From Bacteroidia bacterium (GTDB lineage Bacteria; Bacteroidota; Bacteroidia; UKL13-3), in the NCBI GenBank assembly GCA_023151275.1, contig JAKLJI010000015.1:1-64000 (forward strand): a DNA stretch of 64,000 nucleotides. Reading direction: 5' to 3'. The notes under the pieces are model-generated. The model was not told the origin of the DNA and ran no database searches. It worked only from the letters and a program-made list of their open reading frames with translations. Shown here piece after piece: positions 1 to 64,000 of the stretch (position 1 is the first letter of the stretch; every line of letters begins with the position of its first letter). The position numbers were made by a program, and so were the translations under genes.

Positions 1-77
1 AAATGAGAATTACTTAGCTCCTGATTGGATTTTGCCTTGAAGGCAATCTCCGTATTGTTGAAATCAAGCGTTTTCAT
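1..77 (-). CDS. Proline dehydrogenase, N-terminal fragment (cut by window edge)
   Basis: Reading leftward from an ATG at 77-75, the frame stays open to base 1 and begins MKTLDFNNTEIAFKAKSNQE. The DFNNTEIAFK start is what I remember for Bacteroidota proline dehydrogenases (FAD enzyme oxidising proline to pyrroline-5-carboxylate), which often sit back to back with aroB. Only 25 codons are visible, so catalytic residues cannot be checked. Its promoter would be the leftward box at 139-132. The product call rests on this short N-terminus and on gene context. Confidence 0.65.
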   Translation of the reverse strand, partial: MKTLDFNNTEIAFKAKSNQELSNSH

Positions 78-117
78 TGGACTTGGATTTGATAAGAGCC
101 AATTCAGGTGAATTACC

Positions 118-139
118 TAATTTTGGCTGCGCAAAAGTA
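118..139. promoter_or_regulatory. Face-to-face divergent promoter, proline dehydrogenase / aroB
   Basis: Two Bacteroidota -7 boxes (consensus TAnnTTTG) lie on opposite strands: rightward TAATTTTG at 118-125 and leftward TACTTTTG at 139-132, six bases apart. The leftward box has a TTTC at 163-160, 20 bases upstream, a fair -33 element that overlaps the aroB start codon. No good -33 is seen for the rightward box. Predicted start sites are near 132 (aroB) and 125 (proline dehydrogenase). Confidence 0.6.
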
Positions 140-157
140 AACCAAGCAGGCAGTTTA

Positions 158-1210
158 ATGAAAGAAATTTTCACAAAAGAATTCAGGATTTTCTTCGGGG
201 AGGATGTGTTGGAACAATTGGCCGAAAATCTGATTGAAAATGCCTATTCAAAGGTGTTTGTGTTGATGGATGAAAACACCGAAAAGCACTGCTGGCCAAT
301 GCTTAAGCCTTATTTGGTTGATACATTTCCCATTCGCATTCAATCCGGCGAAGCTTCAAAAACCATTCAAACTGTTCAACAGGTTTGGACCGCCTTACAA
401 GAAAACTTTGCCGACCGTCATGCTTTGCTCATTAATTTGGGTGGAGGGGTTTTGTCTGACCTGGGTGGATTTGCCGCTGCAACCTACAAAAGAGGCATTC
501 ATTTTATGAATATTCCAACCACTTTGTTGGCAATGGTTGATGCAGCAGTTGGAGGTAAACAAGGAATTGATTTGGATGGCCACAAAAATGCGGTTGGTGT
601 GTTCAAACATCCACAAGAGATTTTTATCTATCCGGCATTTTTAAACACCTTACCCGATGTGGAGCGAAGAAATGGTTTTGCTGAATTGAGCAAACATGGC
701 TTGATAAAAGACTCCGATTTTTGGCTGGAATTGGTTAAAACCGACGAAAAGAAAGCCGAAAACCTGGATAAGCTGATTTATAAATCCATCAAAATTAAAG
801 CGGCCATCGTTAGCAAAGACCCGCTGGAAGAAGGAATCCGTAAAAGTTTGAATTTTGGTCATACCATTGGTCATGCCTTTGAAACGCATAGTTTAATCCA
901 CGACGAGAAACCTTTAAAACACGGTGAAGCTGTAGTTATTGGAATGATTGCCGAAGCTTGGTTGAGTAAAAACCTGGGCTGGATTTCAGAGAAAGAACTA
1001 CATGCCATAAAAAACTATTTTTTGAGTCGCTTTCCAAAATATTCTGCTCAACCTGATTTTGAAACCTTGTTGGTTTACATGCGAAACGACAAGAAAAACA
1101 GGAATGGGCAAATCAATTTTAGTTTGTTAAAGAAGATAGGAAAGGCGAAAATTGATGTGAATTGCAGCGAAGAAGAAATTCAACATGCAATTGCTTTTTA
1201 TTATTCCTAA
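158..1210 (+). CDS. aroB: 3-dehydroquinate synthase
   Basis: AroB converts DAHP to 3-dehydroquinate in the shikimate pathway, using NAD and a divalent metal in the cytoplasm. The 350-residue protein has the GGGVLSDLGGFAAAT nucleotide-binding segment, the IPTTLLAMVDAAVGGKQGID stretch and metal ligands in NGFAELSKHG (Glu), NFGHTIGHAFE (His) and HGEAV (His). An ATG at 77 is in frame, but it overlaps the divergent gene and lies upstream of the predicted transcription start, so the ATG at 158 was chosen. The stop shares a base with the aroA start (TAATG), so the two should be translationally coupled. Confidence 0.95.
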   Translation: MKEIFTKEFRIFFGEDVLEQLAENLIENAYSKVFVLMDENTEKHCWPMLKPYLVDTFPIRIQSGEASKTIQTVQQVWTALQENFADRHALLINLGGGVLSDLGGFAAATYKRGIHFMNIPTTLLAMVDAAVGGKQGIDLDGHKNAVGVFKHPQEIFIYPAFLNTLPDVERRNGFAELSKHGLIKDSDFWLELVKTDEKKAENLDKLIYKSIKIKAAIVSKDPLEEGIRKSLNFGHTIGHAFETHSLIHDEKPLKHGEAVVIGMIAEAWLSKNLGWISEKELHAIKNYFLSRFPKYSAQPDFETLLVYMRNDKKNRNGQINFSLLKKIGKAKIDVNCSEEEIQHAIAFYYS

Positions 1211-2472
1211 TGAATTTGGGTTTTCAACTTAACCATTCCGCAGTTTCAGAAATTCCCATTATCCATTTGCCGGCTTCTAAAAGTTTGTCCAATCGGGCTT
1301 TGGTTTTGCGGCAATTGTTGTTGGATAGAGGTCTTCTTGCTCCAGTTCTTGAAAATCTTTCTACTGCTGATGATACTCAATTGCTTGAACGCTTTTTCAG
1401 CGGACACCAAAGCCAATTCAATTTCAACAATGCAGGAACTCCCATTCGTTTTGCAACGGCGTATTTGGCTCAAAAAGTAGGTTCTACCTGTTTGCTTGAT
1501 GGGTCTGAACGTATGCGAAAGCGGCCGATATTGGGTTTGGTGAAGGCCTTGGAAGAATGGGGTGCCGAAATTACCTGGAAAGGAGAATTCGGATTTCCTC
1601 CAATTGAAATCCAAGGGAAAAACTTAAGCTCCATCCCGAGCTTGCTGGTGGATGGTTCGGAAAGTTCGCAATACCTAAGCGCTTGTTTGCTGATTGCTCC
1701 GTTTTTGAACGAAGGACAGCGCTTTGTTTGGGATTCAAACCAAAGTTCATCGGCCTACAATCTGCTCACGCTTCAACTTCTGAAAGATTGGGGTGTTGAA
1801 ATCCGTGAAACGCACCATCAAATTGAAGTATCGCCTTATCAACCCCAAAACAAAATGAATTCGGTTTATCGTATAGAATCAGATTGGAGTTCTGCGGCTT
1901 TCTTTTATGAATGGTTGGCGGCTCAAGCTTCCGGAGAACTTATTCTTGCTGATTTATCGCTTGATTCTGCTCAACCTGATAGCGCTCTGATTGAATTGAT
2001 GAAGGACCTGGGCATTGAAACCCTTCAACAGGGTAAAGATTTACGACTGATTCAAACCGGGAAAAAGAAAAAGAGACTGGAGTGGAATTTTTCCCAATGT
2101 CCAGACCTTGCGCCGGCTTGTATTTGCGCTGCTGTGACCCAAGTTGAACAAGCCGTTTTTACGGGTTTGGATAAATTAAACCTGAAAGAGAGCCCCCGCT
2201 TGGATGAACTCTTCAATCAATTAAGCCTTAAAGGCTTTAGGCTTGAAAAAACTGAAAATGCTGAACTTCGATTCATAGGAAGCGGCCAAATTTCAAAAAA
2301 AATAAATTTCAAAACCTGTGCCGACCATAGACTGGTTATGGCTTTTGCATGCATTCAACCCCAAGCATCTGAAGTCATTTTAGATGAAATTCACTGGGTT
2401 GACAAATCTTTTCCTGATTTTTGGAGGGAAGCAGCAAAAATTGGTATAAGCTATTCAAGGTATGGCGGGTAA
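1210..2472 (+). CDS. aroA: 3-phosphoshikimate 1-carboxyvinyltransferase (EPSP synthase)
   Basis: This enzyme transfers enolpyruvate from PEP to shikimate-3-phosphate. Visible family motifs are LPASKSLSNRALVL near the N-terminus, NAGTPIRFATAYL, LDGSERMRKRPI, SSQYLSACL, a late CADHRLVMAFA and KSFPDFW. The central catalytic segment reads CPDLAPA, a Bacteroidota-style variant of the usual FPDxxP motif. At 420 residues it has normal length. The frame extends upstream inside aroB, but the ATG at 1210 overlaps the aroB stop and gives the expected N-terminus. It overlaps aroC by 11 bases. Confidence 0.94.
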   Translation: MNLGFQLNHSAVSEIPIIHLPASKSLSNRALVLRQLLLDRGLLAPVLENLSTADDTQLLERFFSGHQSQFNFNNAGTPIRFATAYLAQKVGSTCLLDGSERMRKRPILGLVKALEEWGAEITWKGEFGFPPIEIQGKNLSSIPSLLVDGSESSQYLSACLLIAPFLNEGQRFVWDSNQSSSAYNLLTLQLLKDWGVEIRETHHQIEVSPYQPQNKMNSVYRIESDWSSAAFFYEWLAAQASGELILADLSLDSAQPDSALIELMKDLGIETLQQGKDLRLIQTGKKKKRLEWNFSQCPDLAPACICAAVTQVEQAVFTGLDKLNLKESPRLDELFNQLSLKGFRLEKTENAELRFIGSGQISKKINFKTCADHRLVMAFACIQPQASEVILDEIHWVDKSFPDFWREAAKIGISYSRYGG

Positions 2473-3574
2473 TTCATTTGGCGAACTATTTAAGATTACA
2501 AGCTTTGGCGAAAGTCATGGGCCTGCCTTGGGCGTAGTGGTTGACGGTTGTCCTGCCGGACTTACCATCGACCTGGATTTTATTCAAGCCGAATTAAACA
2601 AGCGCAGACCCGGACAAAGCAAATTAAGTACCGCACGCTCAGAAGGCGATCAACTTGAAATTTTGAGCGGTGTTTTTGAACAAAAAACCTTGGGAACTCC
2701 CATTTGCATGTTGGTTCGCAATGCCGATCAGCGTAGCGCGGATTACGATAACCTGAAAGATATTTTTCGGCCATCGCATGCCGATTATACCTACCAAGCC
2801 AAGTATGGTCATCGCGACCATAGGGGAGGCGGGAGGCAATCTGCCCGAGAAACCATTTCACGCGTTATGGCTGGTGCTTTAGCTAAGTTAATCCTTCGCG
2901 AATACGGTATTCAGGTTCAGGCTTTTGTGCATTCCGTTTCAGAGTTGGAATTGGCTTTGGCCGATGAAAATATCCATCCGGAGTTGGCCTGGCATTTTGA
3001 AAGCCGCTGTCCGGATGCAGAAATGGATGCTCAAATTCGCACGCGTATTCTTCAAGCCAAAGCAGAGAAGGATTCTTTAGGAGGAGTAATTCGTTGCTTT
3101 TGCACAGGTGTTCCGGTTGGTTTGGGAGAACCCGTTTTTGATAAACTCCATGCCGATTTGGGAAAAGCCATGTTGAGCATAAACGCAGTGAAAGGCATTG
3201 AATTTGGCTCCGGATTTTCAGGAACCCACCTTCGGGGTTCCGAAAACAACGATGAATTTTTGTCGGAGAATGGTAAAATCCGCACAGCAAGCAACCGCAG
3301 CGGTGGCATTCAGGGAGGCATTAGCAACGGCGAACGAATCGATTTTAAAGTAGCCTTCAAACCTGTGGCAAGCATTGGTAAGCCTCAGAAGTCTATGAAT
3401 ACCAGCGGTGAAGAAGTAATGCTTGAAATCAATGGTCGCCACGACCCCTGCGTATTGCCACGTGCAGTTGTAATTGTTGAAGCCATGGCCGCGCTGGTTT
3501 TGGCCGACCATTTGTTGAGAAACCGAAGCAGCCGCATGCAACCCTTATACCCCGAATCACCACTAACAAGTTAG
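2462..3574 (+). CDS. aroC: Chorismate synthase
   Basis: AroC makes chorismate from EPSP using reduced FMN. The 370-residue protein carries GESHGPALG near residue 17, RRPGQSKLSTAR, the GHRDHRGGGRQSARET segment, SGGIQGGISNG and GRHDPCVLPRA, all diagnostic. The ATG at 2462 lies inside aroA (11-base overlap), completing an aroB-aroA-aroC operon. The tail after the conserved core is short and basic. Nothing looks broken. Confidence 0.97.
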   Translation: MAGNSFGELFKITSFGESHGPALGVVVDGCPAGLTIDLDFIQAELNKRRPGQSKLSTARSEGDQLEILSGVFEQKTLGTPICMLVRNADQRSADYDNLKDIFRPSHADYTYQAKYGHRDHRGGGRQSARETISRVMAGALAKLILREYGIQVQAFVHSVSELELALADENIHPELAWHFESRCPDAEMDAQIRTRILQAKAEKDSLGGVIRCFCTGVPVGLGEPVFDKLHADLGKAMLSINAVKGIEFGSGFSGTHLRGSENNDEFLSENGKIRTASNRSGGIQGGISNGERIDFKVAFKPVASIGKPQKSMNTSGEEVMLEINGRHDPCVLPRAVVIVEAMAALVLADHLLRNRSSRMQPLYPESPLTS

Positions 3575-3589
3575 AACTATTCACCCACT

Positions 3590-5434
3590 ATGAAGAAAAT
3601 ATTCAGTACAGCTATTTTGGGCTTGATCACTTTGCAGGCGTTTTCGCAACGTTGCGCCACCGATGCACAGCTCGAATTATTCAAAAAAGAGAATCCTCAA
3701 TTGAGTCAAATTGAGGAAATGAGCAATTTTCAAGTCCGTAAGGCTCAGGAATCGAGTTCAACCACGCTCAGGAAATCAGGTGTTGTTCGCTATATCCCGG
3801 TTGTTTTTCATGTGATTCATAAATGGGGAGCAGAAAATGTTTCTCAGCAACAGTTGCAAGATGCTATTCGGGTTTTGAACGAAGATTTTCGCAAAAAGTC
3901 CGGAACCAATGGTGGCACAAGTACAGATGCGCTTGCCGTGGATATGGAATACGAATTCCGCATTGCCCAGTACGACCCCAATGGAAATCCCACTTCCGGT
4001 GTAAATCGCATTTACTCAACCCAAACCGACAATGCCCGCGATGCTGCTAAAAGCATTTCTTACTGGGATGCCCGTAAATACCTCAATATTTGGGTAGTAA
4101 ACACCATTCAAAACACAACAGGTGATCCCAATTCCATTGTATTGGGTTATGCGCAGTTTCCTTTTATGCTAAATAGCAATCCCTCAACCGATGGTTTGGT
4201 GCTGCGTTCAGACCAATTGGGAGTTATTGAAATCGGACGTGCAGATCAAGCCGGACGTACATTAACCCACGAAGCCGGACATTGGGTTGGTTTGTACCAT
4301 CCTTTTCAGGGTGGTTGCGTAGGTGGAACTGCTTCCAATTGCGCTTCACAAGGCGACCAAGTTTGCGATACGCCTCCGGTTGAAAGTTCAACCTCTGGTT
4401 GCCCAACTTCTCGCAATTCGTGTTCAAACGATGTTCCAAACCTTCCTGATTTGGTGAAAAATTACATGGATTATGCCGATGGAACCTGCATGAACATGTT
4501 TACATCCGGCCAAAAACAACGTGCTGATGCCAGCATGAATTCCTTCAGAGCCAATATTTATGGCAGCTCCAATTTGTCTGCTGCAGGCTTGAATACCGAT
4601 GGAACTTACAAACCCTTAACCGCTTCAAACCGCAAAGCGCCATATACTTTTGGATTCAATTCCAATGAAGTAAATGGCTCAGGCTGGACAATTGAAAATT
4701 ACACCAGCCCGGGCGATAGCGGTTGGAATATTTCAAGTCAGGCTGTGCTAAGTGGAAATGGTGCCATGCGTTCCAGAAATTTGTTGAACAATCGTTTAGG
4801 TAGTTTACGCAATGCTTTTTCTTCACCTTCCATTGATATAAGCACCTTATCAAACCCAACATTAACCTTCTATTTGGCCTATGCAAAACGTATTTCGGCC
4901 AGCAATTGCCGCTTAAGGGTTTATATTTCAAACGATTTTGGACGTACAGAAACGCTAGTTAAAACCTATTCGGTAAGTGAAATGGAGACTGGCCCTCAAT
5001 CTACTACCGAGTTTGTGCCAACTGCTTCACAATGGAAAAAAATGAGTCTTGATTTGACTGCCTACAAAAGCTACACCAATTGCAGAATCCGTTTTGAAAT
5101 TGCCTACTTAAGAGGAAACAACATTTATATTGATGATTTTTCAATCAGCGAACCCACCGATTTGGCTGAAGTTTTGAAAAAGCAGTTAGAATTTGCCTGT
5201 TTCCCAAATCCAAGTGCGGGCAATTTTACCATAAGTTTTCAAAATCCCGAAACTCAAAACATTCGGGTTGAAATTGCAGATTTGAATGGAAGAATCCTGT
5301 TTAATAAAATGGAATTAAATGCTCAAGGACCTTTTGAAATGGGCCTTCAAGCAGAAAATTGGACACCCGGATTTTACCTATTACGTGTGCACACCAACCA
5401 GGGTATCATAACCCACCGACTTATTAAAGAGTAA
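3590..5434 (+). CDS. Secreted M43-family metalloprotease with type IX secretion tail
   Basis: A 614-residue exported protease. A signal peptide covers residues 1-19 (ending AFSQ). The zinc site HEAGHWVGLYH begins at residue 227 and fits HExxHxxGxxH of the M43 (pappalysin/cytophagalysin) family; YMDYADGTCMNMF supplies the Met-turn. Residues about 345-530 look like a beta-sandwich of the choice-of-anchor-J/MAM type, with YIDDFSI near its end. The last 80 residues (FPNPSAGNFTISF ... GFYLLRVHTNQG) match the type A T9SS sorting domain, so it should be exported by T9SS to the surface or medium. It starts 15 bases after aroC, but nothing ties it functionally to the shikimate genes. Confidence 0.92.
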   Translation: MKKIFSTAILGLITLQAFSQRCATDAQLELFKKENPQLSQIEEMSNFQVRKAQESSSTTLRKSGVVRYIPVVFHVIHKWGAENVSQQQLQDAIRVLNEDFRKKSGTNGGTSTDALAVDMEYEFRIAQYDPNGNPTSGVNRIYSTQTDNARDAAKSISYWDARKYLNIWVVNTIQNTTGDPNSIVLGYAQFPFMLNSNPSTDGLVLRSDQLGVIEIGRADQAGRTLTHEAGHWVGLYHPFQGGCVGGTASNCASQGDQVCDTPPVESSTSGCPTSRNSCSNDVPNLPDLVKNYMDYADGTCMNMFTSGQKQRADASMNSFRANIYGSSNLSAAGLNTDGTYKPLTASNRKAPYTFGFNSNEVNGSGWTIENYTSPGDSGWNISSQAVLSGNGAMRSRNLLNNRLGSLRNAFSSPSIDISTLSNPTLTFYLAYAKRISASNCRLRVYISNDFGRTETLVKTYSVSEMETGPQSTTEFVPTASQWKKMSLDLTAYKSYTNCRIRFEIAYLRGNNIYIDDFSISEPTDLAEVLKKQLEFACFPNPSAGNFTISFQNPETQNIRVEIADLNGRILFNKMELNAQGPFEMGLQAENWTPGFYLLRVHTNQGIITHRLIKE

Positions 5435-5444
5435 AAAAATATCG

Positions 5445-5480
5445 GAAAGGCTGCCAATTTTGAGCAGCCTTTCTTATTTT
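5445..5480 (+). terminator. Terminator after the M43 protease
   Basis: A perfect 10-bp stem, GAAAGGCTGC (5445-5454) with GCAGCCTTTC (5464-5473), encloses a 9-base loop. It is followed by TTATTTT and sits 10 bases after the stop codon. Confidence 0.75.
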
Positions 5481-5556
5481 GGGCCCCGATTTGAGCCTTG
5501 TTAATCGGAAATAAAACCATAACAGAATCAGCTCAGAAGGAAAGGAAAGCAGAAAG

Positions 5557-7950
5557 ATGAGTAAGAATTTAGTAATTGTAGAGTCGCCGGCGAAGGCCAA
5601 AACCATTGAGAAATTCCTGGGATCGGATTTCACAGTAAAGTCCTGTTTCGGGCATATTCGCGACTTAGCAAAAGGGGATGATGCCATAGATGTAAAGAAT
5701 AACTTTCATCCTTCCTATGAAGTGAGCGACGATAAAAAGGCCATTGTGGCTGAATTGAAAAAGTTATCGAAGGATGCCGAGACGGTATGGTTGGCATCGG
5801 ACGAGGACCGCGAAGGAGAGGCCATTAGCTGGCACCTGAGTGAAGTGTTGAAACTGGAGGAAAAGAAAACACGAAGAATTGTATTTCATGAAATTACCAA
5901 GCCTGCCATCTTAAAAGCCATAGACAATCCAAGAGGAATTAATAAGAATTTGGTTGATGCTCAACAAGCTCGCAGGGTATTGGATAGGTTAGTGGGTTTT
6001 GAATTATCTCCGGTTCTTTGGAAAAAAGTAAAAGCCAATCTTTCTGCCGGAAGGGTTCAATCGGTTGCGGTACGTTTGATTGTTGAACGCGAACGCGAAA
6101 TCAATGCCTTCAACGCTTCATCTGCTTACCGTGTAACTGCCAAGTTTAAAGTAGGAGGGAAGAACCTGGAAGCAGAATTGGGAAAACGATTTGAAACCGA
6201 AGCCGAAGCAAGAGCCTTTCTTGAAAAATGTGCAAGTGCCGAGTTTAGCATTCAGAACCTGGAGGTAAAACCTGCCGAAAAATCTCCGGCTCCTCCTTTT
6301 ACAACTTCCACCCTACAACAAGAAGCCAGCCGTAAACTGGGTTATGGAGTGAGCACAACCATGAGCATAGCTCAGAAATTGTACGAGCACGGACATATTA
6401 CTTATATGCGTACCGATAGTGTGAATCTATCGGAGTTGGCCATCGCAGCTGCTAAGAATCAAATTACTGGTCAGTTTGGTGAAGCTTATAGCCGCCCCAT
6501 GCGCTACACCACTAAAAATGATAGTGCTCAAGAGGCTCACGAAGCCATTCGTCCTACCTATTTTGAAAATGCCGAAATAGATGGAACCAACCAAGAAAAG
6601 CGTTTGTATGATTTGATTTACAAACGTGCAATGGCGAGTCAGATGGCTAAAGCTCAAATTGAAAGAACCATCGCAACCATTTCAGCTCCGGGAATCAACG
6701 AAAATTTTTCGGCAACCGGCGAAGTGCTAAAGTTTGAGGGTTTTCTAAAAGTTTACCTTGAAAGTACCGATGAGGAGAGCGAGGATGAAAATTCAAAAAT
6801 GCTTCCTCCCATTTCGGTGGGCGAAAAATTGGTTTTAGACCAAATGGAAGCCGCCCAGCGCTACACCAGGCCTGCTGCTCGTTACACCGAGGCTAGTTTG
6901 GTGAAGAAAATGGAAGAATTGGGAATTGGTCGTCCATCCACTTACGCTCCAACCATTTCAACCATTCAGAAAAGAGGTTATGTTGTTCGTGAAGACCGAG
7001 AAGGAAAAGACCGCGAAAGCATTTCCCTCTTGCTGAAGAAAAGCGAAATTACACGTGAAGTAAAAACCGAAAAATACGGAACCGAAAAGGCTAAATTGTT
7101 TCCAAGCGATATTGGCATGCTGGTTACAGATTTTTTGTCGAAGCATTTTGATAAAATCATGGATTATGGCTTTACGGCCAGTGTTGAAGAAGAATTTGAT
7201 AAAATAGCCCAGGGCCAATTGGTTTGGAATAAAATGATTGAAAAGTTTTATGGTCCATTCCATGTTGAGGTAACCCGCACTAGCGAAACAGCTGAGCGCC
7301 AAAATGCAGAACGCATGCTGGGCAATGATCCTGAAACAGGAGCTCCAGTTTATGTTAAAGTTGGGCGTTTTGGTCCCTATGCGCAAATTGGTGAAAACAG
7401 CGACGATCCGAATGAAAAGCCTCGTTATGCCAGCCTCAGAAGTGGTCAGTTGATTGAAACCATTAGTTTGGCTGAAGCCCTTGATTTGTTCAAATTGCCA
7501 CGTGTTGTGGGTGAGTTTGAAGGCAAAACCATAAAGGCTTCCATTGGTCGTTTTGGTCCCTATTTGCAACACGACGGTAAGTTTATCTCCATTCCTAAAA
7601 CCGATGATGTTTTTGGAATTACCCAAGAGAGAGGCATTGAACTCATTGAGGCTAAACGCGTAAGTGATGCCAATAAATTGGTGAAAGCGTTTGAGGAAGA
7701 CGAAACGCTTAAGATTTTGAATGGTCGCTGGGGGCCATATATTTCAAGAGGAAAAGACAATTTCAGAATTCCAAAAGGCAAGAAGGCTGAAGAGATGACC
7801 TATTCAGATGTGCTGGAGTTGATTAAAGCTGAAGGCAAATCAGAAGTAAAATCTGCTGCCAACAAATCAGCACCAAAGAAAGTGGCCGTTAAAAAATCTG
7901 CTGCCAAAAAAACTTCAGCCAAAAAAGCAGCTGCTAAGAAAGGAAAATAA
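5557..7950 (+). CDS. topA: DNA topoisomerase I
   Basis: Type IA topoisomerase that relaxes negative supercoils. The 797-residue protein opens with the Toprim motif VIVESPAKAKTIEKFLG and has ASDEDREGEAISWHL. The active-site tyrosine is in HITYMRTDSVNLS (about residue 287). The C-terminal part has three GRFGPY/GRWGPY repeat modules typical of Bacteroidota TopA in place of zinc fingers. It ends in about 35 Lys/Ala-rich residues resembling a histone H1 tail, probably for nonspecific DNA binding. The next gene starts two bases after the stop. Confidence 0.97.
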   Translation: MSKNLVIVESPAKAKTIEKFLGSDFTVKSCFGHIRDLAKGDDAIDVKNNFHPSYEVSDDKKAIVAELKKLSKDAETVWLASDEDREGEAISWHLSEVLKLEEKKTRRIVFHEITKPAILKAIDNPRGINKNLVDAQQARRVLDRLVGFELSPVLWKKVKANLSAGRVQSVAVRLIVEREREINAFNASSAYRVTAKFKVGGKNLEAELGKRFETEAEARAFLEKCASAEFSIQNLEVKPAEKSPAPPFTTSTLQQEASRKLGYGVSTTMSIAQKLYEHGHITYMRTDSVNLSELAIAAAKNQITGQFGEAYSRPMRYTTKNDSAQEAHEAIRPTYFENAEIDGTNQEKRLYDLIYKRAMASQMAKAQIERTIATISAPGINENFSATGEVLKFEGFLKVYLESTDEESEDENSKMLPPISVGEKLVLDQMEAAQRYTRPAARYTEASLVKKMEELGIGRPSTYAPTISTIQKRGYVVREDREGKDRESISLLLKKSEITREVKTEKYGTEKAKLFPSDIGMLVTDFLSKHFDKIMDYGFTASVEEEFDKIAQGQLVWNKMIEKFYGPFHVEVTRTSETAERQNAERMLGNDPETGAPVYVKVGRFGPYAQIGENSDDPNEKPRYASLRSGQLIETISLAEALDLFKLPRVVGEFEGKTIKASIGRFGPYLQHDGKFISIPKTDDVFGITQERGIELIEAKRVSDANKLVKAFEEDETLKILNGRWGPYISRGKDNFRIPKGKKAEEMTYSDVLELIKAEGKSEVKSAANKSAPKKVAVKKSAAKKTSAKKAAAKKGK

Positions 7951-7952
7951 GC

Positions 7953-8915
7953 ATGAATCTTTCTGATTCTGAAATAAGGTCGCTTATTCGGCTATTGGAT
8001 GATGATGATCCGGAAATCAATGAACTGATTCAGGGGAAGATTCTTTCGCTGGGCTCTGAGGTCATTCCTTTTTTGGAAAGGGAATGGTCGCTAATTGAAG
8101 ATATTTACCACCAACAACGGGTAGAGAATGTCATCCATCAAATACAATTTAACCAGCTTGTAAGCGATTTTAAAACCTGGTTTTTATCTGAGAAACAAGA
8201 TTTATTGGAGGCTTGTTACCTGGTGGCCCGATACAAGTTTCCGCATCTGGAATTTTCAACCTTACTTTCAGGTATTGAAAAGCTTCGGATGGATGCTTGG
8301 CTTGAAATGCATTACGATCTAAGTCCTTATGAGCGGGTTAGAATTCTGAATTATGTATTCTACCAATTGCATAATTTCAGAGGGAATACCGAATCGTACC
8401 ATGATCCGCGAAATTCCTTTCTTAACCAGGTATTGGAAAGCAAAACCGGCAATCCAATTATGTTGGCGGTGATTTATATGCTAGTGGCTCATAAATTGAA
8501 TATTCCCATTTTTGGGGTCAATTTGCCGCAGCATTTCGTATTGGCCTATATGGATACTGTAAGTTCTGGCAGGTTGGATGCGCTTTACCAAAGCAGACCT
8601 TTGGATGAGGCTGCGCGTGAAGGAAATGTGTTGTTTTATATCAATGCTTTTAACCTGGGAGCTGTTTTTTCAAAGGCCAATTTGGAGCAGTTTTTAAAAC
8701 AGGTAGGTATTGAATCAAAACCAGAATTTTTCAAACCTTGTTCCAACCTGGAAATTGTGAAGCGAATTCTGAGAAATTTGTCTGCAGCTTACGAAAAAGC
8801 CGGAAAAATCAATAACCAGAAAGAGATTCAGGAATTGCTTTCTTTATTAGGCGAGCCGCCCTTAAGTATGCTGAATGACTTGTTTCAGGGTGATGAAGAA
8901 GGAGATCTGGACTAA
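7953..8915 (+). CDS. SirB1-like transglutaminase-fold protein
   Basis: A 320-residue cytoplasmic protein of the SirB1 / transglutaminase-like family. The best signature is the middle stretch YHDPRNSFLNQVLESKTGNP, with PIMLAVIYMLVA and NLPQHFVLAY following. The usual catalytic Cys of true transglutaminases is not visible (NPIML stands where family members often have Ser), so enzyme activity is doubtful. It starts two bases after topA and is likely cotranscribed. The exact function of the family is unknown. Confidence 0.8.
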   Translation: MNLSDSEIRSLIRLLDDDDPEINELIQGKILSLGSEVIPFLEREWSLIEDIYHQQRVENVIHQIQFNQLVSDFKTWFLSEKQDLLEACYLVARYKFPHLEFSTLLSGIEKLRMDAWLEMHYDLSPYERVRILNYVFYQLHNFRGNTESYHDPRNSFLNQVLESKTGNPIMLAVIYMLVAHKLNIPIFGVNLPQHFVLAYMDTVSSGRLDALYQSRPLDEAAREGNVLFYINAFNLGAVFSKANLEQFLKQVGIESKPEFFKPCSNLEIVKRILRNLSAAYEKAGKINNQKEIQELLSLLGEPPLSMLNDLFQGDEEGDLD

Positions 8916-8939
8916 TTCAACCATCCAGACCTCCAGCTA

Positions 8940-10496
8940 TCAAATTTGAATTTCTTCCCCTGCTGAATTCAAGAACCTGGATTCAACCAAATGAAGCTTA
9001 CTTGCAGGTTTTACCTTAATCCATTGCTTGTATTTAAAGAACCATTTCATGCGAGGCGATTTGAACCAACCCGCGGTTAAAAAGGCTGCTATATAGGGAT
9101 TCACCTCAATGCTTAAACCTTTTAATTGCATGTTCTCGATGAAGTATTGAAGTTTGCTTTCAATCTCTTCCAAAATGGTAACACTGGATTGAATCTCACC
9201 GCTGCCCATGCAAGCCGGACATTTTTCCATGACTTCAACAGCCATTTCCGGACGAACACGCTGGCGGGTAATTTGAATCAAACCGAAAGGACTCATTGGC
9301 AAAATCTTGTGTTTTGCCCTGTCCGATTTCATGGCATCCTTCAGTTTCTCATAAACCTCTCTTCGGTTTGATGCATTTTTGAGGTCGATAAGGTCGATGA
9401 CAATAATGCCACCCATATCGCGAAGTCGAAGTTGGCGAGCAATTTCCTCAACCGCTTCCATGTTTACCTTGAGTGCATTTTCCTCCTGATTTTCGCCTTT
9501 GTTGGCAATGTTTCCGGAGTTTACGTCGATAACATGCAAGGCTTCTGTATGCTCAATAATGAGGTAGGAGCCACCCATGAAATTCACTTCTTTTCCAAAG
9601 CTCGACTTGATTTGCTTATCAATGCCAAAATGCTCGAACATGGGTGTTTTACCCGTGAAATGCTTAACAATTTTGGCCAATTCAGGAGAGTTTCCCTGAA
9701 GGTAATTCTTGATTTTATTGTAAAGAAAGGAATCGTTTACATGGATGCCAATGAATTCTTCATTCACCAAATCGCGCACCAGCGTAAGTGTTCGGTTACT
9801 TTCGCCCAATACCTTTTGAGGAGGATTTGCGGTTTTTAATTCATTGCACATTTCCTTCCAACGCGAATGCAATTCCCGGAGGTCGTTTTGCAAATCTTCA
9901 ATGCTAACACCTTCGGCGTTGGTGCGAATAATTACGCCGAAATGTTCAGGTTTTATTGCTGCAACCGCTTCTTTAAGGCGTTTTCTTTCTTCGTTTTTGG
10001 AGATTTTTTTAGAAATGCTAATGGCATTGTCGAAGGGTATTAATACCAAAAAACGACCTGCCAATGAGATTTCAGAACTTAAACGAGGACCTTTATTTGA
10101 AATGGGTTCCTTGCTAACCTGAACCAATACTTGTTGGTTGCGTTTCAGGATTTGAGTAACCTTTCCCGATTTCTGAATATCCTCTTCGAGATATCTTTCG
10201 CTAATTTCATAAGTGGAAGGCTTTTCAGTCCGAACCATTCTTACAAATTTGGAAAGGGAGTTTATTTGTGGACCTAAGTCCAAGTAGTGCAAAAAGGCAT
10301 CTTTCTCGTGGCCAACATCCACAAAGGCAGCATTAAGGCCTGGCATAATCTTTCCGACAGTGCCCAGAAAAATATCACCAACTAGGAAATTGTTGTTGTC
10401 GCGCTCGTGATGCAGCTCAATAAGCTTTTTGTTTTTAAGCAGCGCAATATCAACCCCTCCCGCAGGGTTTGTTGAAATAATGAGTTCGTAATTCAC
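8940..10496 (-). CDS. rng: Ribonuclease G/E family endoribonuclease
   Basis: A 518-residue RNase G-like enzyme for rRNA maturation and mRNA decay. An S1-type RNA-binding segment occupies residues about 35-125 (FLGTVGKIMPGLNAAFVDVG, KDAFLHYLDL). The catalytic DNase-I-like part contains VIDVNSGN and IVIDLIDLKN, whose aspartates bind magnesium. A zinc-link-like CPACMGSGEI lies near the C-terminus. The start codon is GTG at 10496, with no upstream in-frame ATG. It is the last gene of a leftward HU - TPR - small basic protein - rng group. Confidence 0.94.
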   Translation of the reverse strand: MNYELIISTNPAGGVDIALLKNKKLIELHHERDNNNFLVGDIFLGTVGKIMPGLNAAFVDVGHEKDAFLHYLDLGPQINSLSKFVRMVRTEKPSTYEISERYLEEDIQKSGKVTQILKRNQQVLVQVSKEPISNKGPRLSSEISLAGRFLVLIPFDNAISISKKISKNEERKRLKEAVAAIKPEHFGVIIRTNAEGVSIEDLQNDLRELHSRWKEMCNELKTANPPQKVLGESNRTLTLVRDLVNEEFIGIHVNDSFLYNKIKNYLQGNSPELAKIVKHFTGKTPMFEHFGIDKQIKSSFGKEVNFMGGSYLIIEHTEALHVIDVNSGNIANKGENQEENALKVNMEAVEEIARQLRLRDMGGIIVIDLIDLKNASNRREVYEKLKDAMKSDRAKHKILPMSPFGLIQITRQRVRPEMAVEVMEKCPACMGSGEIQSSVTILEEIESKLQYFIENMQLKGLSIEVNPYIAAFLTAGWFKSPRMKWFFKYKQWIKVKPASKLHLVESRFLNSAGEEIQI

Positions 10497-10616
10497 GATA
10501 AAAAATTAGTCCGGAATTCACCGGGTGAACAATGGGAGAGGGAAAAAGAGAATAACTTAAGAGGGGGGATTTGAAAAGAATTGAGCCACCACCCAATGGT
10601 AGCAGCCCAAATTCAA

Positions 10617-10706
10617 TTACTTTTTCTTGTGCCTGTTTTTTCTAAGGCGCTTTTTTCTTTTGTGGGTTGCGATTTTATGACGCTTCCTTTTCTTTCCGCT
10701 TGGCAT
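10617..10706 (-). CDS. 29-residue basic AURKAIP1/COX24-domain protein
   Basis: A tiny gene encoding MPSGKKRKRHKIATHKRKKR followed by LRKNRHKKK: 29 residues, mostly Lys, Arg and His. It matches the small AURKAIP1/COX24 (DUF1713) proteins that are conserved between HU/TPR genes and rng in Bacteroidota and are related to small ribosomal-subunit proteins. It begins two bases after the upstream TPR stop, which indicates cotranscription. A ribosomal role is inferred from family resemblance. Confidence 0.88.
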   Translation of the reverse strand: MPSGKKRKRHKIATHKRKKRLRKNRHKKK

Positions 10707-10708
10707 AG

Positions 10709-11548
10709 TTATTTGGAATTTTTAAGGTTTAAAATAGTTGATTCAATTGATTGTTTTGCTTCTTCGTCCGGAACTAATTTCTGAAAAGTCTCAAATGCTT
10801 TGATTGCCTGCGACTTATTTTCGAGAGCCACATAGCATTGACCTAAGAAATAATAGAAATCCGCATTAAGAGGTTGCAGTCGGGTAAGGGTTTCAAAGCG
10901 TTGTACCGCTTTGTCCATCTGTCCGCTGCGCATCGACAGCATTCCAAGAGTATAGTTGGCCTGAATATTAGTTGAATCACGACGGGTAATATCTTTCAAT
11001 ATTTGAACCCCTTTCATGATATCTACATCATTCTGGACATAACAAATGGCGAGAGAATTTTTGGCTTCGAGGTTGTTTTCGTTTAAGGCAATAACCTTTT
11101 CAAATGCTTGAATAGCTTTGGATGTTGAAAACATTTGCATCCCGGTATCAGGCGTAACTGCCGAGAACTCGTAGTACTTTGTTCCGGCGCTAAACCATGA
11201 ATTCTCATCGTTTACCTTATTGGCAATTTGTTCAAGGTAATGAGCAGAAACCAAACGGAAACCAAGTGAATCCCAAGCTTGCGATAATGCAGCTAAGGCA
11301 AATACACCTTGATTGCTCGATTTGGCTTCTGCTTCAAGTTGGTTTACAAGGGCTAATCCCTCCGGAGAGAGAGAATCATTCAAACTGGCACGAAAACTTT
11401 CAAAATCGAAAGGCTTTTGCTCAGGACGATGCACTGCACTCGTTGCGGTAAGCTCCACTTCCGAACTCTTGTGGTTCAAGTAATAGAGGATACCCACCAG
11501 CGATAGCAGGACCAGAATTATGATAATTTGCGCCTTGTTGAATTGCAT
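10709..11548 (-). CDS. Membrane-anchored TPR protein
   Basis: A 279-residue protein with one N-terminal membrane segment (residues 6-24, IIIILVLLSLVGILYYL) and at least four tetratricopeptide repeats from about residue 100 onward (for example NYTLGMLSMRSGQMDKAVQRF and YYFLGQCYVALENKSQAIKAF). The repeats probably face the periplasm and act as a protein-interaction scaffold. Its start overlaps the HU stop by one base. No enzymatic motif is seen and the partner is unknown. Confidence 0.85.
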   Translation of the reverse strand: MQFNKAQIIIILVLLSLVGILYYLNHKSSEVELTATSAVHRPEQKPFDFESFRASLNDSLSPEGLALVNQLEAEAKSSNQGVFALAALSQAWDSLGFRLVSAHYLEQIANKVNDENSWFSAGTKYYEFSAVTPDTGMQMFSTSKAIQAFEKVIALNENNLEAKNSLAICYVQNDVDIMKGVQILKDITRRDSTNIQANYTLGMLSMRSGQMDKAVQRFETLTRLQPLNADFYYFLGQCYVALENKSQAIKAFETFQKLVPDEEAKQSIESTILNLKNSK

Positions 11549-11889
11549 TAAGCTTCTTTCAATGCTTGTTTAGCTTCAGCTTCTCTTTTTGCAGCGTTGG
11601 TTTTTACCGCTTCGCTTTTCTTGATTTTCTCAACAAAAGTTTTTGCTGGCTTGAATGAAGGAATGAAATGCTCATCAATTACCATTGCAGTATTTTGGGA
11701 AATGTTACGAGCAATTTTCTTCGCTCTGCGCTTGATAATGAACGACCCGAAACCACGGAAATATACATTACGGCCTTCTGTCATGTTGTTACGAACCACC
11801 TTGAAAAATGATTCTACCACTTCCTGAACTTGATTCTTTTCAACTCCTGTCTTCAATGAAATTTCCTGGATAATTTCTGCTTTAGTCAT
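11548..11889 (-). CDS. HU-family DNA-binding protein
   Basis: A histone-like DNA-bending protein of 113 residues. The N-terminus MTKAEIIQEISLKTGV, the FRGFGSFIIKRRAKKIARN beta-arm region and the FIPSFKPAKTF segment are diagnostic of HU/IHF. The last 20 residues form a basic/acidic extension beyond the usual 90 residues. It is first in the leftward operon and has a clear promoter at 11957-11950. Confidence 0.96.
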   Translation of the reverse strand: MTKAEIIQEISLKTGVEKNQVQEVVESFFKVVRNNMTEGRNVYFRGFGSFIIKRRAKKIARNISQNTAMVIDEHFIPSFKPAKTFVEKIKKSEAVKTNAAKREAEAKQALKEA

Positions 11890-11949
11890 TGTTCTGTATA
11901 TTATGGGTTTAACTTTACGTTACTTACGTTCAAAACTTCTAAGGGGTTG

Positions 11950-11957
11950 CAAATGTA
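11950..11957 (-). promoter_or_regulatory. HU operon promoter, -7 box
   Basis: TACATTTG on the minus strand matches TAnnTTTG exactly. The start site should lie near 11943, giving a leader of about 54 bases before the HU ATG. A T-rich segment upstream stands where the -33 element should be but does not match TTTG. Confidence 0.6.
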
Positions 11958-12015
11958 TGTATTAGAACTTTAAAAACTGATTTTTTTTGAATTTTCTTCA
12001 ATTTGTAGCCCTTTC

Positions 12016-13089
12016 ATGACTCCAATAGCTCATACCGAACTCCTTAACTGGTACTCAGTTAACAAACGAAAATTGCCTTGGCGCGATACTCAAAATCCCT
12101 ATCCTATCTGGCTTTCTGAAGTAATTTTACAGCAAACTCGTGTGGATCAGGGAATGTCGTATTACCTCCGTTTTATGGAGAATTTTCCTGATATCCATCA
12201 ATTGGCAAATGCTTCAGAGGAACAGGTTTTAAAACTCTGGCAGGGTCTGGGTTATTATTCCAGAGCAAGAAATATGCATGCCACTGCAAAATACATTTCC
12301 CAAAACCTAAATGGAATATTTCCCGGTTCTTCTGTAGAACTTGCCAAATTGAAGGGCATTGGTCCTTACACGGCAGCAGCAATTGCCAGTTTTGCATTCC
12401 ATGAGGCTGTGCCGGTTTTGGACGGAAACGTGTTTCGGGTGCTTTCTCGTTTATGGGATGAGGATTCCGCCATAGACTCAACCCAAGGCAAAAAGCGATT
12501 TCAACTGCTCGCTTTTGAATCTTTGAATCTTTCCTATCCGCATTTACACAATCAGGCCATTATGGAACTTGGTGCTTTGGTTTGTAAACCCAAAAATCCG
12601 GATTGCCCCAATTGCCCAATTCAAACCTGGTGTATGGCTTTCAAAGCAGATACCGTTTCAATGAGGCCGGTGAAGGCGGGGAAAACCAAGGTGAAAAATC
12701 GATATATGCATTATTTTTTTATGGAAAATGGAAAGTCGTTCCTGGTTGCCAAACGGAAAGCAGGCGATATTTGGCAGGGATTGTTTGATTTGCCTGAGAT
12801 TTCGTTTGATGCTCAGCCATCTGATAGTCAGCTTACTCAAGCTTTTCAAAACTTAAATTCCGAGCTGAAGCAGGTGCAACTTTTTTCGCATTTTGTGTAT
12901 GAAAGCATTCATTTATTGAGCCACCGCCGTCTGTTTGCTCGTTTTTATCACCTTCAGTTTGAGGGTGAAGTTCCTGGTATTCATGGTTTTGAATTGGTTG
13001 AGCTTGAGAAATTGACTCGGTTGCCTGCTTCACGCCTTTTTGAAAAGTTTCAGAAGAATTATATTTTGCAGGAAAGGAAACAAGAATGA
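12016..13089 (+). CDS. mutY: A/G-specific adenine glycosylase
   Basis: Removes adenine mispaired with 8-oxoguanine. The 357-residue protein has the catalytic Glu in WLSEVILQQTRVDQG, the helix-hairpin-helix LKGIGPYTAAAIASFA, the catalytic Asp in VPVLDGNVFRVLSR and the [4Fe-4S] ligands C-x6-C-x2-C-x5-C (residues about 191-207). The C-terminal NUDIX-like 8-oxoG recognition domain is present from about residue 230. It diverges from the HU operon and its stop overlaps the ssb start. Confidence 0.97.
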   Translation: MTPIAHTELLNWYSVNKRKLPWRDTQNPYPIWLSEVILQQTRVDQGMSYYLRFMENFPDIHQLANASEEQVLKLWQGLGYYSRARNMHATAKYISQNLNGIFPGSSVELAKLKGIGPYTAAAIASFAFHEAVPVLDGNVFRVLSRLWDEDSAIDSTQGKKRFQLLAFESLNLSYPHLHNQAIMELGALVCKPKNPDCPNCPIQTWCMAFKADTVSMRPVKAGKTKVKNRYMHYFFMENGKSFLVAKRKAGDIWQGLFDLPEISFDAQPSDSQLTQAFQNLNSELKQVQLFSHFVYESIHLLSHRRLFARFYHLQFEGEVPGIHGFELVELEKLTRLPASRLFEKFQKNYILQERKQE

Positions 13090-13574
13090 GTTTAAATAAA
13101 GTACTTCTTATTGGCAACCTGGGTCAGGATCCCAGTGTGCGTTTTTTGGATAATAACAAGGTTGTGGCGAGTTTTACACTTGCAACCAATGAAACCTATA
13201 CCGACAGAAACGGGGAGCGCCGCACTGAAACAGAATGGCATACCATTGAAATGTGGGATCAGTTAGCCAGAAACGTAGATAACCTCAAACAAAAGGGATA
13301 CCTGAAAAAAGGAACTCAAGTTTACGTTGAAGGTAAAATTCGGACCGAAAACTACAAGGATAAGGATGGAAATGATAGGGTTGGAAAGAAAATTCGTGCA
13401 CTTACCCTTACGCTTTTGGGCTCATCAAACAGAAATTCCGGAGAGTCAGGAGAAGGTGGGTATCGACAGCCTGAAGCTCAGCCAACTAACCCTTTGCCTT
13501 CACCTAATACAACCTATGCAACTCCTCCGGTATCAGCACCAAATCCCGCTCCGGATGATGACTTACCTTTTTAA
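13086..13574 (+). CDS. ssb: Single-stranded DNA-binding protein
   Basis: A 162-residue SSB. The OB fold spans residues 1-110 (NKVLLIGNLGQDPSVRF, ETEWHTIEMWDQLA, GTQVYVEGKIRTENY). It is followed by a Pro/Asn-rich linker and the acidic tip PDDDLPF that binds repair and replication partners. The ATG overlaps the mutY stop by four bases (ATGA). This mutY-ssb-gldE-gldD order is a recurring Bacteroidota arrangement. Confidence 0.96.
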   Translation: MSLNKVLLIGNLGQDPSVRFLDNNKVVASFTLATNETYTDRNGERRTETEWHTIEMWDQLARNVDNLKQKGYLKKGTQVYVEGKIRTENYKDKDGNDRVGKKIRALTLTLLGSSNRNSGESGEGGYRQPEAQPTNPLPSPNTTYATPPVSAPNPAPDDDLPF

Positions 13575-13580
13575 TTTTCA

Positions 13581-13588
13581 TACATTTG
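13581..13588 (+). promoter_or_regulatory. gldE-gldD promoter, -7 box
   Basis: TACATTTG between the ssb stop and gldE matches TAnnTTTG exactly. Transcription should begin near 13595, leaving a leader of about 34 bases. No convincing -33 element is seen. Confidence 0.45.
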
Positions 13589-13628
13589 CCCCGGAACAGT
13601 CTGTTTTGGGCTGATTTTTGGTTTAAAA

Positions 13629-14975
13629 ATGGAAGAACCTCCGCTTACGCTTTTTCTACAAGTATTTAATCCGGCTCTATCTAGCGCCGATTGGGTGCCT
13701 GTCCTTTTGAATTGCGCAATAATTGTTTTACTTATTTTCCTATCTGCCGTGTTTTCAGGCTCGGAAAATGCCTTCTTTTCTTTATCTCAACCCCAGTTTG
13801 ATGAATTGACCGAAAATCCAGGACAACTAAGTAAATCAGTTAATTTTCTGAATGCGCATCCCAAAAAGCTTTTGGCCACCATATTAATAGCGAACACCTT
13901 CGTAAATATCGCGATTGTTGTTATCTCAGCTGAGTTATTTACCCGTCTGTTTAATTTTACCGAGAACCCCTTGCTAGGCTTTTTAATAGAGGTTGTACTG
14001 GTAACTTTTATGATCGTTTTATTGGGAGAAGTAATCCCTAAGATTTACTCCTTTCAGAACAATATCAGAGTGGCTCGATTTGTTGCCGTGCCAATGTATA
14101 GCTTGTACAAAGTACTTCAGCCATTGGTTTACTTGCTTGAAAGCACAACTGCTATCATTGATAAACGGGTTACCAAACGCGGACATATCCTTTCCATTGA
14201 TGAATTGACTCATGCCATTGAAATTACTTCGGAAAAAGATGCTCCAAAACAGGAGAAAAACATCCTGAAGGGCATTGTGAACTTTGGAAATACCACAGTC
14301 AAGCAAATTATGCGCCAACGACCTGATGTATTGGCGGTAAACCTAAACCTTGACTCAGATAAGCTGATGAAGCAAATTATTGATTCAGGGTATTCAAGAG
14401 TGCCAGTTTATGAAGGCAGCCTCGACCAAATTAAGGGTATTCTATTCATTAAAGATTTGCTTCCCTATTTGTACCAAAATGACTTCGATTGGAAACAATT
14501 GATTCGTCCAGCATTTTTTGTGCCTGAAAGCAAAAAAATCGACGACTTATTGAAAGAATTTCAGACCAAACGTATGCACCTGGCCATTGTAATTGATGAG
14601 TTTGGAGGTACTTCCGGATTAATTACCATGGAGGATATTCTGGAAGAGATTTTTGGTGAAATTCACGATGAATTTGATGAGGAAGAGCAAATTTTTACCC
14701 GTATTAATGAACATACTTTCGTCTTTGAAGCCAAAATCCTAATCAACGATTTTTGCCGTTATATGGAAGTAGATTCGGATGAGTTTGAAGAGGTACGAAA
14801 GGATTCGGATACACTCGGGGGAATGCTCCTGGAATTGAATGGGGACTTACCAACCTTAGGTCAGGAAATTACTTATGGTCCCTATACGTTTAAGGTTGAA
14901 TCGGTGGATAAAAGAAGAATAAAGCGAGTAAAGGTTACTATTTTGCATGGAAATAATGAAACAACAGTCGTATAA
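13629..14975 (+). CDS. gldE: Gliding-motility-associated transporter-like protein GldE
   Basis: A 448-residue inner-membrane protein of the CNNM/HlyC-CorC family. There are four hydrophobic segments in residues about 18-190 (a DUF21 domain, FLSAVFSGSENAFFSLS and VLLGEVIPKIYSF), two CBS domains from about 215 to 340 (VPVYEGSLDQIKGILFIKD, IVIDEFGGTSGLITMEDILE) and a C-terminal CorC/HlyC domain. Adjacent gldD and the ssb context support GldE over a generic hemolysin-like exporter. GldE is thought to support assembly of the gliding and T9SS machinery; its transport substrate is unknown. Confidence 0.93.
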   Translation: MEEPPLTLFLQVFNPALSSADWVPVLLNCAIIVLLIFLSAVFSGSENAFFSLSQPQFDELTENPGQLSKSVNFLNAHPKKLLATILIANTFVNIAIVVISAELFTRLFNFTENPLLGFLIEVVLVTFMIVLLGEVIPKIYSFQNNIRVARFVAVPMYSLYKVLQPLVYLLESTTAIIDKRVTKRGHILSIDELTHAIEITSEKDAPKQEKNILKGIVNFGNTTVKQIMRQRPDVLAVNLNLDSDKLMKQIIDSGYSRVPVYEGSLDQIKGILFIKDLLPYLYQNDFDWKQLIRPAFFVPESKKIDDLLKEFQTKRMHLAIVIDEFGGTSGLITMEDILEEIFGEIHDEFDEEEQIFTRINEHTFVFEAKILINDFCRYMEVDSDEFEEVRKDSDTLGGMLLELNGDLPTLGQEITYGPYTFKVESVDKRRIKRVKVTILHGNNETTVV

Positions 14976-15549
14976 AGCCTTTCTAGTTCTCGCACTTTTT
15001 GGATTGCTTTCCTGCAATGAGAAGCCCATCCCTAAGCCTAAAGCTTATCCTCGTATAGATTTACCCAAACCTAGTTACCAAAGAACCGAATTACCTGAGT
15101 GCAATTACTCTTTTGATTTGGCAGATTTTGCAATCCTTAGGCCAGATCCATACCCAACTGCTGATGAGTGCTGGTACAATGTGCATTATCCAAAATTCAA
15201 AGCAACACTGCACCTCAGTTACAGGCCTATCAAAAATCGCGACGACTTATTTAAGGTGATAAATGATTCGCGCGAAATGGTTTACAAGCACGTAATGCGT
15301 GCAGATGAAATCATAGAGAATTACATCAACGCGAATGAATTGCATGGAATTTATTACGAACTGGGAGGCAGCACTGCTACCAATGCACAGTTTTTTGTAA
15401 CCGATAGCACCCACCATTTTTTGCGCGGATCACTTTACTTCAACGAAAGAACAGAAGCCGATTCTGTAGAGCCTGTGCTCAATTTCCTGAAAAAGGATAT
15501 GTTGCATATCATTGAAACCGTAAAATGGAATCGGCAAGCCGCTAAATAG
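14956..15549 (+). CDS. gldD: Gliding motility lipoprotein GldD
   Basis: A 197-residue lipoprotein with a signal peptide and lipobox LFGLLSC (Cys about residue 20). The segments YPRIDLPKPSYQ, ECWYNVHYPKFKATLHLSY and FVTDSTHHFLRGSLYF are typical of GldD, a protein needed for gliding and SprB secretion in Flavobacterium. The frame also has an ATG at 14947, but MKQQ at 14956 gives a cleaner signal peptide. It overlaps gldE by 20 bases. Confidence 0.93.
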   Translation: MKQQSYKAFLVLALFGLLSCNEKPIPKPKAYPRIDLPKPSYQRTELPECNYSFDLADFAILRPDPYPTADECWYNVHYPKFKATLHLSYRPIKNRDDLFKVINDSREMVYKHVMRADEIIENYINANELHGIYYELGGSTATNAQFFVTDSTHHFLRGSLYFNERTEADSVEPVLNFLKKDMLHIIETVKWNRQAAK

Positions 15550-15564
15550 GCAAATTTCAAACCA

Positions 15565-15602
15565 TAAAAAAAGGGTGCTGGATTCTTCCAACACCCTTTT
15601 TT
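15565..15602. terminator. Bidirectional terminator between gldD and the coiled-coil gene
   Basis: AAAAAAGGGTGCTGG pairs with CCAACACCCTTTTTT with one C-A mismatch in the stem. The A-run on one side and T-run on the other let it serve both converging genes. Confidence 0.8.
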
Positions 15603-15617
15603 CGTTTAAGAATTAGC

Positions 15618-16511
15618 TTATTTCAAAATGGAATTGCTTTGATGCACCAAGGTTCCTTCCAAATACACTTGAATTACATAAGTACCCGGCTCAAGAATGC
15701 GCTCGTCGTTTTCGTAGGATAAACACAAATCCTGCTTTTCTCCGGTATAATTGATTTTTTGAGATGCTGTAGCTTCCACCTCTTCATTTTCGCTGGAAGT
15801 AAATGCAGCTTTGGTAAAGCCCATCAAAACCTTTCCGTTTGGAGCCAATATGCGGAGGTAAACCATTTTGTCGCCGGTTGAAGCCACTTTATTGTCCATA
15901 ATGGTGAAGCAGGCTTCCAATTTGTTGGTTTTTCGGGCAAGCACACTTTCAACAAATTTGCCTGAACTTTTCTTTTTGAATGAGTTCACCTTAACGTATT
16001 CGGCTTTGAGTTGAGAAGCCGTATTGACTTTTTGTTCCAACAGATTTTTTTGTTGACTCAAATCCGTAACCTGAGAATTTAGTGATTCATTTTGCTCTTT
16101 CAATGCTTTGTTTTCTGCAAGCAAGGCATCAATTTTTTCAAGCGATTCATCCCTAAGTTTTTTGAGTTCTGCCAACTCTTCTTTCAAGCGTTTATTCAGT
16201 TTATTTGCGTCTTTTTCTGTTGCAATCAGCTTTCTAATTTTCTCCTCTTGGGCTGCAACCTTTAACTTTTCCTCGCTCAATAAAGTATCGAGATTTCCGG
16301 CAATGCCCATGTATTTTTCCAATTCCATTTTGGTACTGGCTAGCTCACGTTCAACTTCAACCCGAGCGTTGATAAGGCTATCAACCTCGGTGCCGTGTTC
16401 AACCACCATGGTTTTTTGGTTTTTAAATTGATAAATGTTGAATCCTATAGATGCAACTAGCAACAACAGGAGCACAATCAGTGAACTTCGGTTTTGTTTT
16501 TCTTCTGCCAT
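15618..16511 (-). CDS. Membrane-anchored coiled-coil protein, function unknown
   Basis: A 297-residue protein with one N-terminal membrane helix (about residues 9-27, SSLIVLLLLLVASIGFNIY). A long heptad-like coiled coil rich in Glu, Lys and Leu spans about residues 45-180. A C-terminal beta-rich domain of about 110 residues includes KVLMGFTKAAFTS and LEPGTYVIQVYLEGTLV. The frame extends 22 codons upstream, but the ATG at 16511 gives the charged MAEEKQNRSS start before the helix. It is probably inner-membrane with a periplasmic body. I do not recognise a named family. Confidence 0.8.
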   Translation of the reverse strand: MAEEKQNRSSLIVLLLLLVASIGFNIYQFKNQKTMVVEHGTEVDSLINARVEVERELASTKMELEKYMGIAGNLDTLLSEEKLKVAAQEEKIRKLIATEKDANKLNKRLKEELAELKKLRDESLEKIDALLAENKALKEQNESLNSQVTDLSQQKNLLEQKVNTASQLKAEYVKVNSFKKKSSGKFVESVLARKTNKLEACFTIMDNKVASTGDKMVYLRILAPNGKVLMGFTKAAFTSSENEEVEATASQKINYTGEKQDLCLSYENDERILEPGTYVIQVYLEGTLVHQSNSILK

Positions 16512-16591
16512 ACGATTTGTAAATTTTAGCCTTGGTTTTCCAAAGCTAACAGAAAGTATGTGATAAACCAATGGCATCAGAATTCATTCCC

Positions 16592-16599
16592 TACCTTTG
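16592..16599 (+). promoter_or_regulatory. lpxB promoter, -7 box (leaderless geometry)
   Basis: TACCTTTG ends six bases before the lpxB ATG. In Bacteroidota, transcription starts a few bases after this box, so the mRNA would begin at or almost at the start codon. Confidence 0.5.
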
Positions 16600-16605
16600 T
16601 TTGAA

Positions 16606-17709
16606 ATGAATTACTTTATCATTGCTGGTGAAGCAAGCGGAGATTTACATGGAGCCAGGCTTATTCAAGCTCTTCAAGAAAAGGATTCGCAGGCCAATTT
16701 TAAGTTTTGGGGTGGCGATTTAATGGCTGCTCAGGCGCCGGGTGGGTTAATAACCCATTACCGCGAAAATGCCATCATGGGATTTGTGGAAGTAGTGATG
16801 AACCTGGGTAAGATTAAAAAGAATTTTGCGGCTTGCAAACAAGCCATTCTCAATTTTAAGCCTGATGTGGTAATTCTAATTGATTACCCCGGATTCAACC
16901 TAAGGATGGCAGAGTTTTGCAAAAAGCAGGGGATAAAAACGGTTTATTTTATCGCTCCAAAGGTGTGGGCCTGGAAGGAAAATCGTGCAAAGCAACTCGA
17001 GAAAAATGTGGATTTACTCCTTTTGATTTTTCCATTTGAGGTAGATTATTTCAAGAAATGGAAAATCAATACCCGGTACGTTGGAAATCCCCTGCTGGAT
17101 GAAATTGCAGATTTTATTTCGCATAAGCCTATCGAGATTTCAGCTGCCAACAAACCTCTTCTGGCCTTACTGCCGGGTAGCCGAAAGCAGGAATTGGCTA
17201 AAATGCTTCCCATAATGCTCCAAACCTTGAAGCGCTTTCCCGAGTTTGATGCGGTAATTTGTGGTGCTCCGGGATTGGATGCCTCAGCTTATCAACCCTA
17301 TTTGAGCGACGGGGTGAAACTGGAATTCGGAAAGACCTATGAAATTGTTTCGAAAGCAACTGCGGCTTTGGTTTGCAGCGGAACGGCCACCTTAGAAACA
17401 GCCTTACTTGGGATACCGCAAGTTTGTGGTTACAAAGCCAATCCCATTTCCATGCGAATTGCCAAGTTATTGGTAAAGGTGAAGTTTATTTCATTGGTGA
17501 ACCTGAATTTGAATCGCGCTGCAATACCAGAATTGATTCAAGAAGATTTTAATCCGGAACGGGTTGAAATGGAATTGCGTGCTTTGATGCCCGGTGGCGA
17601 AAAACATGACCAATTGCTTAATGATTACCAAGAATTGAAAACAGTTTTTGGAAGTACCGGAGCCGATAAACGTGCAGCAGATGCCGTGCTTGAGCTTTTG
17701 CGTAACTAA
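16606..17709 (+). CDS. lpxB: Lipid-A-disaccharide synthase
   Basis: A GT19 glycosyltransferase at the inner membrane that joins UDP-diacylglucosamine and lipid X. The 367-residue protein shows IAGEASGDLHGARLIQAL at the start, YIDYPGFNLR-like VILIDYPGFNLRMAEF, IAPKVWAWKENRAKQL, LLALLPGSRKQEL and SGTATLETALLGIPQV. An ATG three codons upstream is possible but would fall inside the promoter spacing. It is separated from the lpxD-lpxC/fabZ-lpxA cluster by 16 kb. Confidence 0.95.
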   Translation: MNYFIIAGEASGDLHGARLIQALQEKDSQANFKFWGGDLMAAQAPGGLITHYRENAIMGFVEVVMNLGKIKKNFAACKQAILNFKPDVVILIDYPGFNLRMAEFCKKQGIKTVYFIAPKVWAWKENRAKQLEKNVDLLLLIFPFEVDYFKKWKINTRYVGNPLLDEIADFISHKPIEISAANKPLLALLPGSRKQELAKMLPIMLQTLKRFPEFDAVICGAPGLDASAYQPYLSDGVKLEFGKTYEIVSKATAALVCSGTATLETALLGIPQVCGYKANPISMRIAKLLVKVKFISLVNLNLNRAAIPELIQEDFNPERVEMELRALMPGGEKHDQLLNDYQELKTVFGSTGADKRAADAVLELLRN

Positions 17710-17805
17710 GGCTAAACTATTTTTTGGCTTGATTGATAATCAATTAAGCATTTTAGTTCCAACATGGCATGGGAATTGCAACCGATTTGGAGTAAATAAA
17801 TTCAA

Positions 17806-18441
17806 ATGCATTTCTCAGGTCTCTATACCCGGTTGAAAGAGGTTAAACTTGCTGAATTTCTGGTTTTTGGCCTTTCAGTTTCCGGTTTTCTAATTTCCGA
17901 TTATATGCTCTTTACTTCGCGTTTTGAACAGCTTAGTTTTATCATTCCTGCTTTACTTTTCTTTTTTCTTGGTTTTCGAGCGAATTATTTTTCCAGGTTA
18001 ACATTCAACAAAGGCTTGATTGCCTTGCTTGTTGTCGGAAATCTAGTTTGCATCATCCTGCTTTCCAGAAACCTAAAGCCGACATCAGGTTCTATGCATG
18101 GCTTTCTGAAGGAAGCGAAAGCTCAGCCACTGGTGCGTTCTCTTTTCGAGGCTCACCTTGTTCCTACAAAAGCTTTTTTAGAATCCAAGGAGGATTTTAT
18201 CGGTCTTGAACCGGAAGAAAAAACGCAAGTTTTTGTTGGTATGGCTGAACGAAGCCAGGTTTCATCAAATCATTCCAATCCCAAGCTCGATTGGTTACCC
18301 GAAATCAAGATGTTTCCCTTTTTTGCTTCAAGCAATGATCAACCCGATTCTGTTTTCGCAGGAATGGAGGAGGAGTCGGCTATCGGTTCAATTCAACTTT
18401 CAAACCGATTGCTTTCAGAAAATGAGGATTTGATGGAGTAG
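17806..18441 (+). CDS. Predicted membrane protein, function unknown
   Basis: A 211-residue protein with three or four hydrophobic segments in its first 90 residues (AEFLVFGLSVSGFLISDYML, FIIPALLFFFLGF, GLIALLVVGNLVCIILL). A soluble, mildly acidic C-terminal half of about 115 residues shows no motif I recognise. It lies 96 bases after lpxB and may be read with it. Codon use resembles its neighbours. Confidence 0.7.
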   Translation: MHFSGLYTRLKEVKLAEFLVFGLSVSGFLISDYMLFTSRFEQLSFIIPALLFFFLGFRANYFSRLTFNKGLIALLVVGNLVCIILLSRNLKPTSGSMHGFLKEAKAQPLVRSLFEAHLVPTKAFLESKEDFIGLEPEEKTQVFVGMAERSQVSSNHSNPKLDWLPEIKMFPFFASSNDQPDSVFAGMEEESAIGSIQLSNRLLSENEDLME

Positions 18442-18469
18442 TGCTAGTTGATTGCTTTTCAAACCAAAC

Positions 18470-19405
18470 TTACAAAGCTCCCAAAAGAGCAGCTTCAACG
18501 CGCTTTTCAACGTTTTGGTAATCTTGTTTGATGAATGCCAATCCGGTTACGTGTTCATACAATTCAATATACCTATTGCTAATGGTTTCAATAAAGGCAT
18601 TGTCCATATCCGGAATTTGCTCCCCATCGCGGCCTTGAAAGCCATTGGCAATTAGCCATTGACGTACAAATTCTTTCGACAATTGGCGTTGCTGTTGATC
18701 ACGTGATTGAATTTCTTCGTAGGTGTCTTTGTAGAAATATCGGCTCGAATCGGGCGTGTGAATTTCATCCATCAACATCACTTTACCGTCTTTTACGCCA
18801 AATTCATACTTGGTATCCACCAGAATGAGTCCGCGTTTATTGGCAAAATCAGCCCCGAACCTGTATAACATGCGGGTATAATTTTCCAATTGAAGGTATT
18901 CTTCCTCAGTTGCAAGTCCTTGTTTTAGAATTTCATCTCTTGTAATGTCCTCATCATGGCCTTCGCTGGCTTTGATGGTTGGTGTAATGATGGGCTCTGG
19001 AAAAGGGTCGTTTTCGCGCATTCCATCAGGCATGGCAACTCCACAAATTATGCGTTTTCCGCTTTTGTATTCGCGCCAGGCATGGCCAGCCAAATATCCT
19101 CTTATTACCATTTCAACCGGCAATGGCCTGCATTTATGGCCAATGCTCACATTGGGGTCGGGTGTTGAAATTAACCAATTTGGAACCATGCTTGCCGTTT
19201 CTTTTAAAAAGAAAGCTGCAATTTGATTCAATACCTGGCCTTTGTAGGGGATTGGTTTGGGCAATACCACGTCGAATGCCGAAATACGATCGCAGGCCAC
19301 CATGGCCAAAACATCTCCACTTAGGCTGTAAACGTCGCGTACTTTTCCTTTGTAAAACGCGGTTTGACCGGGAAGATTGAAATGAGTTTCTACAAGTGCA
19401 TGCAT
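18470..19405 (-). CDS. purC: SAICAR synthase (purine biosynthesis)
   Basis: Phosphoribosylaminoimidazole-succinocarboxamide synthase joins CAIR and aspartate with ATP. The 311-residue protein has [54 protein letters not shown] and [13 protein letters not shown]. Length is typical of the longer, eukaryote-like PurC class found in Bacteroidota. It starts one base after the phoH stop, so the two are cotranscribed. Confidence 0.96.
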
Positions 19406-19406
19406 A

Positions 19407-20381
19407 CTAGTTTTTTTCTTTGGCTTGAGGTTTATGATCGTAGGCCTTAATAATGTCTTTTACCAACCTGTGGCGAACCACATCTTCAAAGGTTAACCAG
19501 GCGATGTCGATTCCGGAAATTCCTTCCAGAATTTTCAAGGCTTTGGGCAATCCGGAATGTTCCTGCCTGGGAAGATCAACTTGGGTTAAGTCACCGGTGA
19601 TGATAAATTTTGCATTGGGTCCCATTCGGGTAAGGAACATTTTTAGTTGCAAATCGGTGGCATTTTGGGCTTCATCTAAAATTACGTAGGCATTGTCTAA
19701 TGTTCTGCCTCGCATAAATGCCATGGGTGCAATTTCTATAACCCGGGTTTCGATATAGGTTTTAAGTTTATCGGCCGGAATCATATCGTCTAAGGCATCG
19801 TAAAGTGGTCTCAGATAAGGGTCGATTTTTTCCTTGAGGTCGCCAGGTAGAAAACCCAGATTTTCTCCCGCTTCAACGGCTGGCCTTGCTAAAATGATTC
19901 GCTTGATTTCTTTGTCTTTCAGCGCTTTTACGGCCAAAGCAACTGCGGTATAGGTTTTTCCGGTTCCGGCCGGTCCAATGGCAAAAAGGATATCGTTTTT
20001 CTGCAACAACGAAACCATTTTCTTTTGATTGGGCGATTTTGCACGAATTACTTTTCCATGTGTTCCGTACAGAATAATATCGCCCGTTTCGGGGGCAGCT
20101 TTTTCTTTTGAAACTTCGGGTTTTGTTGCAGTTCCTGCCAAAACACTTTCCAATTGCACCTCACTAAAATGCCCAAATTGGTCAATCAAGCGCTGAAGTT
20201 CATGAAATTTTTCTTCAAAAAGTTCAAGTGCAAAATCTTCTCCACTTAAAATTAGCTGGTTTCCGCGATGCACGATTTTGAGCATAGGGAAGTGATTTTG
20301 AAGAATTTTCAGGTATTTATTATTGGGCCCTAGTAGTAATGCAGGCTCAAATTGGTCGAGAGTAAGTTCTTTGCTGTTCAA
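19407..20381 (-). CDS. phoH: PhoH-like ATPase
   Basis: A 324-residue PhoH-family P-loop ATPase with an N-terminal KH-like part (residues about 1-100). It has Walker [20 protein letters not shown], Walker [17 protein letters not shown] and the [14 protein letters not shown] sensor segment. The family is linked to RNA metabolism. The frame is open upstream to 20564, but those codons lie across the divergent promoter and overlap the neighbouring gene. A TTG at 20381, about 24 bases after the predicted start site, gives the expected length. Confidence 0.92.
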
Positions 20382-20401
20382 ATTATGCCGGGCTAGTTTG
20401 T

Positions 20402-20419
20402 TAACTTTGCACGAAAGTA
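20402..20419. promoter_or_regulatory. Face-to-face divergent promoter, phoH / SAM hydrolase
   Basis: Rightward box TAACTTTG (20402-20409, exact TAnnTTTG) and leftward box TACTTTCG (20419-20412, one mismatch) lie two bases apart on opposite strands. The predicted start sites would each fall inside or just beyond the other box. The leftward one supports the TTG start of phoH; the rightward one precedes a TTG at 20438. Confidence 0.5.
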
Positions 20420-20437
20420 AGAAAAAATCCACCAGCT

Positions 20438-21220
20438 TTGACCATTGTAACACTAACATCCGATTATGGAGAAGGAAGCTATTACCAGGGTAGTCTGAAA
20501 GGTGCGCTTCTGAGCGCAATTCCAGAGCTGCAACTTGTGGATATCTGGCATTCGGCTTATCCATTTGATGTGAGTCAAGCCAGTTTTATGCTTTCTATGG
20601 TTTACCCCAATTTTCCTCCCGGAACCTGGCATGTTTTGGCTATAGATACCTCGCCTTTTAGCCATAAGCAAGTGTTGGTGGTTGAATACAATGGCCATTT
20701 TTTTATTGGGGCTGATAATGGACAGTTCTCCTTGCTTTTCCCTCAGATGCCCGAAAAAGTTTATCGGGTTTTGATTAAGCCGGGACTTGAAAGTCATCCT
20801 TTTCCGGAGAAGGCGCTGTTTGTTCCGGTAATTGCCCATTTTATCAAAAACAAAAACTTAAAAGGCATTGCTGAACCCGGACATATTATGAATTTGAAAA
20901 AGCCGGTTAAGCCTTATGTGGAAGGAAGTTTGCTAAAAGGAATGGTAATGATTATCGATTCCTTTAATAATGCGATTACAAATATCAGTAAGTCTGAATT
21001 TGAGGCGTTTACCCAGGGAAAAGCTTTTCGACTCTTGTATTGGCGCAAGGATAGTCTTAGTGAAGTTTCAACGCACTATCATCGAGAGCGAGACGGCGAA
21101 TCCTTGATGCTTTTCAATGAAAATGGATACCTTGAAATTGCAATGAGCAGAAGCAGAGGTGCTCAATTGCTTGGACTTAAGCCGGGTTCTGTAATATTAA
21201 TCGAACAAAAAGAATACTAA
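20438..21220 (+). CDS. SAM hydroxide adenosyltransferase (SAM hydrolase, DUF62)
   Basis: A 260-residue member of the DUF62 family, which hydrolyses S-adenosylmethionine to adenosine and methionine. Motifs are LTSDYGEGSYYQGSLKGALL at the start, VHLAIDTSPF-like HVLAIDTSPFSHKQ, FIGADNGQFSLLFPQ (substrate-binding) and IDSFNNAITNISKSEF. It starts with TTG 22 bases after the predicted transcription start. A two-gene unit with the following small monooxygenase-like gene is likely. Confidence 0.9.
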   Translation: MTIVTLTSDYGEGSYYQGSLKGALLSAIPELQLVDIWHSAYPFDVSQASFMLSMVYPNFPPGTWHVLAIDTSPFSHKQVLVVEYNGHFFIGADNGQFSLLFPQMPEKVYRVLIKPGLESHPFPEKALFVPVIAHFIKNKNLKGIAEPGHIMNLKKPVKPYVEGSLLKGMVMIIDSFNNAITNISKSEFEAFTQGKAFRLLYWRKDSLSEVSTHYHRERDGESLMLFNENGYLEIAMSRSRGAQLLGLKPGSVILIEQKEY

Positions 21221-21223
21221 GTG

Positions 21224-21520
21224 ATGTTAAATCGGATTGTACGCATGAGTTTTAGGCCGGAGGAAGTGGATAATTTTTTAGCGGTTTTCAATGCCTCCAA
21301 GCACTTCATTGCCGCCTCAGAAGGTTGTGAGGGACTTGCACTTTTGCGCGATAGTTCATCGCCGAATGTGTATTTTACTTACAGTTATTGGAAAGATGAA
21401 CATTGTTTGAATAAATACCGCTATTCAGATTTGTTTAAAGAAGTGTGGAGCAAAACCAAGGTCCTATTTAATGATGCACCACAGGCTTGGAGCCTTGAAT
21501 TGGCCGATCAAGTCAAGTAA
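21224..21520 (+). CDS. Antibiotic biosynthesis monooxygenase (ABM) fold protein
   Basis: A protein of about 98 residues with the dimeric alpha-beta barrel of the ABM/YgiN family: NRIVRMSFRPEEVDNFLAVF, EGCEGLALLRDSSSPNVYFT and YSYWKDEHCLNKYRYSDLFK. Such proteins act on quinones, heme or unknown small molecules; the substrate here is not evident. A GTG at 21221 precedes the ATG by one codon and either could be used. Confidence 0.82.
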   Translation: MLNRIVRMSFRPEEVDNFLAVFNASKHFIAASEGCEGLALLRDSSSPNVYFTYSYWKDEHCLNKYRYSDLFKEVWSKTKVLFNDAPQAWSLELADQVK

Positions 21521-21600
21521 ATCTTCTTAAAAGTGTACAAAAAACAGGTTTCCCCACATATTCGCTTCAAAAGCAGGTAAGTGAAAATGGCGAATTCACC

Positions 21601-21608
21601 TAACTTTG
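21601..21608 (+). promoter_or_regulatory. Promoter of the LysM gene, -7 box
   Basis: TAACTTTG is an exact TAnnTTTG match 30 bases before the chosen ATG at 21639. An in-frame TTG at 21606 lies within this box and so should not be used. Confidence 0.5.
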
Positions 21609-21638
21609 AAGGAAGTTCGTTTGTATGAATACCCGCGC

Positions 21639-23555
21639 ATGAAGTCGATTATTTCCATTCTGCTAATTTTCTGTCCGTTTGCCATTTTGTTGGCCAGTCC
21701 AAAAGATTCCCTCCGGCTGGAATTGCGCGATGGCAAAAAGCTAATTGTTCACCGTGCGGTAAAGGGAGAAAGCCTGCAACAAATTGCAGCCAAATATGGC
21801 GCAGATGAACAGCTCATCCTTTCGCTGAACCCGATGCTTCAAAACGAAGTAAAGCCGGGGCATTTGGTTCGCATTCCACTTAATGCCGATAAATATGGAG
21901 ATGTGAAGGTTAATCCGGTAAAGCCCATTTCGGATAGTCGTTTGCCTTTGGCTACAACACTTCCTTCTCCTGAACTTAGTGGAGAACCATCAAAAAAAGG
22001 TCAGGCCAAACAGGAGGATGACGGCGCTGACGCGGAAGTTCGCGTAACCAAAGAAACTGAAATTTTAGATTCTCAAAAGGGAAATGCAACGCCAGAGTCA
22101 AGTCAAACATCGTCAACTCAGGCTAAAACAGCTGATAATCCAGATTTGAAGGACCCCACAAGTGCAGTTTCTTTTCAACGCAAGGCAGATGCAACACCCG
22201 ACCCTCAAGGTGGCAATATGCAAAAAGCGCCAACCGTTACCAATCCCGGAGCTAATAACCTGAATGCCCAAAAAACATCAGAAGAAACCCTATTAAATCC
22301 AACCCAAAAGCCACTTAAAGTTAAAATAAACCCTGCCGATTTTCAAACCTATGTGGTTGGCAACGCACAAAGTGTTCAACAGCTTGCGGCCACGTTAAAG
22401 CAGGACCCCAATTACCTGAAATCGATTAACGACCTTTCCAGCGACAGGCTTTGGAAGGGACAGCATTTGCTTATTCCAAAAGGTGCTGCTCCTGTACAAC
22501 AGCAAGAGCGCTTAACTGCTGCCCAAAAAACGGAGCGCAGAGATAGTTCGGCCAATGCCATAAAAAATGCCTGGGCGCAAGTAAAGGCAGATGAACCATT
22601 TCAAACTAAGGAAACGGAACAAGCTGAGCCTTCTTCCACTAGCCCCGCACAAAGCAATTCACTCACAGGGAATACAGGTTCTTCATCTGCTTCGGCAAAT
22701 GCCACCACTGTAGATGAGAATGAATTGGATGACAAAAGTGGAAAAGAGCCAGTTCCTGCTGAACCTCAAAAGCAAGATCCTGCTGATATTGGCTTAGCCA
22801 GAAGGCGTTACAATACAAGCATTCAAACAGGCCAACATGCTGTTGAAGACCGTGAATTGGATACCAGTTTGGTAAGTCATTACGACGGTATTGATAAAAT
22901 GGGATTGCGTTTTAAGAATGATTTTGCCTTATATGAAAACAATGCCATTACCTATTCTGCAGTAGATTTCAGAGATCAGCGGCTGGTGGTTGACGAATGG
23001 GCTGTAGAGGCCGCGGATAGCAATGCATTGTACATTCAGCCTTCAGCAAACCGCTCGGGAAAAGGAGATAAGAACACAACCCACGTTGTAAAAGAAGGCG
23101 AGACCTTGCTTTCCATTGCAAAAAAGTATGGAGTTACCCAATCGGATATTATCAATTGGAATGGTTTGTTGAAATACCGTTTGCGTGTGGGGCAGGAATT
23201 GGTTGTAAATGATGCTCGCGGAAGTTTAGCTTATTACGAACGTGCACTTACCCAAAAGCAAAAGGCAGTTAAAAATCTTGAAGTAGATGGCATTACCGAC
23301 CAAGGTTTGGCCTATTATGACCCGAAGAAAAAATTGAAAGGTGTTTTGATGAACAATTTGCCCAAAGGGAAATGGGTAGAAATTCAAAGCCTTGAAAAGT
23401 TCTTGAAAATTACTGTTCAGGTTGCGGGCCCTTTACCTCAAAATGCGCCAAAGGATTGTTTGTTGATGTTGGACGAAAAAACGGCCACTGCATTGGAAAC
23501 CAACAACAAGCAAACCATTGTTAAAATAAGCTTTGGTAAGGTTGATAACGAATAA
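21639..23555 (+). CDS. Secreted LysM-repeat protein
   Basis: A 638-residue exported protein. After a signal peptide (residues about 1-19, ending LLAS), three LysM modules can be seen: residues about 36-80 (GESLQQIAAKYGADEQLI), about 240-285 (YVVGNAQSVQQLAATL) and about 487-530 (HVVKEGETLLSIAKKYGV). The regions between the modules are Ser/Thr/Pro/Gln-rich and probably disordered. The last 100 residues form a globular domain (GVLMNNLPKGKWVEIQSLEK). It probably binds cell-wall peptidoglycan; no catalytic domain is evident. Confidence 0.88.
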   Translation: MKSIISILLIFCPFAILLASPKDSLRLELRDGKKLIVHRAVKGESLQQIAAKYGADEQLILSLNPMLQNEVKPGHLVRIPLNADKYGDVKVNPVKPISDSRLPLATTLPSPELSGEPSKKGQAKQEDDGADAEVRVTKETEILDSQKGNATPESSQTSSTQAKTADNPDLKDPTSAVSFQRKADATPDPQGGNMQKAPTVTNPGANNLNAQKTSEETLLNPTQKPLKVKINPADFQTYVVGNAQSVQQLAATLKQDPNYLKSINDLSSDRLWKGQHLLIPKGAAPVQQQERLTAAQKTERRDSSANAIKNAWAQVKADEPFQTKETEQAEPSSTSPAQSNSLTGNTGSSSASANATTVDENELDDKSGKEPVPAEPQKQDPADIGLARRRYNTSIQTGQHAVEDRELDTSLVSHYDGIDKMGLRFKNDFALYENNAITYSAVDFRDQRLVVDEWAVEAADSNALYIQPSANRSGKGDKNTTHVVKEGETLLSIAKKYGVTQSDIINWNGLLKYRLRVGQELVVNDARGSLAYYERALTQKQKAVKNLEVDGITDQGLAYYDPKKKLKGVLMNNLPKGKWVEIQSLEKFLKITVQVAGPLPQNAPKDCLLMLDEKTATALETNNKQTIVKISFGKVDNE

Positions 23556-23558
23556 GTT

Positions 23559-24458
23559 GTGTTTGAGATTCCTCCAATTCAAGTAATCCGGCGGACTTGC
23601 CCGGAGAGTGCCAGGTTTTCCATTGTTTTGCCCAGTTGGAATAACCTCACATTTTTGAAATGCTGCATTGAATCCATTCAAAAAAATAGCCGATACACCC
23701 ATCAGCTAATTGTGCACGTGAATGAGGGAACCGATGGAACTTTGGAATGGATAAAAGAATCCTCGTATGCTGCTACCTATTCCGCATCCAATGCCGGTGT
23801 TTGTGCCTCTGTGAATGCTGCGGCTTCCTTGGCCCAAACCGATTATATCTTGTACCTGAACGATGATATGTATGTTTGTCCCGATTGGGATTACCACCTG
23901 CTTCAGGCAGTTCAAGCACGCAAAGACGATTTGTTTTACTTTTCCTCAACCATGATTGAAGCTGCGCCCAGCAGCAGCAAAGCGGTTCGTTCACCCCATG
24001 ATTTTGGAAATCATCCCGATAATTTCAAGGCATATGAATTGCAAGATTGGATACAAAGAAATCCGGGTGTGGATTGGTATGGCTCCTGTTGGCCACCCAG
24101 CCTGGTAAGCACACGCTTATGGAGGCAGCTTGGTGGATACGATGAACGCTTTAGTCCCGGTTTTTATTCCGACCCCGATTTTGGAATGAAGCTGTGGCAG
24201 GCTGGAGTTCGCGATTTTAGAGGCATTGGAAACTCCCTGGTTTATCATTTTCGCTCCAAATCTACAGGTAGGGTAGTACGTAATCCGGGAAGGAAGCAGT
24301 TTGCCCAAAAATGGGGTATCCCATCTTCTTTTTTCTACAAAGCCTTTTTAAAAATGGGTGAACCCGCACAAGCAGGAATGGAATTGCGGGAACCACATGT
24401 GCTTTCCCAAATTTTCCCCAGCCTGCGTGCTTTTTGGATTGCTCGTTTTGGCGACTAA
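23559..24458 (+). CDS. Family 2 glycosyltransferase
   Basis: A 299-residue GT-A fold enzyme. It shows FSIVLPSWNNLTFLKCCIES, HVNEGTDGTLEWI, the donor-binding NDDMYVCPDWDY and a C-terminal GGYDERFSPGFYSDPDFGMK with the likely catalytic acidic residues. It starts with GTG three bases after the LysM stop. The acceptor is unknown. Its stop overlaps the convergent bshB1 stop by four bases. Confidence 0.88.
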   Translation: MFEIPPIQVIRRTCPESARFSIVLPSWNNLTFLKCCIESIQKNSRYTHQLIVHVNEGTDGTLEWIKESSYAATYSASNAGVCASVNAAASLAQTDYILYLNDDMYVCPDWDYHLLQAVQARKDDLFYFSSTMIEAAPSSSKAVRSPHDFGNHPDNFKAYELQDWIQRNPGVDWYGSCWPPSLVSTRLWRQLGGYDERFSPGFYSDPDFGMKLWQAGVRDFRGIGNSLVYHFRSKSTGRVVRNPGRKQFAQKWGIPSSFFYKAFLKMGEPAQAGMELREPHVLSQIFPSLRAFWIARFGD

Positions 24459-25171
24459 AGCGTTTTTACCAAATCGCTTATTCCGGGGGCACGTTTTACT
24501 GTGAAACCCTCTCCATACTTCACATTCAGAATGCGGCCAAATTGGTTGGCTCTGCCTTTGATGAATTCAATAAAGTTTTCACCGGAGATGGGAGTTTCGG
24601 GTTCAAGCGAATCCGGATTGTAAAATTGGCTGGAAAAAGCCATGATGCTTTCCAGTTTTTTATCAAAATACGGACTAATATCCACCACAATATCCGGTTT
24701 CATCATCCTGTCTTGAATGTAGTGGTAAACTGCTTTTGGGCGCCAGGCTTCCTGTACCTGTCCATTCCAGCTGCTGTTTATTTTACGCAAGCCCGATAAA
24801 AAACAAGCTTCTTCGGCAAGATCACCGCCACGACCATGGTCCACATGCCTGTCTTCTTCTGCATTGCATAACACAATTTCAGGTTTGTAGAGACGAATCA
24901 TTTCAATTAAGCGGAGCAGACTTTCCTGGTCTTTTCTGAAAAAACCGTCGGGTAAACCCAGGTTGTGGCGCGCATGAATCCCTAGAATTTCACTGGCTTT
25001 GGCAGCTTCTTGCGCACGTAGTTCTGGAGTACCTCTTGTTCCCAGCTCACCGCGTGTTAAATCTACAATTCCAACTTTGTAACCTAATTCAATATGTTTC
25101 AGAATTGTACCGCTGCAACTTAATTCAGCATCATCGGGATGAGCTGCAAAAACAAGAATGTCTAGTTTCAT
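24455..25171 (-). CDS. bshB1: Bacillithiol biosynthesis deacetylase BshB1
   Basis: A 238-residue zinc-dependent deacetylase that removes the acetyl group from GlcNAc-malate in bacillithiol biosynthesis. Motifs are AAHPDDAELSCSGTI (zinc ligands His, Asp), NLGLPDGFF and DRHVDHGRGGDLA (zinc-ligand His). The LmbE/PIG-L fold is clear. The promoter box at 25183-25176 ends four bases before the ATG, predicting a leaderless mRNA. Confidence 0.93.
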   Translation of the reverse strand: MKLDILVFAAHPDDAELSCSGTILKHIELGYKVGIVDLTRGELGTRGTPELRAQEAAKASEILGIHARHNLGLPDGFFRKDQESLLRLIEMIRLYKPEIVLCNAEEDRHVDHGRGGDLAEEACFLSGLRKINSSWNGQVQEAWRPKAVYHYIQDRMMKPDIVVDISPYFDKKLESIMAFSSQFYNPDSLEPETPISGENFIEFIKGRANQFGRILNVKYGEGFTVKRAPGISDLVKTL

Positions 25172-25175
25172 GCCG

Positions 25176-25183
25176 CGAAGATA
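25176..25183 (-). promoter_or_regulatory. bshB1 promoter, -7 box (leaderless geometry)
   Basis: TATCTTCG on the minus strand differs from TAnnTTTG at one base and ends four bases before the ATG. Confidence 0.4.
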
Positions 25184-25221
25184 GGAAAGGGAGTTGGTTA
25201 ATTGAAGGCTGCAAAAGGGTT

Positions 25222-25473
25222 TTGGACCATGGAAGCAAAAGCTATCAGCTTGTATTTATTAAATCTGAAAAAGCTTGGATTGGTATTTTATTCACTGGTC
25301 AGCAAAGCATTGAGTGTTGGAATCTGGGAAGGATTGAAAAAAACAAGACATTGGTAGAATATGCCATTGCAGATAGCGACTTGGACATTTTTGTAAGTAA
25401 ATATCAACTGCAACTTCCCGACAAAGAAAAGTTAGAAGCATTCATTAATAATGAATTAAAGAATACGAAATAA
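25222..25473 (+). CDS. Small hypothetical protein (TTG start)
   Basis: An open frame of 83 residues ending LEAFINNELKNTK. Its composition is protein-like, with alternating hydrophobic segments (YQLVFIKSEKAWIGILFTG) and a charged C-terminal helix. There is no ATG in this frame downstream of the bshB1 start, so TTG at 25222 is proposed; the frame continues upstream only as antisense to bshB1. No family is recognised. It could be a decayed or spurious frame. Confidence 0.42.
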   Translation: MDHGSKSYQLVFIKSEKAWIGILFTGQQSIECWNLGRIEKNKTLVEYAIADSDLDIFVSKYQLQLPDKEKLEAFINNELKNTK

Positions 25474-25644
25474 ACAGAACCCGCTTACTAACAGCTAAAA
25501 TAAAAATTGAAAAGTCCACCAGATTCATTGCGACTAAGTGCATGAAAGTTATTAGCTCATGATTCATTTTCTGTTGGCATTTGCCAGTTTCCTGCAATGC
25601 TTACCTCCGGAGTTTTGAATGACAGGAAGGGTTTGATGTGAAAC

Positions 25645-25780
25645 GGCTTTTGCGTTAGGGATAGCAGGGGAAATCCTTTTTTGCATGGGCTGGCTTTGCA
25701 GCTCGGGTAGGCAAAAAAGATTGGACCGGATAGCCCGACCCCGACAAGGCCAAAGGCCTTCGTCAGGGGAACGCCCAAAA
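25645..25780 (+). other. Structured intergenic element, two hairpins (candidate REP-like repeat or small RNA)
   Basis: This is the only gap longer than 300 bases apart from the tRNA region (25474-25889). Hairpin 1: 72-84 of the 25600s (AATCCTTTTTTGC) pairs with 25711-25722 (GCAAAAAAGATT), 12 bp with one bulged C. Hairpin 2: CCCC/GAC/AAGGCC (25739-25751) pairs with GGCCTT/GTC/GGGG (25755-25769), 13 bp with two single-base bulges and an AAA loop. The flanks read GTTAGGGATAGCAGGGGAAA and GGGGAACGCCC, which I remember as recurring intergenic sequence in Bacteroidota. The remaining bases 25474-25644 and 25781-25889 show nothing. Confidence 0.6.
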
Positions 25781-25889
25781 ACAAGCCCTCATCCAATTGC
25801 TGAGCCGCGTTCTTTTTACGGTATTTAGTGGGCTGATTTTTTTGATGCCTGCTCCAATTTCAACCCATTCTTTTGCAGGTGAACAGCTT

Positions 25890-26633
25890 TTAGCCGTTGA
25901 ACAACCATCGGGATGGTTTTCTAACTTTTCTTAATCCGAATTTTTTGATGCCGAACTTGTTGATATGGGCCAGCGTTTCTTCAACAGAATCTGTTATAAG
26001 CAGGTATTCTTTGAGTTCTGTAGGTGAAACGGTGCCGTGAGTTACCATATCGTCTATGAGGTGGATGAGGTTTTTCCAGTAGTCTTTTCCGAATAAAACC
26101 ACGGGAAATTCTTCAATTTTTCCAGTTTGAATGAGGGTGAGGGCTTCAAACATTTCGTCCATGGTTCCCCAGCCTCCGGGCATAATTACAAAGCCATAGG
26201 AGTATTTTATCAAGAGGGTTTTGCGCACAAAAAAGTACCTAAAATCAACCCATTTGTGAAGGTAAGGATTTTCTTTTTGCTCGTGTGGAAGTTGAATATT
26301 GCAACCAATGCTTTTTCCATTGGCTTCGAATGCGCCTCGGTTTGCAGCTTCCATTATTCCGGGTCCACCGCCTGTCATTACGGCAAAGCCCATTTTGCTC
26401 AATCCTGCGCCAATTTCACGCGCTTTTTTGTAGAATACATGGTCTTCTTTAAAGCGTGCACTTCCAAATACGGTTACACAGGGTCCCACAAAATGCAATG
26501 CCCGAAAGCCTTGAATAAATTCCCAAAGCACTTTGAAGGAAAATAGCAATTCGCTTCGGCGGGATCGAGGTCCTTCCAGAAAGCGTCGTTCGCTGTGAAA
26601 ATAGGCTTCTTTGCGTTTTTTATAGGATGCCAT
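25890..26633 (-). CDS. LOG-family protein (cytokinin riboside monophosphate phosphoribohydrolase-like)
   Basis: A 247-residue Rossmann-fold protein of the TIGR00730/LOG family. The diagnostic motif is MPGGWGTMDEMFEALTLIQ (PGGxGTxxE), together with VMTGGGPGIMEAANRGAFE. Members cleave nucleoside 5'-monophosphates to free base and ribose phosphate, and are often mislabelled lysine decarboxylases. The extended N-terminus (about 55 residues before the fold) is typical of the longer subgroup. It starts 62 bases after hpd, beyond a hairpin. Confidence 0.88.
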   Translation of the reverse strand: MASYKKRKEAYFHSERRFLEGPRSRRSELLFSFKVLWEFIQGFRALHFVGPCVTVFGSARFKEDHVFYKKAREIGAGLSKMGFAVMTGGGPGIMEAANRGAFEANGKSIGCNIQLPHEQKENPYLHKWVDFRYFFVRKTLLIKYSYGFVIMPGGWGTMDEMFEALTLIQTGKIEEFPVVLFGKDYWKNLIHLIDDMVTHGTVSPTELKEYLLITDSVEETLAHINKFGIKKFGLRKVRKPSRWLFNG

Positions 26634-26640
26634 AAGAGTA

Positions 26641-26677
26641 CAATAAAATTGCCCCGGAATCTGTGAAACCGGGGCAA
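26641..26677 (-). terminator. Terminator after hpd
   Basis: A perfect 9-bp stem, TTGCCCCGG (26649-26657) and CCGGGGCAA (26669-26677), is followed on the minus strand by a TTTTATTG tail. Confidence 0.7.
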
Positions 26678-26695
26678 AACAATAAGATTTATTAA

Positions 26696-27826
26696 TTAAA
26701 GATTTCCTCTGAGTTCCTGTTCGCGCTCAATGGCTTCGAATAAGGCTTTGAAATTTCCTTTTCCAAAGGATTTGGCGCCTTTGCGTTGGATGATTTCATA
26801 GAACATGGTTGGCCTGTCTTCAACCGGTTTGGTGAATAGTTGCAGCAGATAACCTTCATCGTCTCTATCTACCAAAATTCCAAGTTCACGCAAGGGAGCC
26901 AGGTCTTCTTCAATGGGTCCAACGCGGTCTAGCAAATCGTCGTAATAGGTGCTTGGAACTTTCAGGAACTCCACTCCGCGTGCCATCAATTGGCGAACTG
27001 TAGAAACAATATCGTTGGTGGCAATGGCAATGTGCTGGGTACCTTCTCCTTCGTAAAAATCGAGGTATTCTTCAACCTGCGATTTCTTTTTTCCTTCTGC
27101 TGGTTCGTTGATTGGAAATTTAACAAAGCCATTTCCATTGCTCATTACCTTGCTCATGAGGGCAGAATATTCGGTGGAAATATCGTTGTCGTCGAAGGAC
27201 AGAATATTTTTAAAGCCCATTACCTCTTCGTAGAATTTCACCCAAGGATTCATTTGGTTCCAGCCAACATTTCCTACGCAATGGTCAACATACAGTAAAC
27301 CGGTTGGCTCCGGGTTGTAGTCGCTTTTCCATTCCACAAAGCCGGGCATAAATACACCGGAATAGTTTTTACGCTCGATGAATACGTGTTCAACTTCGCC
27401 ATAGGTGCGAATGGCCGACATCCGCACTTCTCCATGCTTATCGCTAAGGGTTTTGGGTTCCATGCAGGAAACTCCACCGCGGCTGGTAGTTTGTTTGTGC
27501 GCATCGTAGGCATCATCTACCCAAAGGGCAATAACCTTAACACCGTCACCGTGTTTCTTGTGGTGTTCGGCAATGGGGCTATCTGAATGCAAGGGAGAAG
27601 TAAGCATGAGGCGCAGTTTGTTTTGAACCAATACATAACTGGCGCGGTCTTTTACTCCGGTTTCTGGTCCGGCATAGGCCAGCGATTGAAAGCCAAATGC
27701 GGTTTTATAAAAATGGGCAGCTTGCTTGGCATTTCCTACCCAAAGTTCAACGTAATCGGTTCCGTTTAAAGGCAAAAAGTCTGTGGTTGAATTGCTTGTA
27801 AGCGGCGATTTTTCTAGAGTTTCCAT
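26696..27826 (-). CDS. hppD: 4-hydroxyphenylpyruvate dioxygenase
   Basis: A non-heme iron enzyme converting 4-hydroxyphenylpyruvate to homogentisate in tyrosine catabolism. The 376-residue protein has two vicinal-oxygen-chelate domains. Iron ligands are visible as His in LLYVDHCVGNV, His in EGTQHIAIATNDI and Glu in TMFYEIIQRKG. The frame extends 40 codons upstream, but the ATG at 27826 lies about 22 bases after the predicted start site and gives the family length. hmgA lies just upstream on the same strand but is separated by a terminator and a promoter. Confidence 0.96.
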   Translation of the reverse strand: METLEKSPLTSNSTTDFLPLNGTDYVELWVGNAKQAAHFYKTAFGFQSLAYAGPETGVKDRASYVLVQNKLRLMLTSPLHSDSPIAEHHKKHGDGVKVIALWVDDAYDAHKQTTSRGGVSCMEPKTLSDKHGEVRMSAIRTYGEVEHVFIERKNYSGVFMPGFVEWKSDYNPEPTGLLYVDHCVGNVGWNQMNPWVKFYEEVMGFKNILSFDDNDISTEYSALMSKVMSNGNGFVKFPINEPAEGKKKSQVEEYLDFYEGEGTQHIAIATNDIVSTVRQLMARGVEFLKVPSTYYDDLLDRVGPIEEDLAPLRELGILVDRDDEGYLLQLFTKPVEDRPTMFYEIIQRKGAKSFGKGNFKALFEAIEREQELRGNL

Positions 27827-27853
27827 GGTGATGACTGGATTGGTTTTGAGTGG

Positions 27854-27884
27854 CAAAAGTATAAAAATTATCAGGGATTTGAAA
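27854..27884 (-). promoter_or_regulatory. hppD promoter
   Basis: On the minus strand, TTTC (27884-27881) lies exactly 19 bases from TACTTTTG (27861-27854), closely fitting TTTG-N19-TAnnTTTG. The start site should be near 27848. Confidence 0.65.
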
Positions 27885-27896
27885 GCCTGGTTAAAA

Positions 27897-27905
27897 GGGG
27901 GGGGG
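27897..27905. repeat. Nine-G homopolymer upstream of the hppD promoter
   Basis: An uninterrupted run of nine G (nine C on the coding strand of hppD) lies 12 bases upstream of the -33 element. Such tracts are prone to slippage. Confidence 0.9.
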
Positions 27906-27915
27906 CATCCTGAAC

Positions 27916-27953
27916 AAAAGAAAAACGGCGTTAAGGATTGCCTCAACGCCGTT
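27916..27953 (-). terminator. Terminator after hmgA
   Basis: AACGGCGTT (27924-27932) pairs perfectly with AACGCCGTT (27945-27953). On the minus strand the stem is followed by TTTCTTTT. Confidence 0.75.
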
Positions 27954-27966
27954 CTTTAATTCACTA

Positions 27967-29124
27967 TTAGTTTACCCAACTTAGGTAATAATCCGGGTCT
28001 TCAATTTCCTGAGCAACTTTGGTAATTTCCAGTGGGTAAAAGGGGTCAATCATTACGGCCAGTTCCTTGGTTTCTTTTGCACCGATTGATTTTTCTACCG
28101 TTCCAGGATGTGGTCCATGCGGAATGCCTTTGGGGTGTAAACTAATCATACCGCGCTCAACATGTTTGCGGCTCATAAAATCGCCATCCACATAGTACAA
28201 CACTTCATCGCTATCTACATTGCTGTGGTTGTATGGTGCAGGAATGGCTTCGGGGTGATAATCGTACAAGCGTGGCACAAAGGAGCAAACCACAAAATTA
28301 TGTCCTTCAAAGGTTTGATGAATTGGAGGAGGCATGTGCACGCGACCTGTAATGGGTTCGTAGTTGTGAATGCTGAACCCAAATGGGTATTGGAATCCAT
28401 CCCAGCCAATGGCATCAAAAGGGTGAGTGGCCAGTGTATAAGGATAAATGAGGTCTTGTTTTTTAATCAGAACTTTAAAATCTCCTTTTTCATCGTGGGT
28501 TTCCAGGTTTTGCGGCAATTTGATATCGCGTTCGCAATAGGGCGAATGTTCCAAAAACTGGCCAAAGCTATTCATGTAACGCTTGGGAGGGCGAATGGGA
28601 GAGAAGCTTTCGATAATCATCAGGCGATTGTTTTCGCCGTGGAAGTGCATTTGGTAGATAATTCCCCTGGGAACCACGAGGTAATCGCCGTATTCAAATT
28701 CAATGGAGCCGTACAAGGTTTTCAAAACTCCCGAACCTTCGTGAACGAAAATGATTTCGTCGGCATCGGCATTTTTGAAAAAATAATCGCTCATGCTTTT
28801 GCGTGGAGCGGCGCTTGCCATGTACAAATCGCGGTTGAAAAGCAGGATTTTACGCGATTCCAAATAATCATCGGCAGCGGCAGTTTTGAAGGTAAGAAAA
28901 CTGCGGTTTTGCAGGTTTTTCTTCAGTCCTGCTTCCGGAGCAACCGACCAAGGTTCGCCAATTCCTTTTACCAGAGTGGGAGGATGACAATGGTACACCA
29001 GGGAGTAAATGCTGCTGAAACCTTCAGTAGAAACCAATTCCTCAGCATAGAGAGAGCCATCCGGTTTGCGAAACTGGGTATGTCGCTTGGAGGGAATTTG
29101 ACCTAAACGGTGATAAAAAGGCAT
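27967..29124 (-). CDS. hmgA: Homogentisate 1,2-dioxygenase
   Basis: Opens the ring of homogentisate, the product of the neighbouring HppD, with a mononuclear iron centre. The 385-residue cupin-fold protein belongs to the short HmgA class. Iron-site histidines lie in the C-terminal half (MPPPIHQTFEGHNFVVCSF, SLHPKGIPHGPHPG), with FVHEGSGVLKTLYG and EYGDYLVVPRGIIYQMHFHG in the N-terminal half. No strong TAnnTTTG box is seen upstream. Confidence 0.92.
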   Translation of the reverse strand: MPFYHRLGQIPSKRHTQFRKPDGSLYAEELVSTEGFSSIYSLVYHCHPPTLVKGIGEPWSVAPEAGLKKNLQNRSFLTFKTAAADDYLESRKILLFNRDLYMASAAPRKSMSDYFFKNADADEIIFVHEGSGVLKTLYGSIEFEYGDYLVVPRGIIYQMHFHGENNRLMIIESFSPIRPPKRYMNSFGQFLEHSPYCERDIKLPQNLETHDEKGDFKVLIKKQDLIYPYTLATHPFDAIGWDGFQYPFGFSIHNYEPITGRVHMPPPIHQTFEGHNFVVCSFVPRLYDYHPEAIPAPYNHSNVDSDEVLYYVDGDFMSRKHVERGMISLHPKGIPHGPHPGTVEKSIGAKETKELAVMIDPFYPLEITKVAQEIEDPDYYLSWVN

Positions 29125-29237
29125 AGTGATGGATTTTTTTGGGGTTTGCTAAAGAATTTTACGAATTGCGACTCCTATTTTAGTTTTTTTGTGACTTGCT
29201 AAAAATGGACTGCAATTATTTCGTAAAACAAGAACCC

Positions 29238-30275
29238 ATGCAAATTTATTTTGATACCCTGTTCAAAAAACTGATATATGTCACAGCCTTCGGAATTATC
29301 CTCTTTGGCTCCTGTGAAAGAGGGGCCAAACCGGCTAATGAAGTTCCGGTAGATTCTCTGGCTCAACTAGAAGCTGTTCGTGAGGTGAGTGCAGCTTTGG
29401 AAAGCAATCCCGAAAATCCGGAATTGTATTACAAACGGGCTGGCATTTATGAGGCACAGGGCTATCTGGCACGCGCAGAAGGCGATTACGAAGAAGCCAT
29501 TCGCTTGGATTCGACCCAGGCCATGTACCATTTTGCTTTGGGAAAACTTTGCTATGCCATGAATCAAACCGCCAAAGCGGCTTCAGCCTATGAAAAAGCC
29601 CTGAGTATTCAACCCGATTTTAACGAGGCTGCTTACAAGTTGGCAGACCTTTACTTTTTGGTGAAAGAACATCAGAAATCCATTGATTTATTTACGGCTT
29701 TGATAAAAAAAGATCCCGGAAATGCTCGTCCTTACCACGGTTTGGGATTGAATTACAAAGATATGAAGGATACCTTGCGTGCGATTTACCATTTTCAAAC
29801 CGCTGTTGAAAACGACCCCAAAGACTTAGAGTCTGTTTTGTATTGTGCCAATTTGTATGCCGGAAAAGGAAATCCACTCGCCTTGGAATATTACCAATCG
29901 GCATTGAAAATCAAACCCAAATCAACCGATGCCCTGTTTGGACGCGCCTATTTCTTTCAACAAAAGAAGCTGTACGTTCAGGCTTTGAAAGACTACCGAA
30001 AAGTAATTGATATTGAGCCGGAGAATTACCGTGCTTATTACAATGTGGGGTATATAGCCTTTGAACGAGGCGATTATTCAGAGGCCCGCAGGCATTGGGA
30101 TATAGCCACACGTATGCAAAATTTTTACCCCCAGGCTTATTACATGAAGGGATTGAGTTATGAAATTCAGGGTAAAAAAGAAGATGCCATTGCCAATTAC
30201 AAACTGGCCTACGAACAAGATCCGGATTATACCTTAGCCAAAGAAGCGCTGCAGGAATTGGGATTGTTGAAGTAA
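29238..30275 (+). CDS. TPR lipoprotein
   Basis: A 345-residue exported lipoprotein with lipobox ILFGSC (Cys about residue 23) and eight or so tetratricopeptide repeats from residue 45 to the end (for example YYKRAGIYEAQGYLARAEGD and AYYNVGYIAFERGDYSEARR). The frame opens 14 codons earlier, but MQIYFDTLFKKLIYV at 29238 makes the proper signal peptide. It is probably a periplasmic or outer-membrane scaffold with unknown partners. It converges on the porX-linked small gene. Confidence 0.85.
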   Translation: MQIYFDTLFKKLIYVTAFGIILFGSCERGAKPANEVPVDSLAQLEAVREVSAALESNPENPELYYKRAGIYEAQGYLARAEGDYEEAIRLDSTQAMYHFALGKLCYAMNQTAKAASAYEKALSIQPDFNEAAYKLADLYFLVKEHQKSIDLFTALIKKDPGNARPYHGLGLNYKDMKDTLRAIYHFQTAVENDPKDLESVLYCANLYAGKGNPLALEYYQSALKIKPKSTDALFGRAYFFQQKKLYVQALKDYRKVIDIEPENYRAYYNVGYIAFERGDYSEARRHWDIATRMQNFYPQAYYMKGLSYEIQGKKEDAIANYKLAYEQDPDYTLAKEALQELGLLK

Positions 30276-30292
30276 TAAGGTATTAACCCTTC

Positions 30293-30601
30293 CTATCCAA
30301 ACTCATTTTCAAAGGTATTTACTTTGAGTACCAAGCCCGAAGCGAGTTCTGTTTCGGGACTGGTAAGTGCAAAGTCAAGACCCATGTGAAGTTTCAATTC
30401 GGCAGGCATCCCTTCCAGAAATCGAATTCGAGCCCTGCATTCTTCGCCCGGGTAGGCAAATTCGCGGTCTTCAAAAATCAATTGGCAGTTCAGGCGAATG
30501 TCTCTGTATAAAAAAGCGGCACTTGAACCTTCAAAAATGGGAGTATATCTTCCGCTTTTTTCTTCCGGAAAAAAATGAAGGCGAACTTCCAGCTCTATCA
30601 T
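30293..30601 (-). CDS. Stand-alone EF-Tu domain III-like protein
   Basis: A 102-residue protein that resembles the third (beta-barrel) domain of elongation factor Tu without the GTPase or domain II. The order of matching features is EVRLHFFPEEKSGRYTPIFE (compare EF-Tu EGGRHTPFF), a Phe-Tyr strand, a PGEECRARIRF turn (compare PGDNIKM) and ELASGLVLKV near the end (compare GAGVVAKV). Its ATG overlaps the porX stop (ATGA), so translation should be coupled to porX. The function is not known. Confidence 0.8.
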   Translation of the reverse strand: MIELEVRLHFFPEEKSGRYTPIFEGSSAAFLYRDIRLNCQLIFEDREFAYPGEECRARIRFLEGMPAELKLHMGLDFALTSPETELASGLVLKVNTFENEFG

Positions 30602-32148
30602 TGCTTTGTTTCTAAAACCACGAATGGAACCAGCATTTCTTCTAAACTAATGCCACCATGCTGGAAGGAATTGGTGTACATGTTTACGTGGTAATTGTAA
30701 TTGTTGGGATAAGCCATAAAATCTTCACCAGTTGCAAAAACATAGCTTGTGCTCACATTTTGCCTGGGTAGAAATGCCTCTTCCGGTTTCTTAATGGCAA
30801 AAAGTTCTTTCTCGTTGTATGACAGGTTTTTGCCTTGTTTGTATCGGAGGTTGGTAGATGTGCTTCTATCACCAATAATTTTTACAGGATTCTGAACACG
30901 TATTGAACCGTGATCGGTGGTAATGATTAAGGTAGCTTTTTTGCTGGCAATTTTCCGAATGATTTCAATAAGTGGAGCGTGTTCAAACCAACTTGCAGTA
31001 ATGCTTCGGTAAGCGGCTTCGTCTTCTGCCAATTCCTTCATCACATTCATTTCTGTGCGTGCATGACTGAGCATATCCACAAAATTGTAAACGATGGCAT
31101 TGAAACCGTTGTTGAACAAGTTCGGAATTTTATCAACCAAATCCTTTCCTGCATTCAGGTTGGTAACCTTGTTGTAGCTGTATTTGTCTTTGTACCCAAT
31201 GCGCTGTAACAAACGACCCAGTAATTCTTCTTCGTGGATATTTTTTCCTTCTTCATCCTCCTCATTAATCCAAAGGTTGGGATACAATTTTTCGATTTCG
31301 CTTGGAAGCATTCCTGCAAACAAGCTGTTTCGAGCATAATGCGTAGTAGTTGGAAGGATGGTCATGTACATATCATCGCTTTCCAGGGTAAGCAAATCGC
31401 TTAACATAGGCTGAATCACCTTCCATTGGTCGTACCTGAAATTGTCGATAACCAACAAGAAAACCGGATTTTCTGATTTTAACAAAGCCGGAAGCTTGCG
31501 GGTAAGCAAAGTATGGCTCATGACAGGCGTATTGGCATCCGGCTTTTTGAGGAAATTCACAAAATTGGACATTACAAATTTGGACCAGCCGTTGTTGGCA
31601 TCACGTTTTTGCATGGCCAGAATTTCATCCATTCCTGTATCACCCGATTTGGCCAGTTCCAATTCCCAGTAAACCAGTTTTCTATACATGTTTTCCCAGC
31701 CCTGAAAATCACGTATATCGTACATTTCCATGCTCAATTGCCTAAAATCCTGCTGGTAGTTTTGGGCTGTTTTTTCGGTAACCAATTGCTTGGAATCCAA
31801 AATACGTTTGAGGGAAAGCAGAATCTGGTTGCTGTTTACCGGTTTAATCAGGTAATCGGCAATTTGGTTGCCAATAGCATCTTCCATAATATGCTCCTCC
31901 TCACTTTTGGTAATCATAACCACAGGAACATCTGGATTTAGTTGTTTGATGCGGGAAAGAGTTTCCAATCCGCTGATCCCAGGCATATTTTCGTCCAGAA
32001 AAATAACATCAAACTTATTTGTTTTTACCAGGTCAACGGCATCGGTTCCATTCGTAACTTTTTCAACTTCGTAACCTTTGTTTTTCAGGAAAAGGATATG
32101 GGGTTTCAGGAGGTCGATTTCATCATCGGCCCATAGGATTGTGTACAT
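30598..32148 (-). CDS. porX: T9SS response regulator PorX (receiver plus PglZ domain)
   Basis: A 516-residue regulator of type IX secretion genes. Residues 1-120 are a receiver domain: acidic pair in LWADDEID, phosphoacceptor Asp in VIFLDENMPGISG, and the conserved Lys in YLIKPVNSNQ. The C-terminal half is a PglZ/alkaline-phosphatase-like domain with VLVIDNFRYDQW-type LLVIDNFRYDQWK, LPTTTHYARNSLFAG (nucleophile Thr region) and LIITTDHGSIRV (metal-binding Asp-His). The frame is open 31 codons upstream, but MYTILWADDE at 32148 is the true N-terminus and sits five bases after the -7 box. Confidence 0.95.
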   Translation of the reverse strand: MYTILWADDEIDLLKPHILFLKNKGYEVEKVTNGTDAVDLVKTNKFDVIFLDENMPGISGLETLSRIKQLNPDVPVVMITKSEEEHIMEDAIGNQIADYLIKPVNSNQILLSLKRILDSKQLVTEKTAQNYQQDFRQLSMEMYDIRDFQGWENMYRKLVYWELELAKSGDTGMDEILAMQKRDANNGWSKFVMSNFVNFLKKPDANTPVMSHTLLTRKLPALLKSENPVFLLVIDNFRYDQWKVIQPMLSDLLTLESDDMYMTILPTTTHYARNSLFAGMLPSEIEKLYPNLWINEEDEEGKNIHEEELLGRLLQRIGYKDKYSYNKVTNLNAGKDLVDKIPNLFNNGFNAIVYNFVDMLSHARTEMNVMKELAEDEAAYRSITASWFEHAPLIEIIRKIASKKATLIITTDHGSIRVQNPVKIIGDRSTSTNLRYKQGKNLSYNEKELFAIKKPEEAFLPRQNVSTSYVFATGEDFMAYPNNYNYHVNMYTNSFQHGGISLEEMLVPFVVLETKQ

Positions 32149-32153
32149 AGTTT

Positions 32154-32161
32154 CAAAAATA
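32154..32161 (-). promoter_or_regulatory. porX promoter, -7 box (leaderless geometry)
   Basis: TATTTTTG on the minus strand is an exact TAnnTTTG and ends five bases before the porX ATG. Confidence 0.5.
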
Positions 32162-32298
32162 ACGGAAATGTTTTCAGGGAAAAGCCTCCAATCAAAAAAT
32201 CCCAAAAGATTTCGGGGCTTAGTCGAGATTTCTGGTTTCAATCCTAAACAAAAGGCTTTTGGTGATTATTCCTTGTATCGCCTAGCAAACCTTTCCCT

Positions 32299-32306
32299 TA
32301 TTTTCG
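32299..32306 (+). promoter_or_regulatory. Promoter of the HD gene, -7 box (leaderless geometry)
   Basis: TATTTTCG (one mismatch) ends four bases before a GTG start. A TTG at 32273-32275 is 23 bases upstream. Confidence 0.4.
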
Positions 32307-32310
32307 CAGC

Positions 32311-33537
32311 GTGAGAAAGATTTTAAACGACCCTGTTTATGGATTTGTAGGAATTCCAGCCGGTTTACTTACCGAAATCATTGAGCATCCCTGGTTTCAG
32401 CGTTTGCGCAGAATTCGCCAATTAGGACTTTCTCATTATGTGTATCCCGGAGCCCAGCATACCCGCTTTCAGCATGTTATTGGGGCCATGAGTTTAGGTT
32501 GGGAAGCCTTGGATATTTTGGAACAAAAAGGGGTGCCCATTTTGTACGAAGAAAAAGAAGCGGTATGTGCCGCACTTTTGTTGCACGATATTGGCCACGG
32601 TCCCTTTTCGCATACGCTTGAACATGTGTTGATAAAAGGCTTGGCGCACGAGAAAATCAGCCTCAAACTGATGGAAGAACTCAATTCCCAAATGGGGGGC
32701 AGGCTCGATTTGTGCATTGCCATTTTTAAAGGTGTGCATCCCAAAAAATTTCTGCATCAGCTGGTGAGTTCGCAGCTGGATATGGACCGCCTTGATTACT
32801 TGAGAAGAGATAGTTTTTACAGCGGTGTTCAGGAAGGAGTTGTGGGACAGGATCGAATTATCAATATGCTGAACGTGGCCAACAACGAGTTGGTGGTGGA
32901 TGAAAAAGGCATTTACAGCATAGAGAAATTTCTGATTGCACGTAGGCTGATGTATTGGCAGGTTTACCTGCATAAAACAGTTGTTGCCACAGAAAATCTG
33001 CTCATCAAAGCCATGGAAAGGGCTTATGAATTGGCAGCACAGGGTCAAACACTTTTCGCAACGCCGGCACTGAATTGGTTTTTAAGCCATCAACCCGATG
33101 TAAATACTTTTTTTGAAGGCGATGGATTGGCCATGTACACCCGCCTGGATGATGAGGATATCATGTGTTCGATAAAAGTGTGGACCGAAAACCCGGATAC
33201 ACTTTTGAGTGAATGTTGCCGCATGTTAATCAATCGAAAATTACCCCGATTAATTTTCAGTCGAGAGCCGTTTTCAGAAGAAACCATTGCGGCATTAAAA
33301 AGCGAATTGCAGGGAAAATTGGGCTTGAATGCCCATGAGGCCAATTTCCTGGTTTTTGCCGATTCTGTGAAAAACAGAGCTTACAACCTGGATAATTTCC
33401 ATATTAAAATTCTCTTTAAAAACGGGGAGATTCGCGATATTTCGAAGGCCTCAGACAATTATAACATTGAAGCTCTGGGCAATCCTGTAACGCGGTATTT
33501 TTTGTGTTACCCTAAATATTTACATTTACCAAATTAA
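32311..33537 (+). CDS. HD-domain phosphohydrolase
   Basis: A 408-residue protein related to dGTPases. The metal-binding HD residues are in HTRFQHVIGAMSLG (His), LLLHDIGHGPFSHTLEH (His-Asp) and the later SSQLDMDRLDYLRRDSFYSG (Asp). Family members hydrolyse dNTPs or other nucleotides; the substrate is not predictable here. It starts with GTG, with no in-frame ATG nearby. It is divergent from porX and ten bases upstream of lpxD. Confidence 0.88.
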   Translation: MRKILNDPVYGFVGIPAGLLTEIIEHPWFQRLRRIRQLGLSHYVYPGAQHTRFQHVIGAMSLGWEALDILEQKGVPILYEEKEAVCAALLLHDIGHGPFSHTLEHVLIKGLAHEKISLKLMEELNSQMGGRLDLCIAIFKGVHPKKFLHQLVSSQLDMDRLDYLRRDSFYSGVQEGVVGQDRIINMLNVANNELVVDEKGIYSIEKFLIARRLMYWQVYLHKTVVATENLLIKAMERAYELAAQGQTLFATPALNWFLSHQPDVNTFFEGDGLAMYTRLDDEDIMCSIKVWTENPDTLLSECCRMLINRKLPRLIFSREPFSEETIAALKSELQGKLGLNAHEANFLVFADSVKNRAYNLDNFHIKILFKNGEIRDISKASDNYNIEALGNPVTRYFLCYPKYLHLPN

Positions 33538-33546
33538 TCTAGGATA

Positions 33547-34575
33547 ATGCAAATTAGTGCTGCCGAACTTGCCCTGCTTCTTAAAGGAACTGTAGAGGGC
33601 GATCCAACCGTAAAACTGAATTCCGTTGCCAAAATTGAGGAAGGTACAAGCGGTGCCTTGTCGTTTTTGGCCAACCCCAAATACGAACCTTTTTTATACA
33701 CTACACAATCGTCTGCCGTATTGGTAAATAAGGATTTTGAACCCGGTCAACCTGTTAAAACAACCTTGATTCGGGTTGAAGATGCCTATTCTGCTTTTAC
33801 TTTCTTGCTCGAAAAGTTTGGTAATCCGAACTCAAGACTTCAGGGAATTCACGATTCTGCGCTCATTTCCGATAAAGCCGAAATTGGCAAGGAGGTTTAT
33901 ATTGGCGGACTAACTTGCCTGGAAGAAGGAGTCGAAGTAGGGGATGGAAGCAAGATTTTTCCGCAGGTGTATTTGGGAATCAATGTGAAAGTTGGAAAAA
34001 ACTGCATTCTGTATCCGGGAGTTAAGGTGTATCACGAGTGCATTATCGGCGACAATTGCATCATCCATTCCGGAACGGTAATTGGTTCTGATGGTTTTGG
34101 GCATGCTCCACAACCCGATGGTTCTTACAAGAAAATTCCGCAAACCGGGAATGTTATCATTGAAGACAATGTAGAAATTGGAGCAAATTGTGCGATAGAC
34201 AGGGCCACAATGGGTTCAACCATCATTCGAAAAGGAGTAAAACTGGATAACCTCATTCAGGTTGCTCATAATGTGGAAATTGGAACCAATACCGTTATGG
34301 CGGCCCAATCCGGAATTGCTGGAAGCAGCAAAATCGGAAAACAAGTGATTGTAGGCGGTCAGGTTGGAGTTGCAGGCCATATTCAAATTGCAGATGGAAG
34401 TCAGATTGGCGCCCAGGCAGGTTTTCTGGCTAGCGTAACAGAACCCAATAAAAAATGGTTTGGAAGTCCGGCTTTGGAATTGCGTGATGAATTGCGTGCC
34501 TCTGCCATATACCGAAAACTGCCCGAATTGTTGAAAAGAATTGAAAACCTTGAAAAAGCGCTAAAAGAAAAATAA
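33547..34575 (+). CDS. lpxD: UDP-3-O-acylglucosamine N-acyltransferase
   Basis: Third step of lipid A biosynthesis, adding a hydroxyacyl chain to the 2-amino group. The 342-residue protein has the N-terminal uridine-binding domain ([20 protein letters not shown]), then a left-handed hexapeptide-repeat beta helix from about residue 105 with the catalytic His in [12 protein letters not shown] short C-terminal helix ([15 protein letters not shown]) completes it. Confidence 0.96.
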
Positions 34576-34637
34576 AGCTTTTTGCACTTTTTGACAGCTT
34601 TTACCTTTTTTGCGGCAAATTTGCGAAATCGAAAATC

Positions 34638-36026
34638 ATGAAACAGACTACTATAAAAAAATCAGTGAGTGTTGAAGGTGTTGGCCTGCATACGGGTCAG
34701 CAGGTGAGTATGACTTTTTTGCCTGCCACCGAAAACCATGGAATTAAGTTTCAACGGGTAGATTTGCCCGGTCAACCCATCATTGATGCCGATGTTGATA
34801 ATGTAGTAGATACCTCTAGAGGAACTACCATTGAACAAAATGGTGGTCGCGTTGCAACCGTAGAGCATGTAATGGCGGCTTTGGCAGGTTTAGAAATCGA
34901 CAATTGTCTGGTTCAAATCAACGGTGGTGAAACTCCTATTATGGACGGTTCATCACGCTTATACATTACCGCTTTGAAAGAAGCTGGAACTGTTGAGTTG
35001 GATGCTGAACGTGAATATTTCACACTTCCACAAAACGTGTTTTATTCGGAAGAAGACCGTTCGGTAGAAATGATTGCCATGCCGCTCGACGACTACCGCT
35101 TAACGGTTATGGTGGATTACAATTCACCGGTTTTGGGCTCTCAGCATGCATCCATTACCAGCTTAAAAGAATTTGAATCTGAAATTTCTTCGTGCAGAAC
35201 TTTCTGCTTTTTGCACGAATTGGAACTTCTTTACAATAATGGTTTGATTCAGGGCGGCGATTTAAACAATGCCATTGTTATTGTTGACCGTGTAATCGAG
35301 GACCATGAGCTGGATAATTTGGCCAAAATGTTCAACAAGCCAAAAGTGGAAGTGAAAAAGGAAGGTATTTTAAATAATGTTGATCTTCGTTTTCACAACG
35401 AACCAGCCAGGCACAAACTGTTGGATTTGATTGGAGATTTGGCCTTGATAGGTGTTCCAATCAAAGCGCAAATTATGGCAGCCAGGCCCGGACACGCCGC
35501 CAATGTGGCTTTTGGTAAAAAAATTAAGGCTTTAATTAAAAAGACTCGTGCAGCACCTAAAGTGCCGAAATACGATGCGTCAAAACCTGCTTTGTACAAC
35601 GCCGACCAAATTGAGAAAATGTTACCGCACAGGTATCCATTTCTTTTGGTAGATAAGGTGTTGGAGGTTGGTCAGAACCATGTTATTGCGTTGAAAAATG
35701 TGACCATCAACGAGCCTTTTTTCCAGGGGCACTTTCCGGGAAATCCGGTAATGCCAGGCGTTTTGATTATTGAAGCCATGGCCCAATCGGGTGGAATTTT
35801 GGTATTGTCTAAGGTAGAAGACCCGGAAAACTACAATACCTATTTCATGAAGATTGACAATGCCAAGTTTAAAGATAAGGTATTGCCCGGTGATACACTG
35901 GTGTTTAGACTTGATTTGATAGCTCCAATTCGCCGTGGAGTTTGCGTAATGAAAGGTTCGGCGTTTGTTGGTGATAAACTCGTTGCCGAGGCCGAATTAA
36001 TGGCACAGGTGGCCAAAAAGAACTAA
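34638..36026 (+). CDS. lpxC: Bifunctional LpxC deacetylase / FabZ dehydratase
   Basis: A 462-residue fusion typical of Bacteroidota. Residues 1-305 are LpxC: zinc ligands in [12 protein letters not shown] (His) and [15 protein letters not shown] (His, Asp), with the catalytic [11 protein letters not shown]. Residues about 320-462 are Fab[15 protein letters not shown] and the catalytic His and Glu in [20 protein letters not shown]. The fusion joins lipid A commitment and hydroxyacyl-ACP use, two branches competing for the same acyl pool. A palindrome GCAAATTTGC lies at 34615-34624 just upstream. Confidence 0.97.
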
Positions 36027-36027
36027 A

Positions 36028-36810
36028 ATGATTCAATCCTTATCGTACATTGATCCTCAGGCAAAACTTGCCGAGAATGTGGTTGTTGACCCGTTTTCAA
36101 CCATTCATAAAGACGTAGAAATTGGTGAAGGTACCTGGATTGGGTCCAATGTCACCATTTATCCGGGTGCTCGAATTGGAAAAAACTGCCGCATTTTTCC
36201 TGGAGCGGTTATTTCAGCGGTTCCTCAAGATTTGAAATTTGATGGTGAAGAAACCCACGTTATCATTGGTGACAATACCACCATTCGCGAATGCGTTACC
36301 ATCAACAGGGGAACCAAAGATAAATTTCGCACCGAGGTGGGAGCCAATTGCTTGTTGATGGCCTATACCCACCTGGCCCACGATTGTATTGTTGGAAATC
36401 ATGTAATTATTGCCAACGGTGTCCAAGTTGCTGGTCACGTTACCATTGAAGATTTTGCGCGCATTGGTGGACTATCAGCCATCCATCAATTTGGCAAAGT
36501 TGGCCGAAATGTGATGATTGAAGGCGGAAGCATGGTAAGCAAAGATGTTCCGCCTTTTGTAAAGGCAGGCCGATATCCGCTCACTTATGAAGGAATTAAC
36601 TCGGTTGGTTTGAGACGAAATGGATTCAGCAACGAGAAAATCAATGAAATCCAGAATATCTACAGAATCCTCTTTGTTCATAATCGTAACCTAAGCAGGG
36701 GTCTTGATATCGTTGAAGCGGAATTGGAAGCCACACCCGAAAGAGATGAAATTCTTTCCTTTATTCGCGGGTCTGAGCGTGGAGTGCTAAAAGGATATAA
36801 TTCCAGGTAA
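36028..36810 (+). CDS. lpxA: UDP-N-acetylglucosamine acyltransferase
   Basis: First step of lipid A biosynthesis. The 260-residue protein is a hexapeptide-repeat beta helix (residues 1-190) with the catalytic His in LAHDCIVGNHVIIANG and a helical C-terminal region (NGFSNEKINEIQNIYRILF). It starts one base after lpxC/fabZ, completing lpxD-lpxC/fabZ-lpxA. Confidence 0.97.
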   Translation: MIQSLSYIDPQAKLAENVVVDPFSTIHKDVEIGEGTWIGSNVTIYPGARIGKNCRIFPGAVISAVPQDLKFDGEETHVIIGDNTTIRECVTINRGTKDKFRTEVGANCLLMAYTHLAHDCIVGNHVIIANGVQVAGHVTIEDFARIGGLSAIHQFGKVGRNVMIEGGSMVSKDVPPFVKAGRYPLTYEGINSVGLRRNGFSNEKINEIQNIYRILFVHNRNLSRGLDIVEAELEATPERDEILSFIRGSERGVLKGYNSR

Positions 36811-36812
36811 GT

Positions 36813-37418
36813 ATGGAAATCCGGCTTCAGAACACCGGAAAACGGTATAACAGAACGTGGATTTTCAGAGGAATTGAATTTACACTTCCTGAGTTTTCAA
36901 GTCTGGCATTGGTTGGAAACAATGGAAGCGGAAAGAGCACGCTTCTTCAACTGATTTACAATTATCAAACCCTGAGTGAAGGGACGATTTCCTATTTCAA
37001 AAATGGAGAAGAACAAGCGGCCGAGAGCATTTATGCATCCATGGCTTTTGTTGCCCCTTATTTGGATTTGCCCGAGGAGTTTACCTTGAACGAAATCTGG
37101 GATTTTCACTTTAGCCTGAAGCCTTTAAGAACGGGAGTTGAAAAGGATATTATTTTTGAAAGTTGCGGACTTCGTGGAAATGAAAACAAGCCGGTCAGGT
37201 ATTTTTCGAGTGGTATGAAACAGCGGGTAAAGCTTATACTCGCCATTTTTGCCGATACACCCATTTTATTGTTGGATGAACCATGCACCAATCTGGATAA
37301 AAATGGAATTATCTGGTACCGCAAATTAATGCTTGATCTCACCGGAAACCGAACGCTTGTTGTCGCCAGCAACCAATTGGACGAATACGATTTTTGCGCG
37401 CATCGGATTCAGTTGTAG
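36813..37418 (+). CDS. Small ABC transporter ATPase subunit
   Basis: A 201-residue ATP-binding cassette. Walker A is GNNGSGKSTLLQL and Walker B PILLLDEPCTNLD. The signature motif reads FSSGMKQR instead of LSGGQ, and the usual H-loop histidine is replaced (VVASNQLDEYDF). There is no permease nearby. It lies two bases after lpxA, so it is transcribed with lipid A genes, but its substrate is unknown. Confidence 0.88.
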   Translation: MEIRLQNTGKRYNRTWIFRGIEFTLPEFSSLALVGNNGSGKSTLLQLIYNYQTLSEGTISYFKNGEEQAAESIYASMAFVAPYLDLPEEFTLNEIWDFHFSLKPLRTGVEKDIIFESCGLRGNENKPVRYFSSGMKQRVKLILAIFADTPILLLDEPCTNLDKNGIIWYRKLMLDLTGNRTLVVASNQLDEYDFCAHRIQL

Positions 37419-37435
37419 GGGAGTATCTTCCAGTT

Positions 37436-37729
37436 TTAAAAGTCAATCAAAGAATTCGTTCCCAATTTATTCTTTGATATTTCAAAATTTGATTCATTTA
37501 TCTTTTTCTCAGTGTATTCCTCAATCGTCAAAATGTAATCGAGTAAACTTTCATTCCAGTTTGTCTGGCTATGGATTTTTTGAAACTCCTTTGCCCACCA
37601 GATAAAGGTTGAAATGTCTTCTCTTGAGCTACCTGAATAGTAATTTTTTACTCCTGCGATGTATGATATATCCGCAAGTGTTTCAAGCAGCGGGTAGTCC
37701 ATTATTTCACCCTCTAAAACGTTGGTCAT
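37436..37729 (-). CDS. 97-residue hypothetical protein next to the HNH nuclease
   Basis: A mostly helical, acidic protein with SGSSREDISTFIWWAKEFQK in the middle. I recall similar small Bacteroidota proteins but no function. A second ATG at 37702 is equally possible. It overlaps the end of the HNH gene by 23 bases and is likely translated with it. The pair is more AT-rich than the neighbouring lipid A genes. Confidence 0.65.
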   Translation of the reverse strand: MTNVLEGEIMDYPLLETLADISYIAGVKNYYSGSSREDISTFIWWAKEFQKIHSQTNWNESLLDYILTIEEYTEKKINESNFEISKNKLGTNSLIDF

Positions 37730-38477
37730 TGTGGTATTTTAAGAATTCAATATCTGGTAAAAATCGACCTGGAAGATTAATTGGTTTATTGTGAAATTTT
37801 TCAAAAAAATCAATTGATTGCTGAGTTTTCTGATTCAGGATTTGGGGCGATACTTTAATTAAATATTCTGGGGTAATTGTGATGAAATCCTCCTCAAAAG
37901 CTTTGTCATGAAGTGCATTTATTGCAATTCCGTTTCTTGGATTTAGGCGGTTTTTTTCATCCAAACCCCAAGGACGTATATGTCCAGCAATAAGAAATTC
38001 AACTTGATTAATACCAGTTATACAACAGGTGTTATTGTATGCGGCCAAAATAGTACTTCTGAAAAAGGCTTGATTTACTCTTACTTTTACTACTTGCTCC
38101 CTTACCTTTCCTTCTTTTGGTAATTCATCCTCCTGTATTTGAAATAACTTTTCAATTGAAGTCTGCTTAAATTGGGCTAGCAATTTTTCACTTTCATATG
38201 GTAAAATGTCCCAATTGTTGAAAAATTCATTCCAAATTTCATTGTCTAATTTACTTGCATTTGTGGCGCCTTTTATTCCTCTTGCTCTGAGGCTAGGGTC
38301 TAAGCTCGCGAAGTTTACTAACTTAAATGCTACTGAACTTGGGGTTCGATTTATTAGGTTGGAAAGATTAATTATTTCAGGGTTTGTTCGATGCAAGCGA
38401 CCGAATGGTAGCTTACAATACAAGTTTACAGCAAGTATCAATTCCTCCCTTGTCCAAAGTCGTTGGCCCTCTTTCAT
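37707..38477 (-). CDS. HNH endonuclease-domain protein
   Basis: A 256-residue protein. The C-terminal half is an HNH_2-type nuclease domain: RSTILAAYNNTCCITGINQV, then AGHIRPWGLDEKNRLNPRNG and GIAINALHDKAFEEDFI, supplying the His-Asn-His residues. The N-terminal 130 residues (WTREELILAVNLYCKLPFGR) resemble the DNA-binding region of such stand-alone nucleases. It may be a restriction-like or defence nuclease, though no methylase is adjacent. Confidence 0.82.
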   Translation of the reverse strand: MKEGQRLWTREELILAVNLYCKLPFGRLHRTNPEIINLSNLINRTPSSVAFKLVNFASLDPSLRARGIKGATNASKLDNEIWNEFFNNWDILPYESEKLLAQFKQTSIEKLFQIQEDELPKEGKVREQVVKVRVNQAFFRSTILAAYNNTCCITGINQVEFLIAGHIRPWGLDEKNRLNPRNGIAINALHDKAFEEDFITITPEYLIKVSPQILNQKTQQSIDFFEKFHNKPINLPGRFLPDIEFLKYHNDQRFRG

Positions 38478-38633
38478 TTTCCACCTATTACTTTTTGGTT
38501 TGATTAATAATTGTTACAAAGGTTCTTTTGTACTGGAAGTAAGGTTTCCCTCGATATTTCATTTTTTAGTTCAATTGGAAAGAGGGTTGAGGCAAAGCAA
38601 TTTAGAAAAACAACCTTGCCTCGATTTATTTCC

Positions 38634-39155
38634 TCAAATCTTTCCAATATACCTTTCCTCAATAATATTCCGGTGGTGAATTTCGTGGCCGCAGATTATC
38701 CAGGCCAAGGCTTTTACCTGAATAGGTTTGCCATTGGCAATTCCTGTGCTATTCCACATTTCTTCATCAAAGCTTTGGAACAATTCAATGGTACTGGAAC
38801 GCAATAGCGAGAATTCTTTTACCAAATTCAGGATTTTCCTGGAGTTGGCTTTTGAGTTTGAAGCATACGCGTTTTCATCAAATCCTGGCAATGGATTTTT
38901 TTCACCCCTGGCTAAACACAAGGCTCGGTAAGCAAAAATGCGCTCACAATCCATCAAATGCACCAGGATTTCTAAGATGCTCCACTTGCCGGGTGCATAA
39001 CTTCCCATCAAGGTTTCATCGTCAAGCGAGGTTACCAAGTCAATGGTGTCCATCATCTGGTTATGCAGCTCTGCAAGAATATTTCCCGTTTCAGGTACCT
39101 TTTCTACATAGGTTTCGTAAAATTCGGGATAAGCGTTTTTTTCTGGCTTTTTCAT
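38634..39155 (-). CDS. DinB-like (DinB_2) four-helix protein
   Basis: A 173-residue protein with the metal-binding histidines of the DinB/YfiT fold: KWSILEILVHLMDCERIFAY and WIICGHEIHHRNIIEERY. Family members include thiol-dependent transferases, some of which use bacillithiol, so a link with bshB1 in this genome is possible but speculative. The ATG at 39155 overlaps the M1 peptidase stop (TAATG); an earlier ATG at 39164 would lie inside that gene. Confidence 0.85.
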   Translation of the reverse strand: MKKPEKNAYPEFYETYVEKVPETGNILAELHNQMMDTIDLVTSLDDETLMGSYAPGKWSILEILVHLMDCERIFAYRALCLARGEKNPLPGFDENAYASNSKANSRKILNLVKEFSLLRSSTIELFQSFDEEMWNSTGIANGKPIQVKALAWIICGHEIHHRNIIEERYIGKI

Positions 39156-42100
39156 TAAAAACAACGGTTAATGCCAAGCACCCAACGGAGTTGGAGATTG
39201 CTTGAGTCTGTAAATGGTTTAGGCGACAAAAATAGGGGTAAATCCAAACGAATGTTCAAGGGATTGATTTCATCTAAAACTCCCCAACGTTTAATGCTTA
39301 ACATAAATCCGGGTCCTGCACTTACACGCAAGCCTGTATTGGCTTGAAGGGTATTTCCATTTTCTTTGAATTCTCCACCTAATATTCCGGCATCTGCAAA
39401 TAAATAGGCATCCAAATGGAAAGGTTTTACCAAACCGCGTGGTGCAATTCCAAACAATCCATCGTAATCCAATTCCAGATTTAACGATGCACCCCGGTTG
39501 CCACTGTAGAGGTAATACTGATTTCCGGAGGCACTGTTCCAAGGCAATAAATACCCATTGAATCCTCTCACGTTCAAACCTCCGCCCATTTGAAAATGAT
39601 TACTTTCGCTGCCAAATTCCGACAGGTTGCCGGGAATAATTCCTTTACTCCTGGCGTATTTGTTCTCCATCATTTCTTCGGGATTCGCGCCTGCAAGGAA
39701 CAGTTGAGATTCTGGGGCGATATTGCCTTCAAGCACTTGTCCAAACAAACGTGCGCTTAAGAAGAATTTCCCCAAATTTCGAATGGCTTTCATTTCCAGG
39801 GAAATGGATTGATAGTGGAAATCGCTGCCATACATGCTTGTTCTGACAGCAAGCTTAGTATGCAAACGACCTTGTTGTCCCAAACCACTCCATCCGGATA
39901 AGGCTGCGTTGAGGGTGAGGTTGGTCATACCTGATGTCCATAAGGCTTGATTTACCGGAACAGCATTCAGGTAGCTTCTGTCGCCATGCACGTAAAATAC
40001 ATCGTTGATAAGGTCTCTCCGCATGCTCTTGAAAAACAATTCCGATTTCAAAGCGCCGCTTTGGACTTCAACTCCGGCCTTCTGAAGGTTCAAACCATCC
40101 AATAACCTGCTTTCCAATACTAGGTATTTTGAACCATGCAACAGGGTTTTAAAACTAAAGGCATAGTCAATTAGGGTATTTTTATTTTTGGTTTGATTGG
40201 GGTCTGTTGAATTGCCAAAATTCTCTGCACCTAAATCGGTATTGTACCAGCTGCTTAAACGGAATACATATTTCCGCTGAAAGTAATTGCCGTTTACGTG
40301 CAATCCTGCTTTTACGCCATCTATAGCGTTGTACCAAATATCCGGTCTCCACTTCAGAATATAAGTTTTTCTGTTGGCCGGATTTTTTATGTGATGATCA
40401 AATTCAAGCCGAATTGGTGTGCATGCATGGTTATTGAGTGCATTGATATCTGCAAGTCGGTAGCTGCTGTCAATTTGCAATTCCTTCAATTTTGCGGGCA
40501 ACTCAATTTGCTGGGTATAGCTTTTGTTGAGCAATCCCCAACCTTTCCAGGTAGGCAATAGGGTGGAAGAAGTTTGCTTTTGGAAATAGGTATTTGGAAT
40601 GTAAAAGCCAATTTTCTGTCCGTTTTTCAGTTCCCCGTGCAGGTCAATTGGCATCTGCATATCGCCTTTGCGTTTAAGTTTAAGTTCATACCTGTACGAG
40701 TTTCCCGAACTTCCTTTGCCTAGGTAATTTACGTTCAGGCTGTAATCTATCTTCTTGGTGGTTTCCATCCATTGGTCGAAAAACCAATTTAAATCGGTTT
40801 TGCTCGAATGGATAATGCTGCTTCTGAAATCTTCAAAATAGGGGTGACAGGTTTTCCATTGGTTGAAGTAATGTTTCATGCATTGTAAAAACAAACTATC
40901 TCCCAATATATACTGAAGATTATACAGCATGGTGGCCGTTTTGTAATACACCATTCTGTATCCGCCACCATGGCCCAAGGCTGATTTGAAATCATCACTG
41001 TGGGTGTTCAATGGCATGTCCTCGTTTTGAACGGCATCTACAATATAGGCGTTGTACACCGAACTTTCCCGGGATGGCAAAGGTTTGTAATGCTTTCGTA
41101 CCCATGCCGATTTACTTCTAACTTTGGGTTCTTCTCCCAATAACCTACTGGTACTCCAATGGGTTAAAAATTGAGTAAATCCTTCGTCTAAACTGGCTCT
41201 GTACGTTTCGTTGTTACCTACCATGCCAAAAAACCAATTGTGTCCCACTTCGTGAGCAAGCAATCCATAATAACCCGGAGAGCGACCGCCATCCAAAGTT
41301 AACATGGGATATTCCATGCCATCGCGTGCATCGGCAACAATCATTTTCGGATAAATATATTCGCCAATATCTCGGCTGTATAGTTCAATTACCTTTGCTG
41401 TAAAAGAAGCTGCATCCTGCCAACCCGATGCATGAGGCTCTTGAGCCAATGAGATAATACTCACTTTGCGGTTTCCAACCTGCGCAAATTCTTCTCCAAT
41501 GCGGTAAGTTGGATCAGCAGTCCAGGCAAAATCATGCACATTGATTGCTTTAAAATGCCAACGTCTGAATGTTTTACGGGAGGCATCGGCTTGAATAATT
41601 ACAGAAGGTTCAGACTCCCAAGGTTTCTGTTTGAAGTTTTTGATATCAAGCTTTTGCCTGAGTTCATCCGGTAAGGCTTCACTTTTGTTTTGCAGCTCGC
41701 CGGTTGCATCCATAATAAAGTGATGCGGCAGATTCAACTCCACATCAAAAGAGCCAAAATCGCCATAGAATTCTTTTCCCAAATGCTGGTCTGTTTCCCA
41801 ACCAAACTTTCGGTCGTAAACACAAATTCTTGGGTACCAATGCACGCCATCGTAATGCTTATTGCCCCAGTTGTCTTTGAACAATTTCATACGGCGGCGT
41901 TGATTGCCTCCATCGTCAAAATAGGTTTCAAAATAGAGTGTTACCAGCAATTGCTGATTAGGATACAAAGGTTTATTCAATTTTACTCGAAGGATGGAAT
42001 TGTCTAAACTAAGCTGAACAGATTCTCCATTCACCTTCAGGTTGCTTACCAAGGTGCCTCTTCCTGCCAATTCATGCCGTCCAAATTTTTGTTTGAAGTC

Positions 42101-42400
42101 GTTGGCCAGGTTCAAATTTTCAAGGTATGCTCCTTTGATAAACGCGTTTTGATAAAGGTGAAAGTACAATTCAGTTAAGGTGTCGGGAGAATTGTTTGAA
42201 TAGGTAAGCTCTTCATTACCAAATACCACATCGTTGCTATCGCTTAGGGTAACCCGAAGTTTGTAAGCTACATCCTGTTGCCAGTAACCGGGAAAGGGTT
42301 TTCTGTTTTTCCAGTAATCCGGATTGGATGAAGATGCATACTCCTGGGCCGATGCCATCAGACCAAACATGGAGAATAAGATTATCAGGCTCTTTTTCAT
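39155..42400 (-). CDS. M1-family metallopeptidase with C-terminal beta-barrel-like domain
   Basis: A 1081-residue exported protein. A signal peptide covers residues 1-18 (ending MASAQ). The M1 zinc site HEVGHNWFFG starts at residue 383, followed by the third ligand Glu in SLDEGFTQFLTHW. The gluzincin part ends near residue 620. The last 430 residues consist of alternating amphipathic strands with aromatic girdles and end ...LRWVLGINRCF with a terminal Phe, as in outer-membrane barrels. It may therefore be a surface- or periplasm-facing peptidase anchored by its own barrel. DinB_2 follows with a one-base overlap. Confidence 0.88.
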   Translation of the reverse strand: MKKSLIILFSMFGLMASAQEYASSSNPDYWKNRKPFPGYWQQDVAYKLRVTLSDSNDVVFGNEELTYSNNSPDTLTELYFHLYQNAFIKGAYLENLNLANDFKQKFGRHELAGRGTLVSNLKVNGESVQLSLDNSILRVKLNKPLYPNQQLLVTLYFETYFDDGGNQRRRMKLFKDNWGNKHYDGVHWYPRICVYDRKFGWETDQHLGKEFYGDFGSFDVELNLPHHFIMDATGELQNKSEALPDELRQKLDIKNFKQKPWESEPSVIIQADASRKTFRRWHFKAINVHDFAWTADPTYRIGEEFAQVGNRKVSIISLAQEPHASGWQDAASFTAKVIELYSRDIGEYIYPKMIVADARDGMEYPMLTLDGGRSPGYYGLLAHEVGHNWFFGMVGNNETYRASLDEGFTQFLTHWSTSRLLGEEPKVRSKSAWVRKHYKPLPSRESSVYNAYIVDAVQNEDMPLNTHSDDFKSALGHGGGYRMVYYKTATMLYNLQYILGDSLFLQCMKHYFNQWKTCHPYFEDFRSSIIHSSKTDLNWFFDQWMETTKKIDYSLNVNYLGKGSSGNSYRYELKLKRKGDMQMPIDLHGELKNGQKIGFYIPNTYFQKQTSSTLLPTWKGWGLLNKSYTQQIELPAKLKELQIDSSYRLADINALNNHACTPIRLEFDHHIKNPANRKTYILKWRPDIWYNAIDGVKAGLHVNGNYFQRKYVFRLSSWYNTDLGAENFGNSTDPNQTKNKNTLIDYAFSFKTLLHGSKYLVLESRLLDGLNLQKAGVEVQSGALKSELFFKSMRRDLINDVFYVHGDRSYLNAVPVNQALWTSGMTNLTLNAALSGWSGLGQQGRLHTKLAVRTSMYGSDFHYQSISLEMKAIRNLGKFFLSARLFGQVLEGNIAPESQLFLAGANPEEMMENKYARSKGIIPGNLSEFGSESNHFQMGGGLNVRGFNGYLLPWNSASGNQYYLYSGNRGASLNLELDYDGLFGIAPRGLVKPFHLDAYLFADAGILGGEFKENGNTLQANTGLRVSAGPGFMLSIKRWGVLDEINPLNIRLDLPLFLSPKPFTDSSNLQLRWVLGINRCF

Positions 42401-42478
42401 ACTTTAGGGGTTCAATATACAAAGCAGATTTCAGTCTCCAAACCCGTAAGTAGGGCTTAGTGTTTTCCTGAAATCACC

Positions 42479-42486
42479 TACCTTTG
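42479..42486 (+). promoter_or_regulatory. trhO promoter, -7 box (near-leaderless geometry)
   Basis: TACCTTTG, identical to the lpxB box, ends eight bases before the trhO ATG. Confidence 0.45.
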
Positions 42487-42494
42487 CACTTCGC

Positions 42495-43430
42495 ATGAAA
42501 AACTGTAGTCCATATCAAGTATTAGCTTATTATTTCTATACCCGTGTTCCTGATGCTGAGGAGTTTAGTATTCATCACCTCAATTATTGCAAACAATTAG
42601 GAATTACTGGTAGAATTTATCTGGCTTATGAAGGCATAAACGGCACCATTTGCGGAACTCCAGCCCAATGCGCAGTTTATATGGATGATTTACAATCAGA
42701 TCCGCGTTTTGAAGGAGTAGAATTTAAAATAGATCCGGCAGATGCGCCAGCTTTCAATCGCATTCACGTGAGGCATAAAAAGGAATTGGTGTATTCCGGC
42801 TTAAAAACAATCGACCCAAACCGCAGAACTGGCAAACACCTGCGTGGACAAGAAGTTAGGGAACTTATGAACCGCGAAGATGTGGTGCTGCTGGATGTGC
42901 GTTCCAATTACGAAACCCGACTTGGCCGCTTTAAAAATGCGCTAACCCTGGATATCGAAAATTTCAGGGAGTTTCCGGAAAAGGTGAAGGAATTGGAACA
43001 TTTGAAAGACAAAAAAATCATTACCTATTGCACCGGTGGAATTAAATGTGAAAAGGCATCGGCATTTTTGCTTGAAACCGGTTTTCAGGAGGTTTACCAA
43101 ATGCACAATGGCATAATCGGGTACGCCCAGGATACAGGAGGGGAAGATTTTGAGGGAATGTTGTATGTATTCGACGGTCGTGTTTCGGTTCCAATTAATT
43201 CAGTGAATCCTAAACTGATTGCCAATTGCATCAGGTGTGGCACTCCAACCGGTCGAAATTTAAATTGTGCCAATGTGGAATGCAACGAACAATTCAACAT
43301 GTGCGAAACCTGCTCCGATGAAATGGAAGGGTGTTGTTCAACAGCTTGTCAATCGGCACCGGGAAAACGCGCCTACAATGGTACAGGTTTTTACTCCAAA
43401 CCACCGGTTGAGGTGGCCTCAAGAGGCTGA
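42495..43430 (+). CDS. trhO: tRNA uridine(34) hydroxylase, rhodanese family
   Basis: A 311-residue YceA/TrhO protein that hydroxylates wobble uridine of tRNA. The N-terminal acylphosphatase-like part (YLAYEGINGTICG) is followed by a rhodanese domain with catalytic Cys in ITYCTGGIKCEKASAFL. A C-terminal Cys-rich tail has nine or more cysteines (CIRCG, CANVEC, CETC, CCSTAC), probably binding zinc. Confidence 0.93.
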   Translation: MKNCSPYQVLAYYFYTRVPDAEEFSIHHLNYCKQLGITGRIYLAYEGINGTICGTPAQCAVYMDDLQSDPRFEGVEFKIDPADAPAFNRIHVRHKKELVYSGLKTIDPNRRTGKHLRGQEVRELMNREDVVLLDVRSNYETRLGRFKNALTLDIENFREFPEKVKELEHLKDKKIITYCTGGIKCEKASAFLLETGFQEVYQMHNGIIGYAQDTGGEDFEGMLYVFDGRVSVPINSVNPKLIANCIRCGTPTGRNLNCANVECNEQFNMCETCSDEMEGCCSTACQSAPGKRAYNGTGFYSKPPVEVASRG

Positions 43431-43489
43431 TTTTCCCCAAAATATGCACAGCTTCTAGAGGCTAATTGCAATTGTCCTAACTTGCTCGC

Positions 43490-46093
43490 ATGGCTAAAAA
43501 GAGCGAGATAGTTGAAACCCCGCTGATGAAGCAATACTTTGAAATCAAAGCAAAGTATCCGGGGGCCATTTTGTTGTTTCGGGTGGGCGATTTTTACGAA
43601 ACCTTTGGAGAAGATGCCGTTAAAGCAGCTTCAATCTTGGGAATTGTTCTTACAAAACGGGCAAATGGTTCGGCCTCCCATGTTGAATTGGCCGGTTTTC
43701 CGCATCATTCTCTCGATAATTACCTTCCCAAATTGGTTAGGGCAGGCGAACGTGTTGCCATTTGCGACCAATTGGAAGACCCCAAGTTGACCAAGAAAAT
43801 CGTGAAGCGTGGAGTAACTGAATTAATTACTCCCGGGGTTTCTTACAACGACAAAATTCTGGATAACCGAAGCAACAATTACCTGGCAGCCATAACCTAT
43901 GATGCAGATTTAGCCGGTGTTGCTTTTCTTGATATTTCAACTGGCGAATTTTTGTGTACCCAAGGTCCGGTTGATTATATCGAGAAATTAATTCAGGGTT
44001 TTAAACCTTCCGAAATACTGGTATCAAAAAAAGACCATAAAAATTTTAGACAGCAATACGGTGAACGCTGGTACACCTACCAGCTTGATGAATGGATTTT
44101 TCAATACCAGTTTGCCTACGATAAACTTCTCAATCACTTTAAAACCCAAAACCTAAAAGGGTTTGGCATACAGGATTTACCACTTGCGATAACTTGTGCA
44201 GGGGTTTGCTTGCATTATTTGGTAGAAACCCATCACGAACAATTGGGTCATATTCAGGGAATTTCCCGAATTATGGAGGAGAAGTTTGTTTGGCTTGATC
44301 GGTTTAGCATTCGTAACCTTGAACTGGTGCAGGCCTCCGGCGACCAAGGTGTATCGTTGCTTCAGGTAATTGATAAAACCGTAAGTCCTATGGGGGCCAG
44401 GTTGCTCAAGCGCTGGTTGTTAATGCCCTTAAAAGACATTAACCTCATCCAGGAGAGATTGGATTTGGTTGAATTGGCTAAAAAAGAAAAGAAATTGAGA
44501 AGAGAACTTGTTGATTTACTTCAACAAGTGGGCGATTTGGAACGATTGGTTTCTAAACTCGCCATGCGCCGCATTGGGCCTCGCGAATTGCAGCAGCTAA
44601 ACAGGTCCCTCAAATTGTTGGTGCCCATTCGTAAATTGCTCATGGATTCTGGGCATTCCCTGTTTTCAAAGTTGGCAGATCAATTGAATCCTTGTACCTG
44701 GGTAACCGAGAAATTGGATAGCCACTTGGAAGCAGAACCTCCTCTAACGGCCAACAAAGGCAATATTATCCGTAAAGGAATTGATGCCAGCTTAGATGAG
44801 TTGAGACAAATTGCATTTGGGGGCAAAGATTATCTGCTTCAACTTCAGCAAAAAGAGCAGCAGGCCACCGGAATTCCCAGTCTGAAAATAGCGTATAATA
44901 ATGTGTTTGGTTATTACCTCGAGGTAACGCATGCGCACAAGGATAAGGTACCTTCCACCTGGATGAGGAAGCAAACTTTAACCAATGCCGAGCGCTACAT
45001 TACTGAAGAATTGAAGCACTACGAAGAGCAAATTCTGGGTGCCGAAGAAAAAATTGTGGCCATTGAAGAGCGCCTGTATCAGGAGTTGGTTAGCGTGTTA
45101 CAGGATTATGTACTACCGGTTCAAACCAATGCTCAGGTAATTGCCAAAATTGATTGTCTTTTTGCTTTTGCTCAACTTGCCGAAAGCAATGGCTACTACA
45201 AACCACTTGTGCATGAGGGTGATGAGTTGATATTAAAAGATGCCAGACATCCGGTTATCGAAAAGCAATTGCCTTTGGGTGAACCCTATATTGCCAATGA
45301 TATTTTTCTTGATAAAGAACAGCAGCAAATTATCATCCTTACCGGTCCAAACATGTCGGGTAAATCAGCCATACTCAGGCAAACGGCTTTATGTGTTTTA
45401 ATGGCTCAAATGGGATGTTTTGTTCCTGCCAAGGAAGCGCGTATTCCCTTGGTAGATCGCATTTTTACGCGGGTTGGTGCCAATGATAACCTGTCGTCGG
45501 GAGAAAGTACCTTCATGGTTGAAATGATTGAAACGGCAAGCATTTTGAATAACCTGAGTCAGCGAAGTTTAATCCTTCTTGATGAAATTGGCAGAGGAAC
45601 TTCTACCTACGATGGTATTTCGCTAGCCTGGGCCATTTCTGAGTATTTGAATAGGCATCCGTATCGACCCAAAACATTATTTGCAACCCATTACCACGAA
45701 TTGAACGAGTTGGAACAGGCCGGTAATGGAATTCGGAACTACCATGTGGGTGTGCGCGAGGCGGATAACAAGGTAATTTTCTTGAGGAAACTCAAAGAGG
45801 GTGGGAGTGAGCACAGTTTTGGAATTCATGTAGCCCGAATGGCTGGTATTCCGAGAACGGTTTTGTTGCGGGCAGATGAAATGTTGAAAGAACTTGAAAA
45901 GAATCGGGAGCACATGCAAGATGGAAAGCCAACCAAGGCCAAAATCAGCCCAATTCAATTAAGTATGTTCCAAATGGAAGACCCATCTATGATGGAAATA
46001 CGCAAGCAATTGGAGCAAATCGACCTGAATACAATCTCTCCAATTGAAGCATTATTGAAGTTGAATGAAATCAAGAAAATTTTGAAATCTTGA
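43490..46093 (+). CDS. mutS: DNA mismatch repair protein MutS
   Basis: An 867-residue mismatch sensor. The mismatch-binding Phe-x-Glu appears in FRVGDFYETFGEDA near residue 35. Walker A is ILTGPNMSGKSAILRQ and Walker B SLILLDEIGRGTSTYDG, followed by FATHYHELNEL. The C-terminal region has a short tail ending near the dimerisation helix-turn-helix. A near box TAACTTG at 43478 ends five bases before the ATG. Confidence 0.97.
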   Translation: MAKKSEIVETPLMKQYFEIKAKYPGAILLFRVGDFYETFGEDAVKAASILGIVLTKRANGSASHVELAGFPHHSLDNYLPKLVRAGERVAICDQLEDPKLTKKIVKRGVTELITPGVSYNDKILDNRSNNYLAAITYDADLAGVAFLDISTGEFLCTQGPVDYIEKLIQGFKPSEILVSKKDHKNFRQQYGERWYTYQLDEWIFQYQFAYDKLLNHFKTQNLKGFGIQDLPLAITCAGVCLHYLVETHHEQLGHIQGISRIMEEKFVWLDRFSIRNLELVQASGDQGVSLLQVIDKTVSPMGARLLKRWLLMPLKDINLIQERLDLVELAKKEKKLRRELVDLLQQVGDLERLVSKLAMRRIGPRELQQLNRSLKLLVPIRKLLMDSGHSLFSKLADQLNPCTWVTEKLDSHLEAEPPLTANKGNIIRKGIDASLDELRQIAFGGKDYLLQLQQKEQQATGIPSLKIAYNNVFGYYLEVTHAHKDKVPSTWMRKQTLTNAERYITEELKHYEEQILGAEEKIVAIEERLYQELVSVLQDYVLPVQTNAQVIAKIDCLFAFAQLAESNGYYKPLVHEGDELILKDARHPVIEKQLPLGEPYIANDIFLDKEQQQIIILTGPNMSGKSAILRQTALCVLMAQMGCFVPAKEARIPLVDRIFTRVGANDNLSSGESTFMVEMIETASILNNLSQRSLILLDEIGRGTSTYDGISLAWAISEYLNRHPYRPKTLFATHYHELNELEQAGNGIRNYHVGVREADNKVIFLRKLKEGGSEHSFGIHVARMAGIPRTVLLRADEMLKELEKNREHMQDGKPTKAKISPIQLSMFQMEDPSMMEIRKQLEQIDLNTISPIEALLKLNEIKKILKS

Positions 46094-46138
46094 AAATCAG
46101 GGAGAAGCTGAAAAGGATGAGTTTTTTTTGCATAAACG

Positions 46139-46169
46139 TTTGGAGGGAATCATTCATTTCATATCTTTG
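46139..46169 (+). promoter_or_regulatory. tRNA-Gly promoter
   Basis: TTTG (46139-46142), a 19-base spacer and TATCTTTG (46162-46169) match the Bacteroidota consensus exactly. The tRNA starts 12 bases later. It is the best promoter in the window. Confidence 0.8.
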
Positions 46170-46181
46170 CACTCCCCAATC

Positions 46182-46254
46182 GCGAGAGTAGCTCAGTTGG
46201 TAGAGCATCACCTTGCCAAGGTGAGGGTCGCGGGTTCGAGTCTCGTCTCTCGCT
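46182..46254 (+). tRNA. tRNA-Gly (anticodon GCC)
   Basis: Cloverleaf: acceptor GCGAGAG (46182-46188) with CTCTCGC (46247-46253). The anticodon stem TCACC/GGTGA encloses TTGCCAA, with anticodon GCC at 46215-46217. The T arm is GCGGG-TTCGAGT-CTCGT. The CCA end is not encoded. Confidence 0.96.
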
Positions 46255-46266
46255 CAACCAAAATCA

Positions 46267-46297
46267 AAGTTATGGTGATTGCCATAACTTTTTTTTT
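46267..46297 (+). terminator. Terminator between the two tRNA genes
   Basis: AAGTTATGG (46267-46275) pairs with CCATAACTT (46282-46290), a perfect 9-bp stem, followed by a run of at least eight T. Confidence 0.8.
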
Positions 46298-46317
46298 GGA
46301 AACCTTTCCTCAGAAAG

Positions 46318-46402
46318 GCCCGGATGGTGGAATTGGTAGACACGCAGGACTTAAAATCCTGTATCCTTTAAAGATGTGCGGGTTCAAGTCCCGCTCCGGG
46401 TA
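46318..46402 (+). tRNA. tRNA-Leu (anticodon TAA)
   Basis: A class II tRNA with a long variable arm. Acceptor GCCCGGA (46318-46324) pairs with TCCGGGT (46395-46401, one G-T pair). The anticodon stem CAGGA/TCCTG encloses CTTAAAA, with anticodon TAA at 46352-46354. The T arm GCGGG-TTCAAGT-CCCGC is perfect. No separate promoter is evident after the preceding terminator. Confidence 0.95.
46378..46402 (+). mobile_element. Probable phage attachment site (tRNA-Leu 3' end)
   Basis: The T arm and acceptor end of tRNA-Leu lie directly upstream of a tyrosine recombinase and a run of phage genes. This is the usual place for att recombination. The exact core cannot be defined because the partner copy lies outside the window. 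Confidence 0.55.
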
Positions 46403-46411
46403 CACACAGAA

Positions 46412-46451
46412 CCCGTCTGATAATCAACAACTTTCAGACGGGATTTTTTTT
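46412..46451 (+). terminator. Terminator after tRNA-Leu
   Basis: CCCGTCTGA (46412-46420) pairs with TCAGACGGG (46434-46442), followed by eight T. Whether it is host or phage DNA depends on the att core position. Confidence 0.8.
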
Positions 46452-46523
46452 GAAAATTCTGATGCCGCAGTGCTTGCCGCACTTGCCGAGTTATCCAGGA
46501 TATACAAGTTGATTCGAAATCCA

Positions 46524-47714
46524 ATGAAACAGCCGCAGAAATACAAGAAAGCCCGCTTGGTAATTCCGGATGCAGGGGCTAAAAATCAACGCTGGTACAT
46601 TGTATTTTGGGTTTGGGATATCAACCAAGGCAAACTTATTCGCAGGTATGATACCACCATGAATTCTATTCAGGATTTGCGAGAACGAAAGCTTTATTCA
46701 AGCAATTTAGTTAGGGAAATAAATAGCCTTTTAGCTAAAAACTATGTAGCCGGTGAAGACCCACAAGCAAAACAAGGCACTGAGGTTTTGCTAAGCATGA
46801 ATGAATTGATTGCTGAGGTACTTAAGGCAAAAAAGAATCTCAAGCATTTCAGAGATTATGAGCAAAAATTAGGCGTGCTTTCGAAGTGGCTTGCAAGCAA
46901 TGGGTTGAAAGAAATGCAGGTAACGGCATTCTCTTCACATTTGGTAAGGAAGTTCATTTCGGATATCGCATCAGAAAAGAATATCGGCATTCGAACTCAG
47001 AATAATTACCTGGCAACCCTATCTATGCTGTTTAATTATGCAAAGGATCATCATGAGTATTTAGACATAAAGAATCCTGTTGAATCAATTGATAAGAAGA
47101 GGAATCCTTTGGGAAAAAACCTTGCATTCAGTCAGGATGAGCAAACCATGCTCATGGAATTCATGATGGAAAAATACCCGTGGCTCGCACTGTTTTGCAC
47201 CACCATGTTTTATACCCTTGCCAGAACAAATGAGCTTGCGCAGCTAAGAATATCAATGGTAGGCAAGTTTGATAAAGGAAAGATTTTCTTTCCGGCAGAC
47301 ATTGTTAAGAATGGTCATGTTTCAGGTATCAGCAAAAATGTTACCATGCCCAAACAGCTGCAGGAATGGTTTGACCTTTATGAAATCAAAAGCTACCCAC
47401 CTGATTACTTTTTATTTGGAAAGGAATTCAAGCCATCAAAAACACCATACAATTCAAGGTATATGGGGGCAAGATTTAGAGAATTGGTATTGGATAAATT
47501 CAACTTCAGTACTGATTACACTCTTTATAGCTGGAAGGCAACTGGTACCAGTATGTATTTATTAAATGGGGTAAGCCCGGGAGCCTTGATGTTGCAAGGC
47601 GGATGGAAAGACCCTAATTCATTTCGGGCATACATAAAAAGCATTGGGGCCCTGGATAACCCGGAGATTATTGATCGAGCCCCACAGCTTGGAATTACTC
47701 CTCAGAAGCCTTAG
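46524..47714 (+). CDS. int: Tyrosine recombinase / phage integrase
   Basis: A 396-residue integrase. It has a SAM-like core-binding domain (residues about 90-190, with NNYLATLSMLFNYAKDHHEY). The catalytic domain has the first Arg in TLARTNELAQLR (residue 234) and the nucleophile Tyr in FRAYIKS (residue 370). The second box reads YSWKATG where HxxRH is usual, and the H/W position in GGWKDP is Trp. Lys in place of the second Arg is common in Bacteroidota integrases. The open frame runs back through both tRNAs, so the first plausible ATG at 46524 was used. Confidence 0.88.
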   Translation: MKQPQKYKKARLVIPDAGAKNQRWYIVFWVWDINQGKLIRRYDTTMNSIQDLRERKLYSSNLVREINSLLAKNYVAGEDPQAKQGTEVLLSMNELIAEVLKAKKNLKHFRDYEQKLGVLSKWLASNGLKEMQVTAFSSHLVRKFISDIASEKNIGIRTQNNYLATLSMLFNYAKDHHEYLDIKNPVESIDKKRNPLGKNLAFSQDEQTMLMEFMMEKYPWLALFCTTMFYTLARTNELAQLRISMVGKFDKGKIFFPADIVKNGHVSGISKNVTMPKQLQEWFDLYEIKSYPPDYFLFGKEFKPSKTPYNSRYMGARFRELVLDKFNFSTDYTLYSWKATGTSMYLLNGVSPGALMLQGGWKDPNSFRAYIKSIGALDNPEIIDRAPQLGITPQKP

Positions 47715-47895
47715 CCTGCATTTCAAACTCCATTTCATCCAGGAAATCACACAAGTCTTGAAGATGCGATTGATGATCAATCAATTCCTCGTGCCTTGGG
47801 TGGTTTTTGGATAGTGAAGCTGCGCGAAGACTAATGAATTCAATTGAGGATTTCCAGCTACTAAGCTGATCGGGTGTTACATTTAGGCTACTCAT
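47695..47895 (-). CDS. Small phage protein, unknown
   Basis: A 66-residue acidic, probably helical protein (HQSHLQDLCDFLDEMEFEMQ). It converges on the integrase with a 20-base overlap. No family is recognised. It lies past the terminator at 47951 relative to the leftward block, so it needs its own promoter, which is not obvious. Confidence 0.5.
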   Translation of the reverse strand: MSSLNVTPDQLSSWKSSIEFISLRAASLSKNHPRHEELIDHQSHLQDLCDFLDEMEFEMQAKASEE

Positions 47896-47950
47896 AAAGT
47901 TTAAAAAATTAGGATGAATTTTTTAAACAATCAATATCCCAAATTGGTAT

Positions 47951-47980
47951 AAAAAAAGCCCGAATATTCGGGCTTTTTTT
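47951..47980. terminator. Terminator at the end of the leftward small-gene pair
   Basis: A perfect 30-base palindrome: seven A, GCCCGAATATTCGGGC, seven T. It works in either direction; the TAA of the gene at 47979 sits on its right edge. Confidence 0.85.
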
Positions 47981-48185
47981 AGTTTGGTAAATGCTCTATT
48001 AGGTTATCGTGCCTAAGCTTTCTTAATGCTTTTTTGACTGCATCTAAAGATATTTCATCATCAAGTACAATCATATCTGAATAATTGCCGCAACTTGATA
48101 CCAATTTAAATATTGAGGTGTCAGAAGTTGCGTGAATGGCAATTGCATTTGCATCAATAAAGCCAAGGAACAAGTCTCTTTCCAT
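47979..48185 (-). CDS. Small phage-region protein, unknown
   Basis: A 68-residue protein starting MERDLFLGFIDANAIAIH and ending in a basic helix (VKKALRKLRHDNLIEHL). The frame is open to 48230, but the ATG at 48185 lies one base beyond the upstream stop, avoiding a 44-base overlap. No function is assigned. Confidence 0.6.
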   Translation of the reverse strand: MERDLFLGFIDANAIAIHATSDTSIFKLVSSCGNYSDMIVLDDEISLDAVKKALRKLRHDNLIEHLPN

Positions 48186-48186
48186 T

Positions 48187-48597
48187 TTAAGCGGTTTGTA
48201 GGATTTCTTGGTGTATGTTTGCAGGCTCACGAGCCTCTCCTAATTCTTGCTGAGATTTCACCTCCATTGAAGGCATAATTTTACCATTAATCAATTTCTT
48301 GTTGATCAATGCTGATTTAAATAGAGCATCAAAATCAGGGGATTGCCATCCTAATTTTTTCAAAGTCATTGCAAATTTTTCGTGACCAGCTTTCATTTCT
48401 TCTTCAATGAAAACTTTCACCAATCTGTTCGCCAAGTCCTGAACCTTGTCCGGATTTTTAGTAGAAAACATCAGGTCAAAGGCAGGAATTGATACATTAA
48501 TGAATCCATCTTTTTCGTGAGGGATTGCGGTTACGTTTACCTCAACTTTCCCATCATCGATGATGACATAGTCAGTTTGTTGGTTGTGCCTTTCCAT
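48187..48597 (-). CDS. Phage-region protein, unknown
   Basis: A 136-residue protein with an N-terminal beta-rich part (DYVIIDDGKVEVNVTAIP) and a helical middle (LANRLVKVFIEEEMKAGHEK). It is paired with the 68-residue gene downstream. The 195 bases upstream (48598-48792) hold the palindrome GCAAATTTGC (48642-48651) and no gene. No family is recognised. Confidence 0.65.
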   Translation of the reverse strand: MERHNQQTDYVIIDDGKVEVNVTAIPHEKDGFINVSIPAFDLMFSTKNPDKVQDLANRLVKVFIEEEMKAGHEKFAMTLKKLGWQSPDFDALFKSALINKKLINGKIMPSMEVKSQQELGEAREPANIHQEILQTA

Positions 48598-48792
48598 AGT
48601 TGATTAAGTTGTTGTGTAATTGATTTGTCGGACAATGATATGCAAATTTGCGCATAGAAACGCATTAAAGTGTAATTTATGGTACAGAAACTTCCGAAAA
48701 AGCCACTTTTTTACCAATAATGTACTAAAAGCTATACAAAAATCCTAGCAGAATTATCTATGGCTAACCTTTCAACATTTGTCATGAAATAC

Positions 48793-49401
48793 CTAAAACC
48801 TTTTTGCAATTTGAATTCCAGTAGGGGCTAAGTTCAAGCCTATTTTGGACTCATTATGCTTGCTTAATTGGTCTCCAGCATTATACCATGAGAAAAGGGC
48901 AATTATATCACAAGCTATTCCCCCAGCCAAAGCCACTGCGAAAAGTGTGTAATCAGACTTCTGTTCGGAATATTCAACTTTACTAGATCCAACTGTTAGT
49001 GTCTTTTTTTCTTCAGTTGAGGTTATTAGAAATGGAGAAATGGCTTTTAGTCCACCTCCAATAACTCCAAAAACTACAGCAGTTTTAATTGAATTACCAG
49101 CTTTCGAGATTGAATTTAGCCCATTAATTTGAATAGGGATTTCAACTGCCTTTGAAGATGTATCCTCTTGGCTTTTTTCATTATATGAAAACCCTTTTAT
49201 TCCAAGCCTAGAATATGAGTATGTTATTGTGGAGTCATAATCAGGCTTGAAGAAAATTGAGTCTTTTGTTACGGATACGATCCTGCATGTGATTGCAAGC
49301 CCTTTTTTAGGGAAAACAGTGTGATTAAACTCAGTTGATTGGGCAAAAAGGAAGTTAGAAATTAATAGGACAAAAATTCCTGTAAGTAATAGGCTTTTCA
49401 T
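48793..49401 (-). CDS. Secreted or envelope protein, unknown (probable moron)
   Basis: A 202-residue protein with a clean signal peptide (residues 1-20, ending FLFAQ). A beta-rich segment (GLAITCRIVSVTKDSIFFKP) resembles small Bacteroidota envelope proteins. Two later hydrophobic stretches (TAVVFGVIGGGLKAISPFLI, FAVALAGGIACDIIALFSW) could be membrane segments. It is unlike the phage structural genes beside it and lies 37 bases beyond the end of the tape measure gene, so it is probably cargo expressed by the lysogen. No function is assigned. Confidence 0.75.
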   Translation of the reverse strand: MKSLLLTGIFVLLISNFLFAQSTEFNHTVFPKKGLAITCRIVSVTKDSIFFKPDYDSTITYSYSRLGIKGFSYNEKSQEDTSSKAVEIPIQINGLNSISKAGNSIKTAVVFGVIGGGLKAISPFLITSTEEKKTLTVGSSKVEYSEQKSDYTLFAVALAGGIACDIIALFSWYNAGDQLSKHNESKIGLNLAPTGIQIAKRF

Positions 49402-49437
49402 GTCTCAAAATTCAAAATAAATTCGGCAATTGCAATA

Positions 49438-51591
49438 TCAGAGCCCTTTCCTCGACTTCACCTCATCCATGCGTTTTAAGGTTCTCTCGTAATAATCCCA
49501 ATCCCAAACGCCTTTAATTCCGTTGTTTTTCAGGTCTTTAAAAAGCTGAACCAATTCCGGATCAGATTGAACAACTACCTGTGGAGCTGCATTGGGTACC
49601 GAAATTTCACTTGGAGAAATTTGTCCTGTTCTCGCCCGCTCCAATTCTCCGGCCATGGCTGATACAACCGGATTTTCAAGCAATCGGCTATTAATAACAT
49701 ACTCTTTGGGGTGAAGAATCGCAGGGAAACCTCCTTTTGAATCCATGTTTCCACCCATGCCGGTATAACCACCTTGGTAGAATTCTGGCATTGGTGTAGC
49801 CAATAAGGCAGCCAGTTGAATACTAGCAGCTGTGGCGGCTGCATAGCGAACTCCGGTGGGGTCTAAAGCCGCAGTTAACCAGGCAAGCGTAGTTTTAATA
49901 GTGGCTTCAAAAATTGCAGCCATCCGTTCGCGCTCGGCTTGCTTGCGCTGTATTTCGCGAGCTTTGGCATCTTCTTCCTGCTGAATTTGCGCCATTTTGG
50001 CGTTGTATTGTTCTTGAGAAATTACCTTGTCTTCAAGTTGTTTAGCAAGATTCTTACGCTTTTCATCATTCACCCTTCTATCTCTTACAAGCTCATTAGC
50101 TTCCATCTGCCCAAACATGTTGTAAATAGCTGATGTTGCACCCATGAATTCTTGGGCATAAGCTTGGTATTTATCCAGGTTGTCCCAGCGTTTTTGCCAC
50201 ATGGCTTCATCATCCTGGTCCATTTCAGTAAACAAGTCACCAACTAAGCTTGCCACTGCCTCAGCTTCATCCTGCTTTGCCTGAAGTTCCTCACTAAATA
50301 CTCCATCTTCAAAATCCTGCAAAAACTGGCGGCTGCGCTGCAAATGCTCAATTTCTTCGTACATAGCTTTGGTGAAAGCTTCTGCCTCTTTTTTGGCATT
50401 TTCGGCAGCTAGTTTCTCGGCTTCCTTTTGTTTTTTTGCGGCCTCTTTTTTCTCCTTGTCTGTAAGTTCTTTCTTGAATACCTGTGTTTTCTCGCTGAGT
50501 GTTTTTGATTTCGATTTAATTACATCCTCTATCGTTTTGAATTCAGCTAACATATCTTTCACAACACCATACTGTTTATTCCAGGCACTTGGATTGTTTT
50601 TGCCATCAATGTTTTGCAGATCTTTCATGTGCTGCTGGAGAGCTGTTTTGCGCATATTCTTAAGCAAATTAAGCTGAGCCATGCTTTGCCCCGTAAGGCT
50701 AATTTTGAGCTCTGCCAATTGCTTATTCTTTTCTTTCTCAAGCTCAGCTATTCCTGCCATACCTTCTTCTGCGGCAACAGCTGCAACACCTTCAAGGGAA
50801 AACTGTCCAGTGGTAATATTTACCATTTTAAACATTCTATCCATCCAATTTATTGCAGTTGATGCTCCATCTGCAATACTTGTAAAAAATGAAACAATAG
50901 CAGGGTTTGAGGTGAGCTTATTCCAGCTTTTCGAAACCTTTTCAACCGAACCGGCAAAATTGTTCTGCATCTCATTTGCCTGCGCAGTAAGGTTATTGTT
51001 ATTAGCCAATGATTCGGAGGCCAGATCAACTTTATCTTTAAGCATTTCTGTGTTGGTGCCAAGCTTTGAAAATACTTCGCTGGCTCCTGCTCCTTGAACT
51101 TCCAGATCCTTGATGATTTTTGCCAATCCGGTGGCGTTTGGTCCAAGTTTTTTGCTGCCTTCCATCACTTTAACAAATGCGCCAAACAAATCCTCATTCA
51201 GAAGTTGCCTGAATGAATCTATCGACATCCCTGCTATTTCTGCAAAGCTTTCAGATTCGGTAAGCATTTTTTGGAGAATCTTCACTACAGCTGTACCACC
51301 GCGTTCAGCGCTTACATTCAATTCCTGAAGGGTGGCTGATAAGCCAAGTACTTGCCCGGTTGATAGCCCTACCTGGATGCCTATACCGCCAATTCGGTTT
51401 GCAAAATCTGCAACTACCGGAGCAGTGGCAACACCTGATTGGGCAAGGGTAAGCATAGCATTTGAAATAAACTGCAAGTCTGTTCCAATATCATTGCTTT
51501 TGATATCGGTAAAAATGTTTCTGAGTTTACTCATTTCAGTTGCCACCTGTTCTGCACCACCTTGAAACTCCATGCCCATGGCAACATTCAT
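49438..51591 (-). CDS. Tail tape measure protein, main C-terminal part (frameshifted from 51597-52013)
   Basis: The 717-residue main part of a TP901-type tape measure protein, which sets tail length. It shows the conserved MGMEFQGGAEQVATEMSKLR and LRQMGVATAPVVADF-like SGVATAPVVADFANRIGGIG segments. Long Lys/Glu/Ala coiled coils follow (KKEAAKKQKEAEKLAAENAK). A hydrophobic stretch near residues 570-610 precedes the typical tail YQGGYTGMGG ... LHPKEYVINSRL. The same frame is open upstream to about 51706, where it encodes the expected VVAGQFGVAKDQIAGFVESV in phase with this part. Confidence 0.85.
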   Translation of the reverse strand: MNVAMGMEFQGGAEQVATEMSKLRNIFTDIKSNDIGTDLQFISNAMLTLAQSGVATAPVVADFANRIGGIGIQVGLSTGQVLGLSATLQELNVSAERGGTAVVKILQKMLTESESFAEIAGMSIDSFRQLLNEDLFGAFVKVMEGSKKLGPNATGLAKIIKDLEVQGAGASEVFSKLGTNTEMLKDKVDLASESLANNNNLTAQANEMQNNFAGSVEKVSKSWNKLTSNPAIVSFFTSIADGASTAINWMDRMFKMVNITTGQFSLEGVAAVAAEEGMAGIAELEKEKNKQLAELKISLTGQSMAQLNLLKNMRKTALQQHMKDLQNIDGKNNPSAWNKQYGVVKDMLAEFKTIEDVIKSKSKTLSEKTQVFKKELTDKEKKEAAKKQKEAEKLAAENAKKEAEAFTKAMYEEIEHLQRSRQFLQDFEDGVFSEELQAKQDEAEAVASLVGDLFTEMDQDDEAMWQKRWDNLDKYQAYAQEFMGATSAIYNMFGQMEANELVRDRRVNDEKRKNLAKQLEDKVISQEQYNAKMAQIQQEEDAKAREIQRKQAERERMAAIFEATIKTTLAWLTAALDPTGVRYAAATAASIQLAALLATPMPEFYQGGYTGMGGNMDSKGGFPAILHPKEYVINSRLLENPVVSAMAGELERARTGQISPSEISVPNAAPQVVVQSDPELVQLFKDLKNNGIKGVWDWDYYERTLKRMDEVKSRKGL

Positions 51592-51596
51592 TTTAT

Positions 51597-52013
51597 CTAC
51601 AGATTCAACAAACCCGGCAATCTGATCCTTGGCAACACCAAACTGCCCGGCAACAACTCGGCAAGCTGCTTGGCATTTTGCCAGGCATTCACAAAGAAAT
51701 CAGCCACTTTTCCTAAGCCAAATGTGGCAAGGTTGGCCCCAAGGTTTCCGATGAATGTGGTTTTAATTTCACTTGCCATTTTGCTAAAGCTAGACTTTGC
51801 CAATCCGGCTTTTACCCGGGTTTGTTCCAGCTCCTTGTTTATGCGCTCAAGATTGGCACTTGCACCTTTAAACTCCTTGCTATCTGTTGCCATGCCGCGC
51901 AGTTCTGAGCGTACTTTACGCGCTGCGGCTTCTAAATCGCGCAAGCTTGCGTTTGCAGCTTTGCCATCTATAATTAGGTGAACCTGCGATTTTTCTTCGT
52001 TATTCCTTGCCAT
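51597..52013 (-). pseudogene. Tail tape measure protein, N-terminal part (frameshifted)
   Basis: This 138-residue frame starts MARNNEEKSQVHLIIDGKAA, typical of tape measure N-termini, and continues through ANAWQNAKQLAE before diverging into LLPGSLVLPRIRLPGLLNL and a stop. Shifting by -1 at about 51657 (after the GAG codon) restores EVVAGQFGVAKDQ and joins the 717-residue frame. A one-base deletion, sequencing error or recoding would explain it; no classic slippery heptamer is seen. Confidence 0.8.
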
Positions 52014-52477
52014 TAGATTTTAATTTTTATGTCTTTATCCAAAAGGTTCTCAAACCTTGCCGGTATTTCAATTGCGTACTTTTTCGAAAGTATTTCAGCT
52101 GCCCGCTGGTATTCGCGGTAAATGGTTGGGGAATACCATTTTTTGGGTTTTCGCTTATTCAAATTCTTTCGTTGAGCTTTGCCGGTAGCTCTCCATATTT
52201 CCCGGTTGCCTTTTATGTTTTCCAGCTTCACGCCTTTACCTACTCCCATGTCAATAAATCGGCCATGGTACAAAAAGCCAATGGTAACTCGCTTTGGCGA
52301 GCCATCCGGGCCAAATTCCAGTTTTTTTGTGAATGATCGGTAAAGGCTGCCCAGGTGAACCTTGTTCATGGCCATTTGCCATTTCAGCTCATTTATGGTG
52401 ATGTTTGCCCAGGCATGCAAGGTTTCAGCCAATTCTTCTGAAATTCCATCAAATACATTGTCTTTGCCTTCATTCAT
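52013..52477 (-). CDS. Phage tail-completion-like protein
   Basis: A 154-residue basic protein with HVHLGSLYRSFTKKLEF-type NKVHLGSLYRSFTKKLEF and FLYHGRFIDMGVGKGVK, features shared with HK97 gp10-like tail completion proteins. It is followed by the tape measure start with a TAATG overlap. The function is inferred from this weak resemblance and position. Confidence 0.6.
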   Translation of the reverse strand: MNEGKDNVFDGISEELAETLHAWANITINELKWQMAMNKVHLGSLYRSFTKKLEFGPDGSPKRVTIGFLYHGRFIDMGVGKGVKLENIKGNREIWRATGKAQRKNLNKRKPKKWYSPTIYREYQRAAEILSKKYAIEIPARFENLLDKDIKIKI

Positions 52478-54603
52478 AGTTTTTGTAAATCAACTTTGCA
52501 AATGATGCTATCATTTCCCATCCGGATATCGCCTTGAATTTTCTTGATGAGAAAAGTGCTTTCGAGTATTCGAACTTTCTGAGTTATGTCCAGCGATAGA
52601 AGTTCTGAGCTTGACAAAACAACTTGCACAGTTACCTTTTTTGTGCGCGACAGAAAACCATACCATTCCTTTAAAAATCTATTGTACAAGCCATCTTCAC
52701 CTTCAAACCTCAATGCATAATCTCCAAGTTTATTGCCTTCTGAATCATAGTTATCAGGGCTGGCAAATGGATAATCAGACCCTGGTGATGTGGAATAAGA
52801 GAATGTTGGTTCTTCATCAGTTCCTCCATCACGTAGATGTCCGTATTTCAATCCCCAATAAAACAGCAATCTTGGGCCAACAGGATTTCGTCCCAATCCA
52901 AATTCATTGCTACTTCCTGTTTCATAAATAAATGGACAGAAGAATTTTCTAGCCAAATCATGATGCCAATCCATTGCTGTTTGACTCATTCCAGAGCCTA
53001 TTGTTTCTGTGCCATTTCCGATGGAATAATCATGGAAAAGTTTAGAATAAAATGACCAGGTAACTTTAGGGATATTGCTCACTAAATCAGCACCCTTGCT
53101 TTGGTAAATTGAAAGCTCATCTAATACGCCATAAAAAACTCCAGATTTTGCATTGGTTGGCAAATCAGAAAATGAGTTTACATATCCTGCAATTTTGCCC
53201 TTTACATCTTTCACTTTTCCAGACAGATAGGAATCACCTCCATCTCGGTCGAAAGCCAAAGTAAATCCATCCGTAAAATTCCCTTCAATTTCTTCTACAA
53301 TTCTAAATGTCTTACTACTCCAATCAATACTGGATGGGTTTTCTAGAATTGATTTTAAAGTATTCACAGAAAGAACACCATTTCTTAGGGAAATGGCAAG
53401 CCCAAGAAAGTTTTTAAGTCCAGCAAGAAATTCAGAGAGCTTTAAATCTGGACAATGTTCTGATAAATAAACTCTCCCAGCAAATGCATTAAATACCTGA
53501 CCAGTTCCGTAAATATTTGCGCTATAATATCCATCAATTGCTACTAAGTCAATTGAGCTATTGTTGTAAACAAAACATCTCTGATAGAAATTAGGTATTG
53601 AAGCTAGATTTCCGGAGACTACAGATGAAAACTTCCCCGCAATAAATTTCAGAAAGCTGAACAGGTAAAATTGAGGAGAAAGCGTGAACATGAATGGTGT
53701 ACCATAAGTATTAGTAGTAAATCCATTTGTGTAGCTATTCACAAGTTTACCAGAATTAAATGCTGGATTTAATTCAGAATAAAAATCTTCATTCTTTATT
53801 GTTGGAAAACAAAATTCAGCATCAGGATAAACATCATTAACAGCAGCATAAATTGCAGTTTTTACAGCAGTAGCATGATAGCTAAGCCAATCAACTGGAT
53901 GGCCGTAAGTATTGCTATAAAGTAGCCAAGCGCAAACAATATTGTAATTGTCAGTTTGGGAGATTACACCATCTTCCTTATCCTCAATATGAATAATCTC
54001 TTCAAAGTATGGTGCTCCTGTTACCCTGGTAATATTGAACTTGTCAGTAATTTCTGCATCGCTAAGCAGACCAGAAAATACTTGGTCAACCAGAACTTCC
54101 AGTGGCGCACTACTAATGGAATCTGAATCAAATCTATGCAATACTGCATTTATATAAACATCAACTCTTAAAAAGGATGCACCAAGGCTAACACTAAAAT
54201 TAAATGCCCACCATCTTTTGTAGGGAGCTATTAGCTGAACAAAATCAGATTCAGAAAACAAATCTGATAATTTTCTTTCGCTCGATTCTGCCCATTTGCT
54301 TACTTCAGAAAAATCACAATCAAAATTTTCTCCTTTAACTGATACTGTTAATTGCCCTGTACAATAAAAATTTCCTGATAAATAAAGTTGGCAGTCAAGC
54401 TGTAGTTTATTGGTAGCGGATGCAATTAAATTGAAATAGGAAAGCAGCCTTTTGTTTTTCTCAGTTAATGGCAGCGTTATTGGCAGAGTGCTTAATCCTG
54501 TAAGGGAAAAAGAATCGCTAAACAAACTGCTTTCCCAAACAAATGGCAGTGTGAAGCTTGGTTCCAGGTCCAAGAATTCATTTTTAACCTTGAATCCAAT
54601 CAT
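52474..54603 (-). CDS. Large phage tail or baseplate-type structural protein
   Basis: A 709-residue beta-rich protein with many aromatic and Ser/Asn residues (PLTEKNKRLLSYFNLIASAT, KSILENPSSIDWSSKTFRI). The C-terminus LDITQKVRILESTFLIKKIQ resembles the end of tail-hub or baseplate proteins. I assign only a structural role. It starts with a four-base overlap of the 415-residue gene. Confidence 0.6.
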   Translation of the reverse strand: MIGFKVKNEFLDLEPSFTLPFVWESSLFSDSFSLTGLSTLPITLPLTEKNKRLLSYFNLIASATNKLQLDCQLYLSGNFYCTGQLTVSVKGENFDCDFSEVSKWAESSERKLSDLFSESDFVQLIAPYKRWWAFNFSVSLGASFLRVDVYINAVLHRFDSDSISSAPLEVLVDQVFSGLLSDAEITDKFNITRVTGAPYFEEIIHIEDKEDGVISQTDNYNIVCAWLLYSNTYGHPVDWLSYHATAVKTAIYAAVNDVYPDAEFCFPTIKNEDFYSELNPAFNSGKLVNSYTNGFTTNTYGTPFMFTLSPQFYLFSFLKFIAGKFSSVVSGNLASIPNFYQRCFVYNNSSIDLVAIDGYYSANIYGTGQVFNAFAGRVYLSEHCPDLKLSEFLAGLKNFLGLAISLRNGVLSVNTLKSILENPSSIDWSSKTFRIVEEIEGNFTDGFTLAFDRDGGDSYLSGKVKDVKGKIAGYVNSFSDLPTNAKSGVFYGVLDELSIYQSKGADLVSNIPKVTWSFYSKLFHDYSIGNGTETIGSGMSQTAMDWHHDLARKFFCPFIYETGSSNEFGLGRNPVGPRLLFYWGLKYGHLRDGGTDEEPTFSYSTSPGSDYPFASPDNYDSEGNKLGDYALRFEGEDGLYNRFLKEWYGFLSRTKKVTVQVVLSSSELLSLDITQKVRILESTFLIKKIQGDIRMGNDSIICKVDLQKL

Positions 54604-55847
54604 ATTGAAAACCTTTCTAAATGAGCGTATTTGTAAGTAATCACTCGGCCAAAAAGCTGCTGATCTGTGCTTTCAGCTTCGTTTGAAGAATCAGTAATGA
54701 TAATAGGCAAATAGTAATCACCAACCTTTTCAAATACTTGATTAGAAAGTAGCAAGTCAACAAGCGATTTAAAGCAGTCATAGGAAACAAAACCGGAGCC
54801 AATTTCAATTTCCTGCTGATGGCGTTTGTTTACCTGAGTCATTCCCCCCTTTACAACCATTGAGGAGGTGGTATTTCGGTTATCTACCAGCAGCTCTGCC
54901 TGCTCAAATTCAAAATTGTCTTTCTTAGATAGCTTTCCAAAAAATCCAATTGCTTCAAAGGTTCCAAAGCTATTGCGGAAGTAAAATTGCTTCGACTCTT
55001 TGGTTAATTCTGCATGCTTAACCGAGTAAGCTTTTACCTCAGATTTTCGGATTAATGGCCCGTAAAGCACTTGAAAATCTACCTTATAAATTCCAAGTGC
55101 ATCAAATGGCAGGGTAAGCGTAATGGATGGATTTAAGGTAAGCACATAATTCCAGTCAATTGAACTAAGGGTTATTTGCCAGGTAACTAGTCCGGCAACA
55201 CTTGGACTTGAATCTGCATAAGCTGGCCATTGTATTACAGCAGAATCAGCACCATTACGGTAGTAAGCGCGTACATATAAGTACAATGAATTATCTGTAA
55301 ATGTGCTCCAATAATTCATCCGGATAGGCTGATTGTAGAAAACTGCTGAATTTTCGGCCAGCCGGTTCAAAAACTTCTGGTGGTTAGAGCTGTTAAAATA
55401 AAGCGACTCCAAAACGGAATAATCCCTTATTTCTGGCAATCCAAATGGGGTGTATGATACTGTATTGGATGTGACTGTTGCAGACACAGAACCACCATAG
55501 TATTCCTCAAAAACCACTTTGAATCTGCCTGAATATGAGGCATAGGTAATGCCATTATTCAGTTTGGAAAAATCAGCAATAAGCAAGTTGAACACAATTT
55601 GAGAAATGTTGAACTCGCACCAGTAGTAAGTTGTTCCGGAAACTCCATAAGTTTGAGAATTGGATGGAATTCCTGTCAAGGTGCCAACTAAAGTATCACC
55701 GGATGCAACTCTATAAATCTTCGCAATTATCTTGTAATCTGCCGGGGTTGAACCTCCCACATTAAACATAGATCCACCTACTCTAAACCAAGCATTGTTT
55801 CCTGAAGGAACTATGCCGGAAGGTTGAATATTGATATTTATAGCCAT
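54600..55847 (-). CDS. Phage structural protein, probably tail or baseplate
   Basis: A 415-residue, Ser/Tyr/Asn-rich beta protein starting MAININIQPSGIVPSGNNAW. It contains repeated immunoglobulin-like strands (TPADYKIIAKIYRVASGDTL, SGRFKVVFEEYYGG) and a C-terminal conserved block (GMTQVNKRHQQEIEIGSGF). It probably works with the following 709-residue protein. No named family is recognised. Confidence 0.55.
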   Translation of the reverse strand: MAININIQPSGIVPSGNNAWFRVGGSMFNVGGSTPADYKIIAKIYRVASGDTLVGTLTGIPSNSQTYGVSGTTYYWCEFNISQIVFNLLIADFSKLNNGITYASYSGRFKVVFEEYYGGSVSATVTSNTVSYTPFGLPEIRDYSVLESLYFNSSNHQKFLNRLAENSAVFYNQPIRMNYWSTFTDNSLYLYVRAYYRNGADSAVIQWPAYADSSPSVAGLVTWQITLSSIDWNYVLTLNPSITLTLPFDALGIYKVDFQVLYGPLIRKSEVKAYSVKHAELTKESKQFYFRNSFGTFEAIGFFGKLSKKDNFEFEQAELLVDNRNTTSSMVVKGGMTQVNKRHQQEIEIGSGFVSYDCFKSLVDLLLSNQVFEKVGDYYLPIIITDSSNEAESTDQQLFGRVITYKYAHLERFSI

Positions 55848-56335
55848 TTTGATGGATTTGATTTTAAGCGAATTGATTTACTGAGCGAAAACTGAAAGCG
55901 AACGCCATAGCAGTTGTCATAAACAGGGCCAACATTATCGTACTGAATGCCGTTTTCTGGCTCAAAAAGACGTGCTATTGTATTTGAATTTGCTTCATGA
56001 TCCTCTGCCATTTTTGAAATTATTTCCATCCCAATTTCAAAAGCATCATTGTAGGCATCTTCTTCCTGTGTGTAGTTCTCATCTTCTACCTGGAATAGAA
56101 TTGCAAAAGCGCAATCAGGGCGCTGAATGATATTTCCAAAATTCAATCCTCTGAAACTTCCGGATGATTTCTCAAGTAGCATACAAGGAAAAACCTGAGG
56201 TTGATTTAATCCATTAATCAAATCATCCATGTTTATTGCCCGAAATGATTCATGAGTTTCATCCACATGGGCAATGTCAATATTCTTTTCTGCCTTACTC
56301 TTAAAGTAAGCTACATAATCGTTCTGCTTAATCAT
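55838..56335 (-). CDS. Phage protein, unknown (virion assembly context)
   Basis: A 165-residue acidic protein (ENYTQEEDAYNDAFEIGMEI). It overlaps both neighbours by 4-10 bases, showing it belongs to the structural operon. It is the size of minor tail or neck proteins, but nothing more specific can be said. Confidence 0.55.
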   Translation of the reverse strand: MIKQNDYVAYFKSKAEKNIDIAHVDETHESFRAINMDDLINGLNQPQVFPCMLLEKSSGSFRGLNFGNIIQRPDCAFAILFQVEDENYTQEEDAYNDAFEIGMEIISKMAEDHEANSNTIARLFEPENGIQYDNVGPVYDNCYGVRFQFSLSKSIRLKSNPSKWL

Positions 56336-57054
56336 TTTGCTGAGATAATTGCTTCCTGATTTAATTCAATAAATACTTCCAAAAGTGGCCTGTTTGCGTA
56401 TTCTGCCGGGCTCATTTGCCGATGTTTTGAAAGCATCTGAATAGTTCCTTCCCATCCATATTTTGCCAGGTCAGGATTTGATTCACCTCCTGAAAAAGCC
56501 TTTGAAAATTGCTGGTATAAATGCTCGCGTACAGCAATAAAGTTTAAGCTGATAGCCATTGCCTTGTGTTTTGAGGTTTTGGATAAAATTTGTCCAATTA
56601 CTTTGAATCTGTAATCTGAATACCCAAGTCTGAACCCTAAAAATGACGGCCTGTAAATTGCTGCCAGGAAACGGCCATAATCGGCCATGGATTCAGTTTT
56701 CTGAACTCGTTTAAGGTAGAATTCAGCTTTTCCGAAATCGCGCACTGTAAGATTGCTGAATGCGTTACCTGGCCCTGAAAAGCAAAACAGAGTAGGGAAG
56801 GCAAAGCAGTTCAATTTTGGCGGATCTTGGAACTCTGGCAATGATTCATACAAGCCCAGTATTTCATCGGCAGGAATATCAGCAATCCTTTTTTTGAGAG
56901 CTTTTGGAAGGATTTTATTCAGCACCTGGATAGGTAGTGGATAGTTAGGTAGCTTGGCAATAGAAAGAAAAATCCCTTCCAATTGCTTAGCGGTAAGCTC
57001 AAGCCATCTGGAAGGGATTTTGCAATTAATTTCGCCATATTCAACAGTAATCAT
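56332..57054 (-). CDS. Phage protein, unknown
   Basis: A 240-residue, mostly helical protein starting MITVEYGEINCKIPSRWLEL. Conserved-looking points are LTAKQLEGIFLSIAKL and MSPAEYANRPLLEVFIELN near the end. Its place before the tail genes would suit a tail assembly chaperone, but sequence support is lacking. Confidence 0.55.
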   Translation of the reverse strand: MITVEYGEINCKIPSRWLELTAKQLEGIFLSIAKLPNYPLPIQVLNKILPKALKKRIADIPADEILGLYESLPEFQDPPKLNCFAFPTLFCFSGPGNAFSNLTVRDFGKAEFYLKRVQKTESMADYGRFLAAIYRPSFLGFRLGYSDYRFKVIGQILSKTSKHKAMAISLNFIAVREHLYQQFSKAFSGGESNPDLAKYGWEGTIQMLSKHRQMSPAEYANRPLLEVFIELNQEAIISAK

Positions 57055-57084
57055 ACAGCGAAATTCAGGGCTAATTAGTTTGAC

Positions 57085-57354
57085 TTAAAGGACATTTAGC
57101 AAACTATTTCCTAGATCAATATCCTCAAAAGGAATGCCTGCACTTATTTCATCATTTGTGAAATGGCTGAGGTACTCTGGCAGCATGATTAACCACCACT
57201 TTCCATCAACATCCTGAATTGGGTTGGCGTAGTTATCTGCAAGGCCTCCCCATTCTTCAGCTCGCGCTGCATTGATGGCGGCAATCTTATTCATTGCTCC
57301 GGTTTTCGTGCTGTAACTCGTGTACAGCGGTCCTGTAACAGTTGACTCATCCAT
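57085..57354 (-). CDS. Small phage protein after the LamG-like protein
   Basis: An 89-residue acidic protein (MDESTVTGPLYTSYSTKTGA, WWLIMLPEYLSHF). It starts two bases after the 506-residue gene, suggesting joint expression. It could be a chaperone or structural partner of that protein; this is inference from adjacency. Confidence 0.6.
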   Translation of the reverse strand: MDESTVTGPLYTSYSTKTGAMNKIAAINAARAEEWGGLADNYANPIQDVDGKWWLIMLPEYLSHFTNDEISAGIPFEDIDLGNSLLNVL

Positions 57355-57356
57355 GG

Positions 57357-58877
57357 TTAGAACGCGTTGTTGTTGAGTGAACGAATGAGGTTATACATAG
57401 CTGTTCGCTGGTTAAGATTATCAGCGTTTGCAGCAAGAATGTGGGTGGTAAGCATTACATTGGCAAATGAATTCAATGCATTATTTCTAGCCAACAAGTT
57501 GTAACCTGTAGCATTTACCGCGCTAGTATTATCGTTTGCTGCAGATGATCCAAATGGGTCAATACTCACGTTATTCAGGAGATAAGGAATTGTTTCGGGC
57601 GACGTATTGATATTGAATCCGCTAGTCCTCATTGCCAAATTCAAAGTGCTTGAAGAGTAATTATTGTTATGCCTGCCTACATTAGCAAACAAGTTTTGCG
57701 ATTCAAATCCTCCAAACGCATTAATGACAATATTAATACCTGGATTCAATACCGCGCCAGGTCCAAGCTCGGCAATCACCTGTTCCCCAACAGAATTGGA
57801 GTACTTTTTAAATGCAGTGTATAATGACATTGCAGGTTGATTGATGTTCAAACTTGCAGCATGAAGTCCAAAGCTTGTCCCATTTCCCATTACTATTGTT
57901 CTGTCTACAATTTCCGCTTTCAACGCGTTGTTTGTCGTAGGTGTGTTTAGTGTCCAAACTTCACCTGTTGAGCTTGTCCAGCTTGTTTGGGAGGTCGCTC
58001 GGTTGTAGCTAGAAGGGTTGAAGTCAACAACTGCGCTTCCATTTATTGAATTTGAAATTGTTACTCTATTTATTACCCCCCTGAATACGCTATTGCTGTT
58101 AAAATAACTACCTATAACCACATTTGATGAAGGATTGTTTAGTATCCCTGTAAACAAAGTAAAAGTTATTCCTAACTGTGTCCAAGTTAATCCATCTGGT
58201 GACGTAAAGAACGTCACTAAACCTGTGCTTGAAACTCTGGTCATTCTTACCCATCCTGTATAACTTGCACCAATTCCAACACTTGAAGTACAAGCATTGA
58301 AAACTCCTCCTCTGGATTGTTGATAAAGCAAATTATTTGAACTGTTTATTGCCCAATCGTAACCATGATTTGTTAGTGCTACTTGGGTTTTGCTTACAAT
58401 AAACTGAGTAGCTGAATTATTTATATAATCAATGTATGCTTTAATGTCAATATCTCCGGTTATCTGATTTGCAGCCGCATTTGGAGTTGTAAAATTATTA
58501 TCAGCAACACCAGGTAACCAAACATAATTAATCCCAGAATGCACCAGGCACAACGGCTGAGCTGCCACAGTACCCTGAACAGCATCTCCATTGTGATTCA
58601 CAGAGTACAAGGTGTTTACGGCACGGCCAAGCGTTGCACCTGAGCCAATGCCATTCAACCTTCCAAATATCGCTGGATCATAAGTAGCAGGATAGCGGGC
58701 GATGAATTGCTCGTATGTTCCGATGTTTCCTGCAACAACCATCTGCCTGATAGCTTCCTCTAAAGCCACACGGCTTTCAATGATGCCACCAGCGTTGACA
58801 ACGCGATTCCAGTGCCTGTCAGCTATCTGACGAGCAAGGGAAGATCGATTACCAAGAATTAACCTCCTCCTCAGCAT
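57357..58877 (-). CDS. Large LamG-like phage adhesin or tail fibre candidate
   Basis: A 506-residue, Asn/Ser/Thr-rich protein. The N-terminal 75 residues are helical and basic (NRSSLARQIADRHWNRVVNA), probably the attachment end. The rest is beta-rich with LamG/concanavalin-like features: YTGWVRMTRVSSTGLVTFFT, SPDGLTWTQLG, VVIGSYFNSNSVFRGVINRV. A receptor-binding role is an inference from composition and place. No reverse transcriptase or repeat pair for targeted diversification is visible. Confidence 0.62.
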   Translation of the reverse strand: MLRRRLILGNRSSLARQIADRHWNRVVNAGGIIESRVALEEAIRQMVVAGNIGTYEQFIARYPATYDPAIFGRLNGIGSGATLGRAVNTLYSVNHNGDAVQGTVAAQPLCLVHSGINYVWLPGVADNNFTTPNAAANQITGDIDIKAYIDYINNSATQFIVSKTQVALTNHGYDWAINSSNNLLYQQSRGGVFNACTSSVGIGASYTGWVRMTRVSSTGLVTFFTSPDGLTWTQLGITFTLFTGILNNPSSNVVIGSYFNSNSVFRGVINRVTISNSINGSAVVDFNPSSYNRATSQTSWTSSTGEVWTLNTPTTNNALKAEIVDRTIVMGNGTSFGLHAASLNINQPAMSLYTAFKKYSNSVGEQVIAELGPGAVLNPGINIVINAFGGFESQNLFANVGRHNNNYSSSTLNLAMRTSGFNINTSPETIPYLLNNVSIDPFGSSAANDNTSAVNATGYNLLARNNALNSFANVMLTTHILAANADNLNQRTAMYNLIRSLNNNAF

Positions 58878-58878
58878 A

Positions 58879-59616
58879 TTAATTCCTGTCTATCAATAAT
58901 GATAAAAAGAACTGCTGGCCGCTTGAGGGAGTAAATGCATCCAATGTTTGGATGATTGCCCAAAGCCTGGTTTCTCCGGAGGCCAGTTTGAATGGAAGGC
59001 GCAGGTCTGCTACTAATGAATGCGTTGCGTCACTTCCAGCTCCTGCTGTTGCCAATGCCGGGAAATCGATATAGCCAATTCGGTTTGCTCTGTTTGCCCA
59101 TAAAAGAGGAAATGCGGAATTGTCATTTACCTGTGATGGAGCAGATTTATAAAGGTGAACACGTATGCGTGGAGTAATGTCAGACTTATTACTGATAAGC
59201 CTTGCTTTAACTAAATAGCCACTTCCGCCAGCTTCCAGTCCAGCTATAGCCAAATCAAAAATAATTGCAACCGGTGCTGAGGTTGATGATGAAATTGCAT
59301 CATTTGCCGAATAAGCAGTTGTATCAGCAGGGCGTGTGATTGTTACTTCAACCGGCTCGCCCATTTTGCCACCAACTTGCACAGCATTGGCCTTCCACAA
59401 GAGCAATTGTGTTTTTACCTTGGCAATTGTGTCGTAGGTGGAAATATCTGCCACGTTTATTGCTACTTCTCTATTTTCAAAGACAAAGCGAACCTGCGCG
59501 GCTTCTTTGTCAAGGATAACAAGCCCGCTATTCAACGGGAATTCAAAATCAGGAATAGAGCTTAGTGAGTCTTCTATTCTAAGAATATTACCAACAAGGC
59601 TTAAGGTTTTGGCCAT
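58879..59616 (-). CDS. Phage structural protein, unknown
   Basis: A 245-residue beta-rich protein. EVTITRPADTTAYSANDAIS and RIRVHLYKSAPSQVNDNSAF resemble a family of small phage structural proteins of unknown role. It begins one base after the LamG-like gene's upstream neighbour and shares the operon. Confidence 0.6.
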   Translation of the reverse strand: MAKTLSLVGNILRIEDSLSSIPDFEFPLNSGLVILDKEAAQVRFVFENREVAINVADISTYDTIAKVKTQLLLWKANAVQVGGKMGEPVEVTITRPADTTAYSANDAISSSTSAPVAIIFDLAIAGLEAGGSGYLVKARLISNKSDITPRIRVHLYKSAPSQVNDNSAFPLLWANRANRIGYIDFPALATAGAGSDATHSLVADLRLPFKLASGETRLWAIIQTLDAFTPSSGQQFFLSLLIDRN

Positions 59617-59646
59617 TTTGTATAGAATTAGTAAATCAAAAATAAA

Positions 59647-60129
59647 TTACCGCATTGCGTACCTAAAGGACAGAAAGGCAATGAATCCAAGCCCGATAAG
59701 CAGCCAGATCCACCATTTGATTCCTGTGCTTTCTGATTGTTTATCAAGTGTTTTTATTCGTTGATTATTGCTCTTTTTTATGCTTGTGGAGGTTTTTACC
59801 CGGGTTTCCTGCTCAACTTTTACCTGAACATCTTTTGTTTTTGAAATTGCTTTAATCTTCCTTTTACTGGAAGATCCTTTTGCAATCACAATTTTTACTC
59901 CGGCAGATTCAAGTACTTGCTCTGCCGTATCAGCAACATCAAAACATCCTTCTATTGAATCAGCTTTTATCACAATAGTTGAATCAAGCTTAGTTTTGAT
60001 TATTACCTCAGAAATACTTGTACTATCCAGTTTCGCCGCTGTTTCAACATTTATTTTGCTTGTTGTTTTTGTTGTTCCGCAACTGCTTACTAACGCAACC
60101 AGGACAATCATCGAAATTATTTTTCGCAT
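59647..60129 (-). CDS. Single-molecule spanin-like lipoprotein (internal start)
   Basis: From an in-frame ATG at 60129, a 160-residue protein begins with a complete lipoprotein signal (MRKIISMIVLVALVSSC, lipobox Cys at residue 17). About 120 mostly polar residues follow, and it ends with a membrane helix (WWIWLLIGLGFIAFLSF) and a few basic residues. An outer-membrane lipid anchor plus a C-terminal inner-membrane helix is the architecture of unimolecular spanins (phage T1 gp11 type). Those fuse the two membranes after endolysin action. It is directly downstream of holin and amidase. The same frame continues upstream, so the start needs testing. Confidence 0.6.
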   Translation of the reverse strand: MRKIISMIVLVALVSSCGTTKTTSKINVETAAKLDSTSISEVIIKTKLDSTIVIKADSIEGCFDVADTAEQVLESAGVKIVIAKGSSSKRKIKAISKTKDVQVKVEQETRVKTSTSIKKSNNQRIKTLDKQSESTGIKWWIWLLIGLGFIAFLSFRYAMR

Positions 60130-60474
60130 GAAGGTCCAGGTAATATCAAATGTTGCGGATGCTATCCACCATCCAATGAAAGAATAAATTAGGTAGGAAA
60201 GGGCAGGAACTCCCTGATAGTAGCTCATGCCGGCACCAATTAAAGAAACAAGTAGTCGCTTGAAAAAGTGACCGCCATCACGAGGGAAAGTTCTTTCCAT
60301 AAATGAAATCTTCCCATCTCCATTTCTGTCTTTGGCAGATTCAAAAAGCTCTTTTGTCCACCATTTACCCCAATTCCTGAATAGGTTTAAGATTACAATT
60401 CCTTCAAAAAAGAAAAAGCAAAGGCCAATTCCAACCAGGAATAGACCTTTAATAAGTAGTTCAATATGGGTCAT
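59647..60474 (-). CDS. 275-residue ORF: multi-pass membrane part fused in frame to the spanin-like part
   Basis: The full frame has about 115 residues before the internal start: hydrophobic segments at residues about 7-30, 73-105 and a perfect EF-hand loop at 49-60 (D-R-N-G-D-G-K-I-S-F-M-E). The upstream part alone could be a holin-like or antiholin-like membrane protein. If translated whole, the internal lipobox would not be at the N-terminus and could not be processed. Either two overlapping in-frame genes share a stop or a fusion has occurred. It overlaps the amidase stop by 14 bases. Confidence 0.6.
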   Translation of the reverse strand: MTHIELLIKGLFLVGIGLCFFFFEGIVILNLFRNWGKWWTKELFESAKDRNGDGKISFMERTFPRDGGHFFKRLLVSLIGAGMSYYQGVPALSYLIYSFIGWWIASATFDITWTFMRKIISMIVLVALVSSCGTTKTTSKINVETAAKLDSTSISEVIIKTKLDSTIVIKADSIEGCFDVADTAEQVLESAGVKIVIAKGSSSKRKIKAISKTKDVQVKVEQETRVKTSTSIKKSNNQRIKTLDKQSESTGIKWWIWLLIGLGFIAFLSFRYAMR

Positions 60475-61012
60475 TTCCGTTGCTTGCTTCTGCTAGTAAC
60501 AATGCCAATTCAATAGCAATTTCTTTTTTCGATTTCTGGTATTTAGCCATGTCATCCTTATTGGAAATGAAGCACACTTCAATAAGCAAATTGGTACCAG
60601 GCTCGTGCAGAATTCCTATTCTTCCTCTTGCTGATTGATCTTCAGAGCGAACACCGCGCGATGGCAACATGGTAATGCCAGAAATTCTTGAGCAAATAGC
60701 TGATGCCAATACTCTTTCTTTGTGAGTTGACCGGGTTGGGACAAATACTTCAACTCCGGAGGCCTTTGGTGGGCCTGAATTAAAATGTAAATCGCATACA
60801 ATGCAGGTTTCTGAACTATCGATTTCTTTTAGCACTTCTGGCAACCGCTTGGTGTCATCGTCAATCCAAATTGGGTAATTCAGTAAGTTGAGCTGTCTGG
60901 CAATCATATCGCGAAGCTCCACGGTTAAATCCGCTTCCTTATATCCATTCGCAACAGCTCCAGGATCAGGATTTGGGCCCTTAGGATTATGGCCTGCAAT
61001 AAGGTAAATCAT
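60461..61012 (-). CDS. N-acetylmuramoyl-L-alanine amidase (phage endolysin)
   Basis: A 183-residue Amidase_3 enzyme without signal peptide or binding domain. Zinc ligands and catalysis: His in IAGHNPKGPN, Glu in GYKEADLTVEL, His in VCDLHFNSGPP and the catalytic Glu in NLLIEVCFISNKDDM. It cuts the amide between muramic acid and the stem peptide. It overlaps the holin stop by four bases and precedes the spanin-like gene, forming a lysis cassette. Confidence 0.92.
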   Translation of the reverse strand: MIYLIAGHNPKGPNPDPGAVANGYKEADLTVELRDMIARQLNLLNYPIWIDDDTKRLPEVLKEIDSSETCIVCDLHFNSGPPKASGVEVFVPTRSTHKERVLASAICSRISGITMLPSRGVRSEDQSARGRIGILHEPGTNLLIEVCFISNKDDMAKYQKSKKEIAIELALLLAEASNGNDPY

Positions 61013-61449
61013 GGCTGCAAGTCTTGAGTTTTACCTGATTCGTCAAATGATTTCAATTTTGCCAAAATCCAATTGGGTAGTAACCCAGGGCGAATCACTC
61101 CAAGATTTTCAATAATGGAAATTGCCTCTCTAACCATTATTGCTGCGTAGAACAGGTTATCAACCCAGCTAAATAATCCATTTACGGCACCGGCAACGGT
61201 AAAGTTTTTCAATCCGTGGGTAAGAATAAGAAAGACAGCATAAACAATCACCTTCTGAAAAAATGCAGCAAAGCCTTTAGAGCTAACTGAATTCTGCGTC
61301 CAATGTTTCCAAAATCCGGTTGCAGTATCAATGCCAATTAATACCATCAGGAATACCAAGAATTGCCAATCAGAAAATAGGTACTTTTCAAAAAGATGAA
61401 GAATGAAGCTACCTGTTACGGTAAGGAATAAATAAATTTTGTATTGCAT
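61009..61449 (-). CDS. Phage holin (holin_4 type)
   Basis: A 146-residue inner-membrane protein with three hydrophobic segments (residues about 28-46, 68-84 and 88-108) and the motif VLIGIDTATGFWKHW characteristic of phage_holin_4. The basic C-terminal tail is cytoplasmic. It would open the inner membrane for endolysin release. Confidence 0.88.
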   Translation of the reverse strand: MQYKIYLFLTVTGSFILHLFEKYLFSDWQFLVFLMVLIGIDTATGFWKHWTQNSVSSKGFAAFFQKVIVYAVFLILTHGLKNFTVAGAVNGLFSWVDNLFYAAIMVREAISIIENLGVIRPGLLPNWILAKLKSFDESGKTQDLQP

Positions 61450-61451
61450 AA

Positions 61452-62393
61452 TTAAAGGATAAAAGATGAGCCTGTAGAATTGTCAATAACCTCAGTTGTA
61501 TCGGTAATCAAACCAAGTTCAATGCATTTGGCTTTGAGCTGGTAGTAATAAGCAGATCCAGTTTGCTGGCATCTGGAAGCCATTTCGCGCTTCATGTCCA
61601 TGGATGCCATGCTTTTAATTTTAGCTTTTTCAGAACTAGCGGAAACGGATGTCACTCTAACACCATCATCGCTGAAGGTAAATTCCATCTTAAATAGTGC
61701 TTGCTCTATTGCCAAATTTGCTGCAGTGGCATAAATCAATGGAGCAATTTGATACATATTTGAATCTGCATCAGGAGTTAAATTTCCTACCTTCCTTGCG
61801 TCTAAAAATGTTGAATAGTTATCTCTAAGCAGAGGTTTAATCTTTAAATTAAGCACATCAAGTATGCACCCTTTCAAAGCTTCCAATGTTCTTCTTGAAC
61901 TAGAAATAGGGAAGTATGCATCAAAGGCATAGGCAGATAGGAATAAGTTATTCCAGTATGCTGTTTCATGGTCACTTTCGCGCCAAGGTTCAAATTCCTC
62001 TGAATTTGATGAAAGCAAAATCAATGCATCATCTATTGCCCTCCATCCTGACTCTAGCAACTCGTTTTCAAGTTCAATTTTTTGCCATTCATAAAGGGGT
62101 TTTTTGGCATTATTGTCAGCTTGTAAAGCTCCACTACCTGTTAGGGTAACAAGCAATTTTGGAAGTGCTTTTGTTAAAGCAAAATTTCCGGATGCAGCCT
62201 GAATGTAACCGATTAGCTCTAAGTCTAAATCTTTCGGATCAGACAAACCATCCAGATAATCCAGTAAGTTTTTTCCAAACAAATTTTTAAGGAAAGTGCC
62301 TTCAATAGTAGCTGCATAATTGGATATCTGTGAGAATTTAAAGCTGGAAGATATCTGGGCGATTTTTTGGAAAGCCTGTTCTGTTAAAATCAT
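61452..62393 (-). CDS. Phage protein, DUF6712-like
   Basis: A 313-residue helical protein (LTEQAFQKIAQISSSFKFSQ, SSRRTLEALKGCILDVLNLK, MASRCQQTGSAYYYQLKAKC). I recall similar Bacteroidota phage proteins placed next to portals; a head-tail connector role is a guess. It starts with a four-base overlap of the portal-like stop and is followed directly by the holin. Confidence 0.6.
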   Translation of the reverse strand: MILTEQAFQKIAQISSSFKFSQISNYAATIEGTFLKNLFGKNLLDYLDGLSDPKDLDLELIGYIQAASGNFALTKALPKLLVTLTGSGALQADNNAKKPLYEWQKIELENELLESGWRAIDDALILLSSNSEEFEPWRESDHETAYWNNLFLSAYAFDAYFPISSSRRTLEALKGCILDVLNLKIKPLLRDNYSTFLDARKVGNLTPDADSNMYQIAPLIYATAANLAIEQALFKMEFTFSDDGVRVTSVSASSEKAKIKSMASMDMKREMASRCQQTGSAYYYQLKAKCIELGLITDTTEVIDNSTGSSFIL

Positions 62394-63697
62394 TGCTTGC
62401 TGGTTTTGTCTTGTGAATTACCATGTTGAATTTCCGGAGCATCATTTACTACCCATTTGAATCCAGGATATTTTTTGCGCCAATTGTTGAACTGGGCAAC
62501 AAAAAAGAATGGAGTTAAGGTGTTCATCCTATCCACACCAATGGTTGCAGTATTGTTGTAGAATGCATTCTTTTTCTCAGAACCTGAATTCATTCCATCG
62601 CTCTGATTGCTGATGCCGATGTTTGAAGGATCAACGCCCATTGCCAAAAAACTTTGTGCCTGCAATTGCTGGATGGTAGGAAGCCATCCTTCCACATTTA
62701 AACTGGTGTCTAGCTTTTTGATCGTTACTCCAGGCACATATTCATAGCCCGTTTTCAATTGCTCTTTAAACAGCATGCTGATTACTGTTTTTCCTTGATT
62801 TGAGCTTCCGGAAAGGAAACTATCTACCTCAGCTTTCAATGTTTTCAGGGTGCGGATTCGCAAATCAAGGTCAGAAGCCCATTTTGTTTTATCCTCTGCG
62901 CTTAATCTGCTTTGAAGGTATGTTTCTGTTACCTCAATGGAGAAGGTGGCGCCAAGGCCATTTTTTAGCCTGGATTTGTGGAATGCTTTCACCATATCTC
63001 GCATTTCGAATGTTCCGCTATTGATTAGCACTTCCACATTTGCTAGATCATAGTAATAGCGCTTTGCAGCAATTGGTTTCATCCGGTAAGCAAACTCAAA
63101 TCCTGAATTCCTGCCCCTCAAATCATCCACAGGGAATAAAACATCCAAAGCAGGAATTTCAACTGTATCGGATGCCCTGTAGGATTCCCAATCGCTATTG
63201 TAATACAGCGTTTTTACTTTTCTGGAAGCAGGATCCTGTTTCCCCCAACGGCTCCAATCAGCTTGTTTACGCAAAAGCAAGGCAACTTTTTCCCGATTGC
63301 GAGACAAAACAACTGAAGAAATAATGTTGCCCAGAGATTCGTAATCTTCCACGAATTCTGCAAATGTTCGTTGGGCGTTGGATGCTTCCATCCAATCATC
63401 AATTTCTGGGATAGAGGTAAAGTCAAATTCAACACCATCCTTTTTTCGTATTTCCCGCAAATAGCTAAGCCCTTGACCAAAGTGGGCGGCTTTGTTAAAC
63501 TCATTCGACCTGAAAACAACCTCATCACGGCCAATTTCTTGGATTATTCTGGATGGCAATAAATTATCATCACCCCAGTAAACAAAATTATCTGACGCAT
63601 TGGAGTGCTCAATTTTCACATCCTTGCTTACCGGTACAGAATCACCTCCAGACTTTCCGGAAATGCCAATAATGCTTATTCCTTCTGCAATAACCAT
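62390..63697 (-). CDS. Phage portal-like protein
   Basis: A 435-residue protein with segments expected of portal proteins: YWGDDNLLPSRIIQEIGRDE, FNKAAHFGQGLSYLREIRK, DDLRGRNSGFEFAYRMKPIA (wing/stem region) and the late AMGVDPSNIGISNQSDGMNS followed by KKNAFYNN. Portals form the ring through which DNA enters the head. It is shorter than many portals, and the assignment rests on motif order. It shares a base with the stop of the next gene upstream. Confidence 0.72.
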   Translation of the reverse strand: MVIAEGISIIGISGKSGGDSVPVSKDVKIEHSNASDNFVYWGDDNLLPSRIIQEIGRDEVVFRSNEFNKAAHFGQGLSYLREIRKKDGVEFDFTSIPEIDDWMEASNAQRTFAEFVEDYESLGNIISSVVLSRNREKVALLLRKQADWSRWGKQDPASRKVKTLYYNSDWESYRASDTVEIPALDVLFPVDDLRGRNSGFEFAYRMKPIAAKRYYYDLANVEVLINSGTFEMRDMVKAFHKSRLKNGLGATFSIEVTETYLQSRLSAEDKTKWASDLDLRIRTLKTLKAEVDSFLSGSSNQGKTVISMLFKEQLKTGYEYVPGVTIKKLDTSLNVEGWLPTIQQLQAQSFLAMGVDPSNIGISNQSDGMNSGSEKKNAFYNNTATIGVDRMNTLTPFFFVAQFNNWRKKYPGFKWVVNDAPEIQHGNSQDKTSKQ

Positions 63698-64000
63698 TAT
63701 TGAATTATTTGAATGCCGTTAATATGGGTGATGAAGCGAAGGTGAATTTTGCGCACCTGGCCATTTTTCAGCCTTACATTTTTGGTCTTGTTGGCTCTGT
63801 GATTTGGATCGCGACTAAGCGAAATGCGCATTGGCTGTTGTCGCCTGAATTCATCCGGAATTTGGAAGCGTGGCGCATCTTTTACCCCAACAAGGGTAAC
63901 CTCATCAAACTTTAGCACCTCACCACCGGTGCCGCGTTGCTCATCATAGGTGATAAACCTTACCGAGAATCGTGGAGCTTTTCCATCAACTGGAGTCTCA
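63697..64000 (-). CDS. Phage protein upstream of the portal (cut by window edge)
   Basis: The frame is open from the right edge (codon 63999-63997 onward) to the stop at 63697, at least 100 residues: ETPVDGKAPRFSVRFITYDE ... PMRISLSRDPNHRANKTKNV ... RFITHINGIQIIQ. An internal GTG at 63918 is not needed. The basic, beta-rich composition fits a small structural or DNA-binding protein. No family is recognised. Confidence 0.6.
   Translation of the reverse strand, partial: ETPVDGKAPRFSVRFITYDEQRGTGGEVLKFDEVTLVGVKDAPRFQIPDEFRRQQPMRISLSRDPNHRANKTKNVRLKNGQVRKIHLRFITHINGIQIIQ

Follow-up and report, generated by a model that had tools for sequence, protein, structure and literature searches.

Spanins complete the lysis of Gram-negative hosts. 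In the Rz/Rz1 pair of phage lambda the inner gene is read in a different frame. The start of this spanin lipoprotein lies embedded, or nested, inside another ORF, as set out in the part of PMC6139136 available to us, and the same part presents unimolecular spanins (u-spanins) such as T1 gp11, in which a lipoprotein signal and a C-terminal membrane helix stand in one polypeptide, and notes that mechanistic details of u-spanins are lacking. Published u-spanins include those of Cellulophaga phages, of Flavobacterium phages 11b and FCL-2 and of Riemerella phage RAP44 (PMC6139136, available part), and the available part of PMC8776804 names two further ones in North Sea Cellulophaga phages; Bacteroidota hosts of published u-spanin phages were seen in six records. 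Both u-spanins in Bacteroidota phages and the nesting of spanin genes in other frames are already known. For phi12:1, 11b and RAP44 the u-spanin ORF was read at the expected place and for FCL-2 a candidate was taken from a motif scan, which also gave three candidates for the published u-spanin of phi10:1 and, over the first 30 kb of phi13:2, none that resembled a u-spanin. The family phrog_5885, labelled as unknown function, matches phi12:1 gp64, 11b gp49 and FCL-2; RAP44 was not matched. A RAP44-like, u-spanin-like lipoprotein with a C-terminal helix was also noted in another genome (L073, G077:C1:2246280-2246744).

The direct precedent for a u-spanin behind a Phage_holin_4_1 holin and an Amidase_3 endolysin is Cellulophaga phage phi12:1. 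We compared these systems with a locus in the window, by which we mean the whole stretch of 64,000 nt analysed here (contig JAKLJI010000015.1 of a Bacteroidia bacterium). As in the window, phi12:1 gp64 and its kin follow these two genes and are lipoproteins with the lipobox context SCGTxK, a Lys/Thr-rich middle and a C-terminal helix. In contrast to the window, gp64 is a separate gene with 2 codons open upstream, carries no EF-hand module and has its Cys in the lipobox only (L034).

A 275-codon frame in a phage lysis cassette

The original prediction described a single-molecule spanin nested in frame inside a larger membrane ORF and left the strand unnamed. Translation established the minus strand, on which the 275-codon ORF ends in a single terminal stop with none internal, while the plus strand of the same interval has stops throughout; 6 more codons are open 5' of the ATG. 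Translation and hydropathy recovered there the predicted frame with its ATG at 60129, the lipobox (VSSC) and the helix at the C-terminus, and the loop expected at residues 49-60 is indeed canonical (Table 1). Hydropathy shows one strong N-terminal segment (about 4-32), weak ones at 74-92 and 89-107 (both ≤1.3), a signal segment, best at 111-129, and a C-terminal segment at 249-275. Both structure models are poor, with mean pLDDT values of 54 and 53.

Table 1. Features of the lysis region in the window
Feature	Position	Strand	Basis
275-codon ORF, EF-hand membrane module joined in frame to u-spanin-type lipoprotein	59647..60474	-	single open frame
Module 1, residues 1-115, membrane protein with EF-hand loop	60130..60474	-	relatives L002/L004, L003/L005
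Predicted membrane helix 1, residues about 4-32	60379..60465	-	hydropathy; helix in low-confidence structure model
EF-hand loop DRNGDGKISFME, residues 49-60	60295..60330	-	translation; relatives
Module 2, residues 116-275, u-spanin-type lipoprotein, readable also from ATG 60129	59647..60129	-	profile A8
ATG of Met116, possible second start	60127..60129	-	start-context score not distinctive
Lipobox VSSC, residues 129-132, predicted lipidation at Cys132	60079..60090	-	sequence; LPAM_1 below cut-off
Predicted periplasmic region, residues 133-249, with one more Cys (Cys177)	59728..60078	-	sequence; low-confidence model
C-terminal membrane helix, residues about 250-271	59662..59727	-	hydropathy; low-confidence structure model
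Endolysin, Amidase_3	60461..61012	-	PF01520 E 1.1e-19; phrog_435 endolysin
Holin, Phage_holin_4_1	61009..61449	-	PF05105 E 3.9e-13
Upstream phage genes, DUF6712 protein and portal protein	61452..63697	-	DUF6712 domain; portal tblastn

As had been claimed, the ORF directly follows Phage_holin_4_1 and Amidase_3 genes, overlapping the amidase by 14 nt, and it thereby lies where a unimolecular spanin is expected, beside the holin and endolysin of a lysis cassette. By tblastn the portal matches 5 phage records, among them Polaribacter phage Leef_1, and 3 of the five are annotated as portal protein. The portal gene (62390-63697) has a counterpart in the viral contig L002/L004 at 50% identity and the gene after the cassette (58879-59616) one at 32%; since the lysis genes stand later in the gene order of L002/L004, the cassette appears to travel as one block. 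A pair of tRNA genes (tRNA-Gly and tRNA-Leu, 46182-46403) slightly left of the run of phage genes is a possible integration site. A relative with 60% portal identity, L010, has an amidase and two overlapping small ORFs in place of the EF-hand/spanin ORF, and the EF-hand module was not found anywhere in its record. After the amidase (L010:14732-15281) stands a 105-residue ORF with an N-terminal helix, which is overlapped out of frame by a second ORF with a signal-like start and a C-terminal helix.

The combination of lipobox and C-terminal helix is not rare, for in the window the motif scan picked up two spurious ORFs as well, one of them with 119 codons open upstream; the case made below therefore rests on homology and location and not on motifs. 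The whole 275-residue protein has no full-length relative in the viral contigs, phages or 97 related genomes searched: as a query it found only the N-terminal relative in the viral contigs, chance matches in the phages, and one N-terminal match besides itself in the 97 genomes. Names from Pfam and NCBIfam were all under their cut-offs (e.g. DUF4407, E 0.012) and were set aside, as was a fumarase-type model with E 0.0005 but 20 bits against a cut-off of 145. The weak lead phrog_8801 (E 0.0027) was likewise dropped, as at E≤1 it also matches 14 other places in the window genome and gives matches in 11 of 14 control genomes. A search of solved structures returned SAKe6DEtal (E 0.0005), whose match lies outside the EF loop, EF-hands of the troponin type with E values from 0.3 upwards and one ribosomal protein (E 0.76), none of which was retained.

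Relatives of the two halves

Residues 17-89 share 40% identity over 73 residues with a protein of the IMG/VR contig 3300032245_001733 (L002/L004), and module 1 shares 32% with a protein of the Bacteroidia MAG contig JAIOYZ010000015.1 (L005, the same place as L003). When residues 1-62 were compared with L003, none of 1000 shuffles reached the real score, whereas for residues 63-131 and the relative 18% of shuffles did so; the end of the module has no significant similarity to the relative in its actual frame, and alignment does not decide the frame near the junction. On these comparisons, the EF-hand half is genuine coding sequence and not a product of chance. Met1 is aligned in all three sequences of the module, and K48, D49, N51, D53, G54, K55, I56 and E60 are invariant in all three, as are W39, E42, P64, D66 and H69. 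Residues 49-60 follow the 12-residue EF-hand pattern D-x-N-x-D-G-x-I-x-x-x-E, a predicted calcium site, as a single loop without a pair that stays below the gathering score of the Pfam EF-hand model (16.1 vs 25.9 bits).

In both relatives, as in the window, the EF-hand module lies near an endolysin. In contrast to the window, L005 encodes it as a gene of its own, 140 codons long and closed by a stop, at a distance of two small ORFs from a GH108 endolysin, and the L004 copy, after a GH19-like endolysin, breaks off after 90 residues, where the contig ends. Of the two small ORFs in L005, one with 193 residues and an N-terminal helix might be an i-spanin. No further member of the module was found, whether the module, its relatives, an alignment or a DNA pattern served as query: none among the scored candidates (best ≤11 per genome) of 395 genomes of the class, none by alignment or DNA pattern in the viral contigs and none in the phages, and 64 genomes of the order returned only the genome of L003 again. 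With 3 loci in all, the module is rare as judged by these searches, and our best guess is that it acts as a calcium-responsive membrane partner of lysis proteins. EF-hand-like loops were also noticed inside an Amidase_2 endolysin (DLDKDGIIESFE, L010:14277-14735) and in an ORF near a u-spanin (DKNHDGHIDDAD, L052/L053), and among the lysis proteins of phages of this kind, calcium sites may be common.

The second half begins with Met116 at the ATG of 60129 and opens with MRKIISMIVLVALVSSC. Its VSSC (residues 129-132) conforms to the consensus [LVI][ASTVI][GAS]C that the available part of PMC6139136 gives for lipoboxes; the lipoprotein signal is N-terminal when read from Met116 and internal in the 275-residue form. 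Hydropathy and motif scan give one C-terminal membrane helix and none between it and the lipobox. Compared by description, T1 gp11 resembles module 2 in joining a lipoprotein signal and a C-terminal membrane helix in one polypeptide, and for the beta-rich region of the T1 gp11 type the model shows four short strands and one helix, with pLDDT <50 over most of the region. Unlike our ORF, the T1 gp11 family lacks a periplasmic Cys, and the available part of PMC6139136 describes no upstream in-frame module for it. None of the 58 u-spanins published there has a periplasmic Cys, a descriptive and not a defining trait from which Cys177 departs; such a Cys also occurs in 5 of 24 viral-contig relatives (L049, L050, L056-L058). 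Residues +2 to +6 after Cys132 read GTTKT, without an acidic residue. As acidic residues after the Cys form the surface-export signal of Bacteroidota lipoproteins (PMC5080379, available part), module 2 would be expected to be a periplasm-facing outer-membrane lipoprotein, as a spanin requires.

By BLAST, residues 116-275 had no match in the phages or viral contigs and only unrelated ones (E 5 or worse) in the plasmids. A scan of the viral contigs with the four phage u-spanins yielded 27 loci. From known or related u-spanins we built profile A8, with 17 non-redundant members and the window left out, namely 14 from viral contigs (one identical with phi12:1, one the spanin part of L039) together with 11b, RAP44 and FCL-2. 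A8 matches the window genome with 33.7 bits (E 7.7e-8) over positions 1-149 of 155, starting exactly at Met116; this is the only significant match in that genome, the next reaching 13.8 bits and thus lying about 20 bits lower. Among the scored candidates (best ≤9 per genome) of 395 genomes of the phylum the ORF ranks second, behind one at 35.3 bits. No shuffle of the mature part out of 500 reached the real score, and with the signal and C-terminal helix kept and the core alone shuffled 3 of 500 did so; much of the match hence comes from the signal and terminal helix, and a modest part from the core. The model phrog_5885 does not match the window genome even at E 1, and hhalign against four u-spanins aligned only the first 25 residues. 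The predicted u-spanin nature of residues 116-275 gains support from A8 as well as from the cassette position.

In-frame joining and its alternatives

Of the 27 viral u-spanin loci, 25 are ordinary short genes with 17-54 open codons between the preceding stop and the lipobox end, and the other two (L038, L039) have 189. In the window 121 codons are open upstream of the spanin, and in four other u-spanin-like genes noted among the 30 loci of the phylum search 14, 6, 4 and 4 (L061, L063, L088, L073). A separate search for homologues of each half had been suggested, and we found module 1 alone in one complete case and module 2 alone in many. The original prediction would have been abandoned if homologues always formed one 275-residue protein with no conserved lipobox Cys; the relatives of the halves occur apart, each existing without the other half, and the junction coincides with the spanin's own start and signal peptide. 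Like lambda Rz1, the spanin begins inside another ORF. Unlike an embedded two-component spanin, it starts in the same frame, and the C-terminal helix makes it a single molecule. Since no stop closes the EF-hand part, every ribosome that makes it continues into the spanin and the default product would be the 275-residue chain. What was called a nested gene is, on the sequence, better read as a fusion: the ORF probably joins two neighbouring lysis-cassette genes of a Bacteroidota prophage, one for an EF-hand membrane protein and one for a u-spanin. The earlier idea of a lysis arrangement new to these phages is thereby narrowed, as the cassette order has its precedent in phi12:1 and the in-frame joining alone is new. 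The available parts of the open-licence articles (PMC6139136, PMC8776804, PMC9636201, PMC10367356, PMC5080379) contain no description that we could find of a u-spanin fused in frame to another lysis-cassette protein, and no report of spanin fusions or internal lipoprotein signals was found in the available parts of the open-licence literature.

A natural in-frame fusion of a complete phage lysozyme and a u-spanin is present at L039:2491-3441 (+) and also in L038, L096 and L097. L038 and L039 (IMG/VR contigs 3300006037_000185 and 3300025896_000178) are identical over the 4801 bases compared and represent one phage, perhaps one sample. After a Phage_holin_4_1 holin, the chain carries a Phage_lysozyme domain at 13-141 followed by a phrog_5885 spanin at 148-287. 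As in the window, the u-spanin is in frame with the preceding lysis-cassette gene and its signal peptide is internal; unlike the window, the partner is a soluble lysozyme and not a membrane protein, and no ATG, GTG or TTG occurs from the lysozyme's start to the lipobox, so that this spanin could be released only through processing or from an unusual start. Among 72 loci found with the lysozyme-spanin chain, 37 have a separate u-spanin-like ORF adjoining the lysozyme, overlapping it by 4 nt in 29 cases; 32 have none by the rules used, 1 runs off the contig end and 2 are fused (the same phage again). Junction DNA of eight loci fits a small deletion across the 4-nt overlap, which would have removed stop and start together. 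As far as the sequences compared tell, this fusion is independent of the EF-hand-spanin fusion, so that in-frame joining has, on present sequences, arisen at least twice with different partners. The lysozyme-u-spanin fusion is arguably a cleaner test case than the ORF of the window.

The evidence for the window fusion comes from one assembly of the locus, and the same frame could also have resulted from two ordinary overlapping genes, the EF-hand gene stopping near 60119-60150 and the spanin starting at 60129, that were joined by an assembly indel or by prophage decay. Overlap is the usual arrangement of the separate genes beside the lysozyme relatives, stops in the other two frames lie nearby at 60119 and 60148, a run of five A at 60124 stands just after the ATG, and the dissimilar end of the EF-hand module would agree with a shifted frame. 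We nevertheless regard such a joining as unlikely, given that no homopolymer ≥6 occurs near the junction, that the genome is 98.3% complete with 0.62% contamination, that the adjoining ORFs look unbroken in an unsystematic check, and that a second in-frame fusion exists in the phage of L038/L039. Still less probable, in our judgement, is that the spanin is made only from ATG 60129, the EF-hand part being a separate regulator and the run-through form a functionless by-product. The canonical ATG has been retained here, unlike in L038/L039, and a good signal-peptide start (MRKII...) falls exactly at A8 model position 1, but without a stop before Met116 run-through is unavoidable and the start context of Met116 scores -0.56, where 72 gene starts have a median of 0.91 and 424 internal in-frame ATGs one of -1.94.

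Internal lipoprotein signals are unusual, and this rarity speaks for a chain that remains an uncut inner-membrane protein and is no spanin at all; a low-confidence model with one continuous helix over residues 90-130 points the same way. Against it stand the near-full-length A8 match from Met116, the canonical lipobox and the place in the lysis cassette, and we consider an uncut chain the most improbable of these alternatives. The fusion of an EF-hand membrane protein with a u-spanin remains our preferred reading.

Possible release of the spanin and its meaning for lysis

The alternative of two products or a fusion posed in the original prediction leans to the fusion; two products gain nothing from the start context of Met116, which is undistinguished, lying at the 69th percentile of the internal ATGs and the 32nd of the gene starts. 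Met1 itself lies only at the 38th percentile of internal ATGs, and Met122 has a better context than Met116. The start-context test favours neither an internal start nor processing of the full chain, and we hold the two about equally probable. An Arg-Lys pair precedes the signal helix and an Arg stands in the C-terminal tail, and the region of the EF loop has a net charge of +4. This pattern would suit, weakly, a chain that starts N-out, keeps the EF-hand loop inside and exposes the lipobox to the periplasm; the support is weak because the same loop carries -2 in L004 and +1 in L005.

Under the fusion reading the 275-residue chain would thread the inner membrane, with residues 116-131 as an in-to-out signal helix placing the lipobox on the periplasmic side. 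Lipidation and a signal peptidase II cut before Cys132 would then yield a 131-residue membrane protein and a mature lipoprotein of residues 132-275, and a second start at Met116 would give the identical mature lipoprotein. Its lipid would hold this lipoprotein in the outer membrane and its C-terminal helix would hold it in the inner one, and after the action of holin and amidase the spanin would join the two membranes, as proposed for u-spanins. That signal peptidase can cut a bacterial precursor whose signal is internal is known from cytochrome bc1 (FbcH) of Bradyrhizobium. A wider and tentative proposal, which we rate as rather unlikely, is that Bacteroidota phages make lysis polyproteins, in which an upstream lysis protein and a u-spanin form one chain that is split by host signal peptidase II at the internal lipoprotein signal, so fixing ratio and timing; here the spanin could be triggered or licensed by calcium loading of the EF-hand, either upon holin opening or from the periplasm.

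If the in-frame joining of u-spanins is true, it would imply either an internal lipoprotein signal that is processed within a longer chain or an unusual internal start. The parts list of phage lysis would gain a rare membrane protein that is predicted to hold a calcium site, and a spanin could hide inside a longer ORF.
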